Below, piece by piece: positions 1 to 64,000 of a stretch of DNA of 64,000 nucleotides. Below the pieces are notes generated by a model. The model made no database searches, was not told where the DNA came from, and worked only from the letters and a program-made list of their open reading frames with translations. The stretch is from Candidatus Bathyarchaeia archaeon (lineage in GTDB: Archaea > Thermoproteota > Bathyarchaeia > Hecatellales > Hecatellaceae): NCBI GenBank assembly GCA_038883335.1, contig JAVZMI010000003.1, positions 62,001 to 126,000 of the forward strand, in the 5' to 3' direction. A program made the position numbers and the translations under genes. Within the stretch, counting starts at the first letter, position 1; the number at the start of each line of letters is the position of its first letter.

Positions 1-338
1 ACACAACAGTTTGATGGGTTTATGGATAAGGCGTTCTCGCCCGCGTCGATTAGGGCACGGACAACCATTCTATTTAACCTAGCGGCAGCATCTTGAACCT
101 CCGCAACTCCTCTATAACTTCTAGAGCCTATAACACCTTTGTGCAGTTGGTACTCTCTTGCTGGCGTGTGAGGAAATGACCCGCCACCGTGGCTGACGAT
201 CAACTTGATACTACTGTTCCCTCTCGCGTAATGGATCTCTTCAGCTAGCCTTTTCATTACGTCCAGCCTTGCTGTGAAAGGTTTCGTTTTATCGGTTATT
301 AAGGAGCCGCCAAGTTTTAATAGAATGAGATCCTCCAT
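1..338 (-). CDS. ipk: Isopentenyl phosphate kinase, N-terminal part (cut by window edge)
   Basis: This amino acid kinase-fold enzyme phosphorylates isopentenyl phosphate to isopentenyl diphosphate, the last step of the archaeal mevalonate route. I translated the strand directly: the ATG at 338 opens a protein with the glycine-rich kinase motif KLGGSLITDK at residues 8-17. HGGGSFPH follows at 50-57, and its final His matches the catalytic His of IPK enzymes. About 112 residues are visible; the rest lies beyond position 1. The start is 19 bases after the stop of the dehydratase small subunit, so it is the last visible gene of the mevalonate operon. The usual GGGSFGH motif reads SFPH here, a small deviation. 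Identification rests on motif and context together. Confidence 0.87.
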   Translation of the reverse strand, partial: MEDLILLKLGGSLITDKTKPFTARLDVMKRLAEEIHYARGNSSIKLIVSHGGGSFPHTPAREYQLHKGVIGSRSYRGVAEVQDAAARLNRMVVRALIDAGENALSINPSNCC

Positions 339-357
339 TCACCCAGCCTTCTAGCCT

Positions 358-786
358 TCATGAATAAGCATACTCAGTGCTACTAGAGTGTGCTTTATAC
401 AATTCTATTATGCCTTTGTCTGCATCTAAAAATAACCTGTCCCCGTCGCTAATTTTTTCTATGTCGATTTTATCGATGCAAGGTATCTCGGAGATTATCG
501 CTCCCACGGCCACAACTGTCTCACATTCTTTGTTAACTATGGCGGCTGGTGCCTTTCCATTCTTTTTAAGTCTGTATAATGTGTAAGAACCTACACTCGA
601 CCCCTTACCTTGAGAGAATACTAAAATTGCCCCGGCTATACATTTACCTTCTAAAGGGTGACCTTTCTCGATGATAACCCCTGTATCTGGGTCTACACCG
701 CCATAAAAAGAGACACCTTCTCTGCTTACCAGCGCGGTGCCCTCAACCTTTCCTGGGCTGATCTTCCTACCCTTCAACTCGATCAC
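358..786 (-). CDS. Phosphomevalonate dehydratase (AcnX type), small subunit
   Basis: This is the small, swivelling subunit of the aconitase-X enzyme that dehydrates mevalonate 5-phosphate to trans-anhydromevalonate 5-phosphate. The protein is about 142 residues, the family's usual size. Sequences such as GRKISPGKVEGTALVS near the start and AIVNKECETVVAVGAI in the middle are typical of the AcnX swivel domain. I chose the GTG at 786 because it overlaps the TGA of the large subunit in a GTGA arrangement and follows a GGCGGTGGG Shine-Dalgarno-like stretch. A longer start at 810 is possible. It lies between the large subunit and isopentenyl phosphate kinase, which supports the assignment. Confidence 0.88.
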   Translation of the reverse strand: MIELKGRKISPGKVEGTALVSREGVSFYGGVDPDTGVIIEKGHPLEGKCIAGAILVFSQGKGSSVGSYTLYRLKKNGKAPAAIVNKECETVVAVGAIISEIPCIDKIDIEKISDGDRLFLDADKGIIELYKAHSSSTEYAYS

Positions 787-1958
787 GTTCCCACCGCCAA
801 ACTTACACACTCCGCTAGATCTCTGAAGATCGTTCTAAACCTGTTCTGTCCTCTGCCGTAGTAGACTCCTTTGGCGGAGTTAGTTGCGATCGCTTTAAAC
901 CTCCCTTTCAATGGAGCAATCGCGTGGCATGTATCGCAGGCGAATTTAGCGCCAGACTCTTCAATCACACTTGAGTAGCCCATCTCGTCAGCTAACACCT
1001 TTAACGGTCTCGCGACACCTACCCAGAACTCTTTCTTAACCTTTTTACCTTTCAATAGTTCAGATAGTTCTCTCAACTCCTCAATTGAACAGTGAGGGCA
1101 ACCTATGAAGACAAAATCTGCATCATCAGCATCGTTCATCTCAGCTATCGCCCTATTGATGTCTTCCTGTTGGACGATAAATTTCTCGGAGGGTACGATT
1201 GTCTCATTTGGAGTTATTCCTTCGATATGAAACATCGGGGCGCCACCATAAGTGACGAACGAGGCACTTAAAGCTTTCAGCTCCTCCAACGACGCCTTAC
1301 TTATTCCCCTTATCAAAGGAATCCTACCTCCCGCCGCTTTCCCAAGAACATACCCTAACGCCCCGAAGAGCATAACGCCCTTTACATTTGCCTTCACCTC
1401 AGCGACGAACTGAGCTTGCCTGTTCTCGTCTAGGTGTAACCCATACTCAGCCGTCCTTCCAGTTAAGGCTGAGGCGATCGTGCTTGGGCCGCCTTCTTTA
1501 TTGGTCTTCGCCCCAAGCACTGAGTTGGCGTAGGTGACTGCACTGCTCTCACCCCAAGCAATATGCTCACCAATATTGGGCCTATTACCCACAAGGTAGG
1601 GGGTACAAGTGCAAGTTGCCGCTACACCCATTTTCTCGAACGCTTCGATCACTCTTCTCTGTTTCTCAGCGAATTCACTGTCTATCCCCAAAGCTTGCCA
1701 GTTTTTCGTATCTATTCCCGCCGGGTTTAGAGTTGTCTTGACCTTAACTCTACCGTCTTCAGCCATTTCGACGAGAAACTCTAGACCAGCTTCGCCGAGG
1801 TTGGCGTAGCTGACACCTGAGATCTGGACGCTCGTTACAGGGATAAGTCTCTTGGCGCCGAAAATTTCGCCTAAAGCACACAGAATCTCCATCGACTTCT
1901 TTACAGCGTTGCCTTGTTTCCCATTCAGCATCTCTTCCTCTTCCTTGGTTAGCTCCAT
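783..1958 (-). CDS. Phosphomevalonate dehydratase (AcnX type), large subunit
   Basis: This catalytic aconitase-X subunit holds an iron-sulfur cluster and acts with the small subunit on mevalonate 5-phosphate. AcnX hallmarks include CTCTPYLVGNRPNIGEH, the downstream WGESSAVTYANSVLGAKTN, and cysteines in GCPHCSIEEL and CDTCHAIAP that are candidate cluster ligands. The length, about 391 residues, is normal. I prefer the ATG at 1958 with AGGTTGA upstream; a TTG at 1964 is the longer alternative. The gene starts immediately after the decarboxylase stop and ends overlapping the small subunit, so the block is translated as a tight operon. Bacterial AcnX homologues act on hydroxyproline derivatives, but these neighbours make the isoprenoid role far more likely. 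Confidence 0.9.
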   Translation of the reverse strand: MELTKEEEEMLNGKQGNAVKKSMEILCALGEIFGAKRLIPVTSVQISGVSYANLGEAGLEFLVEMAEDGRVKVKTTLNPAGIDTKNWQALGIDSEFAEKQRRVIEAFEKMGVAATCTCTPYLVGNRPNIGEHIAWGESSAVTYANSVLGAKTNKEGGPSTIASALTGRTAEYGLHLDENRQAQFVAEVKANVKGVMLFGALGYVLGKAAGGRIPLIRGISKASLEELKALSASFVTYGGAPMFHIEGITPNETIVPSEKFIVQQEDINRAIAEMNDADDADFVFIGCPHCSIEELRELSELLKGKKVKKEFWVGVARPLKVLADEMGYSSVIEESGAKFACDTCHAIAPLKGRFKAIATNSAKGVYYGRGQNRFRTIFRDLAECVSLAVGT

Positions 1959-1964
1959 CCCCAA

Positions 1965-3266
1965 TCAACCTAGATACTTTTGCAAATCAACATCTGGAAA
2001 CTCCGCTTTCGTGAAGGCTTTCCCTTTAGCTGCTAAAGGCTTGGTCAGGTCGAACCCAACCTTCGTTGTCTCGCTTGTTTCTGGATCAGCACTCGGGTCA
2101 AGAGATGAACCTGTCTCCTTCGCTTTTATAACTAGACCTTTATCGCCTTGGAATCTTGTGGCCATCGCCCATTCGACTTCCAATGGGTTGCAGACATCTA
2201 TATCCCCGTCGACTATAAACACGTGTTTTAATGACTTGTGCCCCGAGAAAGCTGCCTCAATAGCCTTCTTACCGTCATCCTCACTCTGCTTGTCGATTTG
2301 CACAATGGCATGCAACCAACTGCAACCCCCAGGACTAACGTAAACATCTAAACACTTGCAGACTTTGCTGACCTCTTTAAATATTGTCGGTTCTCGAGGG
2401 ATGCCCATCAGAAACTTATGCTCTAGCTTCCCTGGCAGGAGAGCATGCCAGATCGCATCTCTCCTGTGGGTTATCTTTTTCACCTCAAGAACCGGTTGTT
2501 CCCTTACGATATCATAAGTCTCAGTTAAATCAACAAAAGGGCCCTCTGCATGAGTCTCTTTTATTACCCGACCCTCTAAGATGAATTCGCAGGTGGCAGG
2601 AACTAAAAGGTCAACAGTCTTAGCTTTAACAACCTTTAATGGTTCCATAGAGTTCGCTATCTCTAACTCGTCCCGCCCGATCTCTACAGATGTAGCGCCT
2701 GCAAGTAATACACCAACCGGGTTGCCTATGCAAACGGCAACATCCATCTCACCTTTGTTTCTCTTGAGAAACTCGTCGAAGTGGCGGCGGGGAACTACCC
2801 TTATGGCGAGCTTATTCTTGCTTAACTGCATCGCTCTGTGAAAGCTTAGGTTCTGCCCATACTCAGGATCCCTTGCGACGAAGACACCTGAGCTGATGTA
2901 ATTGCCGCCATCCTTCGAGCAATGGAAGAGTATTGGTAACTTGTCTAAGTCGACGGACTCCTCAACGACCTCTTGGCATTCGCCTGCTTTTACTATTTCA
3001 GGTTTGCTTGGCGAGTCGATCGCTTTGATCATTCTTCTAACCAGTTCGCTCGGTTTGATGCCGAAGTAGCTGGACACTACCTCCTTAGATGTACAGATGT
3101 TCCCAGCAACCTTGAAGTTGCTCTCCTTAATCTTCTCGAATAAAACAGGCTTATCGCCAAGCTTATTTAGGATGCCTGATGCTTCCAAAGTCTTCGAGAC
3201 TGGTTTCTTAACGCGGACTAAACGTCCACTTTTCTCTAGTTTTTCCAAAAAACCCCGGAAACTCAC
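1965..3266 (-). CDS. UbiD-family decarboxylase, probable anhydromevalonate phosphate decarboxylase
   Basis: UbiD enzymes decarboxylate unsaturated acids with prenylated FMN. In archaea one branch converts trans-anhydromevalonate 5-phosphate to isopentenyl phosphate, and the flanking genes supply exactly that substrate and use that product. The protein (433 residues) begins MSFRGFLEKLEKSGRLVRV, the usual UbiD opening. It has the conserved Arg-rich stretch AIRVVPRRHFDEF and later GPFVDLTETYD and LPGKLEHKFLMG. The GTG start at 3266 overlaps the mevalonate kinase TGA by four bases. A generic aromatic-acid decarboxylase could look alike, but the operon argues against it. No prenyl-FMN synthase (UbiX) is present in the window. 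Confidence 0.9.
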   Translation of the reverse strand: MSFRGFLEKLEKSGRLVRVKKPVSKTLEASGILNKLGDKPVLFEKIKESNFKVAGNICTSKEVVSSYFGIKPSELVRRMIKAIDSPSKPEIVKAGECQEVVEESVDLDKLPILFHCSKDGGNYISSGVFVARDPEYGQNLSFHRAMQLSKNKLAIRVVPRRHFDEFLKRNKGEMDVAVCIGNPVGVLLAGATSVEIGRDELEIANSMEPLKVVKAKTVDLLVPATCEFILEGRVIKETHAEGPFVDLTETYDIVREQPVLEVKKITHRRDAIWHALLPGKLEHKFLMGIPREPTIFKEVSKVCKCLDVYVSPGGCSWLHAIVQIDKQSEDDGKKAIEAAFSGHKSLKHVFIVDGDIDVCNPLEVEWAMATRFQGDKGLVIKAKETGSSLDPSADPETSETTKVGFDLTKPLAAKGKAFTKAEFPDVDLQKYLG

Positions 3267-4216
3267 ACAGACTCAACCCTCTGTTGAGGCCAACTTTTCA
3301 CGCCGACTCTCGTTTTAAGCACCTCAAAGCCTGCCCTTTTAATCGCATGTGCAACCCTCTCCTGCAACGCATTACCCGGCGTTAGCGCGATCATGCTCCC
3401 CCCGAGACCACTGCCTGTTAGTTTTGCGCCGAAAGCTCCATGCTCCAACGCTAAGTCCACCAAAAAGTCTAGCTCTTTACAAGAGACCTCAGCCGCCTGC
3501 AGAAGCTTGTGGTTCTCACACATAAGCCTCCCTAAAAGTCTCAGATCAGCAGCTTCAAGCGCCTTCCTCGCCTCATACACCACCTTTTCAGCCGCTCTGA
3601 ATATTGTAGCATATTTTTCAGGGTTCTCTTCCCTTCTCTTTCTAACACCTTCCACAGCTGCTTTTGTATCGGTGGTGATGCCTGTATTTCCTATAACTAG
3701 CTCGAAAGGTTCCTTTATCCTTATGGGTTCGAAGATGTTTGGAGTTCCACGTTTAAACCAGATCAGACCTCCGTATGTCGCCACAGTGTTGTCGATTCCT
3801 GAGGGTGTTCCATGGTATCCTTTCTCGCCCTCGTAAGCTATATTGTTTATATCCTCATCTGAAAGTTTCAGGGCGAAGTACTCGGATAGAGCCCTAGTTA
3901 TAGCTACACACGAGGCTGCACTCGCACCGACTCCACCAGCTACAGTCAGGTCTCCCCCAAGGGTGATTTTGATAGGGTTTCGGTTAGGGTCGATTCCGAT
4001 GGCTTTTATTATTCTGTCCAGTGACTCTTTCTGCTGGTCTAACTTGCGACCCGTTGTAACTTTCCTCTCGTCGTTTAGGATTACACCTTCACCATCAGAT
4101 GCTTTGACAGTTGCAACAATCTTCTGATCCAACGCCGAGGCGATTGCAGGAACCCCGTATACTACGAAATGCTCATTAAACAATATTACTTTCCCGAAAC
4201 CATAACCCTGAGCCAT
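3263..4216 (-). CDS. mvk: Mevalonate kinase
   Basis: This GHMP-family kinase makes mevalonate 5-phosphate and is the first gene of the isoprenoid operon. At 317 residues it has the three GHMP motifs: GKVILFNEHFVVYG at 8-21, GGVGASAAS near 94-102 for phosphate binding, and KLTGSGLGG at 265-273. GTPSGIDNTVATYGG at 136-150 is typical of mevalonate kinases. The ATG at 4216 follows a strong GAGGTGA four bases upstream. The next gene overlaps its stop by four bases. Confidence 0.95.
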   Translation of the reverse strand: MAQGYGFGKVILFNEHFVVYGVPAIASALDQKIVATVKASDGEGVILNDERKVTTGRKLDQQKESLDRIIKAIGIDPNRNPIKITLGGDLTVAGGVGASAASCVAITRALSEYFALKLSDEDINNIAYEGEKGYHGTPSGIDNTVATYGGLIWFKRGTPNIFEPIRIKEPFELVIGNTGITTDTKAAVEGVRKRREENPEKYATIFRAAEKVVYEARKALEAADLRLLGRLMCENHKLLQAAEVSCKELDFLVDLALEHGAFGAKLTGSGLGGSMIALTPGNALQERVAHAIKRAGFEVLKTRVGVKSWPQQRVESV

Positions 4217-4252
4217 TAAATCACCTCAGACCACGGAGTGCGGAGAGGACGA

Positions 4253-4262
4253 AGATATTTAC
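4253..4262 (-). promoter_or_regulatory. TATA box of the mevalonate operon
   Basis: Read on the minus strand this is GTAAATATCT, about 40 bases upstream of the mevalonate kinase start. It would place transcription start near 4230, just ahead of the GAGGTGA at 4221-4227. Spacing is right for an archaeal promoter, but the box is not an ideal match. Confidence 0.5.
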
Positions 4263-4448
4263 ATGATTATCAGTTGCGACCATGCTTAAAACTTGTGAGA
4301 GCCTCAACGTTTACGCGCTGATAAGGCTACACCTTTACTCAACCTTCTGAGAGGCTTAACTGAAGACTACCCCCGTACATGGAACTAACAACTAAACCTT
4401 AGGGTTCCTGGTTAATGTTCTTATAGGTTGAGCCCTAGTGGCAAAAGG

Positions 4449-4970
4449 TCAGATGACGTATTGATGTTCCAGCCCGAAATCAGCTATTAGTTCTACAGCG
4501 CCTGTAGGTCTGTAATATTTTAGAGGCGTATGAAAGATTATTGCCATCGGATCGGCGGCAATCTTGGTTGCAGGATGCCTTGGGCCCATCACCGCCTCAG
4601 CAATCAAGTGAACTAGCCTTCTTACCTCTGCCTCGTCAAGATAGCCCACGGCATGAAGATATTCATGAAGCAGTATAGCGTATAGGTAGGCGTTGAACTC
4701 GCCTCGAGATTTACTATCCTTGACTGCCTTGAGGAGGAGCCTGTTTACGACGAGCGTGTTCGACCCCACTTCATGGTATGCTGCTACAGTCGGAGGCAAG
4801 TCCGCCAAGCATAGCATCAGCCCAGCCCTCCTTTTGTGTAGGGTCACCTCTACCGAACTTTTCACTAACTTGAAGACATCTCTGAAGTCCTTACAGGTTT
4901 CCAGGGCTCTGGTGTAATCTGAGACTTCGCTGTCGCAACTTTTCATTTCTTTAACAGACATGTTACTCAC
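4449..4970 (-). CDS. Small HExxH putative metallopeptidase, function unknown
   Basis: This protein of 173 residues contains LLHEYLHAVGYLDE, an extended zincin motif (HExxHxxG followed by an acidic residue) compatible with zinc binding by two His and a third ligand. I see no signal peptide or membrane segment, so it is probably cytoplasmic. The rest (for example MGPRHPATKIA and the His-containing C-terminus) matches no family I can name. It stands alone between the mevalonate operon and the SRP RNA, with its own upstream region. A zincin fold is a reasonable inference; a substrate cannot be guessed. Confidence 0.7.
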   Translation of the reverse strand: MSNMSVKEMKSCDSEVSDYTRALETCKDFRDVFKLVKSSVEVTLHKRRAGLMLCLADLPPTVAAYHEVGSNTLVVNRLLLKAVKDSKSRGEFNAYLYAILLHEYLHAVGYLDEAEVRRLVHLIAEAVMGPRHPATKIAADPMAIIFHTPLKYYRPTGAVELIADFGLEHQYVI

Positions 4971-5040
4971 TCTAAGTTACTAAGTCAAGGTATAACACGC
5001 ACTTCTAACCTTTAAATTTTCCCCCCCACATTCGGCAATG

Positions 5041-5050
5041 TTTATTTTAT
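5041..5050 (+). promoter_or_regulatory. TATA box of the SRP RNA gene
   Basis: TTTATTTTAT is centred about 27 bases upstream of the first paired base of the SRP RNA at 5072, the expected distance for an archaeal core promoter. Confidence 0.6.
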
Positions 5051-5071
5051 GCTGCTCCCAACTTTCTATTC

Positions 5072-5396
5072 GGCGGGTCTAGGCGGGGAGGTAGGGGTTC
5101 CCTGAGGCCCATGAGGGCCGACCGCAAATCCTCTATAGGGCGGGCTGAAGGCTGTGGTGAGGCACCCCCCAGCCGCTACTCCAACCCACCCAATCGCGCC
5201 GTGACTGCTCGTCTCCTGGGGTCGGCGGCTGCCTCTGTCCTACCTGTAGAGGTGGGGTGGATGCATTGCCGAGTTAACCTGGCTAGGCCCGGGAGGGAGC
5301 AACCTAAACTCGGACGTTGGACGCTCAGGAGAGTTCGGGCAGGAGCAAGGTGGGTGGCTAGGGGTGCGGTATGAGTGTCAAGCCACAGGACCCGCC
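5072..5396 (+). ncRNA. ffs: Signal recognition particle RNA (7S RNA)
   Basis: The RNA core of the signal recognition particle, which binds SRP54 and SRP19 and targets membrane proteins. The domain IV helix 8 signature is clear near 5280-5305: CTGGCTAGGCCCGGGAGGG followed by AGCAACC, with a GGGA tetraloop of the GNRA class and the asymmetric loop that binds SRP54. The ends pair (GGCGGGTCT at the start with AGGACCCGCC at the end), closing the long archaeal helix 5 with helix 1. The length, about 325 nt, is slightly above the usual archaeal size. A TATA box sits at the correct distance upstream. Any reading frame in this stretch is fortuitous. Confidence 0.92.
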
Positions 5397-5441
5397 ATAC
5401 AAAATTGAGTAGCTGTGTCTCTCCTTAAGATAAGATGGAAT

Positions 5442-7016
5442 CTATCTGATCTTTGTTATGACGCCTATCCCCTTTGCGCTGGCTTCACGAAATACGAAGT
5501 TCTGCCCTTCTATTAGGAACTCAGGATTATAAAGAAACGCTAACTTTACCCTTCCATAGTCCCCTGTGCGAAGAACTTTATTGCCAACGATCTCCACGAA
5601 CTCCGCCGCTTGGCGAACCGTTTGAGCGTGAACTACTGCCTGATAGCCTATCCGTATGGTTGTTGGGTGATGAAGGATGAAGACGTCAGCCTCAAACTCC
5701 CCTACAGCGCGGGGTTTGACATCCATACCGAGAAGAGCCATACCCTTTCTGATCTCCCCAAACGACACACCCGCTAGAGCAAAGCAGGCATCGTTCCCAG
5801 CTACAGCCCGCTCCACAAAGACCCTGTTTATATGGATTGACTTAACTCGAACATTTCGGAAGGTCCCATCGTGGAAAGGCCCGAGTAGGACGGATTCTCC
5901 CTCGGCTACAGCGCCCTGTCTGATGACACCGGAAACCACAGGCCCAACCCCCTTCACGTTGAATATCTCGTCGACGTATATCATGAATTCTTTATTGTAG
6001 AACTCGTTCCACCGGATTCTTTGAGGTAGGAGGTTTAAGAATGTACGAAGAAGATTGAGCCCTTCACCGGTCACATTTGATACGGTGAAGATTGGCGCTA
6101 CCCGCCCGCAGGGCATAACTTTTGCCGCAACAATTGCATCCTCAATGGTCTTGACTAGGAATGGGACCGCGTTGACCTTTGGAAGTTTGACTAAACGTTG
6201 GATGTCCTCGACTGTCTTAGAAACAAGATGAGGGGCAAGGTCTATCTTAGTCACTACGAAGATCATGGGAAGCCTCAACCCTAGAACTACCTTAAGATGC
6301 TCAACTGTCATCGGCATAATTCCAGCGTTTGCAGCCACCGTGATTAGACAATAGTCGGGGCTATGGCCGGTGATGCCGCGAAGTGTCGTCTTGAAGTATC
6401 GCTCATGGCCGCCTAGGTCTACGAAGTCTATGATCTTCGCCGAGTTGAGGAAAACCTCAGCCTCATCCAAGGGTGAAGAGACCGTGTAGTTTACTATGTT
6501 ACCTGACTCGTCGAAGCCAAGTGGACGAGAGCATACAGACGAAGTCCTACGCATCTTGATCTCGTGAAGATAACGTGCAACTCTAGCCATCGCATAGCCG
6601 TTTCCATCGTCAAGTTTACCTGTAGATAGAACCCCCACCAGAGTAGACTTCCCAGAGTCTACGTTTCCCAAGACTGGTAGATAGAGCCAGACGGGGAAGC
6701 TCCCACTTTCTTTAGTCCTACGGATTAAAACCTCTAATGCTTTCCCAGCCTTACCCTCCACCGCCCGTATGAGTGTGCATTTGGCTCCGATCTTCTCAGA
6801 GGCTGCCTCTAGTGTAAGTAGAGACTCCTTAACGTCGGCCTCCTGCAGTCCTAGGATCTCCCCCTCATCAGTCACGCCTATCTCGTAAATAGCCTCACCT
6901 AGGCCTTCCTCGACGCGGTACTTGAGTTGAGTAGCTATCTCCTCGAGGCGGTTTGGAGTGACCTTTACCAACCGTAGCTTATACTCCGTGTTACCTTGGG
7001 GGTTCTCCCTTTCCAT
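5442..7016 (-). CDS. GTPBP1-like translational GTPase
   Basis: An EF-Tu-related GTP-binding protein of the GTPBP1/GTPBP2 group. With the ATG at 7016 it has 524 residues. An N-terminal domain of about 110 residues precedes a GTPase domain with the P-loop GNVDSGKST near 117-125, the switch II motif DLGGHERYFKT near 200 and TKID near 257. Two beta-barrel domains follow. Eukaryotic relatives are linked to ribosome-associated quality control and RNA decay; the archaeal role is not established. The ATG follows AGAGG by eight bases; a TTG at 7049 would overlap the upstream thiolase gene. It may share a transcript with the tRNA thiolase and Pelota, which would suit a translation-linked task. Confidence 0.85.
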   Translation of the reverse strand: MERENPQGNTEYKLRLVKVTPNRLEEIATQLKYRVEEGLGEAIYEIGVTDEGEILGLQEADVKESLLTLEAASEKIGAKCTLIRAVEGKAGKALEVLIRRTKESGSFPVWLYLPVLGNVDSGKSTLVGVLSTGKLDDGNGYAMARVARYLHEIKMRRTSSVCSRPLGFDESGNIVNYTVSSPLDEAEVFLNSAKIIDFVDLGGHERYFKTTLRGITGHSPDYCLITVAANAGIMPMTVEHLKVVLGLRLPMIFVVTKIDLAPHLVSKTVEDIQRLVKLPKVNAVPFLVKTIEDAIVAAKVMPCGRVAPIFTVSNVTGEGLNLLRTFLNLLPQRIRWNEFYNKEFMIYVDEIFNVKGVGPVVSGVIRQGAVAEGESVLLGPFHDGTFRNVRVKSIHINRVFVERAVAGNDACFALAGVSFGEIRKGMALLGMDVKPRAVGEFEADVFILHHPTTIRIGYQAVVHAQTVRQAAEFVEIVGNKVLRTGDYGRVKLAFLYNPEFLIEGQNFVFREASAKGIGVITKIR

Positions 7017-7033
7017 TTTGTCTGCTTCCTCTA

Positions 7034-7999
7034 CTAACCACCTACCCAACTCGTCTCAGATATAGGTTCTCTCGGAGTTCGGAGCCTCTCCAACATTCTG
7101 CAAACCTCGCAGACCTCACCTGTAGTTGGCTCTCCACACTCACGACATTCTCCTAACTCTGCTATAACAGAGGTTCTAAGCATTGACCTCAAACGCTCTA
7201 TGGAACGATATATCGTATATTTTGACCCTGGATGCCGGAGTTCCAAACTGTTCAAGAAGTTTCTGACCTCCGTCCTAAGTGCCATCGAGGCATACGGGCA
7301 GCGTACAGTCTGGAATCGAATCTCCCTTAGGTAGGCGTAGAGAGCTAGCTCGCACTCAAGCGTCTCACAGAAAGGCTTTACCCGTGGGATGAATTTGTAG
7401 TGGCTGGGCGCCATCACAGGCACTACCCTGAAGGCGCGTAGCGCCCCCCCATGTATTATATTAAGAAGAATTGTCTGAACCTCATCGTCGAGGTTGTGGG
7501 CTGTAGCTTGCTTGGTTGCGCCCACACGCCGCGCAGCCTCGTTAAGAGCCCTCCGCCGCATGACGCCACAGTATGAGCAAGGAGTCAACTCGCCATCTAC
7601 ACCTCTAATCCTACGCGCTATTTCGTCGAGTGTTATGCCGTAGAGTTCTTGGAAGGAAACTCGTGTTAACGGCACCCCGAGTGCCTTGCAATTTTCTTCA
7701 GCGAGGGATAGAGCCTCTTCTCTATATCCAGCTATGCCTTCATCCACTGCTATAGCGTGAAGATGAGCGGACGGAAACTCCTTCTCAACCTCTCGTAGTA
7801 TGTAAAGTAGTGAGAGACTGTCCTTCCCTCCGGACACAGCTACCGCTATCCGATCGTTCCTCTCCAGCATGTTATATCGGGAGATGGTTCTGCGGGTCTG
7901 TTTTTCTATGGCGGCGCTGAAGCATTTCCCGCAAAACCTCTCCCCCGAATAGGGGCGGCTGTAGATTGCCTCCTTCAAACCGCAGACCGAGCAATCCAA
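7034..7999 (-). CDS. TtuA/Ncs6-family tRNA 2-thiolation enzyme
   Basis: A PP-loop ATP pyrophosphatase that adenylates a tRNA uridine for sulfur insertion. Its 321 residues have zinc-finger pairs at C3/C6 and C23/C26, the PP-loop SGGKDS at 56-61, CSYC at 141-144 and a third Cys in RCPYASMA at 234. The trio C141, C144 and C234 matches the iron-sulfur ligands of TtuA-type enzymes. A C-terminal zinc ribbon (CRECG and CEVC) follows. TtuA thiolates U54 and Ncs6 acts on U34; sequence alone does not separate them with certainty. The sulfur carrier is not in the window. Confidence 0.85.
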   Translation of the reverse strand: MDCSVCGLKEAIYSRPYSGERFCGKCFSAAIEKQTRRTISRYNMLERNDRIAVAVSGGKDSLSLLYILREVEKEFPSAHLHAIAVDEGIAGYREEALSLAEENCKALGVPLTRVSFQELYGITLDEIARRIRGVDGELTPCSYCGVMRRRALNEAARRVGATKQATAHNLDDEVQTILLNIIHGGALRAFRVVPVMAPSHYKFIPRVKPFCETLECELALYAYLREIRFQTVRCPYASMALRTEVRNFLNSLELRHPGSKYTIYRSIERLRSMLRTSVIAELGECRECGEPTTGEVCEVCRMLERLRTPREPISETSWVGG

Positions 8000-8009
8000 G
8001 TTTAGTCGC

Positions 8010-9149
8010 CTATATCATGGGGAAGCCTGGGCCGGTCAGAGTTAAGGTGAGGTTCACTAGCAATAATACCACGAAGAAGGCAGTGGAGGCGTTGGTGACC
8101 TGCTTAGTTTTCTTGGGGAGGTATCTCTCTATGAGGTTCTGGAGTACGGAGCCGCCGTCTAAAGGCCTAATCGGGAGCATATTCACGACTGCAATGTTTA
8201 TCGACCAGTACTGGAACCAGAACAAAGCCAGATAAAGGGGTGGAACTTCTATATTATCCCTTACCACGACACCTATAACAGCCCTCTCAGACTCCTCTGG
8301 GTGAGAGGTTGTCGTTACGGTGAGATCCCTGACTGTATTATCTGCGAACTCAACTCTCAGCAAGATGGATGCTCCAGCTTGGATACGGCTCATATAATCC
8401 CCAAAAGCCTTCAGATCTGAGATAACAACACCGTCCACCGCTTTTATAACATTCTCAGGCTTGAGGCCAGCCAAATCGGCTGGGCTGCCCTCCTTTACCT
8501 CCTCGATGAGGACACCGTTTGGTTGGAGTGGATTGGCGATGAGGATGGAAGTAAGGATCAAACTTGCCAGTAAACCGGATATCAAGTTGATGGAGGAACC
8601 TACAGCAAGTACCCTCAATCTCTTCCTCCTCGTTGCACGATTAAAATTACTCTCATCGGGCTCGACGAAAGCTCCAGGAATAACTCCTACTAGGATGACG
8701 CCGGTGGATTTGACCTGAATGCCCTCGTGATGGGCGGTGATTCCATGAGCACACTCATGGAGTACTACTATTAAGGCTAGGGAGAGGATAAAATATGGCA
8801 GGGATTCCAGTTTTATGGTTATGAAGGGGATGGCAGGGAAGACTGGTGATATGGTCTGCTGTATGAAGAATGAGGCGATATTGCTGATTAGAGCGTAGGC
8901 ACCATACGCCATCATCCCAACCGCCAAAGCTATAGAGATATCTGAGTAGATTGGGATAACACGACGAAACTTCCGGGCCCCTAATTCTAGAAACTTGTTA
9001 GCTCTCTTTGTTCTGAAAATCAACACTAACGGTTTGATATCTATTCCTCTGGAGCTTAGCTTGTAACTTTTCCCTACATAGTATACCATAAGCCAGAATA
9101 GTAGAAATATGGCAAAACCGTCGATCACAACGTCTAAACTACTCATCAT
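8010..9149 (-). CDS. Site-2 protease family zinc metalloprotease with PDZ domain
   Basis: A membrane-embedded M50 protease that cleaves substrates within the bilayer. An N-terminal membrane segment and a second near 72-95 precede the catalytic helix with HECAH at 131-135. A further helix pair and a PDZ domain around 195-240 (VKEGSPADLAGLKPENVI) follow. The second active-site motif MLPIRPLDGG lies near 335 and a last helix closes the protein. All zinc ligands appear intact. I favour the ATG at 9149; a TTG at 9155 would overlap the CutA stop. It follows CutA directly on the same strand. Its substrate cannot be inferred. Confidence 0.88.
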   Translation of the reverse strand: MMSSLDVVIDGFAIFLLFWLMVYYVGKSYKLSSRGIDIKPLVLIFRTKRANKFLELGARKFRRVIPIYSDISIALAVGMMAYGAYALISNIASFFIQQTISPVFPAIPFITIKLESLPYFILSLALIVVLHECAHGITAHHEGIQVKSTGVILVGVIPGAFVEPDESNFNRATRRKRLRVLAVGSSINLISGLLASLILTSILIANPLQPNGVLIEEVKEGSPADLAGLKPENVIKAVDGVVISDLKAFGDYMSRIQAGASILLRVEFADNTVRDLTVTTTSHPEESERAVIGVVVRDNIEVPPLYLALFWFQYWSINIAVVNMLPIRPLDGGSVLQNLIERYLPKKTKQVTNASTAFFVVLLLVNLTLTLTGPGFPMI

Positions 9150-9151
9150 TA

Positions 9152-9478
9152 TCAATCTCTGGACGGGGAGACCTCACTCTCCAACCACTCGAGATATTCT
9201 TCGCTACCAGTCGCCACGGGGACCGCTATAACTTCTGGAACCCTATAAGGGTGAAGTTGACGTATTCTATCTTTCACCGCTACGAAGAGATCACGCACCG
9301 TCTTTATCATCACAATGTGCTCAGACATCCTATCCACTTTACCCTCCCACCAGTAGACTGATTTCACGTTTGGGATTATGGAGACACACGCAGCCAACCG
9401 CTCTTCTACGAGGGCGCAAGCGATCCTCTCACAGTCCTCTAATGTAGGTGCAGTTGTGAAGATCGTCACATACTCCAA
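9152..9478 (-). CDS. cutA: CutA1 divalent-cation tolerance protein
   Basis: CutA is a small trimeric ferredoxin-like protein associated with copper tolerance; its molecular job is still debated. The protein reads EYVTIFTTAPTLEDCERIA at the start, then LVEERLAACVSIIP, VYWWEGK and LHPYRVPEVIAVPV, all CutA signatures. I use the TTG at 9478 because GGAGGAGG lies just upstream and the product is then 108 residues, the normal CutA length. An ATG at 9532 would add 18 unconserved residues. Confidence 0.9.
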   Translation of the reverse strand: MEYVTIFTTAPTLEDCERIACALVEERLAACVSIIPNVKSVYWWEGKVDRMSEHIVMIKTVRDLFVAVKDRIRQLHPYRVPEVIAVPVATGSEEYLEWLESEVSPSRD

Positions 9479-9557
9479 GCTTGTAACCTCCTCCCCATAA
9501 CTCGGCCGTGTGGATACTCTTTGAGGGAACATATCTATACCTTTCGTTTTGTGGGCG

Positions 9558-10673
9558 CTAATTTACCGTAAATCGGAGTATCGCTGCCACGCCGCCAAGG
9601 GATAGAATCTTCTCTCCGCCCTCATGTCTGCTGCTTAAAACAACCACGCGGCCTCTCATATGCTCCACGCCGCGCATCAGATCCTCTAGTCTCCGCCTCT
9701 CTTCATCTGGAAGTTCTCGAAGGTATCTATCTACAACAAGAAGTGTCTCCACTGCACCATAGTTGGCTGCGGCACTTACATCTTCAAGTCCATAGGCTAC
9801 TTTTTTATTCCCATCAGCCAACCTGGCTAATAAGCTCTCAACAAGATCCATCTCTTGCAACACCCTGCACTGCTCAATCACTTTGGTGAGAATGCCACTT
9901 CTCAGAGCTTCTCCAACCCCAGCTGACCCAGCCGAACCTACTGAACACACACAAGTTACATCTTTGGCTACCGCAGGGTAGTTTGTTCTAAGGTAATTGG
10001 TGAACTCGTTCTTTATGTAGCCTGGGCCTACCACGGCGACTGGCGCTCTAAGGTTTGCGTGTATTTGAGAGAGAGCTTGAGCTACCTCACTGAAGTAGCG
10101 AACAAGTTCTCCTCCCCTTTTCTCAGGCTCCAATTTGCTGGGAAGACGTACTCTACTTTCAAATCTGACATCCACGCCGAAACGGCCTAGAACCGATACG
10201 CATGCATCCTCGTCGTCTATCGCCAAGATGATTACAGGGCAAGCCTTGACTTCTGTAGCTTCCTTAAGACGGCGAAGTTGATGATTATGCCACGCCTCCT
10301 TCACCAATCTGAGCCTACTGCCTACTTTGAGGGATAAGGTATGATACGAGTTCAGTAAGCCGCCGTAACACTCCGGCCCCTCAACGACAATCCCCCGAAT
10401 TCTCAGTCGATCAACGTTTCTGTCAAAAAATACCTCTTCCACTCTTATACCCAACAGGAGACTCACTCTTCGACCTGCGGAGGGGCGGCTACCTTCAGCC
10501 GTGCCCTTGATCTCACGGGTAGTTTTGGCGTAGGCGAGGTCCCCCTTGTCCACAATGTTGTATAAGTGCCAAAGGTCATCTTGATTCTCTAAAACAACCT
10601 CCACCTCTCCCCTCTTACTATTGAAACTCAGCAGTTTCACCGCTCGCCCTCTCGAGTGTAACTTTACTGCCAT
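9558..10673 (-). CDS. pelA: Pelota (aDom34) ribosome-rescue factor
   Basis: aPelota recognises stalled ribosomes and, with aEF1A and ABCE1, splits them. The 371 residues cover the three Pelota domains. The N-terminal Sm-like domain has ENQDDLWHLYNIVDKGD and the RGIVVEGPE region. The central eRF1-like domain has AVVGPGYIKNEF, and the C-terminal L7Ae-like domain has VAYGLEDVSAAANYGAVETL. Pelota lacks the GGQ motif of eRF1, and none is seen. It is head to head with rimI across 41 bases, so the two promoters overlap. Confidence 0.95.
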   Translation of the reverse strand: MAVKLHSRGRAVKLLSFNSKRGEVEVVLENQDDLWHLYNIVDKGDLAYAKTTREIKGTAEGSRPSAGRRVSLLLGIRVEEVFFDRNVDRLRIRGIVVEGPECYGGLLNSYHTLSLKVGSRLRLVKEAWHNHQLRRLKEATEVKACPVIILAIDDEDACVSVLGRFGVDVRFESRVRLPSKLEPEKRGGELVRYFSEVAQALSQIHANLRAPVAVVGPGYIKNEFTNYLRTNYPAVAKDVTCVCSVGSAGSAGVGEALRSGILTKVIEQCRVLQEMDLVESLLARLADGNKKVAYGLEDVSAAANYGAVETLLVVDRYLRELPDEERRRLEDLMRGVEHMRGRVVVLSSRHEGGEKILSLGGVAAILRFTVN

Positions 10674-10680
10674 GCCATCT

Positions 10681-10693
10681 AAAGTTTATGTAA
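10681..10693 (+). promoter_or_regulatory. TATA box for rimI (leaderless)
   Basis: AAAGTTTATGTAA is centred about 27 bases before the ATG at 10715. Transcription would start at or next to the start codon, giving a leaderless mRNA. Confidence 0.5.
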
Positions 10694-10714
10694 GCGTTCA
10701 ACCTCAAACCAACT

Positions 10715-11155
10715 ATGAAGTTTGAGGTTCGAGAGGTTACCATCTCTGATATTCCCTTTGTAGAGCAGGTTGAGAAGAGTTCCTTCACAGACCCTTACCC
10801 TATGAGTCTGTTAATGGCCCTAGCCATTTCAGATCCTTCAACCTTCCTAGTGGCTACTTTGAATGGGAGTGTGGTCGGCTACGCTTCCGCAATCGTTGGA
10901 GGTGGAGGTTCGGCTCACATGGTCTCCGTCGCAGTCGACCCTGAACATAGGGGGCAGGGTGTCGCTAAACAACTTATTGAAAGCTTGCTGGCAGTCTTGA
11001 AGAGGCGAGGTGTAACGCATGTTCAACTGGAGGTGCGAGAGAGCAACCTCGCCGCTCAGACTCTATACAAATCCTTAGGTTTCAAATACCGCGACCGAGT
11101 AAAGAACTATTATGAAGATGGGGAGGATGCTTTTACGATGACCCTCCATCTTTAG
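10715..11155 (+). CDS. rimI: GNAT N-terminal acetyltransferase (RimI/Naa10-like)
   Basis: An acetyltransferase of the archaeal Ard1/RimI type, which acetylates protein N-termini using acetyl-CoA. At 146 residues it is a single GNAT domain. Motif A reads VAVDPEHRGQGVAKQLIESL (acetyl-CoA pyrophosphate loop) and the C-terminal motif reads NLAAQTLYKSLGFKYRDRVKNYY, close to known archaeal Nat enzymes. A TATA box fits a leaderless transcript. The gene converges with the small zinc protein at 11166. A role in ribosomal protein acetylation is possible, but the broad archaeal enzyme is the simpler reading. Confidence 0.88.
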   Translation: MKFEVREVTISDIPFVEQVEKSSFTDPYPMSLLMALAISDPSTFLVATLNGSVVGYASAIVGGGGSAHMVSVAVDPEHRGQGVAKQLIESLLAVLKRRGVTHVQLEVRESNLAAQTLYKSLGFKYRDRVKNYYEDGEDAFTMTLHL

Positions 11156-11165
11156 TAGCTCTAAT

Positions 11166-11495
11166 CTACATAGCCTCCAAGGCAAGTATGCCACGAGCCT
11201 CTAAGATGCTGCCGACTTTATTTATGAGATCTGCACTCAACTCAATCTCCCCTTCATAGAGCGGCAGCAAGGATGAGAGGTTCACCTCGATCCTCCATTC
11301 TCTCTCTTCTGGCGAGATGGGGTTTAGCCGCTCCAAACTCTCCCTCTTAGCCCTCCTCAACTTTCGACTATCTCTGTCCCAGCTGTACCTCTCACATAGC
11401 TCTGGTAGACATTCTGCACATACCGGAAGTCTGTGGGAGGTTAGGTAGGCGGCCGGCTCCTTCGACGGCTTTTGGCAGTTGAGGCAGATCTCCAT
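11166..11495 (-). CDS. Small zinc-binding protein, function unknown
   Basis: A 109-residue protein with two CxxC pairs at the N-terminus (CLNC at 4-7, CAEC at 26-29), most simply a zinc ribbon. A basic stretch SRKLRRAKRESLERL follows, then a C-terminal half with no recognised motif. I know no family. It is convergent with rimI and divergent from the DNA polymerase gene. Confidence 0.6.
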   Translation of the reverse strand: MEICLNCQKPSKEPAAYLTSHRLPVCAECLPELCERYSWDRDSRKLRRAKRESLERLNPISPEEREWRIEVNLSSLLPLYEGEIELSADLINKVGSILEARGILALEAM

Positions 11496-11634
11496 GTGGA
11501 CACCTCTCCTGTCTGAGATATTAGGCTCTACGGTTTAATAAATCGCATTCTAACGCCTCAGCAAAGCGGTAACATACATATAAAGCCAGTTATCTCCCAT
11601 AACATTAAGAGGCAAAATTATCTGAGGTGCCTTC

Positions 11635-14019
11635 TTGAAGATCAGATTTTGGCTTCTGGACATAAATCATGAAGTAGTGGAGGGTAGACCTGAGGTTAGG
11701 CTGTGGGGTCTGGATAGCCATGGTAACAGGGTTATGGTCGCCGATAGGGGTTTCCTCCCTTACTTTTATCTAATTCCTAAGAGGGCAGAGGACGCTGAGG
11801 GACTGAAGAAGCTAGCGGTCGATGGTAAATATGTGAAAGGGGACACCTCCGTTGAGTTGGAGGAGAAGCTCTATTTTGGATCACCTGTCAAGGTTGTCAA
11901 GGTTACATGTGTCTTACCAGAGGATGTCGAGTCTTACGCGAAGAGGTTAGCGAAGGATCCACGGGTAGAGATGACCCTCCTTGACGATCTACGTTACACA
12001 AACCTCTACCTCACAGATCTTAACCTCTACCCTTCAGACTGGCTTGAGGTCGAGGTCGAAAAGTTAACTCTTCCACAGAAGTTAAGTGTTGACGGTGCCT
12101 ATGCTGCCAAGTCAAGTCCGAGGATGGTTGAAGAAGAGACACCCCCCCAATTACGCATTCTAGCCTTCTCAACGCTGATCCATGCCGAGATAGGATCACC
12201 AAACTTTGAGAGAGACCCGGTACTAATAATTGCGACTCTAACCAGCGAAGGCAAGGCTGAGGTCTTCAAAGCTGAGGATCATGATGACCGCGGCATGCTT
12301 CAAGCCTTTTCTGAATATGTTAAGAGTTATGACCCCGACATACTCGTCGGCTTCGGGACTAGCCACGTCGATCTTCCATATCTTTTAGGGAGGGCAAGAG
12401 TTCAAGAGATAGCCTTTGCGTTGGATAGGATGGGGGGTGAGCCTCATCAGAGCATCCACGGTCACATCTCTGTTGTTGGGAGGGCTAACATAGATCTCCT
12501 CGACTTTGTAACGGATATACCAGAAGTTAAAGTGAAGACCCTTGAAAACGCTGCCTGGTTCTTCAACGTACCCGGCAAAGAGAAACTGAAGGTCATACCG
12601 GAAACCGAGATCCACCGTTACTGGGAGAACGCTGAAAGTAGACTTATACTGGAAGAAGCTTGTAGACAGAACGTGAAGGTAGTCTGGGGTTTGTCGGAGA
12701 CTCTTTTAGAGTATGCAATCCAGCTCTCAAGGCTCGTAGGTCTACCCCTCGACCATGTTGGCGCCGCGGCTACAGGTTTCAAGGTCGACTCATACCTCAT
12801 TCGCCAAGCAGCCCGATTCAATGAGCTAATACCAAAAAGAACTGAGCAGCCTTACTACCCTTATAAGGGAGCTATAGTTCTGGCGCCGAAGCCTGGAATG
12901 CATGAGAATGTGGCTGTTCTAGACTTTAGTGCTATGTATCCAAACCTGATGATCAAATACAACCTCTCCCCGGACACCTATGTCAAATCTGAGGGGAAGA
13001 CTAAAGGCAACGTTAACATAGCACCAGAGGTAGGCCATGCCTTCCGTAAGGAGCCCCCTGGCTTTTACAAGCAGGTCCTGACAAACCTCATTCAGGCACG
13101 GAAGAGCATCCAATCAGAGATGGAGAAACTTGATCCCGAAAGCACCCGTTATAGGCTACTAGAGGCAAGACAGAGGGGAATAAAAACTATCACCAACGCC
13201 ACGTATGGGTACTGCGGCTGGACTGGTGCAAGATGGTATATGCGGGAGGTAGCTGAAGCTACAGCTGCATGGGGTCGCCACACAATCCTCGCCGCTGTGG
13301 AGGCAGCCAAGAGGCAAGGCCTCGAGGTAATCTACGGTGACACCGATAGTCTATTCGTGAATTACGATGTTGCAAAGGTTGAGAGGTTAATTAAGGAGGT
13401 TGAGGCAGAGGTTGGGTTGACTGTGAAACCAGCTGTAATATATTCGAGGATCCTCTTCACCGAAGCTAAGAAACGTTACGCGGGGTTACTCTCAGATGGA
13501 CGCATTGAGATAGTGGGTCTTGAGGTGGCTAGAGGAGACTGGTGCGAGATAGCAAAGAAGGTGCAAGAGAAAGTTCTGGAGATATTACTGAGAGGGAAAA
13601 GACATACGGAGGCTGCGAACTTCATCCGTGAATATGTAGATAACCTAAGAAGAGGTAAAGTGCCACTCCAAGACCTAGTAATATGGAAGACGTTAACCAA
13701 GTCGGTCGACGAGTATGCAGTCAGGGCCCCTCACGTTGAGGCGGCTAAGAGACTTGAAGAGAGAGGATGGAGACTACCCCCCGGGAGTAAGGTTGGATAT
13801 ATTATAACTAAAGGCACTGGTAAACTATATGAGCGAGCAAAACCACACATTTTAGTCAAACCAGACGAGGTAGACTATGATTATTATGTGGAGAACCAGA
13901 TACTCCCTTCGGTGCTTAGGATTTTAGAGACCTTCAAAGTTACAAAGGAAGAGCTTATAGGCGGAGAACCAGCTGCGGCTGGACGTGGAAAGAAAACCAC
14001 ACTTAACTCTTCATTTTAG
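11635..14019 (+). CDS. polB: Family B DNA polymerase with degenerate exonuclease motifs
   Basis: The polymerase core looks active: motif A DFSAMYPNLM at 430, motif B KTITNATYGY near 519 and motif C YGDTDS at 567. The 3'-5' exonuclease does not. Where Exo I should read F-D-I-E there is FSTL at 178-181. Exo II reads GFGTSHVD (239-246) with the Asn lost and one Asp kept. Exo III has N346 where the catalytic Asp belongs. The C-terminus KKTTLNSSF resembles a PCNA-binding PIP box with Lys for Gln. The 794-residue length is normal. The TTG start follows GAGGTG. Proofreading is probably absent, so this may be an accessory polymerase beside PolD. Confidence 0.92.
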   Translation: MKIRFWLLDINHEVVEGRPEVRLWGLDSHGNRVMVADRGFLPYFYLIPKRAEDAEGLKKLAVDGKYVKGDTSVELEEKLYFGSPVKVVKVTCVLPEDVESYAKRLAKDPRVEMTLLDDLRYTNLYLTDLNLYPSDWLEVEVEKLTLPQKLSVDGAYAAKSSPRMVEEETPPQLRILAFSTLIHAEIGSPNFERDPVLIIATLTSEGKAEVFKAEDHDDRGMLQAFSEYVKSYDPDILVGFGTSHVDLPYLLGRARVQEIAFALDRMGGEPHQSIHGHISVVGRANIDLLDFVTDIPEVKVKTLENAAWFFNVPGKEKLKVIPETEIHRYWENAESRLILEEACRQNVKVVWGLSETLLEYAIQLSRLVGLPLDHVGAAATGFKVDSYLIRQAARFNELIPKRTEQPYYPYKGAIVLAPKPGMHENVAVLDFSAMYPNLMIKYNLSPDTYVKSEGKTKGNVNIAPEVGHAFRKEPPGFYKQVLTNLIQARKSIQSEMEKLDPESTRYRLLEARQRGIKTITNATYGYCGWTGARWYMREVAEATAAWGRHTILAAVEAAKRQGLEVIYGDTDSLFVNYDVAKVERLIKEVEAEVGLTVKPAVIYSRILFTEAKKRYAGLLSDGRIEIVGLEVARGDWCEIAKKVQEKVLEILLRGKRHTEAANFIREYVDNLRRGKVPLQDLVIWKTLTKSVDEYAVRAPHVEAAKRLEERGWRLPPGSKVGYIITKGTGKLYERAKPHILVKPDEVDYDYYVENQILPSVLRILETFKVTKEELIGGEPAAAGRGKKTTLNSSF

Positions 14020-14064
14020 GAAACAAAAAGATATGAACAACATGATGTGCATAGAGGCTCTCAC

Positions 14065-15204
14065 TCAAGAGGTGGGGGCTACTTCGTCAAACGTGAGGAT
14101 CCTCAGGTTAGGGGGCCGCCTCACAACATCGGAGACCCTTCCACCTATGAGGTATTTTACGCCTTTTTCTGCCGCCAACTCTACCAATCTCTGCGTGATA
14201 ACTCCGTCGAATATTGCAGCACTAATATTATCGAAACTTGGGAGTTTCTCCGCCAACTCACTAACAGGAAGCCTACCGATAGGCTCTAATCTATCATTTA
14301 AGAGGACTGCTTCGAATGTTCCCCTAAGCTGGTTTACGGCTTCCAACATTTGGTGGGGGACAGTCACCCTAGCTGGCCTACCCCTTAGGGCAGAGAGAGG
14401 AGTCTTATCTTTCAATGCCTGGGCAACTTCACGGGCGGATAATTCTTCGACCTCCTTACCTGGTGGCGCTCTTGCAACATATTTAACATCCACAACCTGA
14501 GCCAGATCCTTGAGGATGAGATCGCCAGCACGGTCTCCGTCCAAGAACACAGTCACTTCCTTTTCTTTGCTCAGTTTTATTATGGTTTCAGGAACTTTGG
14601 CACCGTTTATGGCTATAACATTCCTGATTCCACAACGTAGAAGATTGATCACGTCAGCCCTTCCCTCAACAACGATTATGGTTGGGGATAGCGAGACATC
14701 TGGGCCGGCAGGTAACTGTTCTGGCCCATAAGTGGACACTTCGATAGGTTTGAGAACCTCCATCACCTCCCTGAGCAAGTCCTCAGTTTCGGGGGTTGTT
14801 TCAACGCTCCACCTCTTGAGTATCTCCTTCGCCCTCTTGATGATCTGCCTCCTCTTTGTATCTCTAACATCCTCTATCTTCTCTATGGTAACCTTAGACT
14901 CGTAAGGACCAACTCTGTCGACACTCTCCACAGCGGCGGCAAGTATAGAAGTTGAAGCCTTGTCTAGGCTTGAGGAGAGGATGATTGTGCCAACTGTCCG
15001 GTTGCGGTCAACCTTCATTTCCACCTCGATACGGCCTATTCGACCGCCTTTCTGGAGCTCCCTTAAATCTAGTTCAGGACCGAAAAGGCCTTCTGTCTGA
15101 CCGAAAATAGCCCCAATAACGTCGGGCTTCTCTACAACGCCATTGACCTCAAATCTGGCGTTGACTAGATACTTTGCAGTTGGAATTACTGTTGTGCTTG
15201 TCAT
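14065..15204 (-). CDS. dnaG: Archaeal DnaG-type primase
   Basis: Archaeal DnaG has a bacterial-type Toprim core and is a stable part of the RNA exosome, while also showing primase activity. The 379 residues carry the N-terminal DnaG region (TAKYLVNARFEVNGVVEKPD) and the Toprim motif IIVVEGRADVINLL with catalytic Glu at 180. VFLDGDRAGDLI follows with Asp at 222 and 224. The gene ends 45 bases from the end of polB, convergently. The small Toprim gene upstream on the same strand may be co-transcribed. Confidence 0.95.
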   Translation of the reverse strand: MTSTTVIPTAKYLVNARFEVNGVVEKPDVIGAIFGQTEGLFGPELDLRELQKGGRIGRIEVEMKVDRNRTVGTIILSSSLDKASTSILAAAVESVDRVGPYESKVTIEKIEDVRDTKRRQIIKRAKEILKRWSVETTPETEDLLREVMEVLKPIEVSTYGPEQLPAGPDVSLSPTIIVVEGRADVINLLRCGIRNVIAINGAKVPETIIKLSKEKEVTVFLDGDRAGDLILKDLAQVVDVKYVARAPPGKEVEELSAREVAQALKDKTPLSALRGRPARVTVPHQMLEAVNQLRGTFEAVLLNDRLEPIGRLPVSELAEKLPSFDNISAAIFDGVITQRLVELAAEKGVKYLIGGRVSDVVRRPPNLRILTFDEVAPTS

Positions 15205-15274
15205 TTAAGTTTCACCTCTGGTTTTTTGGGGTCTGAAAACGTTCTTTAGGGGGAGAGGCTTCTGCAAGCAGCCG

Positions 15275-15736
15275 TTAAAGCCCAATAGTGGAGTTGCTCT
15301 CGATCTGTATGCCGCCGATAACCCTCCTCCCATTCTGGAGGTAGGAAATCATCCCCTCAATATCTTTGGCGCAGTTGGAGATTAACCCATTAAACTTAAG
15401 CCAGAAGTGGAGGTTTGGGATTTTACCCATCTGCTCAAGTTTTCTAGCCATCCTCCAGAGCAGTTCCCTACCACTTCTGTCAAAGTCTGTTAATAGGATG
15501 AGTTCACTCTTCACGTTTGCAAGCCTCTCCATCGAGTCGGAGACAGACTCACACCCAGATTTGGCACAGATTATAGTTCCTGTTACACCAATACCCCTAA
15601 GGGCTTCGGCATCTCTAAGTCCTTCTACTACCGTAACTGCACCGTCACGGCTTTTCTGTATCAGCTGCTCAAGGTATATTTCAAGCAACTCATCGCGTTC
15701 TTGGAGTGATCTGTTCAGCGACCGGCTTTTCCGCAT
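15275..15736 (-). CDS. Small Toprim-domain protein (UPF0292-like)
   Basis: A 153-residue protein that is essentially one Toprim domain. TVVEGLRDAEALRGIG holds the catalytic Glu, and LILLTDFDRSGREL holds the DxD metal-binding pair. It belongs with the small primase-like or RNase M5-like archaeal proteins (UPF0292), whose substrate is unknown. It precedes dnaG on the same strand by about 70 bases, which suggests a nucleic-acid processing role. Confidence 0.75.
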   Translation of the reverse strand: MRKSRSLNRSLQERDELLEIYLEQLIQKSRDGAVTVVEGLRDAEALRGIGVTGTIICAKSGCESVSDSMERLANVKSELILLTDFDRSGRELLWRMARKLEQMGKIPNLHFWLKFNGLISNCAKDIEGMISYLQNGRRVIGGIQIESNSTIGL

Positions 15737-15827
15737 TTCAGACCCATTATATCATTTTTTTCTACTCCCAAAGTCTTAAACTTTGCCCCAAAATCTTGGG
15801 GAGGTTAGCATGTTAATACCCAAAATA

Positions 15828-16916
15828 CTACCGGGTGATCTCTAGTTTTTTAATCGCCTCGAGTATTTCAGACCTCTTAGCGAAGTACTCACGCACTGGC
15901 TCCAATATAGTGATAAGAGCCTCTGCAACGCTATTTTTGAGGTCAAGTGGATGGAGATGCCCTTCAACGTATGCTCTCTCCAGTTCACTGTAGCTAGTGA
16001 ACCGTAGATAACCTCCATACCTCTGGGCGCGTTCAATTTGAAGGCTATGCCCCCTAGCGAAGATTATATACTTCGCTATCTCGAGGACTGGGTTGCCCTC
16101 TACTTGACGCGGTGGGCAGTATGCTTTCTTAAGCTTGGCACGTATCTCCTCTGGAGAGTCATGTATATAGACGCAGCCTTCGGGCAGACTCTTCGACATT
16201 TTTGCGCTGATCTGGAGGTTAAGAGCTTCATCCTCGTCGAAACGAGCATCAATCCTTCCCTTAGAACCTTGAAGGCCTAGGAGGAGAGGTGTATGAACGC
16301 TCATTGGTTTCTCGTAGCCAAGCTTTCGCGACACGTCCCTAGCCAACATATGCGCCTTTCTCTGGTCTATGCCTGCACAAGCACAGTCGATACGAAGTTT
16401 GAAGATGTCAGCAGCCTGCATGCAAGGGTAGATTAAGGACGCAACTTCTAACTCCTTTGCGTCTAGACTTCTACCCATAATTGGGAGACATCGGGTAAGC
16501 CGTGAAACCGAGGAGTTCTTAGCTACAGTTATAACCATCTCCCAGTAATCTGCATCCTTAACCAGATCTGAAACCCAGATGTACCGGACACGATCTGAGG
16601 TGAGGCCGAGGGCGGTGAAGCACTGAATAAAGTATTCCCCACAGAGCCTTATTGCCTTGAGGTCACCTCCGAACTTGTTGTTAATCCAAGCATGCCAGTC
16701 TGCCAATAGAACCGTGAAGTCGAAGCCCGCCTCTACTAGGTCTAGAATCTTGTAGCCGCAGAGGAGACCCGTACCCAAGTGCATCAAGCCTGAGGGCTCG
16801 AACCCCCAGTATGCAGTGGGACGATTCTTCTTCTCCAGTAGTTCGCGGAGTTCGGTGGGCGTTATTATCTCCACAGTGTTCCTTCTAACGAGTTCTACTC
16901 GCTCTTCAATGTTCAT
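15828..16916 (-). CDS. tyrS: Tyrosyl-tRNA synthetase
   Basis: A class I synthetase that charges tRNA-Tyr. WGFEPSGLMHLGTGL carries the HIGH-like signature, LLADWHAWINNKFGGD lines the tyrosine pocket, and SAKMSKSLPEG is the KMSKS loop. The archaeal length (about 362 residues) is preserved. I use the ATG at 16916 because GGTGAGGG lies eight bases upstream; a GTG at 16940 would add eight residues. The structured RNA on the same strand lies upstream with its own promoter. Confidence 0.95.
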   Translation of the reverse strand: MNIEERVELVRRNTVEIITPTELRELLEKKNRPTAYWGFEPSGLMHLGTGLLCGYKILDLVEAGFDFTVLLADWHAWINNKFGGDLKAIRLCGEYFIQCFTALGLTSDRVRYIWVSDLVKDADYWEMVITVAKNSSVSRLTRCLPIMGRSLDAKELEVASLIYPCMQAADIFKLRIDCACAGIDQRKAHMLARDVSRKLGYEKPMSVHTPLLLGLQGSKGRIDARFDEDEALNLQISAKMSKSLPEGCVYIHDSPEEIRAKLKKAYCPPRQVEGNPVLEIAKYIIFARGHSLQIERAQRYGGYLRFTSYSELERAYVEGHLHPLDLKNSVAEALITILEPVREYFAKRSEILEAIKKLEITR

Positions 16917-16979
16917 GACACTACCCTCACCATATTCCACTACTCCATGGGAGAGACCTAATAGAAAAGGTTGTATGGA

Positions 16980-17217
16980 GGGGCGGTGAGATTGCTAGGT
17001 CTCGAAGGTTTGTCGCCCGAATAACTAACACCCAACCTCACTGTCGAGCCGAACGCTCAGCTCAGGTGGGCTCTCTCGTTTCGGGCATGTGATCCTCCGC
17101 CGCCGTCGACCTGTCCCGTGGCTGGGTTCATCCTCCCTCATTGATAGTGCCTGAGGGACACTTACTCTGTCGGATCCGTGCACGCGGATGTACGGTCGAC
17201 AGACTCGGCACCGCCCC
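16980..17217 (-). ncRNA. Candidate structured noncoding RNA, identity unresolved
   Basis: A gene-free 238-base segment shows strong RNA structure on the minus strand. The two ends pair over nine bases (GGGGCGGTG with CACCGCCCC). Internal helices include CTGTCG with CGACAG enclosing ATCCG with CGGAT, CCCTCA with TGAGGG, GCCCGAA with TTCGGGC, and GAGC with GCTC around a short loop. A TATA box lies 29 bases upstream. RNase P RNA is an obvious candidate, but its invariant GAGGAAAGTC and distal conserved strings are not seen, so I do not name it. A CCTTTTCT stretch past the 3' end may serve for termination. Confidence 0.6.
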
Positions 17218-17240
17218 AAATAAAATAGGGCAAGGGGGAA

Positions 17241-17250
17241 GCTATATACT
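17241..17250 (-). promoter_or_regulatory. TATA box of the structured RNA
   Basis: On the minus strand this reads AGTATATAGC, a strong archaeal TATA box, 29 bases from the first base of the closing helix at 17217. The remaining stretch to 17409 shows nothing else. Confidence 0.6.
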
Positions 17251-17409
17251 TTTAAAGCAGGACCCTATCGAAGACCCCGCGGTTTGTTAAAATACTGTGA
17301 GAGCCGTCTTTGGTCTACGTTCAGGCTGAATGGTCTCAAGAGCAGGATCTAGCGGTTGACATACCCCTTCTAATTTTTCCTGCGATACTCTAACCCTATG
17401 TTTAGCCGC

Positions 17410-17820
17410 CTATTCGTATTCGTTGGTACTGGCGGGGGAGAGCCAGTCAATTAGTCTTCGGAGATCATCAGACTCTAGCTCAACCTCGATAGGTCCGAGA
17501 GGAGACTCTCCTGAGGGCTCACATAGAGAGAAACGCCCAACATAAGCTACCTGCTTGTTCAGATAGAACTTGATTCGGTCACCCTCGACCCTCTCGTGAA
17601 GAAACCGCCGCACTGCATCTCTGATGCGCTCCTGCCTAAGCAGTGCTTGGACCCTCGATAGGCTCTCAATGCCTTCTCCCTGGAAGGTCAACGTCTGGAA
17701 GAGCCCCCCTTCTACAAGCTCGACCTTCGCCAGCGGGAAAAGGTTCTCGAGTGCTTTCCTAACTTTCTCGCAATCTTCTGTGGGGTAAACCCTTACTGCG
17801 CCTCTGAGTTGAACTCTCAC
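17410..17820 (-). CDS. UPF0201 family protein
   Basis: An archaeal protein of unknown function (136 residues). It starts MRVQLRGAVRVYPTEDCEKV and contains FYLNKQVAYVGRFSLCEP and LGPIEVELESDDL, both diagnostic of UPF0201, whose fold resembles ribosomal protein L5. It begins inside the end of the UPF0200 kinase gene, about 62 bases overlapping in another frame. The GTG start at 17820 is preceded by AAAGGAGGT, a near-perfect Shine-Dalgarno sequence embedded in UPF0200 codons. In some archaea the two are fused into one protein. Confidence 0.85.
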   Translation of the reverse strand: MRVQLRGAVRVYPTEDCEKVRKALENLFPLAKVELVEGGLFQTLTFQGEGIESLSRVQALLRQERIRDAVRRFLHERVEGDRIKFYLNKQVAYVGRFSLCEPSGESPLGPIEVELESDDLRRLIDWLSPASTNEYE

Positions 17821-18367
17821 GTAGAACCTCCTTTAGAAATTCCTTAACATTACGCTCCAATTCTTCACTTTCCCCCTCAATGATTTTATCCGCCATTTGG
17901 ATGGCTGCAGGTGTTCCCACCTCTATCTCGTTCCGCTCCCTCTCAAGGAAAGCTTCGATACCTCCAACATCATCGCTACGTCCACGTCCGAGTGTTCTCC
18001 TAAACCTGACCATGTGAGGTGTGTCGATGGCGAGCAACCAAAAATGGGGGAAAGCCTGCCTGAACGCCACAACCTCGTCGGGGCTTCTGATGCCGTCCAC
18101 CACCACCACTGGCTCTTTCTCTCTTTTCACAGCCTCTATTGCCCACCGTGCCACAACTTGAGGCCCCCCCTCCTCACGCAACTGGAACATTAACTTACCT
18201 AACCCTTGAGCTGTAGGCTCGATCCCCCTCCGCTTCGCCTCCATTCTGATCAGATCCCCCATGACTACTACTGCACAGGACTGGGCCCTTAGATGTTCCG
18301 CCGCCGTAGACTTTCCAGCGGCGGGCATCCCTGTAATACCTATGACGATTTTGTCATCGCAACTCAA
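17759..18367 (-). CDS. UPF0200 family nucleotide kinase
   Basis: A P-loop kinase related to dephospho-CoA, adenylate and cytidylate kinases. GMPAAGKST at 13-21 is the Walker A motif; VVVDGIRSPDEVVAF and a lid-like basic stretch RRTLGRGRSDD follow. Substrate is unknown, with nucleoside monophosphate most likely. The start is a TTG at 18367, just downstream of a TATA box, giving a very short leader. The last 20 or so residues overlap UPF0201 and look unconserved, so the functional domain probably ends near residue 183. Confidence 0.82.
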   Translation of the reverse strand: MSCDDKIVIGITGMPAAGKSTAAEHLRAQSCAVVVMGDLIRMEAKRRGIEPTAQGLGKLMFQLREEGGPQVVARWAIEAVKREKEPVVVVDGIRSPDEVVAFRQAFPHFWLLAIDTPHMVRFRRTLGRGRSDDVGGIEAFLERERNEIEVGTPAAIQMADKIIEGESEELERNVKEFLKEVLRESSTQRRSKGLPHRRLRES

Positions 18368-18395
18368 CTTTCACACCTGGCAGGTGAAGGTAACT

Positions 18396-18408
18396 GGGTT
18401 TTATATGG
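18396..18408 (-). promoter_or_regulatory. TATA box for UPF0200
   Basis: The minus strand reads CATATAAAACC here, about 30 bases ahead of the TTG at 18367. A second AT-rich element (AACTTTATTTC near 18415-18424) on the plus strand probably serves thpR. Confidence 0.5.
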
Positions 18409-18463
18409 GTAATAAACTTTATTTCTTTTAGAACACGCCCAATGGCTTTGGGTGGCGTGAAAG

Positions 18464-19042
18464 TTGCTGGAGCGAATAAGAAGTTTCATAGCCTTCGACC
18501 TCTCCGATGAGAAGCTACTCGACAGACTCGTTGAACTGCAGAGAACCCTTCTCGATACAGGAGCCGACCTCAAACTAGTGGAGAGAGAGAACCTCCACCT
18601 AACCCTCCGCTTCCTCGGCGAACTACCGCCTGACGTCACTCAAGCTGTCACTGCTGTGGTGCAAACAGTCACCTTCAAGCCGTTTACAATCCACTTTCGC
18701 GGTCTAGGAGTCTTCCCCAACTTCCATCACATAAACGTGGTCTGGGTAGGTGTCCGTGAAGGAGCTGAAGAGATGCAAGCCCTCTTCAACCAGATCGAGC
18801 CGAAGCTGCGGAAACTTGGCCTTCGCCCAGACCAAAAAGGCTTCAGCCCACACCTTACTATAGCTCGCGTAAAGACTGGGAAGAATAGGGAAAGACTGGT
18901 TGAGGTCGTCCAAAGCCTATCTGATTGTGAGGTGGGGGAAGTTTCAAGTGGACCGCTGAAGCTGAAGATGAGCACACTAACCTCAAAGGGCCCTCAATAT
19001 TCAACCATCTGCCAGAAGGAGCCTAACGTCCAAGATGACTAA
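18464..19042 (+). CDS. thpR: RNA 2',3'-cyclic phosphodiesterase (ThpR, 2H family)
   Basis: A two-histidine phosphoesterase historically called 2'-5' RNA ligase; it opens 2',3'-cyclic phosphates. The two catalytic motifs are present: HLTL at 45-48 and HLTI at 130-133, in a protein of 192 residues. The start is TTG with GGTGG eight bases upstream. Its end overlaps the start of the CCA-adding enzyme by eight bases, so the two are translationally coupled and a joint role in tRNA 3'-end handling is plausible. Confidence 0.9.
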   Translation: MLERIRSFIAFDLSDEKLLDRLVELQRTLLDTGADLKLVERENLHLTLRFLGELPPDVTQAVTAVVQTVTFKPFTIHFRGLGVFPNFHHINVVWVGVREGAEEMQALFNQIEPKLRKLGLRPDQKGFSPHLTIARVKTGKNRERLVEVVQSLSDCEVGEVSSGPLKLKMSTLTSKGPQYSTICQKEPNVQDD

Positions 19043-20480
19043 CTTGGATGACGTGATAAGTGAAGTTAAAAAAAGAGAAGTACCTACACTTGAAGAGAGG
19101 GAAGAAGTCCTAAAACTGGCTGAGATGTTACAGGCTAGAGTAGAAGAGGAAGCACAGAAACACCAAATAGATGTGGAGAGTCGAGTTGAAGGCTCAATAG
19201 CCAAAGACACTTGGTTGAGGAGCGATAAAGATGTTGACATCTTCCTTCTATTCCACCCCAGTCTTGAGAGAGAAAAGTTAAGCACGCTTGGCCTCAAGAT
19301 TGCCGAAGCCAGCGTAAGAGAGTATGGAGGGGTTAAACGCTACGCGGAACATCCATACATAGAGAGCCGAGTTGGAGACTTGAAGGTAAACATAGTCCCA
19401 TGCTACAAGGTTGAATTGGGACGTTGGAAGAGCTCCACCGACAGAACACCCTTCCACACTGAGTACATTAAAGCGAGGCTGAGATCCGCGGAGCAGAAAA
19501 CGGAGGTGAGGCTTCTCAAGAGATTTATGAAAGGGGTCGGAGTGTACGGAGCAGACATAAAGACGGGTGGCTTCAGCGGATACCTCGCAGAGCTCCTAAT
19601 TCTCAACTCCGGAGATTTCGTCACAACTTTAAAGGCTGCAAGCATGTGGAGGGAGGGTGAACTCATCGACATCGAGGGACACTATAAAGACAGAGTCGAG
19701 GATGCCAAAAGACTCTTTGACGACCCTCTCATAGTCGTAGATCCTGTAGATTGGCGTAGAAATGTGGCTTCAGCCCTTAAAAAAGAGTGTTTTAACACCT
19801 TCAGGGCGGCCTCCAAATACTTCCTTAAAGCTCCCAACCTAGCTTTCTTCTATCCGCCACAGCCAAAACCCTTAACCCAAGAGGAGCTGCGTAGGATTCT
19901 AATTGATAGGGGAGCCGATTTAATCTTTGTTATATTGGAAAACATCGAGGCAGTGCCGGACATCCTTTGGGGGCAACTTTATAAAACGTTAAAATCTCTA
20001 GGTAGACTGTTAAGACAGCATGACTTTAAACTCCTGAGATCGACTGCGTGGAGTGACGAGCGAAAATATAGCATCTTAATCTTCGAGGTTGAGAGTAACC
20101 GCCTAAGCCGTCTAAAGAAACATCTAGGGCCGCCTGTATCCTCAGCGGATGAGGAAAAGTTCCTGGCGAAACACAACGCCACAGCAGCTACTGGGGCAGG
20201 GCCATGGATTGAGGCTGATAGGTGGGCTGTCCTGAAAGAGCGCAAATTCTCAGAGGCTGAGGCGTTATTAACCTACGGGCTGACTGAAGGAGTTACAGTT
20301 ACCGGTATACCTAGCAGAGTTGCGAAGGCTGCCAAGGAAGGGGTAGAGATCCTATTAAATGAAGAAATTGAAAAATTCTATAGGAAGCAAACCGAGTTTA
20401 ATGTGGTATTAGTAAAATTCTTGGATGGGAGACCGGGATGGCTTGAACAGGCTGATACCGTTAAAGGAGCCTCTCGCTGA
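19035..20480 (+). CDS. cca: CCA-adding tRNA nucleotidyltransferase, archaeal class I
   Basis: Adds or repairs the 3' CCA of tRNAs. The nucleotidyltransferase motif GSIAKDTWLRSDKDVDIF near 53-70 supplies the metal-binding Asp 66 and 68. The rest has the archaeal class I layout (FSGYLAELLI and DPVDWRRNVASAL). Length is 481 residues, slightly longer than the family average. The tRNA-Lys gene in this window already encodes CCA, while the other tRNA does not, so this enzyme would be needed. The kinase gene downstream overlaps its end. Confidence 0.95.
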   Translation: MTNLDDVISEVKKREVPTLEEREEVLKLAEMLQARVEEEAQKHQIDVESRVEGSIAKDTWLRSDKDVDIFLLFHPSLEREKLSTLGLKIAEASVREYGGVKRYAEHPYIESRVGDLKVNIVPCYKVELGRWKSSTDRTPFHTEYIKARLRSAEQKTEVRLLKRFMKGVGVYGADIKTGGFSGYLAELLILNSGDFVTTLKAASMWREGELIDIEGHYKDRVEDAKRLFDDPLIVVDPVDWRRNVASALKKECFNTFRAASKYFLKAPNLAFFYPPQPKPLTQEELRRILIDRGADLIFVILENIEAVPDILWGQLYKTLKSLGRLLRQHDFKLLRSTAWSDERKYSILIFEVESNRLSRLKKHLGPPVSSADEEKFLAKHNATAATGAGPWIEADRWAVLKERKFSEAEALLTYGLTEGVTVTGIPSRVAKAAKEGVEILLNEEIEKFYRKQTEFNVVLVKFLDGRPGWLEQADTVKGASR

Positions 20481-21210
20481 AGCCCTCAGACCCCTCCTCT
20501 GCTACCCTCGATGGGATGAGGCAGAGTTCTTAAGCCGACTGAAGGAGTTGGAATCACTCAACGTGGAGGCCATAGAGTTATCAGGCCCCACGAAGATCTT
20601 TAACTTCCAAGTTCTTGGGAAGGGCTGCGATAGTATAGTGGCTGCATCCATTTTGAAGGGCGGCGATCGATGTGCTCTGAAGATTCGACGCTTAGATGCT
20701 AGCAGAGTTGACACCTCCCATGAGGCTGAGATGCTGGAGAAGGCTAACGCTGTAGGCATAGGCCCTAAACTTCGCGGGTACACCCGAAACTTCATAACTA
20801 TGGAGCTTATCGAAGGGAAGCCTTTACCTCAGTGGATTAAAGACTTGAGAGGTAGGGGGAGCAGCAGGCGGCTAAAGCTTGTAGTTGTGGAGGCTCTTAA
20901 GCAGTGTCGTCTACTAGACTCTATAGGATTAGACCACGGCGAACTCAGCAGGGCGCCCAAACATGTAATTATAGACCACATTGACCAGCCACGCATAATA
21001 GACTTTGAGAGCGCTAGCGTTGTAAGAAGAAGATCGAATGTGACTGCTCTAGCTCAATATCTCCTAGTTAGTAGCAGTTTATCCCGCGAAATATGCAAGA
21101 GACTCCGAATCGTGAGTAGAGACGAAGTAATTGATGCGCTACGAAGATATAAGAATGAACCTAGTGATGGAAACTTCGAGGAATTACTCGCCACAATAGA
21201 GCTAGTTTGA
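20425..21210 (+). CDS. RIO-like predicted serine/threonine kinase
   Basis: An archaeal member of the small kinase family near RIO kinases (261 residues). Visible elements are a glycine-rich loop VLGKGCDSIV at 63-72, an ATP-binding Lys at 86 (ALKIRR), a catalytic loop GLDHGELSRAPKHVII at 168-183, and IIDFES at 191-196 in place of the usual DFG. The catalytic loop lacks the Asn of classical kinases. The substrate is unknown. The assigned ATG overlaps cca by about 56 bases; a later start would remove the overlap. Confidence 0.75.
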   Translation: MGDRDGLNRLIPLKEPLAEALRPLLCYPRWDEAEFLSRLKELESLNVEAIELSGPTKIFNFQVLGKGCDSIVAASILKGGDRCALKIRRLDASRVDTSHEAEMLEKANAVGIGPKLRGYTRNFITMELIEGKPLPQWIKDLRGRGSSRRLKLVVVEALKQCRLLDSIGLDHGELSRAPKHVIIDHIDQPRIIDFESASVVRRRSNVTALAQYLLVSSSLSREICKRLRIVSRDEVIDALRRYKNEPSDGNFEELLATIELV

Positions 21211-21262
21211 TGTTGCAACAGCGGAATAAATTTCATATGCAAGCAGGGTAGTAAGTTATGGT

Positions 21263-21598
21263 ATGGTGGCTGAGAAGATGACCGAGGCGGCAAATTATGT
21301 ACAATTGAAGAGGTTAGAGGATCTAGTCCACCTTGTAGCCTCTTCACCATCGCCGCACCTTCTCTACATGGACATTGAGGGTAAACCCACGTATTTTGTA
21401 CAGACGATAGCTATCTTCGGCCCGTCAACATTATATTATGTGAAGACTGAGGATAAGATACCAAGGAAGTATATAGTATTCAACAGATACCAAGATAAAA
21501 TAACCTACAGCGATCAGCTTGGGACAGACCCGCAAGCGGTGTACATCCCTATCCTCCACGTTGAGAAGACCAATATATTCCCTGCCACCCAAACTTAA
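21263..21598 (+). CDS. Conserved-looking hypothetical protein
   Basis: A 111-residue soluble protein with no motif I recognise. It has an N-terminal helix (EAANYVQLKRLEDLVHLV) and a beta-rich second half with many Tyr residues (STLYYVKTEDKIPRKYIVF, TYSDQLG). Codon use resembles its neighbours. AATAAATTTC around 21224-21233 could be its TATA box. It lies between the kinase and the deoxyhypusine synthase-like gene on the same strand. Confidence 0.6.
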   Translation: MVAEKMTEAANYVQLKRLEDLVHLVASSPSPHLLYMDIEGKPTYFVQTIAIFGPSTLYYVKTEDKIPRKYIVFNRYQDKITYSDQLGTDPQAVYIPILHVEKTNIFPATQT

Positions 21599-21675
21599 GA
21601 CCTAAAGGATAGAAGCTAAATGACCCTTTAAGGTGGCAGATCCTTTGTTTAGTTGCAGAGAAACTTGCCTGGGGC

Positions 21676-22821
21676 TTGAATCCACGCTTATTTGGCGGTA
21701 TGAATCATACGTTCACCCCTAGGATGGAGGAGTGCCAGGTGGATAAGCGAGAATTCCTCACAAAGCCGAGGATAGAACCTATAAAACTTCGAGAGAACAT
21801 GACTGTTAAAGAACTTGTGGAAAACTATGCTAGGTCAGGAGTTTTCAACGCGGGGCACCTCTCTGAAGCCTGTAGGATCTATGAGAGGATGCTTCAGGAG
21901 AACGCGACAGTATGTCTAACACTATCTGGCGCAATGACACCCACAGGGATGGGCGGCATGATAATTACGATGGTTGAGAGAGGACTGATAGACTTCATCA
22001 TCTCTACAGGTGCAAACCTATACCACGATCTCCACTTTGCCTTAGACTTGCCAGTCCACCAAGGCGACCCCCACGTAGACGACCGCGTCCTATATAGAGC
22101 AGGCATTGAACGGATATATGACGTCTTCATAACGGACGACCTCTTACGTGCGACAGACACCTTTATACAGAGTATCCTAAGAGACAGAAAATTTGACGCC
22201 CCTATCTCCACAGCGGAACTCCACCACATAATCGGCGAAGCTGTTCTGGCGAGAGCCAGATACCCTGAAAAGTCCCTGCTGGCGCAAGCCGCAAAGTATA
22301 ACGTCCCAGTCTACTGCCCCTCCCCAGGCGACTCCTCGATAGGTATGAACACAGCTGTAACCAAGCTATTAGGCAGCTCATTAACGGTTGATCCAGACCT
22401 AGACGTACTCGAGACTACAGCAATAGTCCTGAATAGCGAGCTTAATGGGGTTATCGAAGTTGGCGGCGGGGCTTCTAAGAACTTCTACATGCAAACTCAG
22501 CCTATGCTTTGGCAGATCTTGAATGTGAATAAGGGTGGGCATGACTATTTCGTGCAGGTAACAACAGACGCCCCTCACTGGGGCGGCCTCTCAGGAGCAA
22601 CACCGCAAGAGGCTATCTCCTGGGGCAAAGTCAACCCAAATGAGGTTAGAAACCACGTTGTAGTCTACTGCGATGCTACTATCGCTGTTCCAATTATATT
22701 CTCCTACGCGTTGGACACAGTTGGTAGGCGTCGATTGAGACAGTTATATCTCAGGAGGGGTGAGTTCTTGGATGCTTTGCGAAAAGTTTGTGGAAGTGTG
22801 GAAGAAACTTCTGGCCATTAA
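21676..22821 (+). CDS. Deoxyhypusine synthase-family enzyme
   Basis: Deoxyhypusine synthase transfers an aminobutyl group from spermidine to a lysine of aIF5A; relatives make other polyamines. TLSGAMTPTGMGGMII and IISTGANLYHDLHFAL match the NAD-binding core, IGMNTAVTKLLGSS lies in the middle, and EAISWGKVNP contains the Lys (about 318) at the position of the catalytic Lys. The wording TGANLYHDLHFALDLP resembles the DHS-like subgroup, so hypusine formation is likely but not certain. The first start is TTG at 21676; ATG codons at 21700 and 21724 are alternatives. A T-run follows the stop. Confidence 0.85.
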   Translation: MNPRLFGGMNHTFTPRMEECQVDKREFLTKPRIEPIKLRENMTVKELVENYARSGVFNAGHLSEACRIYERMLQENATVCLTLSGAMTPTGMGGMIITMVERGLIDFIISTGANLYHDLHFALDLPVHQGDPHVDDRVLYRAGIERIYDVFITDDLLRATDTFIQSILRDRKFDAPISTAELHHIIGEAVLARARYPEKSLLAQAAKYNVPVYCPSPGDSSIGMNTAVTKLLGSSLTVDPDLDVLETTAIVLNSELNGVIEVGGGASKNFYMQTQPMLWQILNVNKGGHDYFVQVTTDAPHWGGLSGATPQEAISWGKVNPNEVRNHVVVYCDATIAVPIIFSYALDTVGRRRLRQLYLRRGEFLDALRKVCGSVEETSGH

Positions 22822-22828
22822 AGAAGCC

Positions 22829-22835
22829 TTTTTTT
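22829..22835 (+). terminator. Oligo-T terminator after the DHS-like gene
   Basis: Seven consecutive T bases begin eight bases after the stop codon. Archaeal RNA polymerase terminates at such runs without needing a hairpin. Confidence 0.4.
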
Positions 22836-22962
22836 GAGATAGTTGAAAAAGCAGTTTTGCCAAAGTCTACAGAGATAGCGTCATGTGTTCACGACCATGT
22901 TTAGCCTGTGCGAATCGGCCACTAACTGAATCAACAGTTTTATTAGTTTCACAGTTAACTAG

Positions 22963-23499
22963 GTGGTTGGTGATCATACGGCTTCCTGTCAAAAGTGCGG
23001 TAAAGAGCTACCTGCTAACGCGACTTTCTGTCCCAGCTGTGGAGAGCAGTTGGTGGCAACTACAAGAAAAGGCTCAAGCCTGAAGCTAGCTGATCTCGGC
23101 TCCAGAGCGGTTGCAGCAGTCGTAGACCACATAGCGATAATTTTTGCGGCATTATTGTTTAGATTAGTTGTGTCTGCTTTGATGTTCCCCTTTCACTGGG
23201 CTTTCAATTTTATGGCGTTTTTTGATCTCTTCGGTTTGAACTGGGTTTTATGGGTTATATACTTTACTTACTTTGAAGGATCTCAAGGTCAAACGCCTGC
23301 GAAGAGGTGGTTGAGGATAAAGGTTGTCAGGGAAGATGGTTCAAGTGTTGACTATGGCGCGGCGTTAATTCGCAATGTCCTTAGGATAGTTGACTTACTA
23401 CCAGCATTCTACATTATAGGGGTTGTTCTAGTGGCTTTAAGTGGTAAGAGGCAGAGGTTAGGAGACATTGCTGCGCGAACTTTAGTCGTACAGGCTTAA
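22963..23499 (+). CDS. Zinc-ribbon RDD-family membrane protein
   Basis: A 178-residue protein. The N-terminal zinc ribbon has Cys at 9, 12, 23 and 26 (CQKC and CPSC). An RDD domain begins SRAVAAVVDHIAIIF near 47, has two or three hydrophobic helices (roughly 50-75, 85-105, 145-165) and ends with QRLGDIAARTLVVQA. RDD proteins are proposed ion transporters or membrane organisers. The GTG start at 22963 lies 22 bases after TTTTATTAG, so the mRNA is probably leaderless. It converges with the winged-helix gene at 23570. Confidence 0.78.
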   Translation: MVGDHTASCQKCGKELPANATFCPSCGEQLVATTRKGSSLKLADLGSRAVAAVVDHIAIIFAALLFRLVVSALMFPFHWAFNFMAFFDLFGLNWVLWVIYFTYFEGSQGQTPAKRWLRIKVVREDGSSVDYGAALIRNVLRIVDLLPAFYIIGVVLVALSGKRQRLGDIAARTLVVQA

Positions 23500-23569
23500 T
23501 TGAGGGAGAAATATCACCTTATAGAAAGGCTAAATATTTTTACGGACGGATAGATTTAAGGTGGTAATT

Positions 23570-23896
23570 TTAGTCAATCGATACAAGAGACGAATATTTT
23601 AGATGTTGCACCTTGAGGTAATAAGATCTCATCGCTCCTTTGAAGCCTGCTCTGCCCTTAAAGAAGCGCTCATACTCGCGGATGGGCTTGTCCGTGCGTA
23701 GAATAACGCCTTTCTTCCAATAGTAGTTTAACACGGCCCAAACAGCCGACTCACCGAGACCCGTCGCCCTAACAATCTGCCTATGCGTCTTAGGCTTACC
23801 ATCACCCAGAACAGCGAACATCTTGTCCCAAGAAGGATGACGCGAACCAGCCACAAACATCCCTACAACATCATTCTCAATCAACGATATAAACAT
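23570..23896 (-). CDS. Winged-helix DNA-binding protein
   Basis: A 108-residue protein whose middle part (MFAVLGDGKPKTHRQIVRAT, then GESAVWAVLNYYWKKGVIL) reads as a helix-turn-helix with wing, as in archaeal transcription regulators. The C-terminus is basic and aromatic. No sensor domain is visible. It lies between the RDD gene and the tRNA at 24013, both in other transcription units. Confidence 0.6.
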   Translation of the reverse strand: MFISLIENDVVGMFVAGSRHPSWDKMFAVLGDGKPKTHRQIVRATGLGESAVWAVLNYYWKKGVILRTDKPIREYERFFKGRAGFKGAMRSYYLKVQHLKYSSLVSID

Positions 23897-24012
23897 TCAT
23901 AGTTTGAACGAAAATCCAAAATGCATTTTGCGGAGAAAATCAAAAGAAGATTTAGAGAACTTCTTTCTCAAAAATAACCCCAAAAAGCGCTTAAATTCTA
24001 TAAATTTAGTAG

Positions 24013-24159
24013 TGGGGCAGAGGGGATTTGAACCCCTGAGCTCCAGCGTTCTGCACCCTGGCTAGGGCTCCCCAGGTTCCCCACACCTCTGCTTCGCGGT
24101 GCTCTGGGATCTTCTTGGCATACCCTAGAAGGGATTAGACCAAGCTAGACGACTGCCCC
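24013..24159 (-). tRNA. Intron-containing tRNA, isotype unresolved (proline-like D arm)
   Basis: The minus strand starts with acceptor strand GGGGCAG and ends with CTGCCCC plus discriminator A. The T arm AGGGG TTCAAAT CCCCT is canonical and the D region reads GTCTAGCTTGGTCTA. The gene spans 147 nt, about 70 more than a mature tRNA, so one or more introns are present. A hairpin with stem CTTCT and AGAAG lies near the D arm and D-stem bases GTCT pair best with AGAT beyond it, which suggests an intron in the D loop. GTCGTCTAGC and discriminator A resemble tRNA-Pro, and a TGGGGA string fits anticodon GGG, but I could not fold a full cloverleaf. CCA is not encoded. Confidence 0.7.
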
Positions 24160-24284
24160 TTGAATTTTCTAACACGAGCACGGTATTGTTCTCCACTTCT
24201 TTATCACTATTTCTCTAATTGCAGACTTCGCTGGGGCGTAGAGTTTTAATGTGGCAAAGCCATGGAGAGTATAAGCAAACCATA

Positions 24285-24294
24285 AACTTAAATT
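24285..24294 (+). promoter_or_regulatory. Possible TATA box of the rpoD-L18e-L13-S9 operon
   Basis: An AAACTTAAAT element lies about 50 bases upstream of the rpoD start at 24340, leaving room for a short leader with the AGAGGAAT ribosome-binding site. Confidence 0.4.
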
Positions 24295-24339
24295 GTTGGG
24301 ATTACCTTCATCGGTTCATTCCAAGGTTGGAAGAGGAAT

Positions 24340-25158
24340 ATGGAAGTTAAGATCATAGAGAAGACTGAGAATTCAATCCGCTTCATTTTAGCTGGTTCAA
24401 CACCAGCCTTCGCCAACGCCCTCCGACGCATAATGATAAGCGAAGTCCCATCTATGGCGATAGATGATGTATTCTTCTACGATAACAAATCCGCCTTGGA
24501 TGATGAAACAATAGCTCACAGGCTGGGTTTAATTCCGCTGAAAACAGACCTCGACACCTATGTGCTCCCAGAAGCGTGTGAGTGTAAGAGTGAGACTGGG
24601 TGTAACCGTTGTCGAACACTTATAACTTTGGAGGCTGAGGCTGAAGGTTCGATGAAGACTGTCTACTCAGGTGATCTGAAGTCCGAGGATCCAGACGTAA
24701 CCCCAGTTTCACCCCGAATTCCAATAGTTAAGCTCGCCTCTGGGCAGAAGATCAAACTTGAGGCCTACTCAAGATTGGGTACAGGTAAACAGCATGCTAA
24801 GTGGCAACCTACATCAGCTTGCGCCTACAAATATCTCCCCGTTATAGAGATCAATAAGTCAACATGTGATGCGTGTGGAAAGTGTGTAGAGGCTTGCCCG
24901 AAGAGGGTCCTTGGCTTCAGGGACAATAAGATTATGGTGATAGACCTCCTTGCCTGCACGCTGTGTATGGAGTGCGTTAAAAAATGCCCTATGAAACCCC
25001 CCGCAATCGAGGTTTATGGGGATGATACCTCCTTCGTGTTTTACGTTGAGACCACAGGCGCCCTGCCTGTTGAGAAGATTATATACCACGCAGTTAAAAT
25101 TCTTATAGAAGGAGCTGAGAAATTCGTTAAAGAGGTCAAGAGCGTGTGTGGGGGCTAA
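24340..25158 (+). CDS. rpoD: RNA polymerase subunit D (Rpo3) with two iron-sulfur motifs
   Basis: Archaeal equivalent of bacterial alpha and eukaryotic Rpb3; it nucleates RNA polymerase assembly with subunits L, N and P. The dimerisation core opens FILAGSTPAFANALRRIMISEVPS. A ferredoxin-like insert then carries two complete cluster motifs, Cys 176, 179, 182, 186 and Cys 206, 209, 212, 216. Many archaea have only one or none. Additional cysteines at 80, 82, 88 and 91 may bind zinc. The 272-residue gene heads the rpoD, L18e, L13, S9 operon and overlaps or abuts the next start. Confidence 0.96.
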   Translation: MEVKIIEKTENSIRFILAGSTPAFANALRRIMISEVPSMAIDDVFFYDNKSALDDETIAHRLGLIPLKTDLDTYVLPEACECKSETGCNRCRTLITLEAEAEGSMKTVYSGDLKSEDPDVTPVSPRIPIVKLASGQKIKLEAYSRLGTGKQHAKWQPTSACAYKYLPVIEINKSTCDACGKCVEACPKRVLGFRDNKIMVIDLLACTLCMECVKKCPMKPPAIEVYGDDTSFVFYVETTGALPVEKIIYHAVKILIEGAEKFVKEVKSVCGG

Positions 25159-25159
25159 G

Positions 25160-25519
25160 TTGAAGGCAAGAACCACTAACCCTGAGAGACTAGAGCTCAT
25201 TAGGGCGCTGCGTAAAGCGTCGCAGGGAGGAAAGGTTAGGATTTGGCGTGTGCTGGCTGAGTATATAATGCAACCCAGAAGGAGGAGAGTGACGGTGAAC
25301 CTAAGCCGGGTAAACCGCCATACACGAGGTGGTGACGTCGTCATAATACCGGGTAAGACTTTAGGTTCGGGGAATATAAACCACCCCGTCTCGATTGCGG
25401 CCTTTGATTTTTCCGCAAAGGCTAAAGAGAAAATAGAGAGAGCCGGAGGGAGTTGCCTAACAATTAACGAAATAGTCGCTCAGATTCCCAATGGTTCAAA
25501 TGTGAAGCTAATCGGGTGA
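25160..25519 (+). CDS. rpl18e: Ribosomal protein L18e (eL18)
   Basis: A large-subunit ribosomal protein. I place the start at TTG 25160, giving MKARTTNPERLELIRAL, which matches the usual L18e N-terminus; GGGGG lies just upstream. A GTG at 25148 would overlap rpoD and add four residues. VTVNLSRVNRHTRGGDVVII and PGKTLGSG are typical. The stop overlaps the L13 start. Confidence 0.94.
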   Translation: MKARTTNPERLELIRALRKASQGGKVRIWRVLAEYIMQPRRRRVTVNLSRVNRHTRGGDVVIIPGKTLGSGNINHPVSIAAFDFSAKAKEKIERAGGSCLTINEIVAQIPNGSNVKLIG

Positions 25520-25992
25520 GTATACAGGTGAACCTACACCCAGTAGTAGATCAAACAGTCATTGACGCCACAGGCCTAGTGGTAGGTAGACTCGCTAGCG
25601 TGGTAGCTAAGAGACTTCTATCCGGGGAGAAGATAATTATAGTCAACGCCGAGAATGCTGTGCTCGCGGGGAAAAGATCTAGGCGTATTAACGAACTTCG
25701 CAAGTTCCTCGAAATAGTAGGTAGGGCTAATCCGAAACATGGGCCTCGCCACCCCCGCAGACCTGACACGATGCTGAGACGGGTGGTTCGGGGGATGCTC
25801 CCGATGGATAAGGAGAAGGGAATTAAAGCTCTAGCCGCACTTAAAGTGTACATTTCAGTGCCTTCTGAGATTGAGGGCGTAAAGGCTCAAACTATCCCAA
25901 GCGCTTCAGCTTCAAAGTTAAGGTGTGCATCTTTGACTCTAGGCACACTAGCTAGCGAAGTCGGTTGGAGAGGAGATGTTAAATGCCGGTAA
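25516..25992 (+). CDS. rpl13: Ribosomal protein L13 (uL13)
   Basis: Large-subunit protein uL13 with [20 protein letters not shown] at the N-terminus and [12 protein letters not shown] in the middle. GTG 25516 overlaps the L18e stop; a second GTG at 25528 is possible. It overlaps S9 by ten bases, so the block is translationally coupled. Confidence 0.95.
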
Positions 25993-26393
25993 GGAAACAA
26001 TCCCTTGTCGTGATAGGTAAAAGAAAAAGTGCCGTTGCGCGCGCCGTAATTAGGCCAGGCGCCGGTATAATCCATGTGAATCAGACACCTGTTGAGTTAT
26101 ATCCCAATGAGGTTGCCCGCTCCAAGATTCTTGAGCCCTTGATCTTAGCTGGAGATCTGAGAAGGCAGGTAGACATTGATGTGACTGTGAATGGCGGCGG
26201 CTTTATGGGTCAGGCTGAAGCGGTGCGTACAAGTATCGCCCGCGGACTTATCAATTGGTTTAAATCCACTAAGCTCAAGCGGCTTATGACAGATTACGAT
26301 CGCGCGATGTTAGTTGGAGATCCCAGACGGAAGGAAATGAAGAAGGCTGGCGGGTGGGGGGCGCGAAGGCGACGGCAGAAATCATACCGATGA
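25983..26393 (+). CDS. rps9: Ribosomal protein S9 (uS9)
   Basis: Small-subunit protein uS9, 136 residues. [17 protein letters not shown] at the start and the conserved tail RRRRQKSYR, whose last residues reach the ribosomal P-site, are both intact. [16 protein letters not shown] is typical. Confidence 0.96.
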
Positions 26394-26442
26394 GGACGCT
26401 AAAAGGCGGCTGTTGGTAGCAAATATCTCATGGCGTTAAAGG

Positions 26443-26450
26443 TTATATAT
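26443..26450 (+). promoter_or_regulatory. TATA box for rpoN
   Basis: TTATATAT lies about 45 bases ahead of the rpoN GTG, so rpoN has its own promoter rather than relying only on read-through from S9. Confidence 0.55.
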
Positions 26451-26490
26451 CAGGAGCTGGTGTAGGGCATCTGCGTCAGAAATTAGAGGG

Positions 26491-26712
26491 GTGTCGGATA
26501 TTCAGATTCCAGTCCGCTGTTTTACTTGTGGGGCGGTTATAGGCGATAAATGGGAGAATTTCGCCTTTGAAGTCAAAAGCGGCAAAAACCCAGCCGAGGT
26601 TATTGATAGGTTGGGGGTGCGTCGGTATTGCTGTCGTAGAATGCTCCTCACACACATCGATATTTTGGATGAGGTCCTGAAGTTTTATGAGAAGAAGTAT
26701 GAAGAGAAATAG
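26491..26712 (+). CDS. rpoN: RNA polymerase subunit N (Rpo10)
   Basis: A 73-residue zinc-binding subunit that joins the D-L assembly platform. It has the CFTCG motif at 10-14 and a CC pair near 47-48 ([14 protein letters not shown]), the standard Rpo10 zinc site. The GTG start follows GAGGGG. RpoK, often found next in archaeal clusters, is absent between this gene and enolase. Confidence 0.96.
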
Positions 26713-26760
26713 CATATGATGCTTCGATGAATCTTCCATGCTGGCCAGATTTATCCACAG

Positions 26761-26770
26761 ATTAAATATC
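26761..26770 (+). promoter_or_regulatory. TATA box of enolase (leaderless)
   Basis: ATTAAATATC is centred 27 bases ahead of the ATG at 26793. This favours that codon over the upstream TTG at 26787 or the later ATG at 26820. Confidence 0.55.
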
Positions 26771-26792
26771 TCTAAGTAGACTCAAATTGAAC

Positions 26793-28079
26793 ATGGTGAC
26801 GAATTTGGGTTCAGTCTCCATGATAAAAGCCGTCCATGCTAGAAAGATCTTCAACAGCAGAGGCGAGGAGACAGTGGAGGTGGAGGTGGAAACCCTCAGC
26901 GGCAAAGGCAGAGCCGCCGCCCCAACTGGAGCGAGCAGAGGTAAACATGAAGTTGCATATTACCCAGAAGGAGGAGTTGATAAGTCAATAGATATAATTG
27001 AGAAAGTTGTCGCGCCGCGCCTTTTAGGCGTAAATTCCGACAGCCAAGAGGCTGTGGATAACGCCCTCCACGAAGTTGATGGCACCGAAGACTTTAGGAG
27101 GATCGGTGGCAATGCGTCTTATGCTGTCTCCGTCGCTGCAGCTGCAGCTGCCGCTTCCTCACATGGGATACCTTTATTTCGTTCTCTGATCAAGACACAG
27201 CCCCTTCTGCCTCACCCTCTAGGAAATGTCATTGGAGGGGGTAAGCATGCAGGGAGGGGGGCCCCGGACATTCAAGAGTTCTTAGTCTTGCCATGGCGTG
27301 CTGAGACCTTTAGCGACGCCTACAAGGCCATGGTGAAAGTGCACAGGGCTGTGGGAGAACGGCTTGAGAAAGTCGACCTGACTTTTACTCGAGGGAAGGG
27401 CGACGAAGGTGCTTGGGCCCCCAGAATACATAATCACGCCGCTCTAGACGTGTTAGTTGAAGCGGCTGAGAGGGTTTCGTCAGAGAGCGGCGTCGATGTG
27501 CGAGTCGGCCTGGATGTCGCAGCTTCTACATTGTGGGTAGAAGAGAGGAGAGTCTACAACTATGTGGGCGAAGGAGTTACAAGGGATGAAGGAGAGCAAG
27601 TAGATTATATTAAAAGTCTTATCGAAAAGTTCAAGTTAGTTTACGTGGAAGACCCTGTTCACGAGGACGACTTCGGAGGGTTTGCGGAGTTAACACGGAG
27701 CGCCAAGGGTTGCTTAATCTGCGGGGATGATCTCTTCGTTACAAACGTGAACAGGCTGAGGAAGGGTATAGAAGAGGGCGCCGCCAACGCCATAATTATA
27801 AAACCGAACCAGATAGGAACAATCTCAGACGCCTATAAAGCTGTAGAATTAGCCGATAAACACGGTTATAAGGCAGTCACATCCCATCGGTCAGGCGACA
27901 CTTGCGATGAACATCTGGCACACTTAACTGTAGCCTTCGGTTGCCCTATCATCAAGACTGGCATCGTGGGAGGAGAACGGGTCGCAAAACTTAACGAATT
28001 GTTGAGGATTGAGGAGACTTTGAAGGGCAGAAGCCCGGATGGTGGAACTGGAAAGACAACATTAATAAACTTGAGTTAA
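26793..28079 (+). CDS. eno: Enolase (archaeal, divergent)
   Basis: Interconverts 2-phosphoglycerate and phosphoenolpyruvate in the cytoplasm. Conserved blocks include IFNSRGEETVEVEV, APTGASRGKHE, the metal-binding EDP and GDDLF motifs, KPNQIGTISDA with the catalytic Lys, SHRSGDT and the terminal GGERVAKLNELLRIEE. Departures such as GGKHAGRGAPDIQEF (Arg for the usual Asn) mark a divergent archaeal branch. Length is about 428 residues. Placement between rpoN and S2 is ancestral in archaea and does not imply shared function. Confidence 0.93.
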   Translation: MVTNLGSVSMIKAVHARKIFNSRGEETVEVEVETLSGKGRAAAPTGASRGKHEVAYYPEGGVDKSIDIIEKVVAPRLLGVNSDSQEAVDNALHEVDGTEDFRRIGGNASYAVSVAAAAAAASSHGIPLFRSLIKTQPLLPHPLGNVIGGGKHAGRGAPDIQEFLVLPWRAETFSDAYKAMVKVHRAVGERLEKVDLTFTRGKGDEGAWAPRIHNHAALDVLVEAAERVSSESGVDVRVGLDVAASTLWVEERRVYNYVGEGVTRDEGEQVDYIKSLIEKFKLVYVEDPVHEDDFGGFAELTRSAKGCLICGDDLFVTNVNRLRKGIEEGAANAIIIKPNQIGTISDAYKAVELADKHGYKAVTSHRSGDTCDEHLAHLTVAFGCPIIKTGIVGGERVAKLNELLRIEETLKGRSPDGGTGKTTLINLS

Positions 28080-28143
28080 AAGGATTCCACCACGCCTAAC
28101 ATGCTATCAGGATGAGAGCGTTAAAAGGGTAGGAGGCACACAT

Positions 28144-28782
28144 TTGACAACTGAAGTTTACACATACCTACTTCCGTTGGACGTACTGATGCCTTCTGGA
28201 ATTCAGATAGGCACCAGAGTTAAGACGAAAGATATGAAGCCATTCATTTACCGAGTTAGGCCAGATGGGTTATTCATTCTGGACACGAGAAAGACTGATG
28301 AACGAATCAGGATCGCTGCGAAGTTCCTCGCTAACTTTACACCCGAGAGGATAGCTGTCGTTTCCTCCAGACTCTACGGGCAACATTCGGTCTTGAAGTT
28401 CTGCGAGTTAACAAGAGCGACACCGATAGTCGGCAGATTCCCGCCAGGAGCATTCACTAATCCGATATGCCCCAGCTACATGGAGCCAGAAGTTGTAATA
28501 GTAACCGACCCCTCCGCAGATAGCCAGGCCGTAACAGAGGCTTCAATGATAGGCCTACCTGTGGTTGCTCTCTGTGATACGGACAACACGTTCAAAAATA
28601 TCGACCTCGTCATCCCAACCAACAATAAAGGAAGAAAAGCCCTCGCGATGGTCTACTGGCTTTTGGCTAGGCAGTATCTTAGGGAGAGGAAACTGCTCTC
28701 CCCTGAGGAGAACCCCCCCATCACCGTAGAAGACTTTGAGACTAAACTTACGGAGGAAAAGCTAGAGTACAGATCTGAGTAG
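28144..28782 (+). CDS. rps2: Ribosomal protein S2 (uS2)
   Basis: Small-subunit protein uS2. ITIGTRVKTKDM-like opening sequence GIQIGTRVKTKDMKPFIYR, then TATPIVGRFPPGAFTNP-like RATPIVGRFPPGAFTNPIC, EPEVVIVTDPSADSQA and PVVALCDTDN are all family blocks. The TTG start at 28144 is preceded by GGAGG at a good distance. The MEMO gene begins one base after its stop. Confidence 0.95.
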   Translation: MTTEVYTYLLPLDVLMPSGIQIGTRVKTKDMKPFIYRVRPDGLFILDTRKTDERIRIAAKFLANFTPERIAVVSSRLYGQHSVLKFCELTRATPIVGRFPPGAFTNPICPSYMEPEVVIVTDPSADSQAVTEASMIGLPVVALCDTDNTFKNIDLVIPTNNKGRKALAMVYWLLARQYLRERKLLSPEENPPITVEDFETKLTEEKLEYRSE

Positions 28783-28783
28783 G

Positions 28784-29686
28784 ATGCTGAAGTGCTGCAG
28801 GCGCACGGTTATAATCCCTCGGGTGAGTATAGTGAAAGTCAGGCATGCTAGTGTCGCGGGATCTTGGTATGCAGGCACCGAGACTACGCTCAAGAGGCAA
28901 CTTGAGGAGGAGTGCTTCTTGCACACCCTAGGCCCAAGAGTAATCCCCAACTTAAACCCAAAGGGGCCGCGGAGAATAGTTGGGTTGCTCTGCCCGCATG
29001 CTGGGTACATGTACTCGGGACCCGTAGCAGCCCACTCCTATGGTGCTCTCGCTGAGGATGGCACACCTAGGACGGTTGTGGTTATAGGCCCGAATCACAC
29101 CGGCATGGGTAGCGGTGTGTCCATAATGTTAGAGGGTTTGTGGAGAACCCCGCTAGGCGAAACTGCAATCGACTCTGAGATTGCTGGGAGAATTCAGAAG
29201 GCATCCTCATACATTGACATAGATGAGAAGGCTCACGCTTATGAGCACTCAATAGAACTCCAGCTCCCATTCCTTCAGTATATCTTACAGTCGAGGTTCA
29301 ACTTTGTTCCCATCTGTATGCTTCTACAAGATCTGGATGTAGCGGTGGATGTCGGAAGGGCAATAGCTTCAGCCCTTCTAGGTGTAGACGCCGTTATTAT
29401 AGCCTCGAGCGACATGACCCACTACGAACGCCAAACCTCAGCTGAGAAGAAAGATCATGCCGCTATAGATGCCATGAGCCGCCTAAACGTGGATGAACTC
29501 TATAGGGTTGTAAATAGCCTCAACATCTCAATGTGCGGCGTCGGACCGGTGGCAGCGATGATCACTGCCTCTAAGCTACTAGCAGCGGAGAAAGCCGTTT
29601 TGCTTAAATATGCTACGTCAGGAGATGTAACGGGCGATAAATCCGCTGTGGTCGGCTATTGTGCTATGGCATTCTCGAAGTGTTAA
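28784..29686 (+). CDS. MEMO1-family protein
   Basis: A homologue of human Memo1 and of the class III extradiol dioxygenase fold, widely placed beside mevalonate or ribosomal genes in archaea. The biochemical function is unsettled. SVAGSWYAGTE, LLCPHAGYMYSG, VVIGPNHTG, HAYEHSIELQLPFLQ, IIASSDMTHYE and MCGVGPV supply the metal-site His and Cys residues, and all are present. The ATG at 28784 gives 300 residues. GTG 28832, with GGTGAG six bases upstream, would start nearer the conserved core and may be the real start. Confidence 0.9.
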   Translation: MLKCCRRTVIIPRVSIVKVRHASVAGSWYAGTETTLKRQLEEECFLHTLGPRVIPNLNPKGPRRIVGLLCPHAGYMYSGPVAAHSYGALAEDGTPRTVVVIGPNHTGMGSGVSIMLEGLWRTPLGETAIDSEIAGRIQKASSYIDIDEKAHAYEHSIELQLPFLQYILQSRFNFVPICMLLQDLDVAVDVGRAIASALLGVDAVIIASSDMTHYERQTSAEKKDHAAIDAMSRLNVDELYRVVNSLNISMCGVGPVAAMITASKLLAAEKAVLLKYATSGDVTGDKSAVVGYCAMAFSKC

Positions 29687-29688
29687 AG

Positions 29689-30795
29689 TTACCTGCCTAT
29701 CCTTCTAGATGACTCAACGCTGAAACCTCTAGCTTTCAGCCACTCCGCAGTCTTACCAGTAATAACAACAGGTTTCTCTGTAAGCTCCTTGACAGATGCG
29801 GCACCGGCCAAAAACATCGCTACCTTTAACTCCTCAACGATGCGTTGAATAGCTTTAAAAGTTTGTTTCCGTCCTCTTACCGCAGCCTTTAGAAGAGGAA
29901 GTGCAATGCCGACTGCGTCAGCTCCGAGGGCTAATGCCTTGGCTGCCTCTATGCCGCTCCTGATGCCGCCGCTTGCGATCACAGTTAGATTGGTGGAAGA
30001 TCTTACCTCTATTAGGCTCGGCACCGTAGGTATACCCCAATCCCAGAAAGTAGAACCTAACTGTTCACCGCGTTCGTTGCCGGAGCTCCTAGCTCTGTAG
30101 TATTCTACTGCAGACCAGCTTGTCCCACCTGCGCCGCCCACATCGATCGCCTTAACTCCCGCTCCCTCAAGCAGCCTCGCCTCCTCAGCGGCTACTCCCG
30201 CTCCCGTCTCCTTCGCTACCACCGGACTCTTCAGTGTTTGGGCTATCTCTTTGATAACGCCCAAGCTGCCTTTAAAATCAGTCTGGCCTTCAACCATTAC
30301 TGCTTCTTGGAGGGGGTTGAGGTGTACCGCCAACGCGTCGGCTTTGATCATTTCTACGGCTTTCTCAGCCTGTTCGAGACAGTTGCCTTTGAGTAGCTGA
30401 GAACAGCCTAGATTTGCCATTATGAAAGCGTTAGGCGCTTTATCTCTAACAATCGCGTAAGTTTGGGTTAGATGCGGATTCTCAAGTGCAGCACGCTGGC
30501 TTCCAACCCCCATCCCAATAGAGAACTTCTCTGCCGCCTCAGCCAGTGTAGCGTTTAACTTCTCCGCCTCTGGGGTACCTCCAGTCATTGCTTCAATTAT
30601 TATTGGCGCCGTTAGAGGGTGACCTAGAAGCTTGGAGGTAGTGTCTACTTCTCTAAGATTGACCTCTGGGAGAGCCCTGTGGATTAGGTGGACATCCTCG
30701 AACCCGGCGGTAACGGTCTTAAACTGAACACCCCTTTCAAGGCAGATCTTTATGTGATCCAGTTTTCTACGCTCGGTTCTTGTATTCGGAGACAA
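29689..30795 (-). CDS. fni: Isopentenyl-diphosphate delta-isomerase, type 2
   Basis: An FMN- and NADPH-dependent enzyme that converts isopentenyl diphosphate to dimethylallyl diphosphate. RKLDHIKICLERGVQF, IIIEAMTGGTPEAEKLN, GMGVGSQRAAL, VKAIDVGGAGGTSW and IASGGIRSGIEAAKALALGA are the flavin and substrate motifs of the family. It starts at TTG 30795 and converges with the MEMO gene two bases away. With the operon at 1-4216 it connects mevalonate to both C5 units. Prenyltransferase genes are not seen. Confidence 0.95.
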   Translation of the reverse strand: MSPNTRTERRKLDHIKICLERGVQFKTVTAGFEDVHLIHRALPEVNLREVDTTSKLLGHPLTAPIIIEAMTGGTPEAEKLNATLAEAAEKFSIGMGVGSQRAALENPHLTQTYAIVRDKAPNAFIMANLGCSQLLKGNCLEQAEKAVEMIKADALAVHLNPLQEAVMVEGQTDFKGSLGVIKEIAQTLKSPVVAKETGAGVAAEEARLLEGAGVKAIDVGGAGGTSWSAVEYYRARSSGNERGEQLGSTFWDWGIPTVPSLIEVRSSTNLTVIASGGIRSGIEAAKALALGADAVGIALPLLKAAVRGRKQTFKAIQRIVEELKVAMFLAGAASVKELTEKPVVITGKTAEWLKARGFSVESSRRIGR

Positions 30796-30916
30796 ATAAA
30801 CACCCCGGGCTCAAATAGATAGTATCGTGACAAGTATATGTAGGTGCCTACGTTAAAACGTCAACAACCTAATACCCCGGGCACGCTTACCTTTAGCGCC
30901 CTCGGTCCTTGACAAC

Positions 30917-30930
30917 TATTAATAATCTCT
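30917..30930 (+). promoter_or_regulatory. TATA box of gltX (leaderless)
   Basis: CTATTAATAATCTC is centred about 27 bases ahead of the ATG at 30953, which implies a leaderless mRNA. Confidence 0.5.
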
Positions 30931-30952
30931 AGGCTAGATTAGATTCCTGACC

Positions 30953-32719
30953 ATGGTGACTAATCCGCCCAGCATCCAAGATGAGGAAAGGCTTAGAGCG
31001 CTCATCGAGAAAGCTGCACTGTATAACGCTTACACTCACGGTGGGAGAGCCCAAGTTCAAGCTGTTGTTAGGCGGATACTAGCGGAAGAGCCTCAGTATC
31101 GGAGCCGGCATAAAGAGGTTTCTGATATTGCAATTGTGATTGTTGAAGCTGTTAACAAACTTACGCCAGTTGAGCAGAGGCGCATGCTAGAAGAGAGGTG
31201 GCCTGAATCCTTAACTGAGAGGGAGAGAAGACCCGAGGAGCGTCCGCTTCCACCCTTACCTAATGCTGGGCGCTACAGCGTTATCGTTACGCGTTTCTCG
31301 CCTAATCCGGACTGCGTCCTTCACATGGGCTCTGCCAGAGCGATAGTGTTGTCCTATGAGTATGCGGAGGAGTATAAGGGGAAGTTCTATCTTCGCTTCG
31401 AGGATACTGACCCAAGGTTGAAGAGACCTAAGCTTGAGTTCTATGAGGGCATTCGGGAGGATCTTAGGTGGCTGGGTTGCCGGTGGAGTGGCGAGTTTAT
31501 CCAGAGCCAGAGACTTGAGATATACTATGATTATGTAAAGAAGCTCTTAGAAATGGAGAAGGCTTACGTCTGCGTCTGCGAGCCTCAAAAGTTTCACAGG
31601 TTAGTTGTCGCTGGGAGAGCTTGCCCGTGCAGAATACTGAGCGGGGGGGAGAACTTGGAGAGGTGGGATAAGATGCTTAAAGGCGAATATGCGGAGGGAA
31701 AAGCTGTAGTCAGGGTTAAGACCGACCTTCAACATCCGAACCCAGCGGTTAGAGACTGGCCGGCGATGAGGATAATTGACACTAGAAAAACTCCACACCC
31801 CATTACGGCAGACAGTTTCCGAGTCTGGCCTCTATATAACCTCTCCTGCGGCTTGGACGACCACCTGCTCGAGGTTACACATATCATTAGAGGGAAGGAG
31901 CATCTTACCAACGAGGTGAGACAGCGGTTCCTATATGAACACTTTGGGTGGGAGTACCCTGAGACGATCCACTACGGGCGACTCAAGATCACAGGGGCAT
32001 CCTTGAGCAAATCGGAGATAAAGAGGGGTGTGGAGAGTGGCGCATATAGTGGGTATGATGATCCACGGCTAGCTACCTTCGCAGCTTTGCGGCGGAGGGG
32101 AATACAGCCTGATGCCATACGGCGAATGATATTAGAAATCGGAGTTAAGCCTGTGGACATCACCCTGAGCTGGGAGACCCTTTACACCTACAACCGTCGA
32201 ATCATAGATCCATCCGCTCCACGTTACTTCTTCGTAGAGAACCCAACACCTCTAAGAGTGAAAGGTATAGGACGACCTTACTCTGTGGGGTTGCATCTCC
32301 ACCCAGACCATCCGGAGTGGGGCTTCAGAGAGTTCCAATTACACCCTGAGGGTGAGATTCTCACTCTCAACATCGCAGGCAACGATATGGGGCTTCTGAA
32401 GAGGAAGACTGTTGTCAGGTTGATGGGCCTCTTTAATGTCGAAGTTACGGATCTTAAGGAGGGAGCCGTAGAGGCAGTTTACCACAGCGAATCCTATGAA
32501 GAGGCTAAGAAGCTTGGAGCCCCCTTGATACATTTCCTGCCCTCAGGCACAGGAATTGAGACCGAAGTCGTTATGCCTGACGCTACCATCCGTAGAGGGC
32601 TAGCTGAAGAGGCGTGCAGGGAACTCCGTGTTGGGCAGGTGCTCCAGTTCGAGCGTTTCGGCTTCGTTAGAGTAGACAAACTGAATGGAAAGATTACAGT
32701 ATACTTCACACACAAGTGA
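30953..32719 (+). CDS. gltX: Glutamyl-tRNA synthetase, archaeal type
   Basis: A class I synthetase of the archaeal-eukaryotic GluRS branch (588 residues). An N-terminal extension of about 110 residues precedes the catalytic core with the HIGH-like HMGSARAIVLSYEYA. FEDTDPRLKRPKLEF, a Cys-rich stretch CVCEPQKF and CPCR (possible zinc site) and the KMSKS equivalent ASLSKSEIKRG follow. Archaeal GluRS usually also misacylates tRNA-Gln, which is later amidated by GatDE. GatDE is not in the window. An upstream TATA box suggests a leaderless transcript. Confidence 0.95.
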   Translation: MVTNPPSIQDEERLRALIEKAALYNAYTHGGRAQVQAVVRRILAEEPQYRSRHKEVSDIAIVIVEAVNKLTPVEQRRMLEERWPESLTERERRPEERPLPPLPNAGRYSVIVTRFSPNPDCVLHMGSARAIVLSYEYAEEYKGKFYLRFEDTDPRLKRPKLEFYEGIREDLRWLGCRWSGEFIQSQRLEIYYDYVKKLLEMEKAYVCVCEPQKFHRLVVAGRACPCRILSGGENLERWDKMLKGEYAEGKAVVRVKTDLQHPNPAVRDWPAMRIIDTRKTPHPITADSFRVWPLYNLSCGLDDHLLEVTHIIRGKEHLTNEVRQRFLYEHFGWEYPETIHYGRLKITGASLSKSEIKRGVESGAYSGYDDPRLATFAALRRRGIQPDAIRRMILEIGVKPVDITLSWETLYTYNRRIIDPSAPRYFFVENPTPLRVKGIGRPYSVGLHLHPDHPEWGFREFQLHPEGEILTLNIAGNDMGLLKRKTVVRLMGLFNVEVTDLKEGAVEAVYHSESYEEAKKLGAPLIHFLPSGTGIETEVVMPDATIRRGLAEEACRELRVGQVLQFERFGFVRVDKLNGKITVYFTHK

Positions 32720-32742
32720 GCTGGAGCCAAACTTACCCTAAG

Positions 32743-32754
32743 ATTTATATTTAA
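32743..32754 (+). promoter_or_regulatory. TATA box of the L7Ae-S28e-L24e-NDK operon
   Basis: A strong box TTTATATTTAA begins at 32744, about 70 bases ahead of the L7Ae start, leaving a leader with GAGGTGGAAGGT as ribosome-binding site. Confidence 0.6.
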
Positions 32755-32819
32755 GGCTTCTAATACTGCTTGACACGCCATAAGAAAGCCGATGAAAACT
32801 TAGGTTGAGGTGGAAGGTA

Positions 32820-33194
32820 ATGCAGAAAGCTTTCTATGTGAAATTTGACGTTCCAAAAGAACTCGCAGAAGCAGCTTACGAAGCCATACAGTTAGCACGT
32901 GATACTGGAAAGATCAGGCGTGGGACAAACGAGTCGACCAAGGCTATAGAGAGAGGGATCGCAAAGATCGTAGCCATAGCTGAAGATGTCGAACCACCAG
33001 AGATAGTCGCCCACCTCCCTCTCCTCTGCGAGGAGCGGAAGATCCCCTACATATACGTACCTAGTAAGGAGAGGTTAGGTCAGGCGTCCGGGCTTGATGT
33101 CAAAGCTGCGGCAGTTTCCATTATTGAGGCAGGAAATGCTGCGGAGATATTGAAGGAGATCACCAAGAAAGTTGAAGCGTTGAAGAAGGCTTAG
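32820..33194 (+). CDS. rpl7ae: Ribosomal protein L7Ae (eL8)
   Basis: L7Ae binds kink-turns in 23S rRNA, box C/D and H/ACA guide RNAs and RNase P. The protein reads [19 protein letters not shown] at the start and has [15 protein letters not shown], the RNA-contact segment. The ATG at 32820 gives 124 residues and follows GAGGTGGAAGG. A TTG at 32805 is less likely. Confidence 0.95.
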
Positions 33195-33219
33195 ACCTTC
33201 TAGGAGGATCCGCCCCTAA

Positions 33220-33429
33220 ATGAGTGCGGTGCGACAATCTACTCCGGCAGAAGTGGTACAGGTTGTAGGTAGAACTGGTGTAACTGGGGAGGTCACCCAG
33301 GTTAGGGTAAAAGTTCTTGAAGGAAAGGATCGCGGGAGGATTATTACGAGGAACGTCCGAGGCCCAGTTCGGATGGGCGACATCCTCATGTTGAGAGATA
33401 CTGAGAGGGAAGCAAAGAAAATCTCTTAG
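33220..33429 (+). CDS. rps28e: Ribosomal protein S28e (eS28)
   Basis: A 69-residue small-subunit protein. It has [20 protein letters not shown], the stretch [20 protein letters not shown], and [11 protein letters not shown] near the end, as in all S28e. It follows L7Ae by 25 bases and precedes L24e by 11. Confidence 0.95.
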
Positions 33430-33440
33430 GAGGAGGACCC

Positions 33441-33638
33441 TTGCCAAGACTACGCCGATGCTCCTTCTGTGGGAAAGACTTCCCCCCAGGCTTCGGATTA
33501 ATGTATGTCAGGAACGATGGAAGCGTCCTCTGGTATTGTTCGAGCAAATGCCGCAAAAGCTCGCTACAGATGGGACGTGACTCACGTAAATTGAAGTGGA
33601 CCGCTTATTATGGGAAAAAAGAAAAAGGCCGTGGCTAA
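33441..33638 (+). CDS. rpl24e: Ribosomal protein L24e (eL24)
   Basis: A 65-residue zinc-ribbon ribosomal protein with [13 protein letters not shown] at 8-20 and [10 protein letters not shown] further on, giving four zinc-ligand Cys. Start is TTG with AGGAGGA upstream. Confidence 0.94.
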
Positions 33639-33708
33639 ACTCACCATATTGCGAGGCGCGCCAGTTGATCGTGACACCGTTTAAGGCGACCTCCATTTCA
33701 ATGCGTGG

Positions 33709-34149
33709 GTGTGGGTAATCAGGTTGATAGAGAGAACTTTTGTTCTGTTAAAGCCCTCAGCTGTTACACGAAGACTAGTAGGCGAGATAATTAGGCGGAT
33801 AGAGAGTTATGGGCTCTCCGTTTGCGCCTTGAAGATGATACGTGCTGACCCGGAACGGCATATCGCTCGACTTTACGAGATGCATAAAGGTAAACCGTTC
33901 TATAAAGACCTTGTTGCCCACCTGACCTCAGGGCCGATTGTCCCGATGGTGGTCGAAGGGGAAAACGCTGTAGAAAGGATGCGGCGTTTGGTAGGCGCCA
34001 CAGAGCCGTCAAAGGCTGAAGTTGGAACCATCCGGCGAGACTACGGTATATCTGTCACCATGAACGTAATACACGCAGCTGACAGCTCCGAAAGTGCTGA
34101 GAGAGAGATAAAAATATTCTTCGAGAATGATGAGATTATGAAGTATTAA
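33709..34149 (+). CDS. ndk: Nucleoside diphosphate kinase
   Basis: Balances nucleoside triphosphate pools through a phospho-His intermediate. ERTFVLLKPSAVTRRLVGEI is the N-terminal block, LTSGPIVPMVVEGENAV follows, and NVIHAADS contains the active His. The usual KPDGV reads KPSAV, a change in a conserved loop without loss of the catalytic His. GTG 33709 or TTG 33724 could start the protein. Its position after L7Ae, S28e and L24e is the standard archaeal arrangement; IF2, often next, is missing. Confidence 0.92.
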   Translation: MWVIRLIERTFVLLKPSAVTRRLVGEIIRRIESYGLSVCALKMIRADPERHIARLYEMHKGKPFYKDLVAHLTSGPIVPMVVEGENAVERMRRLVGATEPSKAEVGTIRRDYGISVTMNVIHAADSSESAEREIKIFFENDEIMKY

Positions 34150-34155
34150 CCCTCC

Positions 34156-35196
34156 TCAAGAGGACCAGTGGTCCACATTTTTGGTGGGAGTTTCAGGTAA
34201 GATACTCTGCGCTTTCCGCCTGGCAGTGGAGGCGGCTTGGGCGAGAATCTTCTGAGTATCGCCCTTAAGCTCAAATTCCCCCAAGCTCGTACATGTTGGG
34301 AGGTCAGTTACTCCAATGAAACATCCAGTCTCCTCTACCATCTTTCTAAGTTCTTCCGACACTTCCGGCATGACATTGGCCAGCTGCTTCGCTAAACCAG
34401 CAATTGCCCCGGAGATCGGGTGAAATAAATCCGCGACGCCTCCAAGCTCCTTCACCGTTTCAAGCCGCAACACAATAGCGTCTAAGGTCATCTGACTTGA
34501 GAGGAGAATCTCTGCTATCTTACGGCTCTCGGAACATTCTTCAGCGTAGACCTTAGCCGTGTCATCATCCCCAGCCGCACGAGCCCGGCTACACTTCTCG
34601 AAGAGAAACGCACTCCGACTCTGAGCTTTAGCTGAGGCTTGAGCTATCCGCTCTCGTTGCATCTTTAACTTATCTAAGATTACATCTAAGTCAGCCAGTA
34701 AACTTGTTGGTCTTAGCCACCCACCAAGGCAAGCGCAAAAATTGGGCACGTTTTGGGATAAAAGTTTGCATGTTTTCTCATAGAGCATATTTAGAGTCTT
34801 AAAAACCGTAAAAGCAAATATCCACGAAGAGAGCAACGGGAGAGGATGTGCTGTTATCTGGTCGATAACATACTTTGCTTGAGGAAGCTCCCCAACGAAA
34901 ACTTGGATTACGAAAATGTATATGGCTGCCAATGGGATGAAGACCAGCAGGAGGTCAAGATAGCTGGCAAAATATGGTTCGTAGAATATCTTCCTAAGTC
35001 GACCCCTGCTCTTGCCTGATAGGAATGCGGCTGAGGCTCCAAGTAGGGCGGCGAAGAAAGAGAGCCTCACTGAAGCGGGCTCCAAACCCATAAAGGGCAT
35101 CAAGTATGAGGCTGCATATATCCATGCCACAGTCGATGCTAACACCAAGACAAGCCCGCATATACAGGAAATGTGATTTGGCCTCTCACCCTCCAA
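34156..35196 (-). CDS. ESCRT-III (CdvB-like) protein with four N-terminal membrane helices
   Basis: The C-terminal half is ESCRT-III-like and collinear with the CdvB paralogue at 35307. AKVYAEECSESRKIAEILL corresponds to AIYANECAEVRKIAKVVL there, and VLRLETVKELGGVADL to GLRLETIREFGDVAAE. The N-terminal part is hydrophobic with four predicted membrane helices at about 10-33, 43-61, 79-102 and 118-138; the ESCRT-III domain spans roughly 165-305. Archaeal CdvB proteins are normally soluble and recruited to membrane by CdvA. Here the filament-forming domain looks permanently anchored. Length is 346 residues. Function in cell division or membrane remodelling is inferred from the family. Confidence 0.8.
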   Translation of the reverse strand: MEGERPNHISCICGLVLVLASTVAWIYAASYLMPFMGLEPASVRLSFFAALLGASAAFLSGKSRGRLRKIFYEPYFASYLDLLLVFIPLAAIYIFVIQVFVGELPQAKYVIDQITAHPLPLLSSWIFAFTVFKTLNMLYEKTCKLLSQNVPNFCACLGGWLRPTSLLADLDVILDKLKMQRERIAQASAKAQSRSAFLFEKCSRARAAGDDDTAKVYAEECSESRKIAEILLSSQMTLDAIVLRLETVKELGGVADLFHPISGAIAGLAKQLANVMPEVSEELRKMVEETGCFIGVTDLPTCTSLGEFELKGDTQKILAQAASTARRKAQSILPETPTKNVDHWSS

Positions 35197-35306
35197 ACCG
35201 GAAGCCTCTCTATTTCAACCGCGGCCTTAAACCATGAAGGCAGCGCCTCTACAGTCTAATTGCCATTTTGGTGGCGAACCTATAGGAAGTTGGCTGAGAG
35301 GAAGCT

Positions 35307-35954
35307 TCAGCGTGATTCCGGTGTACTCTCTGAGGTTGCCCCTCCTGGAACTGGAAGTGCAGGGAAGTGGTCTTTCATCCTCTGTTCAGCCACAACATTG
35401 GCGTCATGGAGTATTTTCTGAGCCTCGCTGCTTGATGCCTCGAAGTCAAACCCCGAGCCTGTAGCCTCCCCCGCCTCTACTACCAACCCGTTCAGAGTAT
35501 CGCCTATAACACCTAACTCATACGAAACTTCTGGGATGATCCCTGCAAGATGACCTTTCAAAGATTGAATTACATGGGTCAACGGGCTCATCTCAGCTGC
35601 TACATCGCCAAACTCCCGTATCGTCTCTAGTCTAAGACCAACCTGCTCCAAAGCCAACTGACTACGAAGGACCACTTTAGCTATCTTTCTGACCTCCGCG
35701 CACTCATTGGCGTATATCGCTGCTCGCCCCTCATCAGCCTCTGAGATAGCAGTAGTGCAGTGTTCGAAGAGTTCTCTATTCTTGCTTTCCAGCCTATTGC
35801 TGAACTGCTCTAGCTTAGACTGGATTACTTTAATCCTGTATATTGAGTTCGAAAGCCGCTCCTTCAGAGGAGGCCTGTTATGGATCCTCTCTCCTATCTT
35901 ATCCAAGATAGACTCTTTCTTCACTATATCCCAGTCCTTGACAAACTTCAACAC
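35307..35954 (-). CDS. cdvB: ESCRT-III family protein (CdvB-like)
   Basis: A 215-residue soluble ESCRT-III protein. Helical core residues about 30-180 include AIYANECAEVRKIAKVVLRS and LALEQVGLRLETIREFGD, close to crenarchaeal CdvB. ESCRT-III subunits polymerise on membranes for division or vesicle budding and are disassembled by CdvC/Vps4. I see no clear MIM motif or broken-winged-helix at the short proline-rich C-terminus (HFPALPVPGGATSE). The membrane-fused paralogue lies 110 bases downstream on the same strand. CdvA and CdvC are absent from the window. Confidence 0.82.
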   Translation of the reverse strand: MLKFVKDWDIVKKESILDKIGERIHNRPPLKERLSNSIYRIKVIQSKLEQFSNRLESKNRELFEHCTTAISEADEGRAAIYANECAEVRKIAKVVLRSQLALEQVGLRLETIREFGDVAAEMSPLTHVIQSLKGHLAGIIPEVSYELGVIGDTLNGLVVEAGEATGSGFDFEASSSEAQKILHDANVVAEQRMKDHFPALPVPGGATSESTPESR

Positions 35955-36156
35955 CGTAGACCTCCGTCACTATAAGCTCCGTCGAAGTGATCATAAATTT
36001 TTGGAAGGAGAACTATGATTCATTTGCGAAGAAACTGTTGGGCTACAGCCCTAATTTAACCAAAAATATTGTAAAAAGCGGAGCGCCTATGATGGATTTT
36101 AGACTGAATTACTGACAAATTGAGTCAAGAACAAACCTAAAAACAGTGTTCAAAGC

Positions 36157-36183
36157 CAAGCTCGACGAAAAAAGTCGAGCTTG
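36157..36183. repeat. Perfect 10-bp inverted repeat in a 391-base gene-free stretch
   Basis: CAAGCTCGAC and GTCGAGCTTG flank a GAAAAAA loop. The intergenic region 35955-36345 holds this hairpin and AT-rich sequence and no reading frame I can support. It could be a terminator-like stem, an operator or part of a small RNA upstream of cdvB. Confidence 0.6.
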
Positions 36184-36345
36184 CACGAAGCATCACACCA
36201 CTCGTATCATATCTACGATACAAATACATACGCATTAAAATGGGGAGTTAGGGGGTCAGCCTAGGTTTTTCAGGCTGCTTGTCAGATTTGAGTCTCCATG
36301 CGCCGTATATACTGCCATAGGACCTCTGAGAGGTCGGAAAACGTT

Positions 36346-36624
36346 TTAAATATTTAGGACTATTTCAATTGTTGATACAGACCGTTTTCCGCCTTCCTCT
36401 ACAGCGATCTCCTCTGTTCCCGTCGTGATTTTGCTTATATTTATGTTCTTGAGGAACCTACGCCGGATTATTTCGACCACGTCTACAGCGGTCGTTATGG
36501 CGCGACCTCTAGCTTTCAAAGTAACCTCTTTTGTTTCACCGGAGTTGAAGGATGTTATCACGGCGAGAACATAGCTCATCGGTGGCTTTTTACCGATAAA
36601 GACGGTATTCGCTTCTTTGGACAT
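36346..36624 (-). CDS. albA: Alba nucleoid and RNA-binding protein
   Basis: A 92-residue dimeric chromatin protein of archaea. VFIGKKPPMSYVLAVITSF includes the DNA-contact Lys pair region, LKARGRAITTAVDVVEIIRR the second helix, and a C-terminal strand follows. Alba binds DNA and RNA and is regulated by acetylation; a RimI-type acetyltransferase is present at 10715. The ATG follows GGAGG and a strong TATA box. Confidence 0.96.
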   Translation of the reverse strand: MSKEANTVFIGKKPPMSYVLAVITSFNSGETKEVTLKARGRAITTAVDVVEIIRRRFLKNINISKITTGTEEIAVEEGGKRSVSTIEIVLNI

Positions 36625-36668
36625 CTCGGATCCTCCTATATAGTCACGCAGATATTTGCGTCTGAAAA

Positions 36669-36679
36669 TTATATATAGC
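36669..36679 (-). promoter_or_regulatory. TATA box of albA
   Basis: GCTATATATAA on the minus strand, 45-55 bases ahead of the Alba ATG, consistent with a leader carrying GGAGG. The stretch 36680-36919 upstream shows no further gene. Confidence 0.6.
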
Positions 36680-36919
36680 TTTCGGCTAAGCGTGCAAGAT
36701 CCGAACGCTCGCTATGCCATTTAACGCGTATTAGTAGAAGCTTTTTAGGTTAGCTGAGCGTCGGCAGACTGCTGGTCTCAATGTTCCCATTAATGTGGTG
36801 GAGGGGGTCTCATGTAGTCTATTTTCCAAACATCAGCCGTACCCGGCTTCTTATCGATGAAGCTTAATAACTGGGCGTTTAGATAGCAGATATCGATCTC
36901 TGACAGGTTGCTGATTTAG

Positions 36920-37957
36920 TTGGGGGTTGATCTAAAGGATCTAGTCTCGAGAAGAGAGATAACCCTTGAAGATCTTACAGGGAGATGTATCGCCGTCGAC
37001 GCATATAACACACTCTACCAGTTTTTGGCAATAATTAGGCAGCCTACTGGAGAGCCGCTGAAGGATAGAGACGGACGAGTAACCAGTCATCTAAGCGGCC
37101 TCCTCTACAGGAACGCAAACCTAATGGAGAAGGGCGTAAGATTAGTCTACGTCTTCGACGGCAACCCCCCCTTACTCAAGGATTTAGAGATAAGAAGGCG
37201 CATGAAGATCAAGGAGGAAGCTCTAGCAAAATACGAGGATGCCCTCAAGAGGGGCGATCTCACCGCGGCTAAAAGCTACGCGCAGATGACCTCACACATA
37301 AAGGACGAAATGTTGGATGACGCGAGGAAGCTGCTGGATCTCATGGGAATACCTTCAGTTCAAGCCCCCTCAGAAGGAGAAGCCCAAGCCGCTTATATGG
37401 TAATGAAGGGCGACGCTTGGGCCACCGCAAGTCAAGATTATGATTCGCTCCTCTTCGGCTCCAAACGTCTAGTGAGGAACCTTGCGTTGGTGGGGAAAAG
37501 GAAACTTCCAAGAAAGAATGTTTACGTCGAAGTTTCCCCGGAGCTTGTTGAGCTTGACATGGTTCTAAGCGAGTTGGGTGTGACTCGGGAGCAGCTGGTA
37601 GATATAGGCATACTAGTTGGGACTGACTTCAACCCTGAGGGCGTCCGGAGCATAGGTCCCAAAACCGCCCTCAAAATCTTGAAGGAGTATGGTAGTTTAG
37701 AGAAGGCGCTACCATCACTTAAGGGCGCGGAAGGACTTAGAGACCTACTTCCACTAATTAGGGACATATTTCTAAAACCCGAAGTTTCAGACAACTATAA
37801 ACTCGAGTGGAAGCCACCAGATAGCGAAGGCATAATCGGTTTTCTGTGCGAGGAAAGGGACTTCGACGAGGAGCGGGTGAGGAACGCCCTCAATAAGGCT
37901 GCTATAGGCTTCCAGAAGATTCAGAGCAAAGGGACTCTAGACGCCTGGTTCAAGTAG
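36920..37957 (+). CDS. fen: Flap endonuclease 1 (FEN1)
   Basis: A structure-specific nuclease that removes 5' flaps in Okazaki fragment maturation and repair. MGVDLKDLVSRREITLEDL and IAVDAYNTLYQFL provide the first Asp, VYVFDGNPP the second, and APSEGEAQAAYM with ASQDYDSLLFG the remaining metal ligands. A helix-hairpin-helix region (GVRSIGPKTALKIL) binds duplex DNA. The C-terminus KGTLDAWFK is a PCNA-interacting peptide. Start is TTG at 36920; 345 residues is normal. Confidence 0.96.
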   Translation: MGVDLKDLVSRREITLEDLTGRCIAVDAYNTLYQFLAIIRQPTGEPLKDRDGRVTSHLSGLLYRNANLMEKGVRLVYVFDGNPPLLKDLEIRRRMKIKEEALAKYEDALKRGDLTAAKSYAQMTSHIKDEMLDDARKLLDLMGIPSVQAPSEGEAQAAYMVMKGDAWATASQDYDSLLFGSKRLVRNLALVGKRKLPRKNVYVEVSPELVELDMVLSELGVTREQLVDIGILVGTDFNPEGVRSIGPKTALKILKEYGSLEKALPSLKGAEGLRDLLPLIRDIFLKPEVSDNYKLEWKPPDSEGIIGFLCEERDFDEERVRNALNKAAIGFQKIQSKGTLDAWFK

Positions 37958-37964
37958 GTGTGGG

Positions 37965-38654
37965 TTAGCCTTTCCACCCATATTTGCCAGTTAACGGGAC
38001 AAAAGCTACTCCGCAGATCCCTCTTATGTCAAGGCGGCCGTCCATCCCCTTCCTCGCCCAGAGAAGTTCCTGGAAGGAGTAAGGACTACCCACCGGGATA
38101 ACCATAACACCACCTGGCTTCAACTGGTCTATTAGAGGTTTAGGAATTGAAGGCGCTGAAGCTGTGACAGAAATTCTATCAAAGGGGGCCTCTTGAGGTA
38201 GCCCCTGGGAGCCATCCCCCTCAACAACGAAGACACGACCACCATAACCTACTCTCTCGAGATTCTCTCTGGCGAACTCGACTAACGATTTATGGATCTC
38301 AACCGAATATACACGCCCAGCTCTTTCAGCCCCAAATGGGGCGACAATCTCGGCTATCACCGCAGCGTGGTATCCACTTCCGGCACCGACCTCGAGAACC
38401 TTCTGACCTTCAACTAACTCTAATGCTTCACACATCATAGCGACCATGTGAGGTGCAGAGATCGTCTGCCCGAAGCCGATGGATAGCGGAGTATCATAAT
38501 AGGCGGCAGCCTTCTTATCAGGTGGAAGAAATTCCTCTCGTGGCACAGTCTCCATAGCCCTTATTACTTTTGGACTTCGAAGTACTCCCTCAGCCACCAG
38601 CCTAGCTACGAGGCTCTTCCGTTGACTTGTGAAGTCCAACCCATCATATTTCAT
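37965..38654 (-). CDS. pcm: Protein-L-isoaspartate O-methyltransferase
   Basis: Uses S-adenosylmethionine to methylate isoaspartyl residues and start their repair. SIGFGQTISAPHMVAMMCEAL is the family motif, VLEVGAGSGYHAAV the SAM-binding loop, and GDGSQGLPQEAPFDRISV follows. I place the start at ATG 38654 (229 residues), about 18-22 bases after a TATA box, giving a leaderless mRNA. The upstream in-frame extension toward 38795 is unconserved and overlaps the divergent DUF371 gene. Confidence 0.93.
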   Translation of the reverse strand: MKYDGLDFTSQRKSLVARLVAEGVLRSPKVIRAMETVPREEFLPPDKKAAAYYDTPLSIGFGQTISAPHMVAMMCEALELVEGQKVLEVGAGSGYHAAVIAEIVAPFGAERAGRVYSVEIHKSLVEFARENLERVGYGGRVFVVEGDGSQGLPQEAPFDRISVTASAPSIPKPLIDQLKPGGVMVIPVGSPYSFQELLWARKGMDGRLDIRGICGVAFVPLTGKYGWKG

Positions 38655-38666
38655 AACAATAATCAG

Positions 38667-38676
38667 CTTATATGGG
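38667..38676. promoter_or_regulatory. Shared TATA element between pcm and DUF371
   Basis: CTTATATGGG reads as CCATATAAG on the other strand. It lies close to the pcm start (minus) and about 35 bases ahead of the DUF371 ATG (plus), so one AT element may serve both directions. Confidence 0.5.
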
Positions 38677-38705
38677 CGATGGTTCCTTAGTGGAATGAAG
38701 CCTAT

Positions 38706-39137
38706 ATGAAGGTTTTCGAGCTCATAACCGCTTATGGGCACCCCCAAATCTTGGCGACACACCCTACAACCTTGGAGGTCACGAAGGAGAAGCATGTTAC
38801 TTCTAGAGGCAATTGTATCATCGCCACCGGCGCATCAAAGGCCGCGTTAGACTTGAGCCCAGCCTTCAAGAGGTTAGCCGCCCAACAAGAGGCTCAGATT
38901 GTCATGACCCTTTTCGTCGGCAACCAAACTGTCCGCATCACTGGTCGGGGGAATCAAGGGTTAACTTTCACTCACGCCACTGACTTGGTGGTGAGGAGGA
39001 GCAATTACACGTGCCCTAGGACGTTGATGGTTGAGGCTGATAAAGCGGCTGCAGATCTGCCTAGGAGCATAGTTGAGAAACTTAGAATACCGGGTGCGCT
39101 AGTCTTAGTCAGGCTGATGGTTGAGACAAAAACTTAG
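38706..39137 (+). CDS. DUF371 family archaeal protein
   Basis: A 143-residue conserved archaeal protein of unknown function. The N-terminal block AYGHPQILATHPTTLEVTK and the following RGNCIIATGASKAALDL are diagnostic for DUF371. No catalytic motif or membrane segment is seen. It diverges from pcm and converges, overlapping by four bases, with trm5. Confidence 0.85.
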   Translation: MKVFELITAYGHPQILATHPTTLEVTKEKHVTSRGNCIIATGASKAALDLSPAFKRLAAQQEAQIVMTLFVGNQTVRITGRGNQGLTFTHATDLVVRRSNYTCPRTLMVEADKAAADLPRSIVEKLRIPGALVLVRLMVETKT

Positions 39138-40192
39138 ATTATAAAGGCGTCCACGGCTACTTGCCACTCCCGTGGTGCTATTTCCTTCACAACCTTTGAC
39201 AGTTGGAGACGTAAAATCTGCCTACCCGCTTTCTCGACGGCTTTAGCTAGATCTTGAATTGCTTTATCGGTGGGGTTAGGCTCAGCAGCGAACTTATAGA
39301 AATGAACTACTCCACCTCTCGGTTTCAGAGCTTCGCAGGCGGCTCCAACGAACTCAACTGCCCTCTCAGGGAGGTTCATTATGATTCGGTCAGCTACACC
39401 TTTGAGTGTCTCTTCGATAACTTTACTTGCCTCTCCCTTTATTGGTATAACTTTTCCCTCCACATGGTTGAGATGAATATTCTTTTCCAGATATGATATA
39501 GCATAGGGGTTTACATCTATCGCGTAGACTTTGATCTCATTGTGAGTTTTGGCTGTCAAGATTGAGAAGGCGCCTACTCCAGCGAACATGTCCACCACCA
39601 CCTCGCCCTCCCGAACTTGACTTGCAACTCGCCAATGTTCCCCGGCCAGTCTAGGGCTGAAGTAGACCTTACAAGGATCAACGGCCAACTGACATCCATA
39701 CTCTCTATGTAGCGTTTCGGTTCTATCCTCCCCTGCAATCAGCTTATATCCCCTCAGCCTATACTCCCCCTCCACTTTACCTACCTTCGCCAAGACGGTT
39801 TTTACCTGTGGGTTAGCTTTCAGGATAGCCTTACCCACTGCCGACTCATGCCCCGCAAGCTCTGGAGGCAACTCCACGATAGCGATGTGACCTATTATGT
39901 CAAGAGAACGTGGAGCTAATGCTACGAGGTGAGGGGGGAGGAGCTCATTCAGTATCTCTAGGAGGCATCTCCGCCTGGGGCGGGTTGTTGGTTGAAAAGA
40001 AACCTCAGAGAAGGGGCCGATGCGCGGCATCAGTTGCACTCTATCTTCAGCCTTGAGGCCACGCTTAAGGGGAATAATAATATAGTCTTCTGACTGAGCG
40101 ACCCTATAGGTTGCTTCAAGCAACCGTAGCTCCTTTAAGACCGCCAGAGCCAACTCACCCTTATCCCGCGGTACCCTTAAACCTTCGACCAT
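39134..40192 (-). CDS. trm5: tRNA (guanine-37-N1)-methyltransferase Trm5
   Basis: Methylates G37 next to the anticodon, preventing frameshifts. The Rossmann core shows VVDMFAGVGAFSI for SAM binding, VYAIDVNPYAISYLEKNI and the NLPERAVEF active-site motif (N-L/P-P type). An N-terminal domain for tRNA recognition precedes it. I use the ATG at 40192 (352 residues) because a TATA-like element lies inside the longer in-frame extension that begins at TTG 40246. The tRNA-Lys gene diverges from the same intergenic region. Confidence 0.92.
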   Translation of the reverse strand: MVEGLRVPRDKGELALAVLKELRLLEATYRVAQSEDYIIIPLKRGLKAEDRVQLMPRIGPFSEVSFQPTTRPRRRCLLEILNELLPPHLVALAPRSLDIIGHIAIVELPPELAGHESAVGKAILKANPQVKTVLAKVGKVEGEYRLRGYKLIAGEDRTETLHREYGCQLAVDPCKVYFSPRLAGEHWRVASQVREGEVVVDMFAGVGAFSILTAKTHNEIKVYAIDVNPYAISYLEKNIHLNHVEGKVIPIKGEASKVIEETLKGVADRIIMNLPERAVEFVGAACEALKPRGGVVHFYKFAAEPNPTDKAIQDLAKAVEKAGRQILRLQLSKVVKEIAPREWQVAVDAFII

Positions 40193-40233
40193 AAGGGCGC
40201 CCTTACTCCTAAACGTCAGATTTGAAAAATAAA

Positions 40234-40244
40234 CCTTATAAACC
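40234..40244. promoter_or_regulatory. TATA element shared by tRNA-Lys and trm5
   Basis: CCTTATAAACC is centred 28 bases upstream of the tRNA 5' end at 40267 on the plus strand and reads GGTTTATAAGG toward trm5 on the minus strand. Confidence 0.55.
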
Positions 40245-40266
40245 AAATGGAACTTTCTCTGCTCTA

Positions 40267-40436
40267 GGGCCCGTAGCTCAGTCAGACTCGTCGGGTAGAC
40301 CGAGAGTCATGGAGAGGTGGAGCGGCGGACTGCCTGCAGTCAGGCTGTAGCTCTTAGCCGCTGAGGAGACACCCGTTGGGTAGGTGTATGCCTACCCGGG
40401 GACTGGTCGTGGGTTCAAATCCCTCCGGGCCCGCCA
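40267..40436 (+). tRNA. tRNA-Lys (probable CTT anticodon) with introns in about three places
   Basis: Acceptor GGGCCCG pairs with CGGGCCC; discriminator G and an encoded CCA follow. The start GGGCCCGTAGCTCAG and the end GGTCG then GGGTTCAAATCCC match archaeal tRNA-Lys. The gene is 167 nt before CCA, so about 90 nt is intronic. One insert sits in the D loop (about 40285-40315, hairpin GACTC with GAGTC). A second is near the anticodon, with palindrome GACTGCCTGCAGTC at 40328. A third is in the variable region, with stem GGGTAGG and CCTACCC at 40378-40397. CTCTTAG before CCGC suggests anticodon CTT. Exact splice points are not settled. One T-stem mismatch is present. Confidence 0.82.
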
Positions 40437-40551
40437 TCTCCCAAAAGAGTGGGCAGACAAATGCGGCATGCACTCGGCGCTGCGAAGGGCTTTTCTGAGG
40501 GTAATAGAGTTATATGAGCCACAGCCACCGCGGCATTCAGGTTGTGGTTAG

Positions 40552-41187
40552 ATGACTGAGATCATCATTGTGAGACATGGTGAGACTGAGTGGAATGCTA
40601 GAGGGATATTTAGAGGTAGAAAGGATGTAACTTTAAGTGAAGTAGGTATTAGGCAGGCTGAACTTTTGGGTAGACGCCTTAGTGCAGTGAAGCTTGAAGC
40701 GATCTACAGTAGCCCATTGAAACGCGCTCTTGCAACCGCGGCCCGAATCGCGGAGTATCAACCGGTAAAACAAGTTGAAGTCTCGAAGAGCTTGATCGAT
40801 ATGGATTATGGAGAGTGGGAGGGCAAGTCTGAGCGGGAAGTTGCAGGCTTGTACGGGGATACATATGAGATGTGGCGTTTAGCGCCTCATCAGGTTAGAA
40901 TACCTGGTGGGGAGAGTTTGGATGATGTAAGGAAGAGAGTTATCAGTGTTATAGACACGATAACATCTAAACATAGAGGTAGCGTAGCATTAGTCGCCCA
41001 TAGAGTGGTAAATAAAGTCTTGATATGCGCCCTTTTAGGGTTGGATAACTCCCACTTCTGGAATATAAGGCAGGATAATGCTGGAATCACCATCTTCAGC
41101 TATGAGGCAAACCGTTTCATACTCTTTAAACATAACGATACATCCCACCTACGAGAGATGCAGCAACACAGCCTAGAAGACTTCTGA
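40552..41187 (+). CDS. Histidine phosphatase family protein (phosphoglycerate mutase-like)
   Basis: A 211-residue member of the RHG phosphatase superfamily. IVRHGETEWNARG holds the phospho-accepting His at 9, SSPLKRALATA the second Arg, DYGEWEG the acid region and LVAHRVVNK the second His. Possible activities include phosphoglycerate mutase, fructose bisphosphatase or alpha-ribazole phosphatase; the corrinoid-using MtrH nearby makes the last conceivable but unproven. Confidence 0.85.
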   Translation: MTEIIIVRHGETEWNARGIFRGRKDVTLSEVGIRQAELLGRRLSAVKLEAIYSSPLKRALATAARIAEYQPVKQVEVSKSLIDMDYGEWEGKSEREVAGLYGDTYEMWRLAPHQVRIPGGESLDDVRKRVISVIDTITSKHRGSVALVAHRVVNKVLICALLGLDNSHFWNIRQDNAGITIFSYEANRFILFKHNDTSHLREMQQHSLEDF

Positions 41188-41292
41188 GCACTAGCCTCAA
41201 ACAGTCTTTAGACCTTGGCGAAGATAAATGTGAAACTTAGACACAGCAATACAAACAATTTACGGGCGACCATGCAGCAAAGCTGAATATTT

Positions 41293-42192
41293 TCAGCCTA
41301 CTTTATATCGGGGATGAACTTTCGGTAATCTCACTCCTTTCTCAACTAGAAGCTGCCCGAGTGCGACATTCACCATAGCCACGACAGGGAAAACTATTGG
41401 GGCGTCTTCTATGGGTCCATAGAGTATGAAGTCGGCACCTCCAGTAGCCACGGTTGCAGAGGCGGAAGCCAGCGCAGGTTTGCTAGCTTGCTTTCCCATC
41501 TTCATCTTTAATCCTTTCCACGTGGCGACGGCGTTGTGTGCGCCACAGCCAGCTGGCAGCCCAAATTTATTTTTCACCTCGTAAATAGCTTTGAAAGCTT
41601 GGCCTAGACTTGGTATATCAAGGACGAAGGTGTCCACAAGGAGTCTTTCAACTCCAGCCGCGCTGAGTGCAGGTAAAAGCTCCTCGACAGCTCTGATTCT
41701 CCCCTCGCTTGTGAAGTTTTTTAGGTTGGCAGCTAGGAGCACAGCGTTCTTTAGACCAGCCGCCTTAATCTTTTCCAACTCGTCCTTTGAGGACGAAGGT
41801 GTTAATGAGTTATAGATGACCCTGTCGGCTAAACCGCTCTTTAATGCGTAATTTAAACCGGCTAATCTAGCTTCAGGTGTAGCACCTCCTATAAGTAGTG
41901 GTGAGTCGCTTACCTTAGCCGCGAAATCCAGATATTTTATCATAGCTTCAGGTGTGGAGGCGACAACATCCACCATGCAGGGATTCCCAGTCCGATCTGA
42001 GAAATCATCCTGAACATTGATCGCATGTTCCGCCATTGACCTGTCAAATTCACCCGTCCACTCATCAGTCACGATTTTGTGCCTACGGTAAAAAATGCTT
42101 CCGATAAGGACCGTGGGGTACTCACCGGGATGACCTCCAACTCCCACTTTCCCTATCTCAAACCTCTTTTGAGTAACTTCAAACTTCCACAT
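41293..42192 (-). CDS. mtrH: MtrH-like methyltransferase (tetrahydromethanopterin S-methyltransferase subunit H)
   Basis: MtrH moves a methyl group between a tetrahydropterin and a corrinoid. The TIM-barrel protein (299 residues) shows VGGHPGEYPTVLIGSIFY, CMVDVVASTPEAMIKYLDF, PLLIGGATPEARLAGL and CGAHNAVATWKGLK, all closely MtrH-like. No other mtr gene, no corrinoid protein and no mcr gene lies in the window. Solitary MtrH homologues in Bathyarchaeia and others are thought to work with substrate-specific methyltransferases or in a folate-like C1 branch. The 382-base gap upstream (42193-42574) holds a short hairpin and no gene. Confidence 0.85.
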   Translation of the reverse strand: MWKFEVTQKRFEIGKVGVGGHPGEYPTVLIGSIFYRRHKIVTDEWTGEFDRSMAEHAINVQDDFSDRTGNPCMVDVVASTPEAMIKYLDFAAKVSDSPLLIGGATPEARLAGLNYALKSGLADRVIYNSLTPSSSKDELEKIKAAGLKNAVLLAANLKNFTSEGRIRAVEELLPALSAAGVERLLVDTFVLDIPSLGQAFKAIYEVKNKFGLPAGCGAHNAVATWKGLKMKMGKQASKPALASASATVATGGADFILYGPIEDAPIVFPVVAMVNVALGQLLVEKGVRLPKVHPRYKVG

Positions 42193-42426
42193 TTCAGGTT
42201 AACTCCTCAAGGTTTAAGACGTAGAGGGTGATAGCCGAGAGAGGTCGATTTAAATTGTAGTAGTGAATGGTGTACGGCGACCACCCGCTTAACTTGGCCG
42301 ATCAAATAGTAACCAGCCCTCTCTATTATATGCAGCGGCAACTCCCTTTCTTTTCATTGTAATTGATAATATTTAAAAAATAATAGAAAAATAGTAGCTG
42401 CTAGGCCGGTTAGCTTGCATAGTAGT

Positions 42427-42444
42427 ACCGAGTTAAAACTCGGT
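42427..42444. repeat. Short perfect hairpin upstream of mtrH
   Basis: ACCGAGTT and AACTCGGT flank two A bases, with TTCTTT after it on the plus strand. It lies in the gene-free region 42193-42574 between mtrH and the winged-helix gene and might be a terminator of the latter's divergent region or an operator. Confidence 0.5.
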
Positions 42445-42574
42445 TCTTTAGCTGTAAAAACTCTGGAAAATAAAGGTGTAGGGTATACCGATATACTGCC
42501 GAACCTTTGAGGTCCTGGGGTTTCTAATTGTTCAGGCGTTAAGGTTAGGGCTGCTGTTATTGCTTGGGCGAAGT

Positions 42575-42799
42575 TTAGCTGACCAGTTCAATCTTCTTTC
42601 TACCTTTAGTCAAGTTTGAGGCTCTAATGACACCGCGAATCTCAAGCTTTAACAAGATCTGGTTAAGAGCTGAGCTAGAGATGTCGCCCACATCCTTCTT
42701 CAGATTCCTCAGCAGCTCCTCGTCTGAGGAAGACCCCAACCTCTTTAGGGTCTCTATTACCAGTACCGGTAGGGGGGTTGACCTCCAAGACTTCGCCAT
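42575..42799 (-). CDS. Small winged-helix protein
   Basis: A 74-residue protein with a probable winged-helix fold: VLVIETLKRLG, then EELLRNLKKDVGDISSSALN as helix-turn-helix and VIRASNLTKGRKKIEL as wing. I start it at ATG 42799, eight bases after GGTGG; TTG 42814 is longer. It follows the CDC48 gene (stop at 42843) on the same strand, so it may be co-transcribed with it. Confidence 0.65.
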   Translation of the reverse strand: MAKSWRSTPLPVLVIETLKRLGSSSDEELLRNLKKDVGDISSSALNQILLKLEIRGVIRASNLTKGRKKIELVS

Positions 42800-42842
42800 T
42801 TTTTGCGCCACCAAGACCTTCTGTACGCCTTAAAAGGGGAGT

Positions 42843-45020
42843 TTACGCGATGGGTGAGGGCATAAGTGCCTTCTCCGCCCTCTTAAAGCTCTGGGCGAAT
42901 AGTTCGTAGAACTTCTCAACATCTGGAGTCAAACTAGGCCCAACTTTACTCAAAGCCTCCATAAAGTCATCCCTAGTAACCTCTTTTGCGTTAATGTTTC
43001 TTCTTAAAGCAGTAAGCCCAGCCTCTCTGCAAAGAGCTTGAATGTCAGCGCCACTGTAGCCTTTAATCATGGACGCTAGCTCTTCAAGGTTCACATCTTT
43101 GGCTAAGGGCATATTTTTGACGTAGATTTTGAGGATTTGAAGCCTCGACTTATCGTCTGGTGGTGGAACATATACTAGCCTATCAAATCTGCCGGGACGA
43201 AGTACCGCTGGATCAAGTATATCGGGCCGATTAGTAGCAGCCAGAACAACTATGTTCTCCAGTGAAATTATACCGTCCATCTCGGTCAACAGTTGACTTA
43301 TAACTCGTTCAGACACACCTTGATCTGCGTAACCCATGCCCCTCCTCGGCACGATAGCGTCAAACTCATCAAAGAAGATGAGCGCTGGAGCTGCCATTCT
43401 TGCCTTCCTGAATACTTCCCTAATGGCTTTCTCCGACTCGCCTACCCACTTACTGAACACTTCAGGACCTTTTATGGAGATGAAGTTTGATTCGCTCTCA
43501 GTAGCCACAGCTTTCGCTAGGAGCGTCTTACCACACCCAGGAGGACCGTAAAGGAGTATCCCTTTTGGAGGCTTTATTCCGATCCTTGAGAAGGCGGATG
43601 GATATTTTATTGGCCACTCTACAGCCTCGATGAGTGCTGACTTCACCTTCTCGAGTCCGCCAATATCATCCCAGTGTACATTTGGAACTTCGATGTAGAC
43701 CTCCCTCATGGCTGTTGGAGTTACTTCTCTGTAAGCCGACATAAAGTCCTCCATCTTTATCTCCATAGACTGAAGCGTAGAGGAGGGAATCTTCTCTTCG
43801 AGGTCTATGTCGGGGAGATACCGTCTCAGAGCCTTCATGGCTGCCTCTCGACATAGGGCTGCAATATCAGCCCCAGTATAGCCGTGGGTTATCTCGCTGA
43901 GCCTCTTGAGATCCACATCCTCACTCAGCGGCATGCCTCTCGTATGTATCAATAGAATCTCATACCTTCCATCTTTGTCCGGAACTCCTATCTCAATCTC
44001 CCTGTCAAACCTACCGGGCCTCCTCAAGGCTGGATCGAGAGCATTAGGCACATTAGTTGCGCCAATGACTATTATGTCCCCTCGACTTTGAAGACCGTCG
44101 AGGAGCGAGAGAAGTTGAGCCACAACCCTCTTCTCGACCTCCCCTACAACTTCCTCCCTCTTTGGCGCTATGGAATCTAGTTCATCAATGAAGATAATGG
44201 AGGGGACGTTCTCCTGTGCCTTCTGGAAGATCTCCCTCAACCTAGCCTCCGACTCGCCATAAAACTTGCTCATGATCTCAGGGCCATTTATGTTTATGAA
44301 GTATGCATGTGACTCGTTCGCTACAGCTTTTGCTAGGAGCGTCTTACCACACCCAGGAGGACCGTGAAGCAGAACTCCTTTAGGAGGGTCTATTCCGAGC
44401 CTCTGGAAGAGCTCCGGGTGTCTCAGAGGAAGTTCCACCATCTCCCTGATCCGTTGAACCTCAGTGTGAAGCCCGCCAATGTCCTCATAGGTAACACGGG
44501 GAATTCCCTTCTTCTCAGGGCTGGGTTCGCTGAGGACTTGGAGGTTTGTAGAAGGTGTAACTTTAACGATTCCACTAGGTCGCGCCCTCACCACGGAGAA
44601 AGGCATGGCGTTCCCAAAGACTGAAAGTAAAACTACATCACCCTCAACTAAGGGCATCTCTAAGAGACGTGATTTCACAAAGTTTGCGAAGTCAGGGTCG
44701 AATTCGATTCTCACGTCTACTGGCGCCAGAGTTACAGACTGAGCAGTCTGGGCATTCGCCTTTGAAACCGTTACATATTCGTTCAGAGAAGCCCCACTAT
44801 TCCTCCTGATTAAACCGTCTATCCTAATTATGTCCAAGCCTTGATCCTCTGGGTAGGCAGGCCAAGCGATAGCAGCAGTAACCTTTTTACTTCTTATCTC
44901 CAGAACATCTCCAGCTACAACGTTAAGTTGATCCATGGCCTTCTGGCTGATTCTAGCCTTTCCTCTACCCACATCCCGCTGTTTGGCTTCGGAAACGCGT
45001 AGTTGAATCTCAGTTGCCAA
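42843..45020 (-). CDS. cdc48: CDC48/VCP-type AAA ATPase
   Basis: A hexameric unfoldase that feeds proteins to degradation. The N-terminal double-psi barrel starts [19 protein letters not shown]. Two AAA modules follow, each with [15 protein letters not shown] (about 223 and 500) and Walker B motifs ([26 protein letters not shown]). The second SRH is intact ([20 protein letters not shown]). The C-terminus ends [12 protein letters not shown] without the long acidic tail of some relatives. At 725 residues it is normal. It is not a Vps4/CdvC protein, which has one AAA domain and an MIT domain. Confidence 0.96.
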
Positions 45021-45161
45021 CTTTCAGCTTCACCTTCTAACATGAAGACACATTGGTACCAGCTTTAGAGCCAAGTAGGACCTATCGGACAAGGCTGTAA
45101 GCTTATTAATTAGCAGCTATTTGCTGACGGTAATTTTTATTCGTTCAGATATAAAGTTTAC

Positions 45162-45443
45162 TTACCTGAACACAGATAATCTTCTAACCATCAGAGTATC
45201 TATTTGACTCACACCGTCTATGCTGCGCAATATCTCCTCAATCTTCTCCATCATTCCAGCAGAATCTTCGGGCATCACGATATCGACATGCAACGCGACG
45301 AGGCCGAAGGCTATTGGCTCCTCACCGAAACGTTGGACGGTTACCCCCTCAGGCATAGCCCTTTTTATCCCCTCCCTTAACAAGTTTAAGTCTATCTCCG
45401 GTCCGGAAGGGAACACTTTGAAGGAAGAAACTATTAGACCCAT
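45162..45443 (-). CDS. ef1b: Elongation factor 1-beta (aEF1B)
   Basis: The guanine nucleotide exchange factor of aEF1A, 93 residues. GLIVSSFKVFPSGPEIDLNLL opens the ferredoxin-like domain and FGEEPIAFGLVALHVDIVMPE follows. It lies nine bases after the zinc-ribbon gene, the conserved archaeal pair. Confidence 0.94.
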   Translation of the reverse strand: MGLIVSSFKVFPSGPEIDLNLLREGIKRAMPEGVTVQRFGEEPIAFGLVALHVDIVMPEDSAGMMEKIEEILRSIDGVSQIDTLMVRRLSVFR

Positions 45444-45452
45444 ACTAACCGC

Positions 45453-45638
45453 CTATGGTCCGGTGAAGCCACATTTAGGGCACCGATAGGGCCTGCTAAG
45501 AGCCCGACACCTTTGGCACCTAGTTATCGTAACCTCGCCACAATTTGGGCAGGGAAACTTCACAAAGAACTCGGTTGGAACGACCATTTTCTCGCACCAA
45601 ATGCAGACCGGCATCTTGACCTTTACTTGCTCGCTCAC
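45453..45638 (-). CDS. Zinc-ribbon protein paired with aEF1B
   Basis: A 61-residue protein with four CxxC-type pairs (CIWC, CPNC, CQRC, CPKC), enough for two zinc sites. Such proteins accompany aEF1B in most archaea and are assumed to bind RNA or the ribosome. Its function here is inferred from that linkage only. Confidence 0.85.
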   Translation of the reverse strand: MSEQVKVKMPVCIWCEKMVVPTEFFVKFPCPNCGEVTITRCQRCRALSRPYRCPKCGFTGP

Positions 45639-45897
45639 TCGTATACACCGACATTTTATTGGGAAGTAGAAAGTGATGGAGTTAAACCCTCTATTTATCT
45701 ATTTTGGATGCCTGTTCTAGACGTTTGAGGTGTTAAGATAGACCACGACATTGAAGGCCGCCGGTTTCCAGCTGCTAAAAATCTAGAGACCCCCTAAGCG
45801 TGGAGAACATTCGAGGCGAAGAGTTATTTTACAATATTTCACGGCGTATAGTGAAGAGTTATTAACCTCACAGCTCTAAAAATGTGAATGCCGCAAC

Positions 45898-46269
45898 ATG
45901 TACACTAACACCGAGTTCGAGTTCACTCAGAATATTATAGTGAGAACCGACTTGAAGATGTCAAAAGGTAAGATCTGCGGTCAGATCGCACATGCTGCAG
46001 TCGCAGCTGCAGAGGAGGCTAGAAAGAGGCGTCCTGAGTGGTGGCACCGTTGGATTGAAGAGGGGCAGCGCAAAATCATCCTTAAGGTAAACTCCCTAGA
46101 AGAGTTGATGATCTTGAAGAGGCGCGCGGAGTTTCTCCAAATCCCTTCGGCGCTAATCGAGGACAGAGGCCTCACAGAACTCCCCCCAGGCACTGTAACC
46201 TGCTTAGGCGTCGGCCCGGCACCTGTGCCGTTAGTAGATCAAATCACCCATAAGTTGCCCCTATTCTGA
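45898..46269 (+). CDS. pth2: Peptidyl-tRNA hydrolase, archaeal type (Pth2)
   Basis: Cleaves peptidyl-tRNA released from the ribosome. IIVRTDLKMSKGKICGQIAHAAV is the Pth2 signature, LIEDRGLTELPPGT and TCLGVGPAP complete the active-site surface. 123 residues is usual. TTATTAACC about 35 bases upstream may be the TATA box. It converges with gatB, overlapping by nine bases. Confidence 0.94.
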   Translation: MYTNTEFEFTQNIIVRTDLKMSKGKICGQIAHAAVAAAEEARKRRPEWWHRWIEEGQRKIILKVNSLEELMILKRRAEFLQIPSALIEDRGLTELPPGTVTCLGVGPAPVPLVDQITHKLPLF

Positions 46270-47715
46270 CGGGCAGCCGGCCTTCAAGCTTTCGAGTTTT
46301 TTTCTAATAACCTGATTTGCAACTTCAGGATCTGCCCTACCTTTCGTCAATGCCATCAATTGCCCAACAAGGTAGTGGACTGCCTTATCGTCGATCATGG
46401 CGTCCTTGACAGCTTGAGGGTACTCGATGAAAACCTTCTCGGCAAGGTTTTCTAGAGTTGGCCAGTCTGTGATGCGGATGAGGCCCTTATCCTCGACTAT
46501 CCGCGCGGGCGTCACCCCGGTTTTCATCATATCCCATAATAGCTTCTTAGCTATCTTTATACTGATGACACCGTCATCCATCAGCTTCAACATCTCAGCA
46601 AGATGTTCAGGCGTAATCTTAGCTTGGTCTATGTCCACATCGAGAGTATGGAGACATTGAAGAACATCCCCCATAAGCCAGTTGGCAACCGGTTTAGGTT
46701 TGCCATAGACCGCTACACACCTCTCAAAGAAGTTAGCCATCGCACGGTCGCTAGTTAAGACGTCAGCATCATATTCAGGTAGACCGTACTCTCTCATGAG
46801 CCGCTCGCGCCTAGCTTCAGGAAGCTCAGGCATATCTCTCGATAGCCTTTCAATCTTCTCGGCTGATATCCTGACGGGAACTAGGTCTGGTTCTGGGAAG
46901 TAACGGTAGTCTTGTTCCTCTTCCTTAGTCCTCAACGAGATTGTCACTCGCCTCACATCATCCCAGTGACGGGTCTCCATCTTCACATAGGCACCCCGCT
47001 TCACGAGGTCTCTCTGGCGAACTATCTCGAAGCCTAAAGCCCGCTCTACCTCTTTGAAGGAGGATATGTTCTTCACTTCAACCCGCCCTCCGCCGCCGAA
47101 TGATATATTGGCGTCACAGCGCATCGCCCCCTCGAGGCTTCCATCTGACACACCCAAATGTTCGAGTATAGATCTAAGCTTCTGAAGGAAGACTCGCGCG
47201 TCTCTTGGGGATGTTAACTCAGGTTCGGTGACTATCTCTAATAAAGCCACCCCAGACCGGTTGTAGTCGACGAGGACGTATGGGGCAGTCTCTATAGTGC
47301 CAGGGTAATGAAGTTTCCCTGGGTCCTCCTCCAAGTGAACCCTCCGCACCCTTACCGTCTTCTTCTCCCTGTCCACCCTGAAGGTTACATACCCTTCCGA
47401 AGCAATCGGGACGCCCCCAGCTCTATCGTATTGTGATATCTGAAAGTTCTTTGGGAGGTCGGGGTAATAGTAGTTCTTCCTAAAAAAGAGAGTTGTCTCA
47501 GCAATCTTACAGTTGAGAGCAATAGCTACCATTACCGCCAAGTCGATGGCTTTAGAGTTAAGCACCGGGAGAGAGCCTGGCAGCCCGAGGCATACTGGAC
47601 AGACATGAGAGTTTGGAGGAGCACCCCTATAGTCTGCGGAGCACCCGCAGAAGAGTTTCGACTTTAAGGCTGTGAGCTGACAGTGAACCTCTAAACCGAT
47701 CTTAACCTCGTCCAT
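46261..47715 (-). CDS. gatB: Asp/Glu-tRNA amidotransferase subunit B
   Basis: GatB binds the misacylated tRNA and activates its side chain. IGLEVHCQLTALKSKLFC, the zinc pair CGC and CPVC, RKNYYYPDLPKNFQISQYD and GVALLEIVTEPEL are the conserved blocks. A C-terminal YqeY-like tail follows. I start at ATG 47715 with GGTG upstream (484 residues); a longer frame overlaps gatA. GatB, GatA, GatC and AspRS form a run on one strand. Confidence 0.95.
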   Translation of the reverse strand: MDEVKIGLEVHCQLTALKSKLFCGCSADYRGAPPNSHVCPVCLGLPGSLPVLNSKAIDLAVMVAIALNCKIAETTLFFRKNYYYPDLPKNFQISQYDRAGGVPIASEGYVTFRVDREKKTVRVRRVHLEEDPGKLHYPGTIETAPYVLVDYNRSGVALLEIVTEPELTSPRDARVFLQKLRSILEHLGVSDGSLEGAMRCDANISFGGGGRVEVKNISSFKEVERALGFEIVRQRDLVKRGAYVKMETRHWDDVRRVTISLRTKEEEQDYRYFPEPDLVPVRISAEKIERLSRDMPELPEARRERLMREYGLPEYDADVLTSDRAMANFFERCVAVYGKPKPVANWLMGDVLQCLHTLDVDIDQAKITPEHLAEMLKLMDDGVISIKIAKKLLWDMMKTGVTPARIVEDKGLIRITDWPTLENLAEKVFIEYPQAVKDAMIDDKAVHYLVGQLMALTKGRADPEVANQVIRKKLESLKAGCPSE

Positions 47716-47728
47716 CGCCGTACACCAC

Positions 47729-49183
47729 TCACAAAGGAGGCATGAGCTCATGATAGGATGTGTTCTTCTCGAAAGCGTATGCAACCTTGAAGGCTAAATC
47801 CTCCCGGTAGGGGGGCGCTATAAGTTGGGCACCTACCGGCAACCCCTCAGTGAAACCGCAGGGGAGGGATATGGCTGGCAACCCGGCCAAGTTGACGGAG
47901 ACCGTGTTAATATCACACATGTAAAGGGATAAGGGGTCTCGGATCTTCTCTCCAAGCCTAAAAGGAGGGATGGGCATAGTGGGTCCAATCAATAGGTCAA
48001 ATTGTTTAAAGGCGCGATCGAAGTCCCGCCTAACTAGGGTAGCTACCTTAAGGGACTTTAAGAAGTAGCGATCGAAGTATCCTGCGGAGAGAGCGTAGGT
48101 TCCCAGAATTATCCGCCGCCTAACCTCTTCGCCGAACCCCAACTTCCTACTTCGCGAGTAAACGGCGTTCCAATCCCTTTCCTCATCAATCCTAAAGCCA
48201 TATCTCAGCCCATCATACCTTGCCAGATTTGAACTTGCCTCAGACATTGCTAAGAGGTAGTAAGCTGGCAGCGAGTAATCGAGCGTGGGCAGCGAAACCT
48301 CTTCGCATAAGACACCTAAGCTCATAAGAACCTCCACAGCTGCCAGGACACATCTCTTCACACTAGGATGAACACCATCGCCTAGGAGTTGCTTTAGGAT
48401 GCCCACTTTTAAACCGGCAATATCGACCGATAGAGCACCAAGGTATCCTCCCTTGCTCTCTACAGAGGTGGAGTCTCTAAAGTCGCGGCCGGCGATCACT
48501 TCGAGTAAAAGCGCACAGTCAGCTACAGTCCTACCGAGGGGGCCGATCTGCTCAAGGCTGTTAGCATAAGCGATAAGACCGTAACGGCTGACTAGTCCGT
48601 AGGTGGGCTTGAGCCCGACGGTACCGCAGAAGCTTGCAGGGCATCTTATGGAGCCGCCGGTGTCGCTTCCCAACGCAAGAGCTGCCTCTCCGCTGGCTAC
48701 GGCGGCGGCGCTCCCTCCGGAAGATCCCCCTGGAACGCGGGTAGTATCCCATGGGTTGCATGTTGGGCCGAAGTAGCTGGTCTCCGTGGAGGTGCCCATG
48801 GCGAACTCGTCCATATTCGTCTTTCCGATTATGATTCCATCCTCAGCTGTTATCTTTTCTACGACGGTGGCATCGTAAGGGGGGATGAAACTCTCAAGCA
48901 TCTTGGAGGCGCAAGTAGTCTTGATACCTCTCGTGCAGATGTTATCCTTTACCGCTATGGGCAATCCTGCTAGGCGGCCTATTTTCTCACCCTTTTTAAT
49001 CTTCTCGTCAATTTCACGCGCCCGCTGGAAGGCTGCCTCTTTGGGCAGGGTTATGAAAGCGCGAATTCTCTTCTCTACCTCCTCTATCCTCTCATAAACG
49101 GATGCTACAACCTCTTCGGCAGAGACTTCACGTGATAGGATTAGCCGCAGTAGACCGCAGGCATTTAGACTGGAAAGTTTCAT
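47729..49183 (-). CDS. gatA: Asp/Glu-tRNA amidotransferase subunit A
   Basis: The glutaminase of GatCAB. VPGGSSGGSAAAVASGEAAL with the Ser-cis-Ser-Lys triad (AVKDN upstream, GSDTGGSIRCPA) is intact, as is GLKPTYGLVSRYG. 484 residues. The gatC gene ends ten bases upstream. Archaea use GatDE for Gln-tRNA, so GatCAB here most likely makes Asn-tRNA. Confidence 0.96.
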   Translation of the reverse strand: MKLSSLNACGLLRLILSREVSAEEVVASVYERIEEVEKRIRAFITLPKEAAFQRAREIDEKIKKGEKIGRLAGLPIAVKDNICTRGIKTTCASKMLESFIPPYDATVVEKITAEDGIIIGKTNMDEFAMGTSTETSYFGPTCNPWDTTRVPGGSSGGSAAAVASGEAALALGSDTGGSIRCPASFCGTVGLKPTYGLVSRYGLIAYANSLEQIGPLGRTVADCALLLEVIAGRDFRDSTSVESKGGYLGALSVDIAGLKVGILKQLLGDGVHPSVKRCVLAAVEVLMSLGVLCEEVSLPTLDYSLPAYYLLAMSEASSNLARYDGLRYGFRIDEERDWNAVYSRSRKLGFGEEVRRRIILGTYALSAGYFDRYFLKSLKVATLVRRDFDRAFKQFDLLIGPTMPIPPFRLGEKIRDPLSLYMCDINTVSVNLAGLPAISLPCGFTEGLPVGAQLIAPPYREDLAFKVAYAFEKNTSYHELMPPL

Positions 49184-49193
49184 GAGATCTCAC

Positions 49194-49484
49194 CTATACG
49201 ATCCTCGGCGCTTTGAAGTAGCCTCCTTTGCTTTGAGAGGCGTTGCTTAAGGCTGCCTCCACACTCAGAGAAGGCGACACTTCGTCGCTTCTAAATATGT
49301 TAAAAATATCCAGCACATGGATAGTTGGAGGGATACCCTCCGTGTCGATCTGGTCTATCTTCTGAAAATACTCAAGTATTTCATTGAGTTGCCTAGCGAA
49401 GAGTTCTTTATCCTCTTCAGAGAGTTCAATTCTCGCCAACCAAGCGATATGCTCAACTTGATCTTTGGTTACCAGCTTATCCAT
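49194..49484 (-). CDS. gatC: Asp/Glu-tRNA amidotransferase subunit C
   Basis: A 96-residue assembly subunit. VEHIAWLARIELSEEDKELF is the signature helix pair, followed by FQKIDQIDTEGIPPTIHVL. It precedes gatA on the same strand. Confidence 0.93.
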   Translation of the reverse strand: MDKLVTKDQVEHIAWLARIELSEEDKELFARQLNEILEYFQKIDQIDTEGIPPTIHVLDIFNIFRSDEVSPSLSVEAALSNASQSKGGYFKAPRIV

Positions 49485-49543
49485 AGACTAGGACTCACTT
49501 TCTCCACTATACGCCGCTCTCAGACTACACATAGGATATCACG

Positions 49544-50860
49544 TTAAGGTGTAAGCCTGAACCTGTCTCTGGGGAAGAGGACACATTCACGTATGTTATC
49601 TTTCCCGGTTAACACCATAACTAAACGGTTCAAGCCTAGGCCCCAACCCGCGTGAGGTGGCATCCCGGCATCGAACACTTTGAGGTGATACTCGAAGCTT
49701 TCAGGATTCAGTTGCTGCTCTCTCATTCTCTGTATTAGGAGATCCTTATCGTGTATGCGAGATCCTCCAGAGGCGACCTCAACCCAACTATACATCAGGT
49801 CGAACCCCTCACTAATCTCAGGCCGATCCTCTCTAGGCTTTATGTAGAAAGCCTTAGATTTCGTGGGCCAATCCACTATGAAGTAGAACTCATCCGGATG
49901 ATTCTCGCCCACAGCCCTAAGAGCTGGCGTTGGTATGTCCTCCCCCCACGGAATTACTATATCTTTCCTTCTTAACTCTTCAAGGATCTCGTCGTATGTA
50001 TACCTCCTTATAGGAGTGCTGGGAGGCTTAATCTCGTGATTCAGGATCGCTAACTCTTCCTTGCAAGCATCCTTCACCGCCCCCACCACGTGAACTATCA
50101 TGCGTTCTAGCAAATTGGTAACATCGTCAATAGTAGAGAAGGACATTTCAATGTCAACTGATGTAAACTCACTGATATGCCGTGTAGTATGAGACTCCTC
50201 CGCCCTGAAATATGGAGCTATCTCGAAGACCTTTTCAAGCGCCGCTGTCAACTGCTCCTTGTAAAGCTGGGGGCTCTGGGCTAAGAAAGCCTCCCTCTCG
50301 AAGTATATGATGGGGAAGAGGGCCGCCCCACCCTCTGTTGCGGTGGCGATAATCTTGGGTGTATGAACCTCCAGAAAACCCTCCTTTAGTAGGAATTCTC
50401 TGATGGCTTGGGTGGTGTGGTGGAACACTTTAAAAATGGCATGGCTGCTCGGCCTCCTCAGATCCAAGATCCTTGCGTCTAACCGGACGTCTATATCTGC
50501 GGGTATACGCCCAGTGGGGTCGAGGGGTAATGGATGCTGGGCAATGTTAAGGATACGGATCTCATCTGGCATAATTTCAAATCCTCTAGGGGATCTAGCA
50601 TTCCGTCTGACGACTCCCTTTACACCTATTACATACTCCTTCTTTATGGAACCAACTTTCTCAGCTAATTTTGCGTCTGTAGACTTGATAGTCAATTGAG
50701 TGGTCCCCTCCCTGTCGCCTAGTATGATGAATTTTATGCCGCCGAGATCCCGAATATCCCTCACCCATCCGAATAAGATCACCGTTTGACCGTCCATCTC
50801 AGGAGTTAACTCGCGAGAGAAATGGGTCCTACGCCAGTTCCCAAGTTTATCCAGCTTCAA
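49544..50860 (-). CDS. aspS: Aspartyl-tRNA synthetase, probably non-discriminating
   Basis: A class IIb synthetase (438 residues from the TTG at 50860, after GGGGGTG; GTG 50890 is longer). The OB-fold anticodon domain has [16 protein letters not shown]. Class II motifs are [32 protein letters not shown] and [17 protein letters not shown]. From memory of archaeal AspRS, discriminating enzymes carry Trp and Lys at two OB-fold positions. Here they appear as Arg (GWVRD) and Glu (MPDEI), which favours charging of both tRNA-Asp and tRNA-Asn. Neighbouring gatC, gatA and gatB agree with that. Confidence 0.94.
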
Positions 50861-51030
50861 GGTCTCACACCCCCATGAGCCACATGACACTCAGTCGCCA
50901 TAAATCAGTTACACCAGTTAAATTGATAAATCTGCCCGCGAAGGGGCGCGGCTAACTACCCTTAAATTAATACGGCTACTCTTAAGCTGTTAGTGAGACT
51001 CCCTTAGGAGGCTGCCCTGGAAAGGTGGAT

Positions 51031-51894
51031 ATGCCAGTTTTCAAGATTACAGCTGAAACCGTTGCAGAAGCATGGGAAAAGTCCGTAATAAAGGTTTGGG
51101 AGAAAGGTGTGAGGAAACTTACCCAGTACACGCTACCTAAAGGTGGGAGACTTGTGAACCAGGAGAGCAAGAGCGCAACCGCCCTCATCATAGTGAAAAC
51201 CCCCCTGAAAGAACCGAGGATACACGCGGGGGACGTAATGGGGCAGCAGGCCATAATGGGCGGCTATGTCGAGGAGGTTGTCGAGGGGACTAGAGATAAC
51301 CTCATCTTGGAAGGGAAGTGGGACTACACTTACCATGAACGCATTTTCAGCTATAAAGTTCCCACGCTGGCAGCTGAGAACCAGATAGAACGCATAGTTG
51401 AGGCGATGAGTAGGGGAGGACTCTTTTCACGGAGGCTCCAAGCAGTCACATGGCAGGTTTGGAAAGACCTTAAATCTGAAAACCCGCCCTGCTTTCAAAG
51501 GTTGTGGATCACAGTTCCTACTCTAGACCCTGAACCGCAACCTGGAACTACATATAGGTTAAACTTTCAGAGCTGCTGGAGATCTCGCGACCTCTTCGAT
51601 GCGTGGGGAGCTAACACCAACGCCATTATAGAGCTATGTAGGCGTAAGATAGTGGCACCTCTCAACGAGGCATTTAAGCAGCAAGGTATAAAATTCGAGA
51701 TAGGCCAGTATGTTGATTTCTCTAATGATCTTCACATCTATGAGAAGGACTATGGAGAGGTTGAAAACTTTCTACTTACCTTGAAAAGGAAGCGAAAGCT
51801 GGTCAAATCTCCCACCCAAGTCAGGCGCGGACTCGCATATGAAACATTGGTACGTTTGGGAGAGAGCAAACGGTATGAGACTGGAGTTGGTTAA
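51031..51894 (+). CDS. ThyA-like thymidylate synthase family protein
   Basis: An archaeal ThyA-fold protein. PPCFQRLWITVP has the Cys of the active site, but Phe takes the place of the usual His. RLNFQSCWRSRDLFDAWGAN carries the RxxD motif and the following Asn residue, and IGQYVDFSNDLHIYEKD holds the dUMP-contact Tyr/His. Thymidylate synthesis is likely but not proven; a dCMP hydroxymethylase-like role is possible. ATG 51031 follows GGTGG; GTG 51025 is also possible. Confidence 0.75.
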   Translation: MPVFKITAETVAEAWEKSVIKVWEKGVRKLTQYTLPKGGRLVNQESKSATALIIVKTPLKEPRIHAGDVMGQQAIMGGYVEEVVEGTRDNLILEGKWDYTYHERIFSYKVPTLAAENQIERIVEAMSRGGLFSRRLQAVTWQVWKDLKSENPPCFQRLWITVPTLDPEPQPGTTYRLNFQSCWRSRDLFDAWGANTNAIIELCRRKIVAPLNEAFKQQGIKFEIGQYVDFSNDLHIYEKDYGEVENFLLTLKRKRKLVKSPTQVRRGLAYETLVRLGESKRYETGVG

Positions 51895-51922
51895 GGTTAA
51901 GCCAAACTCCCGCGTTACGAGA

Positions 51923-52444
51923 TCAACCTGAAGCAGACTCGAACTCCACACGAAGAGTCAGATTCTGAACCTTCTTGGCTAACTCTTTTAGATCCTCGAT
52001 CTTAGCTGGAATTTTTGGAAGATCTCTTTTTGGGATCACAACTTTTGTTTCGATGGAACCATCGGGAACCCATATAGTATTGACGGTTAAAATCGAAGCG
52101 GGAGCAAACAGGTTCTCCAAGAATTGACGGTTCTCCTCGTTGGGGGCCATTATCAATATTTTCTGTCGCCCAATCCTCTCTGAGATCTCCTTCCGAAGCC
52201 GACCGCCGCACTCACGTAGACGAGGAATATCACTTTTATTTACAATTATAGCCAGTATATTTCCCGCTTCTACCGCCTTATGTAAGTAGACGCTCTGAAG
52301 CGCAGGATACCTAGCTTCTAGTTCCAGTAGAACTTTAGCTACCTCTAAGTCAAGTTTTGTAATCTCGCCAGACCTAACCTTCTCCTCGCACCTCTGGCAA
52401 AGTATCCCACTCTTAAGGTCTACACTACAGATCCTAGTAAGCAC
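51923..52444 (-). CDS. Archaeal NusA-like KH protein with N-terminal zinc ribbon
   Basis: A 173-residue protein. CSVDLKSGILCQRCEEKV forms a zinc-ribbon-like start. A KH-like region around 70-105 (ILAIIVNKSDIPRLRECGGR, then EISERIGRQKILIMA) is typical of archaeal NusA-like proteins that may bind nascent RNA. A basic C-terminal tail (VVIPKRDLPKIPAKI) follows. It converges with the ThyA-like gene. Confidence 0.75.
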   Translation of the reverse strand: MLTRICSVDLKSGILCQRCEEKVRSGEITKLDLEVAKVLLELEARYPALQSVYLHKAVEAGNILAIIVNKSDIPRLRECGGRLRKEISERIGRQKILIMAPNEENRQFLENLFAPASILTVNTIWVPDGSIETKVVIPKRDLPKIPAKIEDLKELAKKVQNLTLRVEFESASG

Positions 52445-52526
52445 CTGGAGGTTACCCCCAAAGCCAGATAAACAGACCCATATTCAAAAAGCAACTCGAG
52501 ATATATGGATTTCTTCCATACAACAT

Positions 52527-53270
52527 CTAAATCTCGATTGTCTGAAGGTCCCTTGCGACAAGGATCTCCCCGTTGAATTCTCTCCGTGCCTGGTTGATGA
52601 ATTCTCCCTCGCGATCACGGTTTAAGGGAAAGATGTGAAATAGCGCCAAAGTTTTCACGCGAGCTTTCTCGGCGATTCTGGCGGCTTCAACGGCGGTGGA
52701 GTGGTTAGTTAGCATTGCAAGCGTCTCCTGCCCTGCGAGAAAGAGGGCGTCGTGTATGAGGAGGTTACAGCCCTCCGCGAACTTGGCGAGAGGCTCATAG
52801 TAAGCGGTATCGCCGCTGTAGCAAACACTCCGCCCGTCCTTAGTGACGCGGTATGCAATATTCGGGGGTCTATGAAGCGTCCTATGAGTAGTGACTCCCT
52901 CGAACTCTTCTCCGCCTATTAATGGGCGGTAGGTCACCTTTAGGGTTGTGAACTCCTCTGGAAAGTGCATAAGTCTTAGGAGACTCTGGGTTAAATACTC
53001 GACGCCGGTATAGCCGGCAATCTCTATTGGTGTATCTCGCCTATCCATCTCCATCGCCCACAGGAGTGAGATGAGGTCACCGACATGGTCAGCGTGGAAG
53101 TGGGTGATTAAAATCCTTTGAATTGCTGTAAGATCGGCATCCAACACTCGCAGATTCCTCACAGCTCCAGCCCCGCAGTCGATCAAGATGTCTTGGTCGA
53201 TCAAGATGGAAGGACATACCCTATCGCGAGTAACCGTAGGCCCACCAGAGCCGACAAAGGTCACCCGCAC
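52527..53270 (-). CDS. RNase Z-like metallo-beta-lactamase hydrolase
   Basis: Metallo-beta-lactamase fold. RILITHFHADHVGDLISLLW carries the metal-binding HxHxDH motif. YSGDTAYY and LIHDALF supply the remaining Asp and His, and ALFHIFP the final His. The arrangement fits the RNase Z or aryl-sulfatase-like group, so tRNA 3' processing is possible. I start at GTG 53270, after AGGAGGG, giving 247 residues; the frame extends to 53309. Confidence 0.78.
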   Translation of the reverse strand: MRVTFVGSGGPTVTRDRVCPSILIDQDILIDCGAGAVRNLRVLDADLTAIQRILITHFHADHVGDLISLLWAMEMDRRDTPIEIAGYTGVEYLTQSLLRLMHFPEEFTTLKVTYRPLIGGEEFEGVTTHRTLHRPPNIAYRVTKDGRSVCYSGDTAYYEPLAKFAEGCNLLIHDALFLAGQETLAMLTNHSTAVEAARIAEKARVKTLALFHIFPLNRDREGEFINQARREFNGEILVARDLQTIEI

Positions 53271-53524
53271 CCGCCAAACCCTCCTAAACCTAACACATGA
53301 CCCCACCACTAATACGCGTTGCTATTAAAGAGCTACGGATGATGGATGATTAGAGGGTTAGAGAGAACCCCTCCTGAACCCAATTAATTTAAGTGAAATC
53401 TAGGAACATACAACCAACATATCTTTTCTTTATTAGAAGCAAAAACTAGATACACACGCACACCCTGAGATCCCCCCAAAATGCACAACACATAGGAACC
53501 TAAGAAAACTGAGTGAGTGAGAAA

Positions 53525-54169
53525 ATGAGTGGAGCCGGGAAAAGTCAGTCTTTACCCATATCAGATGTTGCTGAACTTTTAATCTCAGCTACTGATGTAA
53601 AGCATTACGTTTACTGTCCGAGGCTTGTTTATTTTGACCGTGTTTTGCACGCTCAACCTGTCCTCGGTTCTCAGCAGGAAGAAAGCCGTGAGCTACACAT
53701 AGAATACGTGCGCAAGGAGCTACGCCGAAAAGACGCAGTTTACTATTCAACGGAATTTGTGGGCGCCAAGAAACTTCTCTTTATTCCGCTTGTTTCAAAA
53801 AAACTTCAGCTTCAGGGCGTAGTAGACTGTATCATCAAAACCGCGAAAGGCGAATACATTCCAGTCGAATATAAGAATATGGAGTCTGATGGAGGGAGAG
53901 TATATATTGACCACAAATATCAGCTTGTGACTTACGCGTTACTTGTGGAGGAAAACTTTGATACTGTTGTAAGGTGGGGTTTCGTGAACTATATTCCAGA
54001 GCGGTTGATTCTAAAGCTTGAGGTGACACCGACCATGAAGAGTTACGTGAAGAAAGTGATTGAACACATAAAAAGAATAATCAAAGAAGAAAGATTGCCA
54101 CCTATAAGAGTGGCCAAGAACAAATGCCAGGGAGGATGCGGACATAAACAAACATGCCAGCGATTATAA
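53525..54169 (+). CDS. Solo Cas4-like RecB-family nuclease
   Basis: A Cas4/RecB-like exonuclease of about 214 residues. YVYCPRLVYFDRV gives the first Cys; GVVDCIIKTAKGEYIPVEYKN is the nuclease core with Asp, Glu and Lys; CQGGCGHKQTC supplies three C-terminal Cys, so an iron-sulfur cluster is expected. In CRISPR loci Cas4 trims spacers. No Cas1, Cas2 or repeat array is visible, so this is a stand-alone copy. ATG 53525 (after GTGAG) or GTG 53513 may start it. The upstream 53310-53510 stretch is gene-free. Confidence 0.85.
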   Translation: MSGAGKSQSLPISDVAELLISATDVKHYVYCPRLVYFDRVLHAQPVLGSQQEESRELHIEYVRKELRRKDAVYYSTEFVGAKKLLFIPLVSKKLQLQGVVDCIIKTAKGEYIPVEYKNMESDGGRVYIDHKYQLVTYALLVEENFDTVVRWGFVNYIPERLILKLEVTPTMKSYVKKVIEHIKRIIKEERLPPIRVAKNKCQGGCGHKQTCQRL

Positions 54170-54280
54170 ACGTCGATGCCACGCTGCAATTTTTACCCTT
54201 TTAACAGATTCTACCGGGAGATTAAGATTTTACAGGTGTTCTCCTGCGAATAGACCGGCTTAAGTGTAGATTAATCGAGT

Positions 54281-55495
54281 TCAACGGGCAAGGCTTTCTA
54301 TGCTAACTCTAAGTTTGGAGAAGACGGCTTCAGCCTCCTCAAGGGTTTGAGCGTACGCCAAACCGATAGCATATAGTTCAGTAGGATAGGGCGGCAGTGG
54401 CAGGGAGATAACCTCATTTAGCCTAGAGATCCTATCTAAAACCCGCCTAGGCGTAGTCTGTGGAATCCTCAACTTTGAAAATACTGCGTAGCCGGTGGTT
54501 TTAACGGATGTTGGAAGATGGCCGTCGAACACTGCGTCCAAGATGGCTTGAGCTGGGTTTAAGTCGACTACCCGTCTCACGCCAAGGTAGGATGTTGTAA
54601 GCCGCGGATTCAGATCGACCACTACAATTTTGTCACAAGTTAAGATTAAATCAACTCCAACATAGCCTTTGAGACCTCTGAATGCTTCAACCGCCCTTTT
54701 CCCAACTTCGACTAGCTTTTCTCTCTCGGGTATATCGAAGGGTACTATGCCTCCAATATAGGCTGATTCCGAGTGGGGGCTTGAAAGTATGACCTTCTGT
54801 CTATTCAGAGTTAGCGGCATTACTCTTTTACCATCGGAGAGGAGGCTGAGGCTTAAATCCACACCCACTTCAAACCGTTGAACTAGAAAGCGCCCCGACC
54901 GTGACTGCTTCTTCAATCTCTCAACCGCTGCCTCCACATCCTCCACCCCAGATACAACGCTCAACCCACTGCATCCCGCGCCCTCTGACGGTTTGAAGAC
55001 CGAAGGAAACCCGAACCCTGCTGCGAGATCTTTAATTCTCTCCAAGTCTTCTTCCAGTTCAATAGTGATTGTTTCAGGGGTAGGGATGCCTGCTTCTCTC
55101 AAAGCTTTTATCAATGACACTTTATCTGAAAGGCACTCAACCGTATCGACAGAGCAATTAAGAGGCAAGCCCCCCGCTGCTTTACCAGCCCTTATAAGTC
55201 CGGCAAGTGCGTCCTCTGGGGCGATCACGTAAAAAGCATCCGCATCAGACGCCAAACGGTAGAATAGCCTTTCTCTTTCAACGTTTGAAGAGACAGTGTA
55301 CACGCCCACATCTGGCGGGAGGCGTGCTGAAGAACTTAGCTCAGAGGCGAGAATTGTCGCAACCTTATGGCCACTTGCAGAAACATCCGAGATCAACGCC
55401 CTTAACATGCCGTAACCTTCACAGAGTATGTGTGGATGAACCCCAGCATCGCAATATCCTCCTCCAGAGGTATACTCGTAGATGAAGAGCCTCAC
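54281..55495 (-). CDS. ATP-grasp ligase, probably MfnD-like (methanofuran biosynthesis)
   Basis: An ATP-grasp enzyme of 404 residues beginning MRLFIYEYTSGGGYCDAG, close to MfnD, tyramine-glutamate ligase of methanofuran synthesis. PSVFKPSEGAGCSGLSVV is the grasp loop, GYVGVDLILT and VVVDLNPRLTTSYLG the metal-binding end. The pairing with MtrH suggests a tetrahydromethanopterin and methanofuran C1 pathway. Other ATP-grasp ligases cannot be ruled out. Confidence 0.7.
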   Translation of the reverse strand: MRLFIYEYTSGGGYCDAGVHPHILCEGYGMLRALISDVSASGHKVATILASELSSSARLPPDVGVYTVSSNVERERLFYRLASDADAFYVIAPEDALAGLIRAGKAAGGLPLNCSVDTVECLSDKVSLIKALREAGIPTPETITIELEEDLERIKDLAAGFGFPSVFKPSEGAGCSGLSVVSGVEDVEAAVERLKKQSRSGRFLVQRFEVGVDLSLSLLSDGKRVMPLTLNRQKVILSSPHSESAYIGGIVPFDIPEREKLVEVGKRAVEAFRGLKGYVGVDLILTCDKIVVVDLNPRLTTSYLGVRRVVDLNPAQAILDAVFDGHLPTSVKTTGYAVFSKLRIPQTTPRRVLDRISRLNEVISLPLPPYPTELYAIGLAYAQTLEEAEAVFSKLRVSIESLAR

Positions 55496-55700
55496 TCAGC
55501 CGCCGCTCCTATAACCTCTTTATGAAAAACGTGATTTGTAAGCTGTATTCAATGTTTCTTAAAGCCTCCTAGCTCAAGCGGCATGCCACCTTCTTGCTCG
55601 TTGAGGGGTAAGTTAAACCTATTATTTAGAGGCGGCATCTAGTTAATGGTATATGGTAAGCATGTGGCAAATGCTCTAAACCTAAGCGCTGAGCTACGTG

Positions 55701-57308
55701 ATGGTTGAGATTGCGATGGCAGAAGCCGAGATTTCTCAAGGTGAAGTGGGCGATCAGAGATTTGAAGAGAAAGTTATGAGGGCGCTTCATACGCTACTAA
55801 AGGCGGGGTACCAGATAGAGCCCGAGGCCTTGAATTTACTAAGAACGTTCAAGCTGCTTGACCCTGAACAACTTGCTAAGGATATAATAGAAAAGAGCCC
55901 CGCAGCTGGGCCGCTGAGTTTCGTAACAAAGAATCTCGTAGAAGCAGCTATAAACAATCTACTTCATGCCACATCTCCATTAGCTGAGAAAGCCCCTCAT
56001 GAGGATGCCAAACCGGTGGTGGCTGATGTTGGGAAAGGGGTCTACCGCCCTTATGCGTGTGAGGTTGAATCCCGGATAGAGGTCCTGAAAGATCCTACCA
56101 AGGAGATCTCCCCACGAGGAGATTTAGAAAGTTTCTTAGCTTATTTTAGGGATCGCTACCAAAAGTTAAGGAGGATAATGCGGCAGAGGCTTGACGCTAA
56201 GGACGCTACGACCTTGGCGGAAGCGCTGAGACAGCAGCTTGGTTCACAAGTTAAAGTATTAGGGATTGTTTCAGAGAAGGCTGAGAGGGGCTTAAAGGTT
56301 ATATTGAAATTGGATGATCCTGACGCCTCAGCTACTATCCTAGTGAAGCCGACGAAGCCGAATCTAATAGAGAAAGCAAGGATGATACTCTTAGACCAGA
56401 TGATCTGTGTCCAAGGAGTAAAGGGGCCCAACGACTTGATAGTAGCTGAAGACTTGCTGTGGCCAGACACGCCAAACCAAAGACACGCCACTGCAACTGA
56501 ACCTGTCTGCGCTGTTCTAACCTCCGACTTTCATGTTGGCAGCAAAAAATTTCAGAAGGCTTTGGTGGAGCGATTTATTCTCTGGTTAAATGGGCGAATT
56601 GGTACTAGGTCTGAAAGGGAGTTGGCAGGGAATGTTAAATATGTAATCATCGCAGGAGATCTGGTGGACGGCATCGGTGTCTACCCTTCGCAAGAGACTG
56701 AACTTGAGATCACCGATATTTATGCACAGTATGAGGTAGCATCGCAGCTTATAGGGAGAATTCCAGAATATATAGAAGTTATATTGATACCGGGTAATCA
56801 TGACGCCGTTAGGAAAGCACTACCACAACCCATGATACCGGACAGGTATGCGGGCCCAGTCTACAATGCTAGAAAAATTATCTCCCTAGGAAATCCTGCA
56901 CAAGTCAAAATTCACGGTGTAAATTTGCTTATACAACACGGGCAAAGCCTTGAAGATTTGCTGGCGGCACTCCCAAACGTCAGCCATGAAAACCCTACGA
57001 GAGCTTTAATCCAGCTTTTGAAAGTGAGACATCTTGCACCAGTTTATGGTGGAAAAACGCCTTTAGCGCCGGAACCTAAGGATTTAATGGTTGTGGAGGA
57101 GGTGCCTGATATCTACCATACAGGCCACCTTCATGTTATAAGTTATGAGTCTTACCATGGCACAAAGGTTTTGAATTCTGGATGCTGGCAGGGTCAGACA
57201 CTATACCAGAGAAAGATGAATATAACCCCAACCTACGGTGTCATTCCGGTAGTGAATCTCAAAAGTGGCGCAATAAGTTTAATCGACACGGCGAGGATTT
57301 CAACGTAA
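55701..57308 (+). CDS. polD1: DNA polymerase D small subunit (DP1)
   Basis: The exonuclease subunit of PolD. The N-terminal region (55-100) and a central OB fold precede a calcineurin-like phosphoesterase domain. It shows SDFHVGS near 275-281, AGDLVDG around 318, PGNHDA near 366, QHGQ near 413 and TGHLHV near 475. All metal ligands look intact, so proofreading should be active here even though PolB's seems lost. The ATG at 55701 gives 535 residues. Its end overlaps DUF99 by nine bases, convergently. DP2 is not in the window. Confidence 0.95.
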   Translation: MVEIAMAEAEISQGEVGDQRFEEKVMRALHTLLKAGYQIEPEALNLLRTFKLLDPEQLAKDIIEKSPAAGPLSFVTKNLVEAAINNLLHATSPLAEKAPHEDAKPVVADVGKGVYRPYACEVESRIEVLKDPTKEISPRGDLESFLAYFRDRYQKLRRIMRQRLDAKDATTLAEALRQQLGSQVKVLGIVSEKAERGLKVILKLDDPDASATILVKPTKPNLIEKARMILLDQMICVQGVKGPNDLIVAEDLLWPDTPNQRHATATEPVCAVLTSDFHVGSKKFQKALVERFILWLNGRIGTRSERELAGNVKYVIIAGDLVDGIGVYPSQETELEITDIYAQYEVASQLIGRIPEYIEVILIPGNHDAVRKALPQPMIPDRYAGPVYNARKIISLGNPAQVKIHGVNLLIQHGQSLEDLLAALPNVSHENPTRALIQLLKVRHLAPVYGGKTPLAPEPKDLMVVEEVPDIYHTGHLHVISYESYHGTKVLNSGCWQGQTLYQRKMNITPTYGVIPVVNLKSGAISLIDTARIST

Positions 57309-57908
57309 ACTTGAAACCCAACCGGGTTTACTGATTTCATGTGCTAGAATGCGCGCGATCCTTAACGGCTCAGGGCGTTTACCGAATATAGTTGACTCCC
57401 TAATGAACTTCTCCGCTTCACTCTTTATAATCCCGAAATGGTAGAAATAGATCGTTCTGTCTCCACTCAACTTGATGCGAACTGGCTTTCCGGCTCCCCT
57501 AAGAATGTTCACTCTATAACGCCAATCATTAAAGTGCCGCCGGAGAGCTTCTGTAACAGCTGAGTTTCTGGGTTTCTTGGGGTTAATGGCGACCACCGGT
57601 ATGTTCAACTCTTTCTGAATTCGAGTTGGGTCTATTATGTTGAAGCCAGCATAACAGAGAGAAGCCAGCAATATGAGGTTAGGAGTTTCCTTCTCTTGCT
57701 TCGCCATTTCTATCAGTTTATCAGTAGCATCTAAGCCGTCTACTTGAATCCACGTGTACAGGATTTTCTCTATCCTATAACTTTGTGACGTGAGAACAGC
57801 AAGAAGTAAAGCTTTACTACGCCGCCCAACTCCTCTCTTAGAGAAGCCTCCATCCTCCACTGCGAGAACCTTCAACTTTGCTCGACTAAAGAGGTTCAAA
57901 ACTGACAC
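57300..57908 (-). CDS. DUF99 family protein (endonuclease V-related)
   Basis: A 202-residue archaeal protein. VLAVEDGGFSKRGVG and LILLASLCYAGFNIIDPTRI are DUF99 signatures, distantly related to endonuclease V; a DNA-repair role is proposed but not shown. It lies between the DP1 end and cdc6 on the cdc6 strand, so it may share a promoter near the origin. Confidence 0.8.
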   Translation of the reverse strand: MSVLNLFSRAKLKVLAVEDGGFSKRGVGRRSKALLLAVLTSQSYRIEKILYTWIQVDGLDATDKLIEMAKQEKETPNLILLASLCYAGFNIIDPTRIQKELNIPVVAINPKKPRNSAVTEALRRHFNDWRYRVNILRGAGKPVRIKLSGDRTIYFYHFGIIKSEAEKFIRESTIFGKRPEPLRIARILAHEISKPGWVSSLR

Positions 57909-57938
57909 TGAAAAGTATTTTCTTCACCGAGCCAGCGG

Positions 57939-59171
57939 TTAGCATGCTTCCAGCCCGTTGCCTCTATGCAGACAGGGAACGCCCGCCTGATCATCCTCAG
58001 AAAAGAAAGTTTGAATAATTCTATCAGAGAGATTCAACCGAATATGTTTAGTTCTTCCATAACGCCCTAAATTCGCTATAGGCGCAGAGATGACACCTAA
58101 AGTGTTAAGCTCATTCAGGAGACCGCTTACACGACGGTATGTTAAAGCTTCAAGCCCTCTCCATTGGCATAATCTATGGTAATGCTCATAAAGTTCACCA
58201 GTTGTAACATTTGATCTGCCACCCTTCCGTGCTTGACATAGGGCGTGAAGAATTATCTTTGCCTGTATAGGCAGAGAAGCAATTACTTCCATCACTCTAT
58301 CCTGATCTATCCTCCGCTGAGCTTGGCGGATGTGATCTTCTGTGACAACCCTACTGCCTGAACGTTCAGCAACCTCACCAGCGATTCTAATCAGGTCTAA
58401 AGCGCGCCTAGCGTCCCCATGCTCGGCAGCGGCCAAAGCAGCACATAAATTTATGGAAGACTCAGGTATAACGCCGGGGTTAAATGCTTTTCTAGCTCTT
58501 TGAAGGAGTATATCTCTCAGTTCCTCCGCCGAGTATGGTTTAAAGACTAGTTCCTCTTCACCTAGACTACTTAAGACTCTAGGATCTAATGCGTCCTTGA
58601 AGTACAGGTCGTTCGATATTCCAATAACAGTAACTCGACTGTTCACTAATTCCTCATTAGCCCTAGTAAACTCGTAAAGAAGTTGGTCGCCATATTTTTT
58701 AACAAGCTCGTCTACTTCGTCGAATACTCCAATGAATATTGACGCTGACTTCTCCAATCCCTCCTTAAATCGGGTGAATATCTCCGCGGTAGCTAGACCA
58801 GTGGAAGGTATTTTGAGCCCTACAGTTTGACACATCTGAGAAACAATTCTATACTGAGTACCAGAAAGTTTACAGTTCACATAGCATATTCTTATAGGTT
58901 TTGTGAAAATCCCAACCATTTTTAGTAGCTTAGTTAATACATGTTTAGTTGCAGCAGTCTTGCCAGTTCCTGTTTTGCCGTAAATAAAAATGTTTGAACA
59001 TTTTGCCCCCTTCAAAGAAGGCGCGAGTATAGCCCCAAGCTTAATAATCTCCTCTTCTCGGTGAGGTAACTCTTCAGGAATAAAGTCGTGCCCCAATATT
59101 TCACGATTCTGGAAGATTGAAGCTTTAGTGATAAAGTTTTCAAATAGAGCTTCCAGTCTATCTACTGTCAA
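57939..59171 (-). CDS. cdc6: Cdc6/Orc1 replication initiator
   Basis: AAA+ initiator that binds origin boxes and loads MCM. Walker A GKTGTGKTAA at 65-74, Walker B FDEVDELVKKYG with Asp 151, sensor 1 region ISNDLYFKDALDPRVL and the arginine-finger-side motif GDARRALDLI are present. A C-terminal winged helix (LTYRRVSGLLNELNTLGVI) contacts DNA. 410 residues. The start lies beside the predicted origin at 59172-59549, the usual archaeal arrangement. Confidence 0.96.
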   Translation of the reverse strand: MTVDRLEALFENFITKASIFQNREILGHDFIPEELPHREEEIIKLGAILAPSLKGAKCSNIFIYGKTGTGKTAATKHVLTKLLKMVGIFTKPIRICYVNCKLSGTQYRIVSQMCQTVGLKIPSTGLATAEIFTRFKEGLEKSASIFIGVFDEVDELVKKYGDQLLYEFTRANEELVNSRVTVIGISNDLYFKDALDPRVLSSLGEEELVFKPYSAEELRDILLQRARKAFNPGVIPESSINLCAALAAAEHGDARRALDLIRIAGEVAERSGSRVVTEDHIRQAQRRIDQDRVMEVIASLPIQAKIILHALCQARKGGRSNVTTGELYEHYHRLCQWRGLEALTYRRVSGLLNELNTLGVISAPIANLGRYGRTKHIRLNLSDRIIQTFFSEDDQAGVPCLHRGNGLEAC

Positions 59172-59309
59172 CTGTCATGTCCCCGCTAAGTGTTGAAAAG
59201 TGCTAACTGCAAATAAACTATCCCGTTCAGAAAAAAGAACCTAGAGAAACACCTCCGGCAACAGCTTTCACTCTTCGAATTTTTTGCTTCTCTTAATTTA
59301 ATTGGGAGT

Positions 59310-59333
59310 AACCTGTAACATGGGTTACAGGTT
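59310..59333. repeat. Perfect 10-bp inverted repeat beside the origin
   Basis: AACCTGTAAC and GTTACAGGTT flank ATGG, 140 bases from the cdc6 start. It could be an operator of cdc6 or an additional initiator-binding site. Confidence 0.65.
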
Positions 59334-59346
59334 TCGAGAATTAGAG

Positions 59347-59368
59347 ACACCCCTCTATTTCCACTGGA
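59347..59368 (-). repeat. ORB-like box 1
   Basis: On the minus strand TCCAGTGGAAATAGAGGGG followed by TGT, a close match to the crenarchaeal origin recognition box core plus G-run. Confidence 0.7.
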
Positions 59369-59500
59369 TTTTTTCTCTTGTGACTCTTGTTTTCTTTTCT
59401 TGTTTAAATTCTCTGTTCGGTTATTTTCTTTTTAAAATTAAGGATTTTCTATATAAAAAAACAAAGCATAATATCTAACAGAGAAAAGTCTCATAATTTT

Positions 59501-59522
59501 TGGAATGGAAATAGAGGGGTAT
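59501..59522 (+). repeat. ORB-like box 2, inverted relative to box 1
   Basis: TGGAATGGAAATAGAGGGG followed by TAT on the plus strand; it faces box 1 across an AT-rich spacer of about 130 bases. Confidence 0.65.
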
Positions 59523-59549
59523 GTTGGTTAACTTGAACTTACAGGAAAA

Positions 59550-60302
59550 CTAAACCTTTTGTAGAGTATTATCAAAAGTATTATCGCTCGGTCTATCAAG
59601 CTCTACTTTTTTCCTTCTTTGTTCTATAATTGGCCTTATTTTTTCGTTTATTTTATACTTGTAGGGAATTGAGCCTGTCTCTCTTTCTACGTAGCCTTCA
59701 CTGAAAAGTTTCTTCATTAAACGGGCAGTGTGCTCCCTTGTTTTACCGACCAGATTCTTCAGCTCTGGTGCCGGCTTCGGACCTTCAAACGCTAGACATT
59801 CCAAAATATGCAATTCGGTCGGAGTTAATTTTGATATGAAAATCTCTCCTTCCACAGGCAGTATAGCAGTTTTCTCCACCTCAGGGAGCAACCCTCTATA
59901 TCTATTATCAAGTGATTTGACTTGCTCTTGAAATTCATCCTGCCTCCTCGCCAACTTTACAATATATTCCTTTATCGCCACAAGATTCTTTGCTATTACG
60001 TTTTGAACGTTCAACGTATACTCGACGCAACTTTTCATATTCGTAAAATTTTCACCGCCCAATTTCATGTGTTCGTAGGCGGAAGACGCGAGCGAGGAGG
60101 CCTCATGCGAAATTTTAAGAGCCTCCTCAATCTTGAGGTTTTGAGTCTTCAAACGGGTGTTAAAGCTCTCAATGAGAGTTGCAACTATGCTTTTTGCTTC
60201 GCGGTAACTAGCAGTTGCCTTTGATAGCTTGATGTATGAATACAAAAGGATAATTGTAGCAATGATTGCTGAAGGAAATAGTAAGATTAAGGTCTCAAAC
60301 AG
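59550..60302 (-). CDS. Membrane-anchored winged-helix regulator (non-standard start proposed)
   Basis: The C-terminal winged helix reads KLTPTELHILECLAFEGPK, then LVGKTREHTARLMKKLFSEG and VERETGSIPYKYKI. A coiled-coil-like middle (about 45-145) precedes it. The frame continues upstream of TTG 60245 through about 19 hydrophobic codons to CTG 60302, six bases after a perfect GAGGTGA. That start gives an N-terminal membrane helix (LILLFPSAIIATIILLYSY). An ATA start at 60308 is also possible. If only the TTG is used, the protein is 231 residues and soluble. Its 5' end faces the TGTGAT palindrome field. Function is not known. Confidence 0.7.
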   Translation of the reverse strand: MFETLILLFPSAIIATIILLYSYIKLSKATASYREAKSIVATLIESFNTRLKTQNLKIEEALKISHEASSLASSAYEHMKLGGENFTNMKSCVEYTLNVQNVIAKNLVAIKEYIVKLARRQDEFQEQVKSLDNRYRGLLPEVEKTAILPVEGEIFISKLTPTELHILECLAFEGPKPAPELKNLVGKTREHTARLMKKLFSEGYVERETGSIPYKYKINEKIRPIIEQRRKKVELDRPSDNTFDNTLQKV

Positions 60303-60322
60303 ATCTATTCACCTCAAGGCCA

Positions 60323-60777
60323 TGTGATCTTTAGATAGAAAATCACAAGCGTCACATGTGATCCCTCTTGTGATTTTGTTTAATTATTCTAAAATCACAT
60401 GTTACATTGATTAAATCACAGGCAAAGTAACGCAAAATGTAGCTAAGTATGACTTTTTGAGACTTTTCCGCCCATTTTTCAATAAATTCCACGGGCAAGC
60501 TCTCCCTTTTTCTGTTAAAGTTCCTCCTTTTAAATAAAAGTACTCAGCCTAATAAAACTTGTGATATCACGTAACATCACTGAGTGTGCAAAAAGAATTT
60601 TTGTTTTGCGATACACGAAACCTGGAAATACCTTTTTTCCCTTTTTAACGGCAAAACACCGTTTTTAGGGGGGTCATCTGGGCGTAAGTGGCCGTGATCT
60701 GGTACGCGACTACCCGTGATTATATGTGATATCACAGAAAGATATTTTAATGCAACATGTGATATATGATGTCACAG
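60323..60777. repeat. Cluster of TGTGAT / ATCACA palindromic repeats
   Basis: At least eight full half-sites occur in the gene-free region between the winged-helix gene and the next. Examples are TGTGAT at 60323 and 60369, ATCACA at 60342, 60394 and 60415, TCACATGTGA at 60352, TTGTGATATCAC near 60559 and the perfect TGTGATATCACA at 60725-60736. More GTGAT and TCACA half-sites lie around 60694-60776. The layout suggests operator or iteron sites. The region is AT-rich and also has a G-run (GGGGGGT near 60668). Confidence 0.75.
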
Positions 60778-61257
60778 GCGATTCGTCAGGCTCTTTGGGT
60801 TCGCCAAAGCTGACAGTCTCTCTTCAAGTTGTTCTTGGATCATTCTTAAAAGTTTCAAGTCTTCCTCTTTCGTGGGGTCTCCTTTATTCCATACTTCTCT
60901 GTAGGTGTCCACGTAACTTTCCAACTGGTTTGATACCTCTATATATTGGGAAAGAGCCGGGGAATCAAAAATGCCGAGGTATCCTAGTAGTAAAATGGTA
61001 TAAATAGCGCTTATTATGTTTTTTTGAGCCTGTTTTAAGGTTCTGTTAAAAGATCCTCTACTAATTTTTCCCTTTAATCTCATTTTTGATTTATTTTCAA
61101 GTTTAATTTTGTTTTGAGTTAATTGATCTGATAAAAGATGAATTAAATATGTTTCTAGTTGTGTGTTAGTTAAATTAGAGTTTTCAATTAATTTTTTTGC
61201 TAAATAATCTTTATTTATGTCTTTTATCCAATTCCGAACCTGATTTTCGACTTCCAT
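60772..61257 (-). CDS. AT-rich hypothetical protein next to the palindrome field
   Basis: A 161-residue protein I do not recognise. The N-terminal half is rich in Asn, Lys and Leu and predicted helical; a stretch RGSFNRTLKQAQKNIISAIY is followed by a hydrophobic segment TILLLGYLGIFDSPALS and a charged helix KEEDLKLLRMIQEQLEERLSAL. Base composition is noticeably more AT-rich than most neighbours. A TATA box AGTTATATAGTGG lies about 70 bases upstream of the ATG. It may act with the adjacent regulator or belong to an acquired element. Confidence 0.6.
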   Translation of the reverse strand: MEVENQVRNWIKDINKDYLAKKLIENSNLTNTQLETYLIHLLSDQLTQNKIKLENKSKMRLKGKISRGSFNRTLKQAQKNIISAIYTILLLGYLGIFDSPALSQYIEVSNQLESYVDTYREVWNKGDPTKEEDLKLLRMIQEQLEERLSALANPKSLTNRL

Positions 61258-61417
61258 AAGACTCGGCAGTCCCTTCTCCTGTATGGATACATTTTTGTAT
61301 ACATCGCTATGTAGGCTTCCACTATATAACTTTAAAACTGAAAAATTTTTTACAGCTAAAATGCACCTTTCAGAAAATAAAAGGCTCTTTTAGGGCATTT
61401 TATTGGTGCAGCCCATT

Positions 61418-62761
61418 TTACATGGATATTCGCCTAAAAGGAGGCTCATTACCAAATACTTGCTCACATACCTTCGTTACACTTTCTCTATCCTGTGGTT
61501 TAGCATATACTCTAATGATGTCTACAAACTCTGCGAGGGAAGCCATCAACGGAGAAATTTCAGTAATCCTCTGAGCTACCTTGACGCCTGCTCTCTTTTT
61601 ATATACTAAGATGTCACTCCTTCTCCTTTCAATTGGGTTTATGGGAATTGATAGGACAGTTGGAACATCGATCACAAGATACTCCGGCTCAACACCCGCC
61701 TTATCAGCTAATTCTACCTCTAACTGTTCCCTAATGCTAGCTCTGTTAAGGAGATTTGAGAAGAAGGTGTCCCTCCGATGTACAGTGACCTCAAACGTGC
61801 TCTTAAGAAGCCTCCTACTCCTCACCCTCTCAGCCATATCATATGCCGTGGCTAACTTTTTCTCTGTGGCGTTTTTGAGAGAGAGTATCGCTAAAAAGGT
61901 GCCTGCATCGTCGAGATCGAGGAAGTCATCCACATTTTTGAACGCGCATAGCCCTAACCTTTCATTCGCATAGTCCATGGCTCTTGAGATCATTACGTTT
62001 GCTGCCCTCACGGTTCTGTGGAAGTATACTACATTAAACATTTCAATTCGTGCCATGATGAAGGATTCGAGAACGCCAAAAGCGCCAGAGTAGTCCGCTG
62101 CGATAACATTATCAACTAAATCCAGCGAGTTAATGAGACGGTGGACATCAACCCTCCCATATCCAACCCCAGCATAATACGAGTCTCTTAGAAGATAGTC
62201 CATAATGTCTGGTGAGAAGTGGCCTGCAACCAACTGATTCAAAAAATTCTTTTCAGTCTTTGCCAGAACTCCTACAGCTAGATCGGCTATCTCCTCCTTG
62301 GAGAATCCATGTTTGCCCAGAATATCGCCTATCTCACTCTCGCGGATAACCCACCGAGATAGATCCTCATGGGTTATATGGCGGTACTTATCAAGTATCT
62401 CTTCATATACATGTGAGAAAGGACCGTGGCCTATGTCGTGTAGTAACCCTGCTATTCGAATCTTTTGGACTTCGTCAGAAGTTAGATACCCAAGATCGTA
62501 TAGGTGGCTAGCCAATGCGCCCGAAAGGTGCATTGTTCCTATTGAGTGGAGAAAACGGGTGTGGATAGCTCCAGGGTAAGTTAATTCTGCCCCAGCTAGC
62601 TGTTTTATTCTGTGAAGTCTCTGGAAGGGGCTTGAGTCGATTATGTCCTTCTCTACTTCTGTAAAATATATGTATCCGTGAACAGGGTCCTTAATCTCGC
62701 CAGCTCTCTTCAGATCTGCTCCCTCTTTGTTTCTATTTCTCTGGCTAATTTCAATAGCCAT
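61418..62761 (-). CDS. HD-domain phosphohydrolase (dNTPase-like)
   Basis: An HD superfamily hydrolase in the SAMHD1 and dGTPase line (447 residues). IKDPVHGYIYFTEVEKDIID, HTRFLHSIGTMHLSGAL and LLHDIGHGPFSHVYE give the metal-binding His and Asp set; DIMDYLLRDSYYAGV is the downstream conserved piece. It probably cleaves dNTPs or related nucleotides. Its start overlaps the next upstream gene by about 50 bases. Confidence 0.88.
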   Translation of the reverse strand: MAIEISQRNRNKEGADLKRAGEIKDPVHGYIYFTEVEKDIIDSSPFQRLHRIKQLAGAELTYPGAIHTRFLHSIGTMHLSGALASHLYDLGYLTSDEVQKIRIAGLLHDIGHGPFSHVYEEILDKYRHITHEDLSRWVIRESEIGDILGKHGFSKEEIADLAVGVLAKTEKNFLNQLVAGHFSPDIMDYLLRDSYYAGVGYGRVDVHRLINSLDLVDNVIAADYSGAFGVLESFIMARIEMFNVVYFHRTVRAANVMISRAMDYANERLGLCAFKNVDDFLDLDDAGTFLAILSLKNATEKKLATAYDMAERVRSRRLLKSTFEVTVHRRDTFFSNLLNRASIREQLEVELADKAGVEPEYLVIDVPTVLSIPINPIERRRSDILVYKKRAGVKVAQRITEISPLMASLAEFVDIIRVYAKPQDRESVTKVCEQVFGNEPPFRRISM

Positions 62762-63066
62762 CGGTTGGTTGCGAAGTCATCTTCCCGATAAGTAAAAACA
62801 GACGCGAAGGCTATCTTCGCGTACTTCTGGGCTAGAAACTCTGCAAGCATCCTAGCCGGCACTGTATTTTTGGCGCCCATAACGATGCTAGAGGTTGCGG
62901 GCGTGGTTCTCGTCTTTGGGAGTGAAATAGCCATAGTCCCCACTTTTTCTTCTTCGCCCTCATAGAAGAAGCCGAATACTACGTTTACAAATTCGACAAG
63001 TATAGTGGAGAAACGTCGTCCTTCACCTTCCACAGACGCTTTAATCATCTTAGGATAGCCTGTCAA
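62710..63066 (-). CDS. Proteasome assembly chaperone 4-like protein
   Basis: A 118-residue protein with KASVEGEGRRFSTILVEFVN and VPARMLAEFLAQKYAKIAFAS, resembling archaeal PAC4/PSMG4-like chaperones that help build the 20S core. The resemblance is from memory and moderate. It directly precedes the HD phosphohydrolase gene. Confidence 0.55.
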   Translation of the reverse strand: MTGYPKMIKASVEGEGRRFSTILVEFVNVVFGFFYEGEEEKVGTMAISLPKTRTTPATSSIVMGAKNTVPARMLAEFLAQKYAKIAFASVFTYREDDFATNRWLLKLAREIETKREQI

Positions 63067-63105
63067 GGCTCCCTAACTAAATATATTAGAGATAAAATTA
63101 AACGT

Positions 63106-63825
63106 ATGGTAAATTTTTCTGGGGTTCAATCGGGGTTGCGGCTTATTAAGCTCAACAAGCGGTGGATGGAAGAGATTCTTGAAACTCTAAAAGTACATTA
63201 TGGTAGAAGTCTAGTCTTGAAGCCGTCGTTGACTCCCTTCGAGATGCTTATTAAAACTATTCTCAGCCAGAATACGACCGACCTCAACGCTAATAAAGCG
63301 TTCAATCGTCTCAGGGAGAGATTCAAAGTGGAGCCTAAGGCTTTAGCGCGCGCTGATCTTGGGATAATTAGGGAATGCATAAAAGTAGCAGGCCTCGGCA
63401 ACATTAAGGCGAAGAGAATAAAAGAAGTCTCAATGCTCGTGTATTCAAAGTTTGGCGGCGACCTATCGAGTATTCTCTCACTTCCTTTGAAGAAGGCGAG
63501 GTCTACACTCATAGAGATGCCTGGCATCGGTTATAAAACAGCTGACGTTATCCTTACATTTGCAGGCGAGAAACCAATAGTTCCGATTGATACTCATCTA
63601 TTTACGGTTGGGATGAGGCTTGGGGTTTTCAATTCTAAAAGGAAATATGAGGCGGCGAGAGAGAGCTTGGAGAAATTGATCCCCGCTGAGAAGCGAGCGG
63701 AGGCGCATCTTCTATTGTTGGCGCATGGAAAGGCGGTCTGTACAGCCAAGAGAGCATGGTGCTCCAGGTGTCCAATCAGTAAGTTATGCATGAAGATTGG
63801 GGTCACAAAAGAGTTGATGGGGTAA
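63106..63825 (+). CDS. nth: Endonuclease III (Nth) DNA glycosylase
   Basis: Bifunctional glycosylase/AP lyase that removes oxidised pyrimidines. The helix-hairpin-helix MPGIGYKTADVILTF contains catalytic Lys 144, Asp 162 follows in PIDTHLFTVG, and Cys 212, 219, 222 and 228 form the C-x6-C-x2-C-x5-C iron-sulfur loop. 239 residues. It is divergent from the PAC4-like gene. Confidence 0.95.
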   Translation: MVNFSGVQSGLRLIKLNKRWMEEILETLKVHYGRSLVLKPSLTPFEMLIKTILSQNTTDLNANKAFNRLRERFKVEPKALARADLGIIRECIKVAGLGNIKAKRIKEVSMLVYSKFGGDLSSILSLPLKKARSTLIEMPGIGYKTADVILTFAGEKPIVPIDTHLFTVGMRLGVFNSKRKYEAARESLEKLIPAEKRAEAHLLLLAHGKAVCTAKRAWCSRCPISKLCMKIGVTKELMG

Positions 63826-63829
63826 GCCG

Positions 63830-64000
63830 ATGCGGATCCTAATTATTTCCGACGTTCATTCAAATTTAGAGGCACTTCAAGCCGTATTCGCAGAGGTTAG
63901 AGGCGTGGATATGGTATTTAACCTCGGGGACTTGGTTGGTTACGGGGCTGACCCAAATGGGGTAATAGAGTTGATTAAGAGCCTAGATGTTGAGTTGATC
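63830..64000 (+). CDS. Metallophosphoesterase, N-terminal part (cut by window edge)
   Basis: ATG 63830 opens MRILIISDVHSNLEALQAVF, the calcineurin-like DxH motif, followed by FNLGDLVGYGADPNG with the GD pair. This matches the YfcE/MJ0936-type phosphodiesterases. Fifty-seven residues are visible; the gene runs off the window. It starts four bases after the Nth stop. Confidence 0.85.
   Translation, partial: MRILIISDVHSNLEALQAVFAEVRGVDMVFNLGDLVGYGADPNGVIELIKSLDVELI

Follow-up and report, generated by a model that had tools for sequence, protein, structure and literature searches.

A predicted membrane-embedded CdvB1/B2 paralogue encoded beside a soluble ESCRT-III protein in the archaeal family Hecatellaceae

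In the current view, the contact of archaeal ESCRT-III with the membrane is purely peripheral and is made by short amphipathic helices and by CdvA as a scaffold. In the bathyarchaeal genome studied here (G000; 1.22 Mb, 98.9% complete, a draft of 18 contigs), two ESCRT-III genes lie in tandem, and the product of the downstream gene begins with a series of hydrophobic helices. This raises the question of whether these helices truly belong to the ESCRT-III protein and, if so, what a built-in anchor would add to a soluble neighbor. The locus was analyzed within a contiguous stretch of 64,000 nucleotides of this genome, referred to as the window.

Architecture of the fused protein

Both open reading frames of the collinear pair were found where the original prediction had placed them (Table 1). 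The membrane and ESCRT-III parts of the downstream protein lie in one reading frame, with no stop codon between them. The proposed order of four hydrophobic helices within the first 140 residues, followed by the ESCRT-III domain, holds as an architecture, but helix 4 ends a little beyond residue 140, and by hydrophobicity two of the four are no more than marginal spans. A promoter and terminator scan with a bacterial model was uninformative.

Table 1. Features of the tandem ESCRT-III locus, in window coordinates.
Feature	Position	Strand	Description
TM-ESCRT-III gene	34156..35196	-	346 aa, TTG start; N-terminal membrane helices and C-terminal CdvB-type ESCRT-III domain
Membrane helix 1	35089..35175	-	residues 8-36; hydrophobic core 8-29, dG -0.84
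Helix 2	35020..35079	-	residues 40-59; marginal span, dG 1.57
Basic loop KSRGRLRK, between helices 2 and 3	34990..35013	-	residues 62-69; predicted cytosolic by the positive-inside rule
Membrane helix 3	34894..34977	-	residues 74-101; core 75-97, dG -1.01
Helix 4	34756..34842	-	residues 119-147; marginal span, dG 1.81
ESCRT-III domain, helices a1-a5	34201..34701	-	residues 166-332
MIM2-like tail LPETPTK	34180..34200	-	residues 333-339; without counterpart in the Ca. Hecatella fusion
Gap between TM-ESCRT-III and soluble partner genes	35197..35306	-	110 bp; 102 bp in Ca. Hecatella
Soluble partner, CdvB1/B2-like ESCRT-III	35307..35954	-	215 aa; usual N-terminal region and MIM2-like FPALPVP tail

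The C-terminal part of the fusion was identified by profile searches, in which residues 170-339 match the CdvB1/B2 model (1.5e-22) and the CdvB model (8.1e-22). Among solved structures, a sequence-profile search of the PDB returned CdvB (9s9j, 1.5e-18) and CdvB2 (9s97, 2.2e-15). The fusion shares 35% identity over 164 aa with its soluble neighbor, which itself matches CdvB1/B2 at 3.9e-62. Its NCBIfam score of 80/350 bits is under the cut-off, as are those of soluble bathyarchaeal paralogues (198-214/350), and for Pfam Snf7 the fusion scores 10.9 and the neighbor 16.8 against a cut-off of 27.3.

AlphaFold2 predicts a canonical ESCRT-III core with high confidence, made up of helices at residues 166-207, 211-251, 255-272, 277-297, and 312-332, with pLDDT values of mostly 94-98 for a1-a4. 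When the model was searched with Foldseek, CdvB2 was the best match (E 2.5e-6) and the first eleven matches were CdvB2 and CdvB structures from 2026. The objection that structure prediction might reveal no ESCRT-III fold is thereby answered. In the tail of the fusion, the two prolines of the MIM2 family motif are kept, while the L between them is not.

In the membrane part, a hydrophobicity scan identified residues 8-29 and 75-97 as clearly membrane-spanning and residues 41-59 and 114-135 as marginal. The absolute dG values of the scan are approximate; the controls behaved, with two membrane proteins scoring and no spans found in the other Cdv proteins tested or in two soluble controls. AlphaFold2 places helices at residues 8-36, 40-59, 74-101, and 119-147, with pLDDT values of mostly 57-78. 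Across both known fusions, the membrane-part models reach a pLDDT of about 43-78 with a two-row alignment in this region, and a pTM of 0.49-0.51 does not fix how the parts are oriented relative to each other.

The basic loop between helices 2 and 3, together with a basic stretch after helix 4, fits an N-in/C-in topology. The topology prediction yields two clear spans and a charge bias consistent with one arrangement, with the remaining two spans left marginal. Should helices 1 and 3 alone cross the membrane, the ESCRT-III domain would still lie inside, provided that the N-terminus does. Taken together, the hydrophobicity scan, the AlphaFold2 models, and the CdvB matches support the view that a true ESCRT-III fold and a membrane anchor are combined in one protein.

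The short N-terminal amphipathic helices of CdvB, CdvB1, and CdvB2 are absent from the fusion, which carries the hydrophobic helix bundle at its N-terminus instead, and the N-terminal region of the soluble neighbor has no counterpart in it. Searches of Pfam, PHROGs, and PDB profiles for a known family of the bundle gave chance-level matches only.

The fusion in a second genus and its distribution

A search for the same fusion in relatives was successful in Candidatus Hecatella orcuttiae JdFR-11 (G001, MTLY02000002.1; metagenome-assembled), which NCBI places in the Bathyarchaeia, Hecatellaceae, as another genus of the family. Its fusion of 325 aa lies downstream of its own copy of the same soluble partner. 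Two segments alone score as spans in this protein, the basic loop reads RTKGRLRK, and the full five-helix ESCRT-III fold is also predicted, with CdvB2 and CdvB as the best solved matches (AlphaFold2, Foldseek).

The membrane parts of the two fusions are 35.3% identical (z = 11.6 vs shuffles), with z-scores of 8.8 for the helices and 5.1 for the basic loop, compared to 23.5% identity (z 7.5 vs shuffles) for the ESCRT-III parts. The difference in identity has a Fisher p of 0.028, calculated from one genome pair. Soluble orthologues from the same two genomes are 60% (CdvB1), 55% (CdvB with winged helix), and 54% (soluble neighbor) identical. These sequence comparisons suggest that selection on the membrane module is no weaker than on the ESCRT-III module, whereas the opposite would be expected if the helices were a passive anchor for a bulk subunit of the filament.

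Within the family, the distribution of the fusion is patchy. A profile of the membrane part gave a real match only in G000 and Ca. Hecatella among 257 genomes of the class, and no further genome matched among 398 of the phylum. Weak matches in two genomes (G180, G255) proved to be unrelated loci, and further weak matches in two others (G356, G365) had the same chance-level scores. The full-length fusion profile matched ESCRT-III in 239 of 300 phylum genomes, and among the matches listed, none but G000's own spans most of the membrane part. From 139 distinct ESCRT-III frames fetched, two contain spans inside the expected gene, namely the two fusions.

One candidate for an additional fusion was not counted. 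In G047 (contig C25, L060:1721-2452), the hydrophobic stretch lies entirely ahead of MKFTENW, the canonical start of a soluble-type ESCRT-III frame; an in-frame ATG within this very hydrophobic stretch could possibly give a single-helix anchor, although the stretch is more likely untranslated. The fourth ESCRT-III match in G003 (contig C16:1-132, L116) is a contig-end fragment of the soluble type. A viral origin was rejected, as phage records and viral contigs gave no match.

The soluble partner is a third ESCRT-III paralogue, present in all four Hecatellaceae genera sampled. In two sister genera (G002, G003, and G005-G007 examined, some of these genomes being incomplete), no fusion was found after the soluble gene or elsewhere; the soluble gene is directly followed by DUF99 (G003, G005) or by a phosphopantetheine-adenylyltransferase-like gene (G002, G006, G007). 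In the concatenated tree, G000 takes the basal position in the family, and G001 is nested within, where the genus of G002 is its sister (supports 100/98 and 99/99). The fusion is probably ancestral, the simplest history being that it arose once, ahead of the split of the family, and was then lost twice; a transfer between the lineages of G000 and G001 is possible. The fusion's ESCRT-III domain could not be assigned to one source paralogue by tree, as the branches are too long.

The gene order in Ca. Hecatella is nth-ESCRT-TM-ESCRT-MBL-DUF99. The pair of G000 is flanked by nucleoside diphosphate kinase and Alba, with DUF99 about 21 kb and nth about 27 kb away in the same window. The soluble gene adjoins nth in G001, G002, and G005-G007, and the contig of G003 ends before that point. 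That the pair was kept together through rearrangement suggests a working link between its members. Elsewhere in the window (59550-60245), a MarR-like winged-helix protein has a coiled-coil-like N-terminus, and its listed frame lacks a TM-like start; its relatives near the nth-ESCRT cluster of G001 and G006 start with a hydrophobic, TM-like stretch.

Proposed role and competing explanations

Judging from sequence and structural models, we favor, with about even confidence, an integral-membrane CdvB1/B2 paralogue that serves as an accessory subunit anchoring, seeding, or capping the filaments of its soluble neighbor. The bundle would be embedded in the cytoplasmic membrane so that the ESCRT-III domain and the N-terminus, as well as the basic loop, face the cytosol, and it would stand in for the short amphipathic N-terminal helices of an ordinary CdvB. 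Such a permanently anchored subunit could co-assemble with filaments formed mainly by the soluble neighbor and may act in membrane remodeling such as late division or vesicle release. Its ESCRT-III part may have diverged more freely because such a subunit would have fewer contacts within the filament than one of the bulk subunits. The absence from two sister genera indicates an accessory part that is not essential to division in the family. The fusion possibly directs filaments to a different membrane site. A further-reaching version, which we consider rather unlikely, has it seed the neighbor's filaments at its own membrane sites without CdvA, providing this TACK archaeon with a second, CdvA-free entry into ESCRT-III assembly.

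A serious rival, albeit an improbable one, is an anchored inhibitor, in which the divergent domain, held at the membrane, would attach to the end of the neighbor's filament and block or end its growth, making the protein a membrane-fixed regulator and not a builder. The ESCRT-III part has indeed evolved very fast, with end branches of 2.84 and 4.41 for the two fusions in the paralogue tree compared to a median of 0.25. Of the family-conserved ESCRT-III positions, the window fusion keeps 31/47 and the Ca. Hecatella fusion 23/47, having lost 24, while four soluble paralogues keep 43-46 of 47-48. Helix a1 is hardly conserved between the fusions (15%, z 1.1), and the MIM2-like tail has been lost in Ca. 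Hecatella, where removal by Vps4/CdvC may consequently not apply. It is this divergence, with the lost positions and the lost tail, that keeps a regulatory cap in contention, and the dispensability of the fusion in sister genera points in the same direction. On the other hand, both fusions are predicted to keep all five helices of the fold, and fast evolution by itself is no proof of inhibition.

We attach a similarly low likelihood to a membrane-remodeling subunit with a job outside division, such as vesicle release, membrane repair, or envelope stress, in a use comparable to that of bacterial PspA with its membrane partners. In G000, the genes for CdvA, CdvB1, CdvB with winged helix, and CdvC are all located beyond the window, the pair lies apart from these loci, and its patchy presence within the family fits such a use. 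Bacterial Snf7 homologues with a TM segment are reported in operons with an ATPase and transporter genes (PMC11237479). However, the ESCRT-III domain is most closely related to the CdvB1/B2 division proteins, and no stress or vesicle genes were recognized beside both copies of the fusion.

The original prediction held that archaeal ESCRT-III needs CdvA for membrane attachment, and that the built-in anchor could replace this adaptor; it suggested a search for missing CdvA in genomes with the fusion. The premise is outdated, since soluble CdvB proteins bind the membrane themselves; in Sulfolobus, the N-terminal amphipathic helices of CdvB, CdvB1, and CdvB2 are needed for efficient in vitro liposome binding (PMC12818579). 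CdvA is encoded in both G000 (PF18822 9.6e-26; NF041007 6.6e-34) and Ca. Hecatella (PF18822 2.9e-23; NF041007 1.6e-31), the latter also having CdvB with winged helix and CdvB1. A replacement would give filaments a CdvA-independent attachment, but with CdvA present in both genomes the anchor most likely adds to CdvA, and a replacement is very improbable. In both genomes, cdvA adjoins an ABC ATPase and a permease-like gene, away from cdvB (L058:972-2995, L057:687-2639). FtsZ over the Pfam cut-off is present in G001, G003, G004, and G006, and none was found in G000; a frame of >740 aa in G000 (contig C6, ~72878; L076:1030-3249) combines long coiled-coil-like regions with a tubulin/FtsZ-like stretch that scores 25.6 bits against PF00091, under the cut-off.

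Lastly, an artifact, be it a misassembly, a frameshift, or a membrane gene and an ESCRT-III gene joined by chance, can be practically dismissed: although the fusion is found in two genomes only, one metagenome-assembled and the other a draft, an uninterrupted frame with alignable membrane parts and the same upstream partner recurs in a different neighborhood of another genus, which speaks against an assembly accident.

Relation to known ESCRT-III systems

The fusion resembles Sulfolobus CdvB1/CdvB2 (PDB 9s97-9s99) and CdvB (9s9j, 9s9k) in its ESCRT-III sequence, its predicted a1-a5 fold, and, for the G000 copy, perhaps its MIM2-like tail. It differs from these soluble proteins with amphipathic N-terminal helices (PMC12818579) in its predicted integral bundle and its far more divergent ESCRT-III part. 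CdvA, a PRC-domain/coiled-coil scaffold, is likewise proposed to hold ESCRT-III at the membrane, but it is an unrelated protein encoded by a separate gene of the same genome. As with PspA and its membrane partners in the PSP system, an ESCRT-III superfamily protein is linked to integral membrane segments; in the PSP system, this link usually exists between separate proteins and not within one polypeptide. A survey of PSP systems (PMC11237479) mentions in passing an actinobacterial Snf7-RND transporter fusion and other bacterial Snf7 homologues that carry a TM segment; by description, an ESCRT-III superfamily domain is likewise attached to membrane spans in these bacterial proteins. The archaeal bundle has no convincing match in Pfam, PHROGs, or the PDB.

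Term searches in two surveys on the domain architectures of archaeal ESCRT proteins (PMC8970359, PMC10936438) turned up no mention of a transmembrane CdvB, and no description of a membrane-embedded archaeal cell-division ESCRT-III was found in the open-licence literature. The fusion would also offer a clean tool for a question that the Cdv structures of 2026 have raised (PMC12818579), namely whether contact with the membrane is by itself enough to open and seed the filaments. As a whole, a natural, conserved ESCRT-III protein that carries a transmembrane bundle of its own would represent a further solution to membrane attachment within a normal Cdv background.
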